This document shows positions 1 through 23,161 of a stretch of 23,161 nt of DNA, in pieces. Position 1 is the first letter of the stretch. Every line of letters starts with the position of its first letter. The translations under genes and the position numbers were made by a program. The notes under the pieces were generated by a model. The model saw nothing but the letters and a program-made list of their open reading frames with translations. It was not told the DNA's origin and did not search any database. The stretch covers positions 1 to 23,161 of IMG/VR virus record IMGVR_UViG_3300033698_000021. One strand, written 5' to 3'. The stretch is from a virus.

Positions 1-104
1 TCAGTGGGAGCCCGGTGAAGGGAATGTCAAAACACTGACTGCGCTCGGAGAGGCTTTCGCCGAGGCATCTTCGGACAGGGGTTCGACTCCCCTCGCCTCC
101 ACCA
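1..104 (+). ncRNA. ssrA: tmRNA (ssrA), 3' end only
   Basis: This is the 3' part of transfer-messenger RNA, which rescues stalled ribosomes. The tRNA-like end is clear: T-stem AGGGG (77-81), T-loop TTCGACT (82-88), T-stem CCCCT (89-93), acceptor 3' strand CGCCTCC (94-100), discriminator A101 and an encoded CCA at 102-104. Upstream, CTCGG (48-52) can pair with CCGAG (60-64), as in the last pseudoknot domain. The 5' half and the tag reading frame lie before the window. The strong terminator at 162-197 is in the right place to end this RNA. The serine integrase gene ends inside it on the other strand, so this is very probably the phage integration site. The main uncertainty is which of these bases are host and which are phage. 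Confidence 0.9.
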
Positions 105-1692
105 ACAAGGTCAAACTACTATCAAGAGGGCATGGGCTGCTTTCTTGTGTAGTTTCACCATAACCGCCAGTGGGCCGACTGGCGGTTTTTTTATTTTTCT
201 TTTCACCGGAGGTATTATTAGGAATGGTTAAGATATCCATGTCAATGCGGTCATCATATACAGTAACACGCTCCACGAATACCTGAATAGCTTTTTTCTG
301 TTCTTCAGGGGGCATTTCTTTAATATTTCTGTATCGAGCTAAAAAGGAGCGTATTTGCTCCCGGGTAAGTGAATGAGTCTGCTGCTGAAGCTTTGCTTCT
401 TCCAACCTAATACGTAGAGCAGATCTCGATGCCTCTAACTCATCCATTTTTTCTTTCATAGATTCATGGAACATGCCGGCAGCAATCGCATTGACTATAT
501 TTTTAATTTCAATTTCCACTGCCGCTAGCTGCTTTTCAATAGCAGCTATTTGTTTTGGGATTTCCGAGCTTTTAGAGGCTGCATGATTATAAATCATATC
601 AGTGGCCAAGTCGATAACATGATCAGAAAAAAGATTTTCATAAAGCGCATCAAGGACTTTCTCTTCGATAAATGCCTTATTAATAGGCTTCATATCGCAG
701 GTTTTTTTAGTTTTTCTAGTGCTGCAGCCATAATAGGCATATTCGGTTTTATTTCTTCCCATCTTTGCCCGATTTCCTACCATGGCCGCTCCACATTTAC
801 CACAGAAGATCCTGCCAGATAACAAATAAACAATCTTCGCAGAATAGGCACCAGAGGCCCTTTTATTCGCTTTCAATCTTGCTTGCACCCTTTCCCATAA
901 ATCTTTTGAAATAATAGCCGGGCATCCACCCGGAATACGGACAATTTCATCATCAGGTTTTAACCTATGGCTGTTTCTTTTTCCGTTATACATTTTGGCG
1001 GCCTTATTAAACACAAATATACCGATATATTTTTCATTTGTCAGCAGGTCATGGATGCTATTCTTACTAAAAGGATTGCCAGCTTTTGTTTTATAACCTC
1101 GGGAATTAAGAGCATCTATTATAGCCCCATAACCGTGGCCATCGGCATACATGTTAAAAATAAGGCGGACCGCTTCCGCTTCATATTCGTTTATAACATA
1201 TCTTTTATCAGGTCCGACATCGAAGCCCAAAGGAGGGATGCCGCCGGTGTGTTTGCACTGATAAGCGGTCTCTTTCATTCCCTTCATAACTTCCCGGGAA
1301 AGGTTCTTGCTGTAATATTCGGCCATACCCTCCAACACTGACTCAAGGATTATAGACTCTGGGCTATCATCAAGGTTTTCTAGAACGGAGATCAGGCGAA
1401 CTCCGCACTTTTTTAAGTGCCTTTTATAATAAGCAGAGTCAAATCGGTCACGGCTGAAGCGGTCAAGTTTATGCACGATAACAGCTTGAAAAAGGCCACT
1501 TTCCGCATCTTTCATCATTTGGAGAAATTGAGGCCGCTGGTCCGTAGTGGCCGACTTGGCCTCATCAGCATAAATACGAATAATGTTATAACCTTCCCGA
1601 GCAGCGTATTCTTTTATTGCCCGCACTTGGGCATCGATAGACTCTTCTCTTTGATTATCACTGCTATAACGGGCATAAATTACTGCATTCAA
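1..1692 (-). CDS. large serine recombinase (phage integrase)
   Basis: Site-specific integrase that inserts and, with a directionality factor, excises the phage. The 563-residue product has an N-terminal resolvase domain (about 1-140) with the catalytic serine in YARYSSD (Ser10) and arginines in KLDRFSRD (Arg78, Arg81), a recombinase domain (about 145-280), a zinc ribbon (Cys297, Cys300, Cys323, Cys332) and a coiled coil (about 380-440). The start is taken as TTG at 1692 because AAAGGAGG lies seven bases upstream. An in-frame TTG at 1710 lies ahead of that site. Family domains end near residue 495. The last ~65 residues are an odd tail: 503-511 come from the ssrA terminator and 530-563 are antisense to ssrA, giving the ARGVEPLSE-type peptide typical of reading through tRNA-like ends. 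It is the last gene of the repressor operon. Confidence 0.93.
   Translation of the reverse strand: MNAVIYARYSSDNQREESIDAQVRAIKEYAAREGYNIIRIYADEAKSATTDQRPQFLQMMKDAESGLFQAVIVHKLDRFSRDRFDSAYYKRHLKKCGVRLISVLENLDDSPESIILESVLEGMAEYYSKNLSREVMKGMKETAYQCKHTGGIPPLGFDVGPDKRYVINEYEAEAVRLIFNMYADGHGYGAIIDALNSRGYKTKAGNPFSKNSIHDLLTNEKYIGIFVFNKAAKMYNGKRNSHRLKPDDEIVRIPGGCPAIISKDLWERVQARLKANKRASGAYSAKIVYLLSGRIFCGKCGAAMVGNRAKMGRNKTEYAYYGCSTRKTKKTCDMKPINKAFIEEKVLDALYENLFSDHVIDLATDMIYNHAASKSSEIPKQIAAIEKQLAAVEIEIKNIVNAIAAGMFHESMKEKMDELEASRSALRIRLEEAKLQQQTHSLTREQIRSFLARYRNIKEMPPEEQKKAIQVFVERVTVYDDRIDMDILTIPNNTSGEKKNKKTASRPTGGYGETTQESSPCPLDSSLTLLVEARGVEPLSEDASAKASPSAVSVLTFPSPGSH
40..110. other. probable left prophage attachment junction at ssrA 3' end
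   Basis: Host ssrA sequence meets phage integrase sequence here, so the recombination crossover should lie in or just after the tRNA-like 3' end of ssrA. Phages that target tRNA or tmRNA genes usually carry sequence that rebuilds the 3' end, and the tRNA-like end is intact here. The exact core cannot be fixed without the right junction, which is outside the window. The interval given is approximate. Confidence 0.4.
162..197 (+). terminator. Rho-independent terminator downstream of ssrA
   Basis: A perfect 10-bp stem (162-171 with 178-187), six-base loop GGGCCG, then a run of T residues on the plus strand. It suits the end of the tmRNA transcript. On the opposite strand it is read as codons 503-511 of the integrase, so the same DNA is both terminator and coding sequence. 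Confidence 0.85.
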
Positions 1693-1729
1693 TTCACTAC
1701 CTCCTTTCAATCCCTATTGAAGGGAGTTT

Positions 1730-2194
1730 TTAATTTTTAAAATCAGGATCCGGCAATTCAATTAAACCAAGCTCACTAGCGAGCCTATACATATGCTTAC
1801 ATGGCAGCTTCCTCTCTTTGAAGTCGGGACATGTGCAAGACTCTAAAGTAGTGCGATAAGTGCGATCACCGACAAAAATCCCAAAACGATTTTCCTTGTC
1901 AATTTCTTTGATAGTTATATCGCTGGTATTAGCCCTCATCATCCTTCTTTGTTGGTGTTCGGAGCTGGAGCAAGGGTCCCACTTTTTCCATATTTCTTCG
2001 GCAGGAGTTTTGAGATAGCGGATGTCATTTTTAATTAGCAACCACACTAGCAGGAGATAAATGATCAGGCCACAAGAGAACTGACTAGTGGATAATTCGC
2101 TGGCACCTGTTAGCATGTTTATAAAGGCCAATACTACGATAATTAGCAGGAAAAGTGCTAATTTTCCCTTTTTTGAGCTCAAAATTAACCTCAT
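1730..2194 (-). CDS. small membrane protein with SWIM zinc finger
   Basis: A 154-residue protein with two predicted membrane segments (about 11-29 and 38-56) and a C-terminal cytosolic part ending in a SWIM-type zinc finger: Cys120-x-Cys122, then Cys132-x-His134 (CTCPDF...PCKH). SWIM domains bind nucleic acid or protein in other families, but the role of this protein is unknown. The start is ATG at 2194, with AAAGGAGGTG placed correctly upstream. It lies between the repressor and the integrase on the same strand, 14 bp after the repressor stop, so it is probably expressed in the lysogen. That context suggests an accessory lysogeny function such as superinfection exclusion or host modulation, which is inference only. 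The SWIM call is firm; the function is not. Confidence 0.8.
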   Translation of the reverse strand: MRLILSSKKGKLALFLLIIVVLAFINMLTGASELSTSQFSCGLIIYLLLVWLLIKNDIRYLKTPAEEIWKKWDPCSSSEHQQRRMMRANTSDITIKEIDKENRFGIFVGDRTYRTTLESCTCPDFKERKLPCKHMYRLASELGLIELPDPDFKN

Positions 2195-2208
2195 AAACAA
2201 CACCTCCT

Positions 2209-2622
2209 TTATTCCTGTTGACACTCATCTTCAAGTTTGTAGGCGTAAGAGAGTAGCGCTGTTTGCCTTTTCACATCTAACAAGTTAAATATTCGAAGGA
2301 GCTCCACTTCTTGATCTGACAATTCCCGCCCTTCCTCCTTTCCGTTTTTAACAATCAATGTAGTGGCATGATTCCCCTGAACGACAGCACTATTATGTAT
2401 ATTACTGGCTGATATACCGGGGTGCTCCTTACCGGTCAACAGATAATCGCAGGAGACGCCTAAAAATTCAGCAATTTTTGGTATTAAGTCGGCTGAAGGA
2501 TTTATTCCTTTGTTTTTCCAATCGGAAACCGTATTACTGCGAACCCCTACATGTTTAGCAAGGTCTGCTTGCTTTTTCCCGCTTCTTTTAAGCACATCAA
2601 AAATTCTTTCGCTGATCGTCAC
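2209..2622 (-). CDS. XRE-family phage repressor (CI-like)
   Basis: A 137-residue DNA-binding protein. The helix-turn-helix covers about 17-47 (KQADLAKHVGVRSNTVSDW). A middle segment (about 72-93) is followed by a helical C-terminal part (LSDQEVELLRIF) common in short Firmicutes phage repressors. It probably binds the repeated half-sites in 2668-2808 to control the divergent promoters. The start is GTG at 2622, with GGGAGGTG seven bases upstream; the open frame extends to 2703 but would include promoter sequence. No LexA/S24 peptidase domain is visible, so RecA-driven self-cleavage is not expected. It is the first gene of the leftward operon with the SWIM protein and integrase. Confidence 0.88.
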   Translation of the reverse strand: MTISERIFDVLKRSGKKQADLAKHVGVRSNTVSDWKNKGINPSADLIPKIAEFLGVSCDYLLTGKEHPGISASNIHNSAVVQGNHATTLIVKNGKEEGRELSDQEVELLRIFNLLDVKRQTALLSYAYKLEDECQQE

Positions 2623-2657
2623 CTTTCTACACCTCCCAACAAAAAATAAATTTTCTA

Positions 2658-2686
2658 TTGACAAATTCGAAAAACCGTTATAAAAT
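2658..2686 (+). promoter_or_regulatory. rightward early promoter (sigma-A type)
   Basis: TTGACA (2658-2663), a 17-base spacer and TAAAAT (2681-2686) make a near-consensus vegetative promoter reading into the early operon that starts at 2837. The spacer and the -10 box are covered by operator-like repeats, which fits repression in the lysogen. Confidence 0.75.
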
Positions 2687-2704
2687 AGCGGTAAACCGAA
2701 CAAA
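2677..2704 (-). promoter_or_regulatory. possible leftward promoter for the repressor operon
   Basis: On the minus strand TATAAC (2677-2682) could be a -10 box, with a weak TTTGTT-like -35 about 16 bases further upstream (2699-2704). It would overlap the rightward promoter back to back, so one set of operators could control both. The -35 is poor and the call is tentative. Confidence 0.35.
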
Positions 2705-2760
2705 AAAACACAAAAATATCATAAACCCACGAAAAACCGTTATTTTTCGAGGGGCAAAAG

Positions 2761-2798
2761 GTGCTATTCATAATGCCGTCACAGTATAAGAATAGCAC
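2761..2798. repeat. inverted repeat in the early leader
   Basis: GTGCTATTC (2761-2769) and GAATAGCAC (2790-2798) are perfect 9-base inverted arms separated by 20 bases. They lie between the rightward promoter and the first early gene. They could be a distal operator, since the arms resemble the ATAGC half-site, or an RNA hairpin in the leader. Confidence 0.6.
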
Positions 2799-2836
2799 TA
2801 AACCGAACTAAAAGCAAGTAGAAAGGAGGGAAAGAA

Positions 2837-3007
2837 GTGGAAAAATATCTGACTCCCGAGCAGGTAGCAGAAATATTTGGAGTCAAGACCCGCACGGTAT
2901 GGGACTGGATCCGCAAGAAAAAACTCGGGGCTATTAAGTCCGGAAGACTTTATCACATTTCACTAGAACAACTCAAAGAGTTTCAGGAGGCTAGAAAAAC
3001 AAAGTAG
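2837..3007 (+). CDS. excisionase-like small HTH protein (MerR/HTH_17 type)
   Basis: A 56-residue protein starting MEKYLTPEQVAEIFGV. The pattern LTPEQVAEIFGVKTRTVWDWIRKKKLGAIKSGRLYHI is a complete excisionase/AlpA-type winged-helix DNA-binding domain, which normally recognises DNA at an attachment site or promoter. The start is GTG at 2837 behind AAGGAGGG. It is the first gene of the rightward operon, where a Cro-like regulator or a recombination directionality factor is expected. Which of the two it is cannot be told from sequence alone. The domain fills the whole protein, so it is not truncated. Confidence 0.8.
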   Translation: MEKYLTPEQVAEIFGVKTRTVWDWIRKKKLGAIKSGRLYHISLEQLKEFQEARKTK

Positions 3008-3015
3008 GAGGCAAT

Positions 3016-3045
3016 ATGCCAGAAAGGGGGCGAGAAAAGGCGTGA
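3016..3045 (+). other. nine-codon mini-ORF coupled to the next gene
   Basis: ATG at 3016 follows TAGGAGG at ideal spacing and encodes nine codons (MPERGREKA). Its TGA stop overlaps the GTG start of the next gene as GTGA (3042-3045). That next gene has only a distant binding site of its own (AAAGGGGG, 11 bases away). The mini-ORF may therefore act as a translational coupler. It could also be the remnant of a longer gene or chance. Confidence 0.35.
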
Positions 3046-3248
3046 AGCTTGATATTTTCAGGATAAGCCTGAACAGAAAAACAGGAAAGCAGCTCGGCAA
3101 GGAATATATCAGAGAAACCCAAAAGGATAAGAAGTTAGTAGCAGAAGCCAGCGTAGCCTTACTCACTGGTCTGACAATGGACGAAGCATACAAAGCCATA
3201 TCAAAAGCTTTTAATGAACGTTTTCAGGGAGGTGAAGCAAGTGGATAA
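3042..3248 (+). CDS. small early phage protein, unknown function
   Basis: A 68-residue basic protein starting MKLDIFRISLNRKTGKQLG. It has no membrane segment and no motif I recognise. The C-terminal half (ALLTGLTMDEAYKAISKAF) is predicted to be helical. The GTG start overlaps the stop of an upstream mini-ORF (GTGA), so translation is probably coupled. Its 3' end overlaps a GTG that begins the broken frame at 3241. Position just after the excisionase-like gene places it in the early regulatory block. Coding is supported by the spacing and regular composition; the function is not known. Confidence 0.6.
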   Translation: MKLDIFRISLNRKTGKQLGKEYIRETQKDKKLVAEASVALLTGLTMDEAYKAISKAFNERFQGGEASG

Positions 3249-3387
3249 TACCACCATTAAGCAGGAATATACTGACGAATAGCTATAGCAGACCACAGGG
3301 GCTACAAAAATTTGGCCAACATGGACTAAGGCTTTATGGGACAAGCTCATAAAAGCAAGCGCAATTGAAGCCACCCCCAAATGGTGA
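3241..3387 (+). pseudogene. small ORF interrupted by two in-frame amber codons
   Basis: GTG at 3241 follows GGGAGGTGA at good spacing and opens a frame of 48 codons ending in TGA at 3385. The frame contains two TAG codons only two codons apart (3280-3282 and 3286-3288). After them the reading is protein-like (TTGATKIWPTWTKALWDKLI...). Both TAGs could each arise from a CAG glutamine codon by one C-to-T change. The simplest reading is a decayed small early gene. Intact TAG stops elsewhere in the window argue against general stop-codon reassignment. Confidence 0.5.
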
Positions 3388-3461
3388 TATTACTACAAAT
3401 ATTCTAAAAAGTAAAAGGAGCCACGAGAAATACCAAAGGACAGGGAAAGGAGGCGAGGTAT

Positions 3462-3644
3462 ATGAAACCAATGACTAATGAAGAGCTCCTTGAGCTTGTG
3501 GTCAAATTGCACATGGCTGTTTCCCTTGCGGTTAAAAAAGGTAAATTCAAGCAAGATGCTCGCAATTTTTTGGAACGAATGAAACACGAGGCCGATCAAG
3601 CGCTTGGACAGATAAACGAAGATTTTTACCGTTACTATGATTAA
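3462..3644 (+). CDS. small helical early phage protein, unknown function
   Basis: A 60-residue protein starting MKPMTNEELLELVVKLH, mostly helical with no cysteines and no membrane segment. GGGAAAGGAGG stands just upstream of the ATG, which supports this start; a second ATG at codon 4 is a less likely alternative. The stop overlaps the start of a following 26-codon ORF (ATG at 3637). I do not recognise the family. Its place among short early genes behind the excisionase-like gene suggests host takeover or regulation, but nothing in the sequence shows this. Confidence 0.65.
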   Translation: MKPMTNEELLELVVKLHMAVSLAVKKGKFKQDARNFLERMKHEADQALGQINEDFYRYYD

Positions 3645-3717
3645 GAATCCGCAAAAATACCAGCCAAGGCCCCAGAACCATCTAATAAAGCTTTTGATAG
3701 AAGGTAGTAAGCCATGA
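3637..3717 (+). CDS. possible 26-residue early phage peptide
   Basis: The ATG at 3637 overlaps the end of the previous gene, and the TGA overlaps the ATG of the next ORF as ATGA (3714-3717). The peptide is MIKNPQKYQPRPQNHLIKLL plus a short tail: basic, proline- and glutamine-rich. No separate ribosome binding site is visible, so translation would depend on coupling. The double overlap is the main support. Confidence 0.4.
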   Translation: MIKNPQKYQPRPQNHLIKLLIEGSKP

Positions 3718-3815
3718 ATATGACCTGCACAAGATGCGGAAAAGAGTGGAATGTAAGTATTCTCAAAATTACCCCGCCGACCGCTTACATTTGCCCACAC
3801 TGCGCCAGTAAGTAA
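3714..3815 (+). CDS. 33-residue zinc-ribbon-like peptide
   Basis: A short protein with two paired cysteine motifs, CTRCG near the N-terminus and CPHC near the C-terminus. They would form one compact zinc ribbon or knuckle. ATG at 3714 overlaps the preceding stop (ATGA); a weak GAAGG motif lies upstream. Peptides like this are common in early regions of Firmicutes phages. Its partner or nucleic-acid target is unknown. Confidence 0.5.
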   Translation: MNMTCTRCGKEWNVSILKITPPTAYICPHCASK

Positions 3816-3828
3816 AGGAGGGAACGTG

Positions 3829-4626
3829 ATGCACAACTATATATGCGCCGGCTGCGGAGCATTTCTAGATCCGGGCGAGAGATGCGAATGCCAAGTAGAA
3901 AAAAGGAGGGATGCGGAACAACTGAACCCGTTGAGCTCACTATTTAAAAACCACAACAGCATAGTTTTATTTGACGTAGAGACGACTGGCCTTGACTGCG
4001 AAAGCTGCGAAATCATCGAGCTGGCAGCCTTAAAACTAAAAACTAATATTTACGGCAGCCCGAGGATAGATCAGAAGTTAGAGCTTTTTATTAAGTTACC
4101 GGAAGGTCAAAGGGTCCCAGAAGAAATCACAAAATTAACCGGCATTACAGACGAGAAACTAGAAAAGGAAGGAGTTAGCAGAACAGAGGCAGCAACTTTA
4201 TTCTCGATCATGTTGAGCGACGGCCCGACGTTGATGGTAGCCCACAATGCACACTTTGATGTAAGCTTCGTAGGAGTAATGCTTCGCAAAGAAAATAAGC
4301 TGCCAACGGCCAAGATTAATGTTCTAGATACCCTGACCATTTACAAAGACCGCAGAGAATACCCGCACCGTCTGGAAAATGCCATCGAAGCATACAATCT
4401 CAAGGATAAAGTAAGGAATAGTCATAGAGCCATAGATGACGTGCATGCCCTTTATGAAGTGCTCAAAGCCATGGCTAAAGAAAGAGATGATCTAGTAGCT
4501 TACATAAACCTAATAGGATACAACCCCAAGTATGGAGTAAACGGCAGAAAGCTAAAAAACCTGCGATACGAACCCCAGCCATACGGCCAAAGGGAAACCC
4601 TAGTGCAGCGGCTCGGGATCGCTTAA
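3829..4626 (+). CDS. DEDDh 3'-5' exonuclease (DnaQ/epsilon-like) with N-terminal zinc knuckle
   Basis: A 265-residue exonuclease of the DNA polymerase III epsilon/RNase T fold. All motifs are present: ExoI FDVETTGL (Asp49, Glu51), ExoII AHNAHFD (Asp144), and ExoIII His199 with Asp204 (NSHRAIDD). This is the DEDDh set, and the protein should be an active metal-dependent 3'-5' exonuclease on DNA or RNA. A short N-terminal segment (Cys6, Cys9, Cys19, Cys21) looks like a small zinc site and is an addition to the usual domain. The start is ATG at 3829, six bases after GGAGGG, in preference to GTG at 3826. In the early block it may serve repair, proofreading or nucleic-acid turnover. No polymerase gene is nearby, so its partner is unclear. 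Confidence 0.88.
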   Translation: MHNYICAGCGAFLDPGERCECQVEKRRDAEQLNPLSSLFKNHNSIVLFDVETTGLDCESCEIIELAALKLKTNIYGSPRIDQKLELFIKLPEGQRVPEEITKLTGITDEKLEKEGVSRTEAATLFSIMLSDGPTLMVAHNAHFDVSFVGVMLRKENKLPTAKINVLDTLTIYKDRREYPHRLENAIEAYNLKDKVRNSHRAIDDVHALYEVLKAMAKERDDLVAYINLIGYNPKYGVNGRKLKNLRYEPQPYGQRETLVQRLGIA

Positions 4627-4641
4627 GAAAGGAGGATGGAG

Positions 4642-4725
4642 ATGTCGAGTGGAGTCATAATCACCATCATTATATGCACGACCCTAATCATACTGGCCAG
4701 CATGAACAACCAAAAGAAAAAGTAA
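4642..4725 (+). CDS. 27-residue single-pass membrane peptide
   Basis: A tiny hydrophobic protein: MSSGVIITIIICTTLIILAS followed by a basic tail (NNQKKK). It is one membrane helix with a charged C-terminus. GAAAGGAGG stands eleven bases before the ATG, and an AAAGGAGG for the next gene follows its stop. The clean ribosome binding site and packing between neighbours support coding. The function is unknown; the size and shape recall small phage membrane effectors. Confidence 0.55.
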   Translation: MSSGVIITIIICTTLIILASMNNQKKK

Positions 4726-4738
4726 AGGAGGAGGCCCT

Positions 4739-5008
4739 ATGGATAAAAGCTTTAAGGAGACAGTGGACGAGCTTCTTGGGATTACGACGCCGGCCAAGGA
4801 CTTTGAGGAGGCTGAACGCTACGCTATACGCAAACTACAGATAGCCAAGGAAAGAGAGCCGGATGCAGCACACTACGACGAATACTACCTAGCCCTACTT
4901 ACTGCAGATGTCTACAGAGAAATGATGTTTTCAAGATACACCATGGAATTATGCATGGCTCGGCAAGCAGTAGAAGCGGCCGGATCCAAGGCGACGACCA
5001 CCGTTTAA
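4739..5008 (+). CDS. hypothetical early phage protein
   Basis: An 89-residue mostly helical, acidic protein starting MDKSFKETVDELLGITTP, with no membrane segment and no recognisable catalytic motif. The strong AAAGGAGGAGG site upstream supports the ATG at 4739. It follows the small membrane peptide by 13 bp and precedes another small membrane protein, in one tight co-oriented operon. I do not recognise the family. The aromatic-rich centre (AAHYDEYYLALLTADVYREM) suggests a folded helical bundle rather than a disordered linker. Confidence 0.7.
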   Translation: MDKSFKETVDELLGITTPAKDFEEAERYAIRKLQIAKEREPDAAHYDEYYLALLTADVYREMMFSRYTMELCMARQAVEAAGSKATTTV

Positions 5009-5023
5009 AAGGAGGGAAAAACA

Positions 5024-5371
5024 GTGCTAAAAACACAAAAAGGGCAGCTGCCCACCACGAACGAACAGCTACCCAGTGGAGCCCTCCGGAGAGAGCATAA
5101 CCACAAGGCCATTATACCACATATGGCCCAAAAGATAAATAAATATACGACTACCATAGCGATATCCCTAGGAATATCAACAATAATTACTCCATTAGCA
5201 GTAAAAGCAGCATATGTGCAGCGTGGATACTTCGCATTTGGAGGAGAATACCTGATTCCGATATTAGCGGTCGCTATAGGAATGGCCATAGCCAATGAGC
5301 CAGAGTTTATAGCAGAAATAAAATCTCTGCTCGATGAGGCAGAGCAACAAGAAAAAAGGGGAGGAGAATAA
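5024..5371 (+). CDS. small membrane protein, unknown function
   Basis: A 115-residue protein with a basic, polar N-terminus and two hydrophobic segments (about 42-60, ISLGISTIITPLAV; and about 77-91, IPILAVAIGMAIA), then an acidic C-terminal tail rich in Glu. The start is GTG at 5024 behind AAAAGGAGGG. A later ATG (MAQKINKY) would remove the polar N-terminus and is an alternative. The stop lies two bases before the next start. No family is recognised. Its place before the Gam gene is not informative. Confidence 0.65.
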   Translation: MLKTQKGQLPTTNEQLPSGALRREHNHKAIIPHMAQKINKYTTTIAISLGISTIITPLAVKAAYVQRGYFAFGGEYLIPILAVAIGMAIANEPEFIAEIKSLLDEAEQQEKRGGE

Positions 5372-5373
5372 GC

Positions 5374-5595
5374 ATGGAAGACAATAAAACCGCAATTCAG
5401 ATCCTGACAAAAACACTTGAGGAGCTGGCAAGTAAAGCAACTCGATTGGAATTTGAAAACCAAGAGCTGAAGAAAAGCTCCGAGGACTGGTTTAAATACT
5501 ACTGCGAAAAGAAAGAACAGGTAGAAAAACTGACGAATGAGCTCGACCAAGTAAAAGCCGAGCTGGAAGCATTAAAAAGGGAGAAAGGAGAATAG
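5374..5595 (+). CDS. coiled-coil protein upstream of Gam
   Basis: A 73-residue protein that is almost entirely a coiled coil, with regular leucine spacing and alternating Lys/Glu (LTKTLEELASKATRLEFENQ and VEKLTNELDQVKAELEALKR). It is probably a dimer. The ATG at 5374 is two bases after the preceding stop, with GGGGAGGA upstream. It sits directly before the Gam-like gene with a two-base gap. A partner role in the recombination module is possible but not shown. Confidence 0.65.
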   Translation: MEDNKTAIQILTKTLEELASKATRLEFENQELKKSSEDWFKYYCEKKEQVEKLTNELDQVKAELEALKREKGE

Positions 5596-5597
5596 CC

Positions 5598-6167
5598 ATG
5601 GCCGAAGCATTAGAGAAAACCTCAATTTTTGACTTTGATATAGAACTGCCGGGAGACGATGAAAACGCACCAAAACCGAAGTTTACCATCGATAACGATA
5701 AGCTGGCCGAATGGGCCCTCAAGAAGATCCGGGAAGAGAAGGAAGAATTTGAACGCATCAAGGCCCTTGCCGAGGAGATAATCGCAGAGGCCAACTTCAA
5801 AATAGAGCAGGCAAGGAAACGCTATGAGGCAAACAGTGCATTTTTAACAGGTAAGCTCGCCGAATACTTCGAGAAGGTGCCCAAGAAGGCCACTAAGACA
5901 CAAGAAACCTATAGGTTACTTTCGGGAACTCTTATCAGAAAGTTTGCAACTGTCAAACCAACGCCGGACAAAGAAAAGCTTACCCAATGGCTCAAGGCGA
6001 ATGGATACACCGAATATATCAAAACCATAGAGGAGCCTATATGGGGCGAATTTAAGAAGCTGATCAGCACGGAAGGCAATATACCCATCATCAAAGATAC
6101 CGGGGAGATTGTGGAAGGGGTAACGCTAGTCGAAACCCCGCCGGAATTTAAAATCAGGTTTGAGTAG
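5598..6167 (+). CDS. gam: host-nuclease inhibitor, Gam family
   Basis: A 189-residue protein of the Gam-like group related to the Mu Gam protein. These bind double-stranded DNA ends and shield them from RecBCD/AddAB-type nucleases. The N-terminal half (about 45-105) is a long coiled coil (EEKEEFERIKALAEEIIAEA), followed by the conserved region around ETYRLLSGTLIRKFATVKPT and the C-terminal block ending in ETPPEFKIRFE. Length and order fit the Firmicutes phage version. ATG at 5598 follows AAAGGAG. It is followed directly by ERF annealase and SSB, which together make a phage recombination cassette. No truncation is seen. Confidence 0.85.
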   Translation: MAEALEKTSIFDFDIELPGDDENAPKPKFTIDNDKLAEWALKKIREEKEEFERIKALAEEIIAEANFKIEQARKRYEANSAFLTGKLAEYFEKVPKKATKTQETYRLLSGTLIRKFATVKPTPDKEKLTQWLKANGYTEYIKTIEEPIWGEFKKLISTEGNIPIIKDTGEIVEGVTLVETPPEFKIRFE

Positions 6168-6180
6168 GTGGTGATAAAGG

Positions 6181-6861
6181 ATGAATATCACAAAGGTGTC
6201 TCCTGAATTTGCAAGAGACTTAATAGAACTTGTAAATAGCCTAAAAGGAATAAGCTACAACGCAAAAGTTAATTACACCAACAGAAGCGGCCAGACCATA
6301 ACCTATGAATATGTAACATTAGACAAGATCTACTCAAAGATAAAGGAAAATAACAACTTCGCCGTCCTTCAGCCTCTTGGGACCAATGAACATGGAGAAA
6401 GTGCATTGCAAGTAATACTCATTCATAAAAGCGGAGAAGCAATAACCAGCGATTACTATAAGATCCGGGTAAATGAGAACGGAAGCAAGCAGGACGAGGG
6501 AGCTGCCATTACATACACCAAAAGATATGCACTAGGTTCATTCCTCGGGCTTTGCACGGATGAGGACAATGATGCCAATCCAACCGGAGAAGGCATGGAT
6601 TTAAAAGGCTCACAGAAGCAACAGGGGACACCACCGTCAGGAAATAGAACTCAAAAGAGCCACACCGGGAACCTGACAGATAAGCAAATAGCAAGGCTTA
6701 ATGCAAAAGCCATAGATGCAGGTGTTAGCCAAGAACAGCTGGCAGCACATATAGCGAAAAAATACAATAAAACAGACCCGAAATTACTGACCAGAGAAGA
6801 ATACGATGAGTTATGCGCACAACTTGATGCGGCAGCGGCTAAAGGAGGGCATGCTCGGTGA
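6181..6861 (+). CDS. erf: ERF-family single-strand annealing protein
   Basis: A 226-residue recombinase of the ERF superfamily (P22 Erf-like), which anneals complementary single strands during phage recombination and genome circularisation. The conserved core spans about 10-135, with the diagnostic block GAAITYTKRYALGSFLG followed by TDEDNDAN. The C-terminal part (140-226) has a flexible linker and a small helical domain. ATG at 6181 follows a GGTGGTGATAAAGG ribosome site. The TGA stop overlaps the GTG start of SSB (GTGA). The order Gam, ERF, SSB is typical, and RecU further downstream completes the recombination set. Confidence 0.92.
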   Translation: MNITKVSPEFARDLIELVNSLKGISYNAKVNYTNRSGQTITYEYVTLDKIYSKIKENNNFAVLQPLGTNEHGESALQVILIHKSGEAITSDYYKIRVNENGSKQDEGAAITYTKRYALGSFLGLCTDEDNDANPTGEGMDLKGSQKQQGTPPSGNRTQKSHTGNLTDKQIARLNAKAIDAGVSQEQLAAHIAKKYNKTDPKLLTREEYDELCAQLDAAAAKGGHAR

Positions 6862-7256
6862 ATAAAGCAATACTGCTCGGGCGTCTCACACGAGACCCCG
6901 AGCTTCGATATACTCCGAATGGAATAGCTGTGGCCAGATTTGACCTAGCAGTAAATCGAAGCACGAAAAATCCAGACGGAACCTACGATGCGGACTTCAT
7001 ACCAATAATAGCTTGGAGAGAACGGGCGGAATTTGTAGTCAATTACTTATCAAAAGGACGGCAAGTGCTGGTAGAAGGTCGCATTAAGACAAGAACTTAT
7101 ACTGACCGGGACGGCAATAAACATAAAATAACCGAGATAGAAGCATCATCGATTTACTTTACTGACAGCAGGAAGGCATCAGCAGAAACCAACCAAACCG
7201 ATTATATCGATGCTGACGCTTTTGAGCCTATAGACGATGATGATTTACCGTTTTAG
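6858..7256 (+). CDS. ssb: single-stranded DNA-binding protein
   Basis: A 132-residue SSB. The OB fold covers about 1-105 (MNKAILLGRLTRDPELRYTP, then FIPIIAWRERAEFV and QVLVEGRIKTRTY). A short linker leads to the acidic tip DDDDLPF, which in this family recruits replication and repair partners. The GTG start overlaps the ERF stop by four bases, and AAAGGAGGG is nearby upstream. It coats single-stranded DNA during phage replication and would work with the ERF annealase. It has full family length with no missing part. Confidence 0.96.
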   Translation: MNKAILLGRLTRDPELRYTPNGIAVARFDLAVNRSTKNPDGTYDADFIPIIAWRERAEFVVNYLSKGRQVLVEGRIKTRTYTDRDGNKHKITEIEASSIYFTDSRKASAETNQTDYIDADAFEPIDDDDLPF

Positions 7257-7271
7257 AAAGGAGGAAAGTAG

Positions 7272-7760
7272 ATGTTATATACCAAGTTAACGGAATTGCA
7301 GGAAAAACTGGATAAATTATGCGAGGATAACGATCTAGAGTATTCATTCAACAAGGAAGATTTCCCTATCATTTTCATATTTAGGCCAATGTGGGAAAAA
7401 GCTGCGCAAATGAGGCTTGATTTAGGGGAAAGTGAACCTACTACAGACCCGGACGCAAGGATTGAGCTGGTATTTGGAGATGAGCTCACACTCCGATCCT
7501 TTGGAGACTTCGTGATAGATGATGACCAGCTAAATAAAATTAAAAATACTGCAAAAAAGATCCACTACCTCTACCTGCAGCTATTCTTTTATAAGCAGAA
7601 GCAAATAGAGAAAAATCAATGGAATACAGGTAGAAATCAGGTAGAAAATCAACAGATTTCTACAGATAACCAACAGATAGAAACAGAAAACAAACAGGAG
7701 GATACGGAAGAAACAGCAGATACAGAGCAAATGGATGACCGGAAAGTAGAGATAGCATAA
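7272..7760 (+). CDS. hypothetical protein with polar Gln/Glu-rich tail
   Basis: A 162-residue acidic protein. About 1-110 is a folded-looking domain (MLYTKLTELQEKLDKLCEDN ... PIIFIFRPMWEKAAQM). About 115-155 is a low-complexity tail rich in Q, E, T and N. I do not recognise the family. ATG at 7272 has AAAGGAGGAAAG upstream. The tail is encoded by DNA that holds an exact 33-bp copy (7627-7659) of a segment found in the next gene (8430-8462), and both copies are read in the same frame to give GRNQVENQQI. The DNA may be conserved there for a cis function, such as origin or initiator binding. A hairpin follows the stop. Confidence 0.75.
   Translation: MLYTKLTELQEKLDKLCEDNDLEYSFNKEDFPIIFIFRPMWEKAAQMRLDLGESEPTTDPDARIELVFGDELTLRSFGDFVIDDDQLNKIKNTAKKIHYLYLQLFFYKQKQIEKNQWNTGRNQVENQQISTDNQQIETENKQEDTEETADTEQMDDRKVEIA
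7627..7659. repeat. 33-bp direct repeat, copy 1
   Basis: This stretch is identical over 33 bases to 8430-8462. It contains two near-identical internal units (CAGGTAGAAAT and CAGGTAGAAAAT) followed by CAACAGATTT, and CAACAGAT recurs again just downstream (from 7671). The internal tandem units look like iterons. Confidence 0.85.
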
Positions 7761-7769
7761 AAAACGATG

Positions 7770-7798
7770 GCCCGCTCAATAGGGCGGGCTGCTTTTAA
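7770..7798 (+). terminator. hairpin between the Gln-rich gene and the initiator gene
   Basis: GCCCGC (7770-7775) pairs with GCGGGC (7784-7789), followed shortly by TTTT. The run of T is short and interrupted, so this is more likely a leaky terminator or attenuator than a full stop, since replication genes continue downstream. Confidence 0.5.
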
Positions 7799-7813
7799 AA
7801 AGGGGGAGAAAAA

Positions 7814-8983
7814 ATGGCATGGCTTGAGATACACCAAACATTAAGGGACCATAGAAAGATCCTTGAAGCAGCTGACGCCCTCGATGTAAAGCCGGTCACC
7901 ATGATGGGAATGATGGTATCGTTTTGGCTTTGGGCAATAGATAATGTTCCGGATGGTGATGTAAGTAAAATAAGACCCAGAACCCTAGCCAGAGCAGCCC
8001 AATGGGACGGAGATCCGGAGGAATTTATAGAGGTTTTGATATCCTGCGGATGGCTTGATAGACACGAGGATAGCCTTCTAATTCACGATTGGCATGAATA
8101 CGTAGGGAAGTTATTGGAACGCAGAGAGCAAGAAAACACCTATAGGATAAGGCAAAGGATTTTATACGGAAATATGCGAGTTATCAAAGAAGTTAGGAGG
8201 CGTGATGGCGATTACTGCAGATACTGTGGGAAAAAGGTCAACTGGGATGACAGAAAAGGACCCGGAGGCGGCACATACAGCTTCATAGATCCTGAAGGCG
8301 GCAGCAGCATAGAAAACATTGTGGTAACATGCCGGGAATGCAGCTCCAAGTGGGAAAACGGGCCGGTAGACGAGGCAAGAAGGGCCTTATTACCGCCAAG
8401 GACTGCAGCTGCAGATGTAGATGCAACATCAGGTAGAAATCAGGTAGAAAATCAACAGATTTATGGTGAAAAAAATCTACTATTACAGTACAGTACAGAA
8501 CAGTACCTAGATATAGATATAGACTCTAAAGAGTCTATGGAGGACAAGCCTCCAGAACCTCCGGCAGATGATCCACCAGAAAGAGAACCGGTCCCTTATA
8601 AAGAAATTCAAGAGCTTTATTTAAGCATTTGTGTAAGCTTTCCTAAAATCATGGCCATAAACGGCCAAAGGAAAAAGGCCGTAAGGGCCAGATGGAATGA
8701 ACATAAAGACATCAAGGTATTTGAGAAATTATTCAGGAAGGCTGAAGCCAGTAGCTTCATGAAAGGTCACAACGACAGAAACTGGACGGCAGACTTTGAT
8801 TGGATGATGAAACCGACTAACTTTATCAAAATACTCGAGGGCAAATACGACGACGATCGGATAGGAGGTGCAAAGAATGGAGTCATTAGCAAGCATTCTA
8901 GGACGGAAACTAACACAGGAACAGAGGAGACATCAACACTTACAGGTTTCAGAATGGCTACAAACCCAACCGGAAAAGAATAA
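7814..8983 (+). CDS. phage replication initiator with embedded HNH-like domain
   Basis: A 389-residue replisome-organiser-like protein. About 1-105 resembles the N-terminal winged-helix region of Gram-positive phage initiators (AWLEIHQTLRDHRKI ... FWLWAIDNVPDGD). About 110-195 is an HNH-type zinc domain: Cys135/Cys138 and Cys173/Cys176. Its catalytic strand reads TYSFIDP, where active relatives have TYDH, so the key Asp-His is replaced by Ser156-Phe157 and nuclease activity is doubtful. About 200-260 is a polar linker whose DNA holds the 33-bp repeat and an AT-rich palindromic segment. The C-terminus (about 262-346) carries the conserved block GHNDRNWTADFDWMM of phage replication proteins. 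ATG at 7814 has AGGGGGAG upstream. The DnaC-like loader gene overlaps its 3' end. Confidence 0.82.
   Translation: MAWLEIHQTLRDHRKILEAADALDVKPVTMMGMMVSFWLWAIDNVPDGDVSKIRPRTLARAAQWDGDPEEFIEVLISCGWLDRHEDSLLIHDWHEYVGKLLERREQENTYRIRQRILYGNMRVIKEVRRRDGDYCRYCGKKVNWDDRKGPGGGTYSFIDPEGGSSIENIVVTCRECSSKWENGPVDEARRALLPPRTAAADVDATSGRNQVENQQIYGEKNLLLQYSTEQYLDIDIDSKESMEDKPPEPPADDPPEREPVPYKEIQELYLSICVSFPKIMAINGQRKKAVRARWNEHKDIKVFEKLFRKAEASSFMKGHNDRNWTADFDWMMKPTNFIKILEGKYDDDRIGGAKNGVISKHSRTETNTGTEETSTLTGFRMATNPTGKE
8430..8462. repeat. 33-bp direct repeat, copy 2
   Basis: Identical to 7627-7659 and in the linker-coding part of the replication initiator gene. The flanking bases differ, so the identity stops sharply. 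It is immediately followed by the AT-rich, palindrome-bearing segment described as a candidate origin. Confidence 0.85.
8430..8538. other. candidate phage replication origin
   Basis: Iteron-like tandem units (8430-8453), then an AT-rich stretch with repeated ACAGTA units (about 8484-8507), a TAGATATAGATAT run, and a palindrome with 8-bp arms, ATAGACTC (8519-8526) and GAGTCTAT (8531-8538). All lie inside the initiator gene, where many Gram-positive phages keep their origin. The encoded protein segment is a low-complexity linker. Position and repeats support the call; no direct proof is possible from sequence. Confidence 0.5.
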
Positions 8984-9848
8984 TGACCCATTGATAATGG
9001 CTTCGGATCCGGAGGCAATAAAATATGACCCGCCAGAGCCCAAACCATGCCCATTTTGCGGTAAACCAATGTATGCGAAAGGCGGGAAAATCGGTGATAG
9101 AGTCTTATGGTTTCCAAATTCGGAACAGTGCAGCTGTGAGGCATTCCAAGAAGATATGAAACGCCGGGAACTGGAGCAAAAACAAGCCGAGGAAAGACAG
9201 AGACAGGCAGAAGAAGCCGAAAGAATGCAGCGGAAAATAAATAAAATCATCGGCGAAAGCGGAATGAGAGAGCGTTTTTTAAACCGGACATTTGATAATT
9301 TCACGGTTACTGAACAGAATAGAACAGCTTATGCAATTACCAAGGCATATGCTGATACATTCGAGGAAAAACTCCCAGCTAACGGCAAAAAAATGGACCG
9401 AAACGGATTATTCATAGTAGGCAATATCGGAGTTGGCAAGACCCATCTTGCAGCTGCCATAGCAAATCAGTTAATGAACCAAGGAACGCCTGTAATTTGC
9501 ATGACCATGATTGACCTACTGAACCGGATAAAGAGGACTTACGACAAAGGAGTCGTTTCAGAGGGAGAAGTGCTAAAACTTTATGAGGAGGTCCCGCTCC
9601 TGATCATTGACGATATGGGCAAAGAACCACCAACAGAGTGGGGAGTTTCAAAGATATATACAATAATCAACAGCCGTTATGAAGGATATATGCCGACCAT
9701 AGTCACCACAAACTATGACGACAGGGCCCTAGTTAAGAGATTGACACCAGAGAGAGGTGACAGCATAACAGCGGAGGCAATAGTAGACCGACTCCGGGAG
9801 ATGTGTGAAGGAATTATCATGACTGGCCCCAGCTGGAGGAGCAGATAA
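8877..9848 (+). CDS. DnaC/DnaI-like helicase loader ATPase
   Basis: A 323-residue AAA+ ATPase that loads the replicative helicase at the phage origin. The N-terminal part has a four-cysteine zinc site (Cys58, Cys61, Cys85, Cys87) followed by a charged coiled coil (about 92-122). The ATPase domain has Walker A GNIGVGKT (182-189) and Walker B LLIIDD (241-246), with TTNYDD as the sensor-like segment. The start chosen is ATG at 8877, since GGAGGTG lies six bases upstream; it lies in an alternate frame inside the end of the initiator gene (overlap 107 bp). The frame stays open upstream to 8868, but that start would overlap the binding site. The coiled coil may contact the host DnaB-type helicase or the initiator. 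Confidence 0.9.
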   Translation: MESLASILGRKLTQEQRRHQHLQVSEWLQTQPEKNNDPLIMASDPEAIKYDPPEPKPCPFCGKPMYAKGGKIGDRVLWFPNSEQCSCEAFQEDMKRRELEQKQAEERQRQAEEAERMQRKINKIIGESGMRERFLNRTFDNFTVTEQNRTAYAITKAYADTFEEKLPANGKKMDRNGLFIVGNIGVGKTHLAAAIANQLMNQGTPVICMTMIDLLNRIKRTYDKGVVSEGEVLKLYEEVPLLIIDDMGKEPPTEWGVSKIYTIINSRYEGYMPTIVTTNYDDRALVKRLTPERGDSITAEAIVDRLREMCEGIIMTGPSWRSR

Positions 9849-10420
9849 TGAAACGAATTGTAGCCTTCATAACGGCCGCAGCTGCGGCAACAACGATGAT
9901 GATCATAGTATCTTGCAACATAAAAGAGACGGAAGCCAATGCCATATTAAAGCTGGATACACCAAAGGCTCTGGCCGTGGAACAGAAAAAAGAACCGGAA
10001 CCGGAGCAAGAACGGGAGCTAGAACCAGAGCCTGATCACGAACCGGAGCCAAAAACATATAACGGCATAACCGAGGGAGATATTATCACCGGAGAACTAA
10101 CCCATTATTGTATATGCCAAAAATGCTGCGGCAAGACGGACGGCATAACGGCGAGTGGCTTAAAAATAGAAAACGGAGTGGAACCAGACATACCAGTAGC
10201 AGCATGCAATTGGCTACCCTTTGGAACCATCGTGGCGATTGACGGAAAGACCTATATCATAGCTGACCGAGGAGGCAGTGAATTAAATAAAATCGGAAGA
10301 TTAGATATATTCACACCGGAAGGCCATCAAGCAGCTATCGAGCTAGGAAGGATCTACGGAGTGAAAATTGAGATAATAAGCCTTCCGGAAATAAGAGAGG
10401 AGGGGGAAATCGGTGATTGA
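9848..10420 (+). CDS. 3D-domain putative lipoprotein (cell-wall-acting)
   Basis: A 190-residue exported protein. The N-terminus is a lipoprotein signal with lipobox IVSC (Cys23). A Pro/Glu-rich spacer (about 48-70, repeats of EPEPE) precedes a 3D domain (about 78-178), related to the MltA/RpfB double-psi barrel that acts on peptidoglycan. Seen are THYCICQKCCG, TDGITASG, IIADRGG (Asp140) and GRLDIF (Asp153). The usual VAVDP is VAACN, so the first of the family's three aspartates is missing. The ATG shares one base with the loader stop (TAATG). Its place among replication genes is odd; a morphogenesis or host-surface role is possible. The domain call is good; activity is uncertain. Confidence 0.82.
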   Translation: MKRIVAFITAAAAATTMMIIVSCNIKETEANAILKLDTPKALAVEQKKEPEPEQERELEPEPDHEPEPKTYNGITEGDIITGELTHYCICQKCCGKTDGITASGLKIENGVEPDIPVAACNWLPFGTIVAIDGKTYIIADRGGSELNKIGRLDIFTPEGHQAAIELGRIYGVKIEIISLPEIREEGEIGD

Positions 10421-10868
10421 AAATTGCGGAACTTGCAGAATAGGAGCAGAGACGGTAGATGAATATCCCGGGACATGCCCGTTTTACAAAAAGCATTTAC
10501 ATAGACACTGCGGCAATTATGCCCCATCGAAAAAAGCAGAGAAAAGAAAGCTTATATATGTAGCCAGCCCGCTACGAGGCAATTATGAAAAGAACATGGC
10601 CAAAGCGAGACAATACTGCAAATACGTAGCTAATCGAGGACACATACCATATGCACCGCACTTATTATTTACGCAATTCATGGACGACACTATCCCGGAG
10701 GAAAGAGCAGCAGGCATAGCGATGGGCAAGGAGATGTTAAAAAGGTGCGATGAGCTCTGGGTATTCGGAGAAGTTATAAGCGAGGGAATGGCCTCCGAGA
10801 TAGAACTGGCCAAAGAGCTGGGAATACCCATCAGGAGCATAAGCACAGAGGAGGTGCAGCATGGCTAA
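10413..10868 (+). CDS. DUF4406-like (nucleoside deoxyribosyltransferase-like) protein
   Basis: A 151-residue protein. An N-terminal cysteine-rich segment (CGTCRIG ... CPFY ... HCGNYAP) may bind zinc. The main domain (about 48-145) reads KLIYVASPLRGNYEKNMAKA, then APHLLFTQFMDD, DELWVFGEVISEGMASEI. This is the pattern of DUF4406/nucleoside 2-deoxyribosyltransferase-like phage proteins, which bind nucleotides. The start is GTG at 10413, overlapping the preceding gene by 8 bp behind GGAGGGGG. It overlaps the RecU-like gene by 8 bp. A role in nucleotide metabolism is inferred from the fold family only. Confidence 0.78.
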   Translation: MIENCGTCRIGAETVDEYPGTCPFYKKHLHRHCGNYAPSKKAEKRKLIYVASPLRGNYEKNMAKARQYCKYVANRGHIPYAPHLLFTQFMDDTIPEERAAGIAMGKEMLKRCDELWVFGEVISEGMASEIELAKELGIPIRSISTEEVQHG

Positions 10869-11442
10869 GATTAGCAAATATAACCATGAGGGATATAAGG
10901 ATCTTACACCATATGAAGCATTAAAGAGGGTAAAAGATCCAAGAAGGCAGATCCAAGGGGCGCAAGCCAAAGTAGTAGGCCAATATTTCGAGAAAATGAT
11001 AGACGCAGCCTGCAGATATTATGAGGACCGGCAAATCGCAGTCATTGAAAAGACACCGGAACCAATGAGGCCAATAAAAAGCCTCGGAGGCGGAAAATTT
11101 GTGGCCCACTATGAGAAGCAGGCCCAACCGGATTATAAAGGCACACTGGCCAATGGCAGAGCGATAGTTTTTGAGGCCAAACATACCAGTGCGGATAAAA
11201 TAGAGCAAAGCAGGCTGACAGAGGAACAGTGCGAGAGATTACAAAAATACAGCGAGCTGGGAGCAATAGCATTCATCCTTGTATCGGTCGATTTGCAGAG
11301 TTTTTATAGGGTGCCATGGACTGTATGGAGGGATATGAAAGAAATATACGGCCATAAGCACATGACCATAGAAGAATTGGAACCTTTTAAAATCAAAGCC
11401 ACTGGCGGAATTATAAGATTTTTGGAGGGGGTAGAAAAATGA
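10861..11442 (+). CDS. recU: RecU-like Holliday junction resolvase
   Basis: A 193-residue nuclease of the RecU family, which cuts Holliday junctions made during recombination and helps resolve replicated phage DNA. The nuclease core shows QPDYKGTL (Asp91), VFEAKHTS (Glu105, Lys107) and the following block LTEEQCERLQKYSELGAIAF. An N-terminal region (about 28-60, QIQGAQAKVVGQYFEKMI) carries the conserved glutamate helix. ATG at 10861 overlaps the preceding stop by 8 bp, with GAGGAGGTG upstream. It ends in ATGA overlap with the next gene. It fits with Gam, ERF and SSB as the end of the recombination pathway. Confidence 0.82.
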   Translation: MAKISKYNHEGYKDLTPYEALKRVKDPRRQIQGAQAKVVGQYFEKMIDAACRYYEDRQIAVIEKTPEPMRPIKSLGGGKFVAHYEKQAQPDYKGTLANGRAIVFEAKHTSADKIEQSRLTEEQCERLQKYSELGAIAFILVSVDLQSFYRVPWTVWRDMKEIYGHKHMTIEELEPFKIKATGGIIRFLEGVEK

Positions 11443-11738
11443 TAACCAATGAAACCAGAAGGGAAAGCTATGAGGCTATTTTACCAAAAATCACCGATAG
11501 AAAGAGCTTGATACTTGAGATTATGAAGGACCGAGCTATGACGGCCCATGAGATAACTGAGGAATTACTGGCAAAGGGATATATCAAATATTATGATCGC
11601 AATTTTGTAAGCCCACGCCTAACGGAACTGAAAGAAGAAGGAAGGGCAATAGTAGTCGGCAAGAAATACTGCCCAAGAACCCAAAGAAACGTATCGGTTT
11701 GGAAGGCTGTTGAAAGGAGCGACCAGCAAAATGGATGA
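11439..11738 (+). CDS. winged-helix DNA-binding-like protein
   Basis: A 99-residue protein with one winged-helix-like domain (about 22-80): SLILEIMKDRAMTAHEITEE, then FVSPRLTELKEEGRAIVVGK and the wing segment up to SVWKAV. Such small proteins in Firmicutes phages are usually annotated as hypothetical or MarR-like and may regulate transcription or assist replication. The ATG overlaps the RecU stop (ATGA), with GGAGGGGGT upstream, and the stop overlaps the start of the MazG-like gene by 8 bp. The DNA target is unknown. Confidence 0.7.
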   Translation: MITNETRRESYEAILPKITDRKSLILEIMKDRAMTAHEITEELLAKGYIKYYDRNFVSPRLTELKEEGRAIVVGKKYCPRTQRNVSVWKAVERSDQQNG

Positions 11739-12219
11739 GATTAAACTGGTCTCCCAATCGGAAGCACAAGCAATTATTGATACACGAGAACCTAAAGGCC
11801 TATTTTACACCATAGGAGGCGGCATATATGTAGGCATCGATAATAGAACCGGCGATGCATGGGTGGAAGAATTTAAGACGGAGCAAGAATGCATGAGCTG
11901 GCTAAAAGGCGAGGAACACATAGATGAAAAGGCAGTTTATAAGAAGGCTATAGCAACATGGAGCCAAGGCTCGCAGATAATAATAACTTTTGAGGAGATG
12001 GCGGAGCTCCAGAAGGAGCTCTGCAAATGCCTCCGAGGAGAAGCAAACACAGGCCATATAGCGGAGGAGATAGCCGATGTAGAGATTATGCTGGGTCAGA
12101 TGAAACTTCTCTTTGACATAGAAGAAATGGTGGAAAGCTACAAGCGACACAAACTGATTAGACTCGGAGAGAGGATAGAAGACGAAGTAAGCCAGCATAA
12201 AGGAGGCCTCAACGCATGA
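11731..12219 (+). CDS. MazG-like NTP pyrophosphohydrolase with extra N-terminal domain
   Basis: A 162-residue protein. About 65-150 is an all-alpha NTP-PPase domain of the MazG/dUTPase-like type with the metal-binding pairs E89-x2-E92 (FEEMAELQKE) and E113-x2-D116 (EEIADVEIM). It should hydrolyse nucleoside triphosphates to monophosphates plus pyrophosphate, perhaps cleaning modified nucleotides or lowering an alarm signal. About 1-60 is a separate small domain (LFYTIGGGIYVGIDNRTGDAWVEEF) with no family I can name. The start is ATG at 11731, 8 bp inside the previous gene and 11 bases after AAAGGAG; a TTG at 11710 is the alternative. The ATGA overlap with the next gene shows a tight operon. 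Confidence 0.82.
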   Translation: MDEIKLVSQSEAQAIIDTREPKGLFYTIGGGIYVGIDNRTGDAWVEEFKTEQECMSWLKGEEHIDEKAVYKKAIATWSQGSQIIITFEEMAELQKELCKCLRGEANTGHIAEEIADVEIMLGQMKLLFDIEEMVESYKRHKLIRLGERIEDEVSQHKGGLNA

Positions 12220-12659
12220 AAACTTATATGAACAGGATAGATAGGGAGCATCACATATTCATACTCGTAGCATGGGATTACTTAAACGCATGGCTGGAGA
12301 AAACCAACTGTCTGTCACCAGAGGAAAGGAAAAGGATAAAGACAGCAACAACCCACTTGCTCCGGGTCAGCGATAGCCTTGTAGCCAGAATAGATAAGGA
12401 TTATGCGAAAAAGCTCCTCCGGGAAGCCCGCAATATTGAGATAAGCATGGGATATAAATCCAAGATAAAACGGAACAATCAAGAAGAAACCTTGGAAATA
12501 AAACTGGATGACCTATATGACCTTGCAAGCCATGCCTTGACAGAGTGCGTCGATTGCAAAGACAAAAATTTTAAGAAGTGCGAGAAATATAAGCTCTTTA
12601 TGAAGCTTAATATACCGGTAGCCCAAGAGCAGACGGACGGATGCCCATATGAAAATTAG
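12216..12659 (+). CDS. DUF5651-like phage protein
   Basis: A 147-residue helical protein starting MKTYMNRIDREHHIFILVAW with a C-terminal cysteine-rich segment (CVDCKDKNFKKCEKYKLF ... DGCPYEN). It resembles the DUF5651 group found in clostridial and bacillary prophages. The cysteines probably bind zinc. Function is unknown. The ATG overlaps the previous stop (ATGA), behind AAAGGAGG. A conserved early-region location near late regulators is usual for the group, which suggests but does not prove a regulatory role. Confidence 0.7.
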   Translation: MKTYMNRIDREHHIFILVAWDYLNAWLEKTNCLSPEERKRIKTATTHLLRVSDSLVARIDKDYAKKLLREARNIEISMGYKSKIKRNNQEETLEIKLDDLYDLASHALTECVDCKDKNFKKCEKYKLFMKLNIPVAQEQTDGCPYEN

Positions 12660-12671
12660 GAGGTGAAGGCA

Positions 12672-12923
12672 ATGGCCAAATGTAGAGCGTGCGGAGCCAA
12701 CATAATTTTTATAAAGACAGAAGGTGGCAAAAGCATGCCATGCGACGCAGAACCGGTTACATACTGGGAACGTAAAGGAGCAAAGGGAAAAGTAGTCACA
12801 CCAAACGGTGAAGTTATATCCTGCGACTTTTCAGGAGAACCGGATAAAGCAACCGGCATAGGCCATATACCTCACTGGGCAACATGCACGGATGCCGGAA
12901 GATTTAGGACAAAGCAAAAATGA
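12672..12923 (+). CDS. zinc-ribbon protein, unknown function
   Basis: An 83-residue protein starting MAKCRACGANIIFIKTEGGK. It has a CxxC pair at the N-terminus, a further cysteine in MPCDAEP and a late histidine/cysteine group (HIPHWATC), consistent with one or two zinc sites. The ATG at 12672 follows TAGGAGGTG by six bases, so it is preferred to GTG at 12663. Proteins of this type are frequent in Firmicutes phage early operons, with no assigned function. Its 3' end is followed 13 bp later by a truncated ParB-like gene. Confidence 0.72.
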   Translation: MAKCRACGANIIFIKTEGGKSMPCDAEPVTYWERKGAKGKVVTPNGEVISCDFSGEPDKATGIGHIPHWATCTDAGRFRTKQK

Positions 12924-12936
12924 GAGGGGGACATTG

Positions 12937-13146
12937 ATGGCAAAGAAGAAAAAACAGGTAAAAATACCTGAAATCAATTATATTACAGAAGCTAAACCAA
13001 GAGCCGTGGCCGATGGCATTCCGGTATTTTGCGCCTTCGATAAGATAGAACCAATAGGAAAGCTGGTGCCAAATCCCGGCAACCCGAATAAACACCCGGA
13101 TAATCAAATAGAGCTTCTCGCTCAGATCATAACTCGGATCTTCTGA
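12937..13146 (+). pseudogene. truncated ParB-like domain, remnant of a phage DNA methyltransferase
   Basis: A 69-residue ORF whose end reads KIEPIGKLVPNPGNPNKHPD followed by NQIELLAQII. This is the start of the ParB-like nuclease/DNA-binding domain that precedes the methylase domain in many phage adenine methyltransferases. In those proteins a further 300 or more residues follow. Here the frame stops after ITRIF, in the middle of the ParB motif, and no methylase domain is found downstream. GAGAGGGGG stands before the ATG at 12937, so it may still be translated. The simplest explanation is internal deletion. A shortened, still useful ParB-like peptide cannot be excluded. Confidence 0.65.
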
Positions 13147-13164
13147 TGAAGGAGGCGATAACAG

Positions 13165-13623
13165 TTGAGTAAAAAAGCAAGAAGCCTCCAACAGAAGGAA
13201 GAACCTATAGGAGTAATGACCAAAGAACGATTGAGACAATACGTATATCTCATAAAAGAGATTGAAGCCCAGAAGGAAAGACTGGCTCAGATTGAAGCCT
13301 CGCTCCTTTACCCAAAGCCATCAATAGGAGACGGAATGCCTCACTCAAATTATGCAGTGGATAGGATGGCAATAGCCATAGCAAATAAGATTGAGCTCGA
13401 GGAATTAATAATCAAAAACATCAAAAAAGCACAACAAGAAGCTGCGGCCATTGAGAGAGCAATTCAGACGCTGGATAACCCGATAGACCGTGAACTTATG
13501 AGACTGAAATATCTGGACGGTCTGACTTGGGAAGAGGTGGCCGAGAGATTGTGCAGGTCAAGACAGTGGGTCACAGTGCTCCATGGAAGGATACTACAAA
13601 AATTAAAGAACACTTGCTTGTAA
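13165..13623 (+). CDS. sigma-70 region-4-like late transcription regulator (ArpU-like)
   Basis: A 152-residue protein ending in a sigma region-4-type helix-turn-helix (about 104-147): IDRELMRLKYLDGLTWEEVA, then RLCRSRQWVTVLHGRILQKL. The N-terminal part is a helical region (about 18-100). Proteins of this kind sit at the end of early operons in Gram-positive phages and activate the late (packaging and head) operon. The start is TTG at 13165 behind GAAGGAGG; an internal ATG (MTKERLRQY) is an alternative. It is followed directly by a candidate late promoter and then the structural genes, which fits the role well. Confidence 0.82.
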   Translation: MSKKARSLQQKEEPIGVMTKERLRQYVYLIKEIEAQKERLAQIEASLLYPKPSIGDGMPHSNYAVDRMAIAIANKIELEELIIKNIKKAQQEAAAIERAIQTLDNPIDRELMRLKYLDGLTWEEVAERLCRSRQWVTVLHGRILQKLKNTCL

Positions 13624-13653
13624 TTGACAAAATCCATATGTTAACATTAGCAT
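13624..13653 (+). promoter_or_regulatory. candidate late promoter
   Basis: TTGACA (13624-13629) with an 18-base spacer and TAGCAT (13648-13653). The -35 is perfect and the -10 is weak (four of six), as expected for a promoter that needs an activator. It begins at the stop codon of the sigma-like gene and reads into the head module. Confidence 0.5.
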
Positions 13654-13656
13654 GAA

Positions 13657-13693
13657 AAAGGCCGTCCGGAAGAATAAAAAGCCGGGCGGCTTT
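13657..13693 (+). terminator. hairpin at the early/late boundary
   Basis: The arms AAAGGCCGTCCGG (13657-13669) and CCGGGCGGCTTT (13682-13693) form a GC-rich stem with one bulge and one G-T pair. Only a short T run follows. It could end the early transcript, or form the 5' leader of the late transcript if the promoter just upstream is used. Confidence 0.5.
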
Positions 13694-13721
13694 GATATTT
13701 CGAAGAAAGGAGGTCAGACCC

Positions 13722-14375
13722 ATGCCCAGAGGAATGATGGATATAAATTTTAAAGGTTTCGAGGAAGTGCAGAAAAAGCTCAAAAACATCGAAAAGCAGA
13801 GTGCTATAGTAACCAAGAGGACCATCAGTGACATTAAAAAAAGAGCTCCGGGATGGGTAGCTACCTCCGTTACGAAAACATATAACATCAAGAAAGCAGA
13901 AATCCTCGGAAGCCAAAAAACAAAAAAACCCGCTGGCAAAGTAAAAGTCGAAGGAGAAACAATAGATGAGCTGCAGCTGGTATTTGAAGGGCGGCTGCTT
14001 ACTCCGGTTCACTTTGGAATGACACCAAAGAAACCACCTGCCGGAGGAAAGAGTTATATATTAAAAGCTCAATTCTTTAAAGGCAAACAGGTGGTTATTG
14101 GTAGGTATAACAAAAAGAAAATCCCGGGAGGACCATACAGCGAAAGGTCTCATAACATCCTTATGCCGACTGGGGCATCGTCACCGGAGAAAGTGCCATA
14201 CATTCCGTTTCAGAGAATGAGTAAGAACCGAAAAGACATAAAGAAATTCACAACCTTATCCATTCCACAGATGATAACCAATGAGGAAGTGGCCAATGAC
14301 ATAAGGGCCACACTCAATGAGAATATAGAGAAGCGTCTGGATCATCATATCCAGTCGGCTATGGACAAACTTTAA
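13722..14375 (+). CDS. minor tail protein, gpZ-like
   Basis: A 217-residue protein resembling the lambda minor tail protein Z family: the N-terminal helix region (FKGFEEVQKKLKNIEKQSAI), the central beta-rich region (ELQLVFEGRLLTPVHFGMTP), and the C-terminal LSIPQMITNEEVANDI ... RLDHHIQ block. gpZ-type proteins act at tail completion and DNA connection to the head. The ATG at 13722 follows AAAGGAGG. In lambda this gene lies after FII. Here it comes before the terminase, as the first gene of the late operon. The family call rests on pattern similarity and is moderate. Confidence 0.65.
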   Translation: MPRGMMDINFKGFEEVQKKLKNIEKQSAIVTKRTISDIKKRAPGWVATSVTKTYNIKKAEILGSQKTKKPAGKVKVEGETIDELQLVFEGRLLTPVHFGMTPKKPPAGGKSYILKAQFFKGKQVVIGRYNKKKIPGGPYSERSHNILMPTGASSPEKVPYIPFQRMSKNRKDIKKFTTLSIPQMITNEEVANDIRATLNENIEKRLDHHIQSAMDKL

Positions 14376-14615
14376 TTGAGCATACAGGCAAGCGCAGAAT
14401 GCGGGCAAATCGACGAGAAAAGGACAAGGGTAATAGTTTTAATCGAGGAGGCAAAAATAAGCGCTTAAAATCGAAAATAAAAAGCGTGCAAAAATTTTTT
14501 CTTCAGCGGGTCCTGTCAGAAACCAAAATGGCCTGCGGTGCTCGCGAGCCCAAAAAACGCCTAGACACGGAGAAAAATTTTTAGGGCATTTCGTTACGCC
14601 AAAAGGAGGGAAGTC
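14376..14615. other. non-coding stretch with candidate cos site
   Basis: 240 bases without a convincing gene lie directly upstream of the small terminase, where lambda-like phages carry cos. The stretch contains the perfect 10-bp palindrome GCTCGCGAGC (14540-14549) flanked by two A/T-tract segments, AAAAATTTTTT (about 14490-14500) and AAAAATTTTT (about 14573-14582), which would bend DNA. Such a symmetric core with nearby bent DNA is what a nicking and terminase-binding region needs. The exact nick position is not identifiable. An open frame (14399-14584) crosses it but has no ribosome binding site. Confidence 0.45.
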
Positions 14616-15176
14616 ATGTCCGAACCATATAAACCAAACCTGCAAAAAACCCAAGTTATAGCCAAATTATTTGGATTAACAGTGCGCCGGGTGCAGCAGC
14701 TAACCCAAGAAGGGATAATTTCGCAGGTGGACGGCAAAGGTTATGACCTGTTGCCCACAATTCAAAGATATATAAAATACCTTCAAGACAAGGCATACGG
14801 CCGGGAAGAAAAAGCACAGATGGCAGACCTCGAAGCAGAGAAACTTAATGCGGAAATTGAGCTGAAAAGGTCCAAAGCACGAATGGCCGAGCTGGAACTT
14901 ATGGAGCTTGAAGGGAAAATGCACCGGTCGGAAGATGTGGAAGCAATGACCACAGACCTGATATTAAACATTCGAAGCATGCTGCTTGCACTTCCCGGGC
15001 TTTTAGCGGTAGACCTCGCAGAAATAAGCAATCCAGCAGAAGTATCCGAAAGGATAAAGGAGGCAGTCTATGACATATTAGAGGAGCTCTCAAACTACAA
15101 ATACGACCCCAAAGAATACCAAAAACGAGTAAGAGAACGTCAAGGGTGGAAAAATGAGCAAGAGGACGAGGAGTGA
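14616..15176 (+). CDS. terS: terminase small subunit (Nu1-like)
   Basis: A 186-residue DNA-packaging protein of the lambda Nu1 type. The N-terminal winged helix (about 8-55: KTQVIAKLFGLTVRRVQQLT) should bind the cos region. A long helical segment (about 60-110: EKAQMADLEAEKLNAEIELK) gives dimerisation, and the C-terminal part contacts the large subunit. ATG at 14616 follows AAAAGGAGGG. Its end overlaps the large subunit gene by 23 bp, as in many lambda-like phages. It lies right after the candidate cos region, which supports cos packaging rather than headful packaging. Confidence 0.9.
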   Translation: MSEPYKPNLQKTQVIAKLFGLTVRRVQQLTQEGIISQVDGKGYDLLPTIQRYIKYLQDKAYGREEKAQMADLEAEKLNAEIELKRSKARMAELELMELEGKMHRSEDVEAMTTDLILNIRSMLLALPGLLAVDLAEISNPAEVSERIKEAVYDILEELSNYKYDPKEYQKRVRERQGWKNEQEDEE

Positions 15177-17064
15177 GGAGCTTAAAGCTCTTAACTCTGT
15201 CGTGGCTGCTGCAGTTAAAAACTTCAAACCTCCCGAAGATTTAACCGTAACGGAATGGGCCGAGAAATACCGAAGACTGTCGCCTGAAAACAGCGCAGAA
15301 GCAGGTCCATGGAGAACCAGCAGAACACCATATCTGCGAGAAATTATGGACGCATTCACGGATCCAAAAATCCGTAGATTGGTAGTAGTGGCCTCATCAC
15401 AAGTAGGAAAATCCGAGATGGAGTTAAACATGCTGGGCTATTTAATAGACATAGATCCGGGACCTGTTTTGTTTATATTGCCAACAGTGGACGTGGCTCA
15501 AGACTTCTCCAAAAGGCGTATATCTGCAATGATTAGAGATTGCAAAAGATTACGAGGAAAAGTGGCAGATGCTAAAAGCCGAGATGGGAATAATACTGTT
15601 CTTAAAAAACAATTTCCCGGCGGTATGTTAACCATCACGGGGGCCAATAGCCCAGCAGCACTAGCCTCGATACCAGCACGATATGTATTCGGTGATGAAA
15701 GAGACCGATGGCCATTGAGCGCAGGCACCGAAGGAGATCCGTGGGGATTAGCAGAGGCAAGAACAACCACATTCTATAATTCCAAGATGGTGGAGGTATC
15801 AACGCCAACCATCAAAGGGGCTAGTGCCATAGAGGCATCATTCGAGCTGGGAACGAGAGAAAGATGGTGCCACCAATGCCCGGGATGCGGAGAATTTCAT
15901 AATATCGTATTCAATGATATTAAATTCGACTTCGAGACCAACAAAATAAACGGCAAAAAGGTATATAAAATAAAATCAGTATGGTGGCAATGCCCATCTT
16001 GTGGCCATACTGCTACAGAAAGCACAATGAAAAAGCAGCCGGCCAAATGGATAGCAGAAAATCCGGATGCTTACCATCAAGGGATCCGGTCATTTTGGAT
16101 TAATGGCTTTTCTAGCCCATGGATGTCATGGGACAGAATAGTCCTCCGCTTCCTTCAGGCAAAAGATGATCCGCATAAATTGAAAGTAGTCTACAATACC
16201 ATCTTTGGAGAGCTCTGGGAGGACAGAGGAGACCTCGAAGATGAAGATACTTTCCTTGCACGCAGAGAAGAATATCCAGCAGAACTGCCAGATGGAGTGT
16301 TGGTATTAACATGCGGAGTGGATACGCAGGATAATCGCCTCGAATATGAAGTGGTAGGCCATGGCTACTATGGAGAAACATGGGGAATTAAAAAAGGCTT
16401 TATAATGGGTAGACCCGATAATCCGGAAGTGTGGGAAAAGCTCGATGAGATCATAGACAAAACCTACCGGTTTAAAGATGGCAAAGGCCTGAAAATATCT
16501 TTGACCTGCGTAGACTCCGGTGGCCATTATACGCAGGAAGTATATGAGGCGTGCCGGGCAAGACAGAATAAACGGGTATTTGCTATTAAAGGTAAAGGTG
16601 GCGACGGAGTGCCATATGTCTCGCCACCAACCAAGGTGCCTATAAGGGAAAACAAAAAGGTTACATGCTGGCTTTATACTATCGGAGTAGATGCCGGAAA
16701 ATCGCTAATTATGTCATCACTAAAGGTCCAAGAACCCGGGCCTAAATATTGCCATTTTCCAAAGGGAGAAGACAGGGGATACGATGCCCTGTTTTTTAAT
16801 GGCCTTCTTTCAGAACGGTTAGTCCTAAAGAGAACACGAGGAGGCAGAGAACGCTGGATGTGGGAAAAGATACCCGGCCACAATAGAAACGAAGCTCTAG
16901 ACTGCCGCAACTATGCTATGGCAGCATTTAGGATTCTAAACCCAGACTTGGAGGCAGTAGAAAAAAGACTGGCTGGTGTGCAGGAAAAACCAAAGCAGAC
17001 ACAAATACAAAAGCCAATGCAACAACCCAAAAAGAAGCGGCCGGACTTTTTTGATGACTGGTAG
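15154..17064 (+). CDS. terL: terminase large subunit (GpA family)
   Basis: A 636-residue packaging motor and nuclease of the lambda gpA family. Near the N-terminus is TVTEWAEKYRRLSPENSAE, typical of the family. Walker A-like ASSQVGKS lies near 80-87, and Walker B-like YVFGDERDRW near 175-184. A zinc-binding pair follows (CHQCPGCG ... CPSCG). The C-terminal nuclease region starts at LTCGVDTQDNRLEYEVVGHG, with a later conserved NEALDCRNYAMAA. It joins the small subunit, cuts cos concatemers and drives DNA into proheads by ATP hydrolysis. ATG at 15154 overlaps the small subunit gene, which implies coupled synthesis. Full family length. Confidence 0.97.
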   Translation: MSKRTRSEELKALNSVVAAAVKNFKPPEDLTVTEWAEKYRRLSPENSAEAGPWRTSRTPYLREIMDAFTDPKIRRLVVVASSQVGKSEMELNMLGYLIDIDPGPVLFILPTVDVAQDFSKRRISAMIRDCKRLRGKVADAKSRDGNNTVLKKQFPGGMLTITGANSPAALASIPARYVFGDERDRWPLSAGTEGDPWGLAEARTTTFYNSKMVEVSTPTIKGASAIEASFELGTRERWCHQCPGCGEFHNIVFNDIKFDFETNKINGKKVYKIKSVWWQCPSCGHTATESTMKKQPAKWIAENPDAYHQGIRSFWINGFSSPWMSWDRIVLRFLQAKDDPHKLKVVYNTIFGELWEDRGDLEDEDTFLARREEYPAELPDGVLVLTCGVDTQDNRLEYEVVGHGYYGETWGIKKGFIMGRPDNPEVWEKLDEIIDKTYRFKDGKGLKISLTCVDSGGHYTQEVYEACRARQNKRVFAIKGKGGDGVPYVSPPTKVPIRENKKVTCWLYTIGVDAGKSLIMSSLKVQEPGPKYCHFPKGEDRGYDALFFNGLLSERLVLKRTRGGRERWMWEKIPGHNRNEALDCRNYAMAAFRILNPDLEAVEKRLAGVQEKPKQTQIQKPMQQPKKKRPDFFDDW

Positions 17065-17075
17065 GAGGTGTGAAG

Positions 17076-17339
17076 GTGGATAGGGCAAGAATTAAAGAGT
17101 TGATAGAGCAAAAGAAAAGAAGGCTGCAGCTTTACTATGACCGGGAAGCCGAAATGTTAAGCCAAGATGGAGTAAAAAGCTATTCCATAGGCTCAAGGAA
17201 TTTATCACGTTATGATACAGCACTCAAAGATATTCAGGATAAAATAAAAGCCCTTGAGGATGAAATAGCACAACTCGAAGCTGCACTTCAAGGGATTAAA
17301 CCCAGAAAAGCCGTCGGTGTATTGCCGAGGGATTGGTAA
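17076..17339 (+). CDS. gpW-position head-tail joining-like protein (DUF6148-like)
   Basis: An 87-residue protein with an N-terminal helix, a conserved middle GVKSYSIGSRNLSRYDTALK, a coiled helix (IQDKIKALEDEIAQLEAALQ) and the terminal VGVLPRDW. It resembles the DUF6148 group found between terminase and portal in Firmicutes phages. In lambda the same slot holds gpW, which closes the DNA-filled head for tail attachment. The GTG at 17076 is preferred because GGAGGTG lies five bases upstream; GTG at 17070 is the alternative. Function by position is inference. Confidence 0.75.
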   Translation: MDRARIKELIEQKKRRLQLYYDREAEMLSQDGVKSYSIGSRNLSRYDTALKDIQDKIKALEDEIAQLEAALQGIKPRKAVGVLPRDW

Positions 17340-17341
17340 AG

Positions 17342-17404
17342 GTTATAAGCCATAGGGCTATAACATAAAAAGGCAGGGCAGGTTTTTCCTCCTTTCCCTG
17401 CCTT
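17342..17404 (+). terminator. paired hairpins between W-like gene and portal
   Basis: The first arm pair GTTATA-AGCC and GGCT-ATAAC (17342-17364) makes a small hairpin. The second, AAGGCAGGG (17370-17378) and CCCTGCCTT (17396-17404), is a perfect 9-bp stem with a 17-base pyrimidine-rich loop. No T run follows, so this is probably an attenuator, RNA processing or stability element inside the head operon rather than a full terminator. Confidence 0.5.
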
Positions 17405-17423
17405 GCTTATTTGAAGTGAGGAG

Positions 17424-19067
17424 GTGAAAACCATCGAGAACAGCAAAAACACAAATAGCAAATATAGAGCTCCGACTGGACGAGTTATAAGAGTCGTAAA
17501 CAAAGGCTATGGAGACGCAGGAGCCAGCTGGAAAAAGAAATCCCTCAAAGGCTTTACTGCAGAGTCCGGAAGTCCATCAGAAGATATAGACCAGCATAAT
17601 AGCACATTAAGACAGCGAGCCAGAATGCTTTACATGGCTGCTCCTATTGCAACGTCTGCCATCCGGACTAATAGGACCAATGTTATAGGATGCGGACTGA
17701 AGCTCAAGAGCAGGATAAACAGACAGATACTGGGCTTAACTCAAGAACAGGCTGATGCATGGGAAAAGAAAGTCGAGGCAGAGTTTGAACTCTGGGCAAG
17801 CAGAAAACAGGCATGTGACGCTACAGGGGTAAATGATTTCTATGCATTGCAGCAATTAACCCTGATGTCATGGTTAATGAGCGGCGATGCATTCGTTATT
17901 ATAAAACGATACCCAGAGACACCATTATACCCTTACAGCTTAAGGCTTCACGTTATCGAAGCGGACCGTGTAAGCACACCAACAAACTTACTGCAGCCTG
18001 TTTATAATACCACTGAAGGAAAAGCAGAGAATGGAAACCGCATATTTGATGGCGTGGAGATAGATGAAAACGGAGCAATAGTAGCGTATTATATCAGCAA
18101 TCGGTATCCAAATAGCATAATTAATCCTGCAGATATTAAATGGACCAGAGTAGAAGCCTATGGCAAGTTAACTGGGCTCCCAAACATACTGCAAATTATG
18201 GATAGCGAAAGGCCGGAGCAATACCGTGGAGTTAGTTATCTTGCACAAGTCATCGAACCTCTCCTACAGATGAGAAGATATACCGAGAGCGAACTGATGG
18301 CTGCATTAGTGGAGAGCTTTTTTACTGCATTTATAAAGACAGAATCAAATCCAAATGATATGCCATTTAATGAGGTCGCTCCACAAGACCAAGTAAGCCG
18401 TGACCCAAATGAATATGAGATGGGACCGGGAGTCATTAACATTATGAATCCGGGAGAAGATGTGACATTTGCAGATCCAAAAAGGCCATCGAATGGATTC
18501 GATGCCTTTATGAGGGCATTATGCGAGCAAGTGGGAGCCGCTCTGGAAATACCGGCCGACCTATTACTTAAAGCCTTTGATGCCAGCTATAGCGCAAGCC
18601 GTGCCGCCTTATTGGAAGCATGGAAAGCTTTTAAAATGAGGCGTGAATGGTTCACCTCCGATTTTTGCAGGCCAATTTATGAAATTTGGATGTCAGAAGC
18701 AGTGGCCAAAGGGAGGATATCCGCACCGGGATTTTTCACGGACCCGATAATCCGTGCCGCATGGCTAGGATCTGAATGGATAGGACCATCCCAAGGACAG
18801 TTGGATCCTGTGAAGGAGATTACAGCAGAAATACTGGCAATAGGAGAAGGAATTACTACAAGGGAACAGGCGACAGTAAAGCTCAACGGAGGACACTGGG
18901 ACTCAAATATAGAGGAGCTGGCCAGAGAGAACCAGCGGCTCTCAGAAGCGTCGCCTAATAATCAAGCTGCAATTGGAGGACAGACGCAGCTGAAGACCTC
19001 CGAGATAATACGCAGCGTAGTAAATCAAGCGATAAAGGAAGGTGATAATGATGGAAAACATTCATAA
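17424..19067 (+). CDS. portal protein (lambda gpB-like)
   Basis: A 547-residue portal of the lambda family. It forms the dodecameric ring at one head vertex through which DNA enters and leaves, and on which head and tail assemble. Typical segments are STLRQRARMLYMAAPIATSA, NVIGCGLKLKSRI, the beta-rich YPYSLRLHVIEADRV, and IEPLLQMRRYTESELMAALV in the stem region. The start is uncertain. GTG at 17424 is in frame, but GAGGAGGTG sits exactly where it would serve the codon ATC at 17433, six bases later; an ATC start or a mutated ATG are possible. The 3' end overlaps the protease gene by 20 bp. Order terminase, W, portal, protease is that of lambda. Confidence 0.93.
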   Translation: MKTIENSKNTNSKYRAPTGRVIRVVNKGYGDAGASWKKKSLKGFTAESGSPSEDIDQHNSTLRQRARMLYMAAPIATSAIRTNRTNVIGCGLKLKSRINRQILGLTQEQADAWEKKVEAEFELWASRKQACDATGVNDFYALQQLTLMSWLMSGDAFVIIKRYPETPLYPYSLRLHVIEADRVSTPTNLLQPVYNTTEGKAENGNRIFDGVEIDENGAIVAYYISNRYPNSIINPADIKWTRVEAYGKLTGLPNILQIMDSERPEQYRGVSYLAQVIEPLLQMRRYTESELMAALVESFFTAFIKTESNPNDMPFNEVAPQDQVSRDPNEYEMGPGVINIMNPGEDVTFADPKRPSNGFDAFMRALCEQVGAALEIPADLLLKAFDASYSASRAALLEAWKAFKMRREWFTSDFCRPIYEIWMSEAVAKGRISAPGFFTDPIIRAAWLGSEWIGPSQGQLDPVKEITAEILAIGEGITTREQATVKLNGGHWDSNIEELARENQRLSEASPNNQAAIGGQTQLKTSEIIRSVVNQAIKEGDNDGKHS

Positions 19068-20295
19068 AAGGCTCCGAATTATCAACGGAGCAGCACTGGC
19101 ACCAGTCGCAAATGCACCAAAGTTTTGGAATATGGCAACAGTAAATGAAAACGAAGCGGAAATAACTCTTTATGGCGAGATATTATCCCGCAGACCTATA
19201 GACTGGTGGACAGGCGAACCAGAACCGGGACTCTTTATATGTCCAGAGGAGTTTCTAGAAGACCTAGCATTAGTTAAAGACAAAAGCAAAATCACGATAA
19301 GGATTAATAGCGTAGGTGGCGACCTTTATACAGGCATGGCCATTTACACACAGCTAAAAGGGCTGCAGGGTGAAAAGACCGTCATTGTAGATGGAATAGC
19401 AGCAAGTGCAGCATCATTAATAGCCATGGCCGGAGATACAATCAAAATACCGGCAGGCAGCCTGATGATGATACACGATCCGACCGTATATTTGTGGGAC
19501 GTCTACAATGTCAAGGCCCTGAAGGAAGTAATTAAAATGCTCGATGCTGCGGCTCAATCGGCAGCAGAAACCTATGCGGCAAAGACCAAACTTGATGTGG
19601 AAACTATCAGAAACATGATGCATAAAGAGACATGGATGACCGGCAGAGAAGCTGTGGAAATGGGCTTTGCTGATGAAATCCTGTATGAGGATGAACCTCA
19701 AATGGTCATGTCAGCTGATAGGCAAATCCTTATGGTGAATGGAGTCAAACAAAACATTAGAGGATATAGAAACATTCCAGACTATATCCCAGTAAGTAAT
19801 CGCATTACCGCCTCGGTCAAGCCGCAGGCAGTAAATAAAAATAATTCAGAAGGAGGCAAAAAGATGTTTAAAACAGCTGAGGAATTAAAGCAGGCCTGCC
19901 CAGAGCTTGTAAAGCAGATAGAGGACACGGCGAGAGAGGAAGGCAGGAAGGCAGGCATTACCGAAGAAAGAGCTCGTCTCAAGGCCATTGAAGATATTCA
20001 GGCAGCAATAGGAGACGACAAACTCGTAGCAGAAGCCAAGTATGGCGAAAAGCCATGCACAGCCGAAGAATTGGCTTTTAAAGCTTTGCAGCAACAGGCA
20101 AAGCTCGGCAAACAGTTTTTACAGAATCTGCAGCAGGACTATAAGGACTCAAAAGCAGCAGAAATAGGAGCTGCTCCAAATGCCGGCAATCCAGCAAATC
20201 TCGGCGGAACGTCAGAGGATGATAAGGCAGCAGAAGCAGCTGCTGTGGCCATGATTGTAGGTAAAAACAAGAAAGGAGATGGAAAGAATGTCTAA
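19048..20295 (+). CDS. ClpP-type head maturation protease with C-terminal scaffold
   Basis: A 415-residue protein in the lambda C/Nu3 slot. About 30-215 is a ClpP-like (S14-type) protease domain: RINSVGGDLYTGMAIY, then GIAASAAS with the nucleophile Ser120, and MMIHDP with His143. The third position, Asp in ClpP, is Glu194 here (HKETW). It cuts scaffold and portal-associated proteins in the prohead. About 273-415 is helical, Lys/Glu-rich scaffold sequence (TAEELKQACPELVKQIEDTA). ATG at 19048 is taken; 19051 or GTG 19042 are alternatives. An internal in-frame start at 19864 has its own ribosome site. Overlaps portal by 20 bp. Confidence 0.9.
   Translation: MMENIHKRLRIINGAALAPVANAPKFWNMATVNENEAEITLYGEILSRRPIDWWTGEPEPGLFICPEEFLEDLALVKDKSKITIRINSVGGDLYTGMAIYTQLKGLQGEKTVIVDGIAASAASLIAMAGDTIKIPAGSLMMIHDPTVYLWDVYNVKALKEVIKMLDAAAQSAAETYAAKTKLDVETIRNMMHKETWMTGREAVEMGFADEILYEDEPQMVMSADRQILMVNGVKQNIRGYRNIPDYIPVSNRITASVKPQAVNKNNSEGGKKMFKTAEELKQACPELVKQIEDTAREEGRKAGITEERARLKAIEDIQAAIGDDKLVAEAKYGEKPCTAEELAFKALQQQAKLGKQFLQNLQQDYKDSKAAEIGAAPNAGNPANLGGTSEDDKAAEAAAVAMIVGKNKKGDGKNV
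19864..20295 (+). CDS. nested scaffold protein from internal start (Nu3-like)
   Basis: In the same frame as the protease gene, ATG at 19864 stands seven bases after AAGGAGG (19850-19856), a stronger site than the one before the full-length gene. It would give a separate 143-residue helical protein, MFKTAEELKQACPELVKQ onward, lacking the protease domain. In lambda the C gene contains the Nu3 scaffold in just this way. The product would template prohead assembly and be cut by the protease. The site is directly visible; independent production is inferred from spacing and the lambda parallel. Confidence 0.75.
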   Translation: MFKTAEELKQACPELVKQIEDTAREEGRKAGITEERARLKAIEDIQAAIGDDKLVAEAKYGEKPCTAEELAFKALQQQAKLGKQFLQNLQQDYKDSKAAEIGAAPNAGNPANLGGTSEDDKAAEAAAVAMIVGKNKKGDGKNV

Positions 20296-20692
20296 GAAAA
20301 TGTTAAATGAAACCCTTGGCACATTGGAATATGATGGCTTGATTTATGACGGCAGACATCCTGTTGATGTCAAAACCGTAAAAATCAGAGCCGGCCAAGG
20401 AGAACTGGCAAGAGGGACCGTTCTCGCATTGAGCAGCGGTACTGATGGAGACAATGCAATGGTAATTCTCGGCACAACTGCAGGAGAAAATGAGACATTA
20501 ACACCAGACTGCATACTTGCAGAACCAGTAGACACAGGGGGAGAAGCAGGAGATCCTGTAATCGGTGTAGCATACAGATCTGGCCACTTCACAAGGCAAA
20601 AGCTGATTGTGAAAGAAAGTTACACTTTAAGTGCGAGCGATGAGGCAGAGCTTCGCAAAGGCGGAATCTACCTCAGCGACGCCGTAATATAA
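20288..20692 (+). CDS. head decoration protein (gpD-like)
   Basis: A 134-residue capsid-stabilising protein of the lambda gpD family. The pattern PVDVKTVKIRAGQGELARGT, then VLALSS, CILAEPVD, DPVIGVAYRSGHFTRQKL matches the beta-rich decoration trimer that caps the expanded capsid. The ATG at 20288 has AAAGGAG upstream with correct spacing; ATG at 20279 would touch the site itself. It overlaps the end of the protease/scaffold gene by 8 bp. It sits immediately before the major capsid gene, as in lambda (D then E). Confidence 0.9.
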   Translation: MSKKMLNETLGTLEYDGLIYDGRHPVDVKTVKIRAGQGELARGTVLALSSGTDGDNAMVILGTTAGENETLTPDCILAEPVDTGGEAGDPVIGVAYRSGHFTRQKLIVKESYTLSASDEAELRKGGIYLSDAVI

Positions 20693-20714
20693 CATCATAA
20701 GGAGGTAAAGAACT

Positions 20715-21797
20715 ATGAGCATTCCAGTTATTTATAGAACCACAACCATGATAGCGGCAATGGAGTTATTGCCTCCTCAAAATACATTTTTGAGGGATAG
20801 ATATTTCCCTCATGACCCTAGCACTGACCTATTCCCTACCGAAGAAGTGCTGGTGGAATACAGGGAAGGCAATAAAAAGATGGCTCCTTGCGTGCTCCCT
20901 AGAAAAGGCGGCATAACCATCGAAAGAGAAGGCTACAAAACTACGAGATATACTCCTCCCTTCATTGCTCCGCAGAGACCTCTCACCATCGATGACCTGA
21001 ATAAAAAGGGCTTTGGAGAAAATCTGTTCAGCGATAGAACACCGCAGGAAAGGGAAGCTGAAATCTTAGGCCAAGACTTGAGAGATTTTGAAAGAATGAT
21101 TTCAGCAAGAGAAGAATACATCGCTGCACAGGCAATGTTAAACAACGGATATATCCTTAAGCATTATGCAGACAAATATGGATCCGGCGAATATGAGGAA
21201 TGGGAAATTCGTTTTTATGATGGAACCAGCAATCCCGGAAGATACACACCGGATGCAGACTGGAATAGCGATAATGCCGACATCTTCGGTGACCTGCAGG
21301 CCATGATTAGGTTACTGACATCCAGAGGACTGCCAGCAACAGATTTAATCGTGGCACCTGATGTGGCCGATGTCCTTATCAATAATGAGAAGATCCAGAA
21401 GATGTTAGACAATAGAAACATGAATGTAGGCAACATTAACCCTGCTATGTTACCTGCAGGAGCTGCACATATAGGCAGAATAAACGTCTTCGGAAGAGTC
21501 CTTGATATCTTCTCTTATGATGAAACTTACGAAGACGAGACAACCGGCCAAAATGTGCCTTATATTCCAGCAGGCCATGTAATATTAACAGCACCGGGAG
21601 CAGGCAGAAGCCTCTATGGAGCAGTAACTCAATTAGAGCAATCCGATGACCGCTTCCATACCTACATGGCAAGAAGAGTGCCTAAATATATCGCAAAATC
21701 TGACCAAGACATCAGAGAAATTAAAGTGACCAGCAGACCTCTGTTAATTCCTAGAGCTGCCACTCCATGGATTAGTGCTGAAGTTATCTCTGGCTAA
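20715..21797 (+). CDS. major capsid protein (gpE-like)
   Basis: A 360-residue HK97-fold major capsid protein of the lambda gpE family. Recognisable segments are LLPPQNTFLRDRYFPHDPST, PFIAPQRPLTIDDLNKKG, the E-loop to spine region DLRDFERMISAREEYIAAQA, the P-domain part (ATDLIVAPDVADVLINNEKI) and the C-terminal KVTSRPLLIPRAATPWISAE. It forms the icosahedral shell with gpD-like caps. The ATG follows AAGGAGGTAAAGAAC. A small six-base-arm hairpin spans its stop codon (21789-21804). Full length, with no break. Confidence 0.95.
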   Translation: MSIPVIYRTTTMIAAMELLPPQNTFLRDRYFPHDPSTDLFPTEEVLVEYREGNKKMAPCVLPRKGGITIEREGYKTTRYTPPFIAPQRPLTIDDLNKKGFGENLFSDRTPQEREAEILGQDLRDFERMISAREEYIAAQAMLNNGYILKHYADKYGSGEYEEWEIRFYDGTSNPGRYTPDADWNSDNADIFGDLQAMIRLLTSRGLPATDLIVAPDVADVLINNEKIQKMLDNRNMNVGNINPAMLPAGAAHIGRINVFGRVLDIFSYDETYEDETTGQNVPYIPAGHVILTAPGAGRSLYGAVTQLEQSDDRFHTYMARRVPKYIAKSDQDIREIKVTSRPLLIPRAATPWISAEVISG

Positions 21798-21804
21798 AGC
21801 CAGA
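21789..21804 (+). promoter_or_regulatory. small hairpin over the major capsid stop codon
   Basis: TCTGGC (21789-21794) and GCCAGA (21799-21804) form a perfect 6-bp stem with the stop codon in its TAAA loop. There is no T run. It may reduce downstream expression or protect the mRNA 3' end of the abundant capsid transcript. It could be chance. Confidence 0.35.
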
Positions 21805-21829
21805 AAAGAAGAAAAAAGGAGGAAATACC

Positions 21830-22204
21830 ATGATTAAAATCGTTAATGGTGTATATGGCATGAAAATAGGTAACAGAGTTATCCCTGTCACCGAAAAAGA
21901 TGGTCCAATTGAACTCGCTCCGGAAAAGGAGGCAAGACTTGTAAAGAAAGGCGTCGCAGTTTACGTGGATAAACCCACAACTGATGACGCCAGCGAAGTG
22001 GAAAAGAAGCTGCCCAAATACAATGAAGATATGACCAGAGAACAGCTCAATAAAATAGCTTTAGAGTATGGAATTAAAGAACCTGAAAAAGCCAGAAATA
22101 AAGCAGAGCTTATCTCATGGATTGATGCAGCCGTAAACGGTGAGCCTGATGAAGATGATGACATGCCTCCGGTATTTAACGCAGCCGATGCAGTAGGTGA
22201 TTGA
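21830..22204 (+). CDS. FI-position head protein with HeH/SAP-like motif
   Basis: A 124-residue acidic protein in the lambda FI slot, after the major capsid gene. The N-terminal half (MIKIVNGVYGMKIGNRVIPV ... KKGVAVYVD) is beta-rich. About 68-100 (MTREQLNKIALEYGIKEPEK, then ARNKAELISWI) is a helix-extension-helix motif of the HeH/SAP type that often binds DNA. The Asp-rich tail (EPDEDDDMPP) ends the protein. It probably takes part in DNA packaging or head-tail connection. Start ATG at 21830 follows AAAAAAGGAGG. The function is inferred from position and motif. Confidence 0.75.
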   Translation: MIKIVNGVYGMKIGNRVIPVTEKDGPIELAPEKEARLVKKGVAVYVDKPTTDDASEVEKKLPKYNEDMTREQLNKIALEYGIKEPEKARNKAELISWIDAAVNGEPDEDDDMPPVFNAADAVGD

Positions 22205-22206
22205 AC

Positions 22207-22524
22207 ATGAAATCCTTCAAGGAGCAGATAACTGCAGATCTCCAAATATTTCTCAATCTGGACCACTTCGCAGAATTGCACACTGTAGAAGGCCAAGAAA
22301 TAAAGGTCGTTCTCGATGACGACAAACTAGTTGAGCGGCAAGGAGGAGCCGAGCTAGGTGTTGCAGAGGCCGACCTTTTAATGTATGCAAAAGCTGCAGA
22401 TCTACCACCAAGAAAGGCCCCGGGGTCAGCAATAAATATAGACGGCCGAGAATACATCGTCACAGATTGGAGAGAAGATATGGGGCTTGCAACAGTGGCA
22501 TTAAGGCAAAACCGCAGCATATAA
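22207..22524 (+). CDS. head-tail joining protein (FII-like slot)
   Basis: A 105-residue protein starting MKSFKEQITADLQIFLNLDHF. The beta-rich centre (QEIKVVLDDDKLVERQGGAE) and the end (INIDGREYIVTDWREDMGLA) resemble lambda FII-like and ATP-binding-sugar-transporter-like head-tail joining proteins, which are small beta proteins placed on the capsid connector. ATG at 22207 is preferred, since GTAGGTGAT is upstream; TTG at 22201 is the alternative. Gap of two bases after the preceding stop, so co-translated. Confidence 0.75.
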   Translation: MKSFKEQITADLQIFLNLDHFAELHTVEGQEIKVVLDDDKLVERQGGAELGVAEADLLMYAKAADLPPRKAPGSAINIDGREYIVTDWREDMGLATVALRQNRSI

Positions 22525-22537
22525 AGGGGGTGGATAA

Positions 22538-23161
22538 ATGTCGATAGTAGACAACCTTGACAAAGTGGCTAAATGGGCACGGGAAAATATATGCACCAAG
22601 GTAAAATTAAAACTTCCGGATGATGACAGAAACGACGGATCCTATACAGTCCAGCTGGTATCACCGGAGGCTTTTGTGCTCTATGTGCCGACAAGAGACC
22701 GAATGCCACCCAAAGTCACCGCCCCCATTCCTTCTATATGTGTGCAGCTGATGGAAGGCAAAGAAGATCTGAGCAGCCACATAGGAATAATGAAAATGCG
22801 TTTTTCCCTCTCGGCATGGAACCCGGGCCTTCATAAAGAAGGCGAACTATTTATGCCATATGATGACGAAGGGAAGCTCTACTATAAACAGTGGACCAGC
22901 GATGACAAAAAAGAGAAATTCCAAAGAGATGCAGAAGGCTGGCGTGATGTCTGGAACTTTGCAGACATAACCATACGGGAGCTGGAAAACGCAGAATATA
23001 TCGAAGGATTAAGGCTTGTTAAAGAGGAGGGAATAACCTACGGACCATATCAAGAGGACGGGGCTTTTACAGATTTCTACCCATATTGGTTTGCATGGGT
23101 AGGTTTTACCCTTGAATACGGCATCACTAGGACGGCTAAAGCATACAAAGATTTCCTATAA
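22538..23161 (+). CDS. probable tail completion or tail terminator protein
   Basis: A 207-residue protein in the slot of lambda Z/U, after the FII-like gene. It contains YTVQLVSPEAFVLYVPTRDR, PIPSICVQLMEGKEDLSSHI, FSLSAWNPGLHKEGELFMPY, ADITIRELENAEYI and ends AYKDFL. The pattern, with a strand of ICVQ followed by a later helix pair, is like phage tail completion or minor tail proteins, but I cannot name the family with confidence. GTG-free start: ATG at 22538 behind AAAGGGGGTGG. The last codon is the stop at the end of the window. Tail tube and tape-measure genes are expected downstream. Confidence 0.7.
   Translation: MSIVDNLDKVAKWARENICTKVKLKLPDDDRNDGSYTVQLVSPEAFVLYVPTRDRMPPKVTAPIPSICVQLMEGKEDLSSHIGIMKMRFSLSAWNPGLHKEGELFMPYDDEGKLYYKQWTSDDKKEKFQRDAEGWRDVWNFADITIRELENAEYIEGLRLVKEEGITYGPYQEDGAFTDFYPYWFAWVGFTLEYGITRTAKAYKDFL

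What the first reader, a model, noticed from the sequence alone, without database searches (positions are those of the whole stretch)
1..210. Integrase C-terminus is written in host ssrA and its terminator
The integrase frame runs antisense through the ssrA terminator (codons 503-511) and then the tRNA-like 3' end (codons 530-563). The recombinase domains end near residue 495. If the crossover lies in the ssrA 3' end, the C-terminal tail exists only in the integrated state. In the free phage circle the gene would end with phage attP sequence instead. The protein could thus be different before and after integration, giving a possible built-in switch between insertion and excision forms. Serine integrase with a tmRNA target is also an uncommon pairing as far as I know.
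Basis: partly seen in the sequence, partly recalled or inferred. Interest (0 to 1): 0.62.

Follow-up and report, generated by a model that had tools for sequence, protein, structure and literature searches.

The report
Prophage integrase tail borrowed from ssrA
When this virus inserts into its host's tmRNA gene the cut falls inside its own integrase gene, so the enzyme loses a conserved viral tail and gains one read backwards from the host gene; free and inserted virus thus encode two different versions of the enzyme.

Summary
The window is an attL: host ssrA 3' part (1-104) joined to a large serine integrase (about 563 aa) whose last 30 codons are ssrA read antisense. The same lineage also exists in the attP state. 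L001 (integrase 98% identical) is co-linear with the window up to the core CGCCTCCACCA (94-104), then diverges into phage DNA giving a different tail, stop and terminator. A second natural pair (L190/L191, identical integrase) and ten attP rebuilt from attL/attR show the same swap. The free-state tail looks selected as protein: it ends in [YHLF]RH[KRNQ] in seven lineages, only in the integrase frame, and is more constrained than the adjacent linker. The ssrA-derived tail looks fortuitous (all three frames occur). Two state-specific integrase forms are therefore shown at sequence level; an insertion/excision switch is only inferred. Precedents: Mx8 (integrase C-terminus altered by integration) and Dehalococcoides ssrA islands (serine recombinase overlapping attL; circular-only function suggested in 2011). 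Apparently new: direct paired states and a conserved free-state tail in a clade of serine integrases that use ssrA and many tRNA genes.

The parts
1..104 (+). 3' part of host ssrA (tmRNA); the last 11 bases (94-104, CGCCTCCACCA) are the core shared with phage attP, so the phage side restores the tmRNA 3' end
   Evidence: RF00023 match; core = point of divergence from L001; same ending followed by unrelated native DNA in an unoccupied ssrA (L245)
1..93 (-). Host-derived integrase tail, 30 codons antisense to ssrA (RGVEPLSEDASAKASPSAVSVLTFPSPGSH) and the stop codon; present only in the integrated state
   Evidence: Replaced by HRDPSNPNYQQPFKMQISIPIIGYRHR in L001; pLDDT below 50 throughout
94..106 (.). 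att core region; exact crossover inside it cannot be resolved
   Evidence: Identical in window and L001 with divergence immediately beyond; 12-16 shared bases in ten other attL/attR pairs
105..118 (.). Retained attP half-site arm (AGTTTGACCTTGT on the int strand), partner of a mirrored arm on the other side of attP
   Evidence: L004 attP has AGTTTGGACTTG ... core ... CAAGTCCAAACT; L001 imperfect version
107..215 (-). Phage-encoded linker between the integrase domains and the core, weakly constrained as protein
   Evidence: Linker non-synonymous and synonymous change about equal; predicted disordered
162..195 (+). Phage-borne intrinsic terminator that ends up behind ssrA in the lysogen and is coded inside the integrase ORF
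   Evidence: present in attP-state L001, L004, L005; analogous hairpins in L195 and L223 linkers
216..1692 (-). Large serine integrase: catalytic, recombinase, zinc ribbon and coiled-coil parts; likely TTG start at 1692

Best explanation
This is the attL junction of a prophage that carries attP inside the 3' end of its own serine integrase gene. Shown: in the attP state the gene ends with a phage-coded tail (L001: HRDPSNPNYQQPFKMQISIPIIGYRHR, stop, terminator). Recombination at the core with the ssrA 3' end removes that tail and joins the frame to antisense ssrA, which supplies a tail and stop by chance, while the phage side restores the tmRNA 3' end and brings its own terminator. Supported: the free-state tail is conserved as protein across several lineages, so the complete, selected gene is the free-state one. 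Inferred: the tail (a predicted last beta strand plus a basic YRH end) helps the integrase act when the phage is free, most simply in attP x attB integration, whereas excision from attL/attR has to be done by the ssrA-tailed form, presumably with a directionality factor. Integration would then weaken re-integration or change control of the enzyme. Anatomy about 95% sure; functional asymmetry about 45%.
For: L001 aligns with window 3271 down to 94 and no further, with no difference in the last ~130 bases before the core. L190/L191: 2334 identical bases including the whole integrase, split just after the core into phage versus ssrA. Ten attP rebuilt from attL and attR. Motif [YHLF]RH[KRNQ] in seven lineages in the Int frame only, none in the other frames of 22 P' regions, at the same offset (16 codons) in five, and kept where the core is read in another frame. 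Tail shows excess synonymous change (p 0.0001-0.04), linker does not (p > 0.3). Predicted strand 553-559 (pLDDT about 71) in the free form versus below 50 for the ssrA tail. The free-state gene is followed by its own terminator. ssrA tails differ in frame and length.
Against: No activity data for either form. YRH is absent from more distant attP-state members, so it is not universal. The motif was defined after inspection. Pairwise substitution tests are not independent and the tail is short. Few tails informed the structure model. Free-state records are linear contigs, circularity not shown. Window's own attR and host are not available.
Confidence: 0.72

Rival explanations
1. Neutral by-product: attP sits at the gene's 3' end for compactness and overlaps coding sequence because the last residues are dispensable; both forms work alike.
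For: All recognised domains end before the linker. ssrA tails vary freely. Distant members lack YRH. attP position inside or just beyond a serine integrase gene varies between related streptococcal elements (PMC5357655).
Against: The free-state tail is conserved at protein level in several lineages, which a dispensable tail would not be.
Confidence: 0.35
2. The tail conservation reflects DNA constraints of the attP arm, not protein function.
For: attP has inverted arms that cover the first codons after the core.
Against: YRH lies beyond the mirrored arms; its codons vary synonymously (R: CGT, AGG, AGA, CGG; H: CAT, CAC) and it follows the Int frame even where the core phase differs.
Confidence: 0.1
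3. L001-type contigs are not attP but integrations at some other chromosomal site, or assembly chimeras.
For: All are linear metagenome contigs.
Against: Lysis genes follow directly; mirrored arms around the core; four related contigs agree; the same kind of tail is recovered independently at attR in cultured genomes.
Confidence: 0.03

Closest known systems
Myxococcus phage Mx8 integrase (Tojo 1996, title cited in PMC4383910; review PMC6070905)
   Same: attP lies in the int coding sequence; integration gives int a new 3' end and alters the C-terminus; the review reports modified specificity and calls it a molecular switch.
   Different: Not ssrA; listed in PMC4383910 among tyrosine-type integrases; demonstrated by experiment, which is lacking here.
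Dehalococcoides ssrA islands, integrase DsiB (PMC3146451)
   Same: Serine recombinase whose ORF overlaps attL at ssrA; stop codon only in ssrA or in a neighbouring island; authors suggested full function only in the circular element.
   Different: CcrB-like recombinase with a small partner DsiA in an island; no attP-state tail or its conservation reported in the passages read.
Streptococcal IME_Spy2096_SNF2 serine integrase (PMC5357655)
   Same: Recombination site located within the serine integrase gene.
   Different: Target is a snf2 gene; state-dependent tail not discussed in the passage read.
Integration-dependent immunity of actinobacteriophages (described in PMC6109161)
   Same: Crossover inside a phage gene makes the viral and prophage proteins differ.
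   Different: The gene is the repressor and the viral form carries a degradation tag; here it is the integrase, with no such tag seen.
Moorella phage MCACPph1 integrase (OR602863.1)
   Same: 47% identical serine integrase ending in ssrA antisense (GGGGGSRTPV...).
   Different: Deposited as a phage genome; the tail is host-derived and not recognised as such.

Membership tests
Large serine integrase | Resolvase catalytic domain, recombinase domain, zinc ribbon and coiled coil | tested here: met
   PF00239, PF07508, PF13408 above cut-offs; PHROG 95; fold matches to serine integrases YokA/SPbeta, Bxb1, A118
Large serine integrase | Y-x-R-x-S-S catalytic motif | tested here: met
   Y12, R14, S16, S17 invariant in A1
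Mx8-type state-dependent integrase | attP inside int so that integration changes the C-terminus | tested here: met
Mx8-type state-dependent integrase | Changed activity or specificity of the prophage form | not testable with these tools
   Needs recombination assays
Mx8-type state-dependent integrase | Same recombinase superfamily (tyrosine) | tested here: not met
   Serine family by domain and fold
Dehalococcoides ssrA-GI (DsiB) | Serine recombinase ORF overlapping attL in ssrA | tested here: met
Dehalococcoides ssrA-GI (DsiB) | Adjacent small serine recombinase DsiA and shared integration module | tested here: not met
   ORFs next to int look like a SWIM-like and an HTH repressor protein by sequence, no second recombinase seen in the ORF list; window also carries phage terminase, portal-like and capsid-like ORFs
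Integration-dependent immunity | attP in the repressor gene; viral form ends in an ssrA-like degron | tested here: not met
   attP is in int; free-state tails end YRHR, YRHN, YRHQTK and similar

The most novel reading that the evidence does not exclude
A clade of serine integrases uses the integration event itself as a built-in state switch: a conserved C-terminal strand and basic YRH tail, present only when the phage is free, is needed for integration and is removed by integration, so the prophage makes a form restricted to excision.
Probability: 0.3. Interest if true: 0.78.

Novelty: new variant of a known kind. Interest (0 to 1): 0.55.

Why it matters
Directionality of serine integrases is generally ascribed to a separate directionality factor (own knowledge). 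An enzyme whose own C-terminus records whether it is integrated would add a self-encoded layer and could serve one-way recombination tools. Practically, database integrases taken from prophages of this clade carry a host-derived tail and lack the natural one, which matters to anyone who expresses them. The clade also shows serine integrases at tmRNA and many tRNA genes, a pairing that a 2015 survey (PMC4383910) described as not known.

Tried and rejected
Host ownership of the terminator: rejected, it is on the phage side and present in attP-state relatives. ssrA tail as a selected protein: rejected, three frames and very different lengths occur. Degradation-tag model as in integration-dependent immunity: no such end on free-state tails. 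Exact host search: a 36-base ssrA end gave nothing in viral contigs; about 400 Bacillota genomes and one order gave at best 83% over the 104 bases, so the host species and the true empty site stay unknown. First dN/dS run misread L003 because its slice began at a stop; corrected. Automatic frame for Clostridium CX1 failed and was set by hand.

Full report
What is there. The window is a whole virus record of 23161 bases. Its first 104 bases are the 3' part of a tmRNA gene (RF00023). The integrase ORF enters it from the other strand and stops at bases 3-1. Domains and fold identify a large serine integrase.

Two states of one gene. L001, a contig whose integrase is 98% identical, aligns with the window from 3271 down to 94 and no further, and the last ~130 bases before the break have no difference. 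The break is at the core GGTGGAGGCG, the complement of the tmRNA 3' end CGCCTCCACC. Past it the window reads VEA-RGVEPLSEDASAKASPSAVSVLTFPSPGSH and L001 reads VEA-HRDPSNPNYQQPFKMQISIPIIGYRHR, followed by a terminator and lysis genes (amidase, holin-like). L003, L004 and L005 have the same arrangement. Around the core L004 has mirrored arms AGTTTGGACTTG / CAAGTCCAAACT, as expected of attP. A second natural pair, L190 and L191, shares 2334 identical bases including the whole integrase and separates just after the core, one into phage and one into ssrA.

Reconstructed attP. Where both prophage ends could be found (Ruminiclostridium papyrosolvens, L007, L033, L040, L023, L180, L223, L222, L195, Clostridium CX1) attL and attR share 12-16 bases. 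Joining them gives free-state tails such as GGGEPYQSKITTDISGYRHKIYSR, GGGEPYTISLTTNISSHRHNIH, GGGGAFLYKSTIDIKDYRHRGRKIFY and GGGEPYRMKCTKSIEDYRHN. For CX1 the frame was set by hand from the integrase end, and its int-side junction is not ssrA, perhaps a tandem element, so this one is weaker.

Which tail is selected. The motif [YHLF]RH[KRNQ] occurs in seven lineages, always in the integrase frame and never in the other two frames of 22 P' regions; in five lineages it is exactly 16 codons from the core. The window's group reads the core in another frame (VEA rather than GGG) and still ends in YRH, so the motif follows the protein. Chance per sequence in shuffles is 0.0003-0.004, but the motif was chosen after looking. 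Substitution counts show excess synonymous change in the tail (p 0.0001-0.04; pairs not independent) and not in the linker (p > 0.3). ssrA- and tRNA-derived tails differ in frame and length, so they look incidental. AlphaFold2 gives the free-state tail a strand at 553-559 (block pLDDT 71) and leaves the ssrA tail below 50; few tails informed the model. Relatives without the overlap also end in strand-like segments (for example ETITIRRGDLYALF), which I take, as inference only, to be the equivalent element.

Mechanism. Shown: integration swaps the integrase C-terminus, restores the tmRNA 3' end, and puts a phage-borne terminator (162-187) behind ssrA. Similar terminator-like hairpins in the ssrA direction are coded in the integrase linkers of L005, L195 and L223. 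Inferred: since the conserved tail exists only in the free state, its selected task lies there, most simply in integration, and excision must be possible without it. Whether this amounts to a switch is open.

Known context. Mx8 changes its integrase C-terminus on integration (PMC6070905; title of Tojo 1996 in PMC4383910). McMurdie 2011 saw dsiB run into ssrA and suggested function only on the circular element (PMC3146451). A streptococcal serine integrase also contains its recombination site (PMC5357655). The idea is therefore not new. The paired states and the conserved free-state tail in this clade are what my searches did not find described; the library holds open-licence papers only, so this is a weak negative.

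Limits. The host is unidentified, the window's own attR lies outside the record, the attP-state contigs are linear, and nothing here measures activity.

Noticed in passing
L252:1501-3120 (OR602863.1, Moorella phage MCACPph1): The deposited 'integrase' CDS of this phage genome ends in antisense host ssrA (GGGGGSRTPVRRC...), so the record includes host DNA and a host-derived protein tail.
   Followed up: partly
L015, L031, L035, L037, L039, L084, L085, L086, L090, L183, L184, L188, L201, L211: Related serine integrases run antisense into various tRNA genes (Gly, Ala, Gln, Arg, Pro, Ser, Glu, Leu), a target class that a 2015 survey called unknown for serine integrases.
   Followed up: partly
L003:4600-4670: attP looks tandemly duplicated: a second core and arms 48 bases on, inserted in frame in the integrase tail.
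   Followed up: no
G022:C59:3475, 21007, 35510 (L144, L040, L145): Three cores in a row ending in an intact ssrA with its own terminator suggest tandem elements at ssrA; one neighbouring integrase reads the core in the third frame (EWWRR).
   Followed up: partly
L195:3983-4008, L223:4143-4172, L005:4519-4542: Terminator-like hairpins in the ssrA direction are coded inside the integrase linker in other lineages too, as in the window.
   Followed up: partly
L001:6445-7095: Reverse-transcriptase-like ORF (YMDD) beside the lysis genes, possibly a diversity-generating element.
   Followed up: no
L187 and L188: Two near-identical integrases, one ending at tRNA-Arg and one with a different short tail at its contig end: possibly a third natural attP/attL pair.
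   Followed up: no
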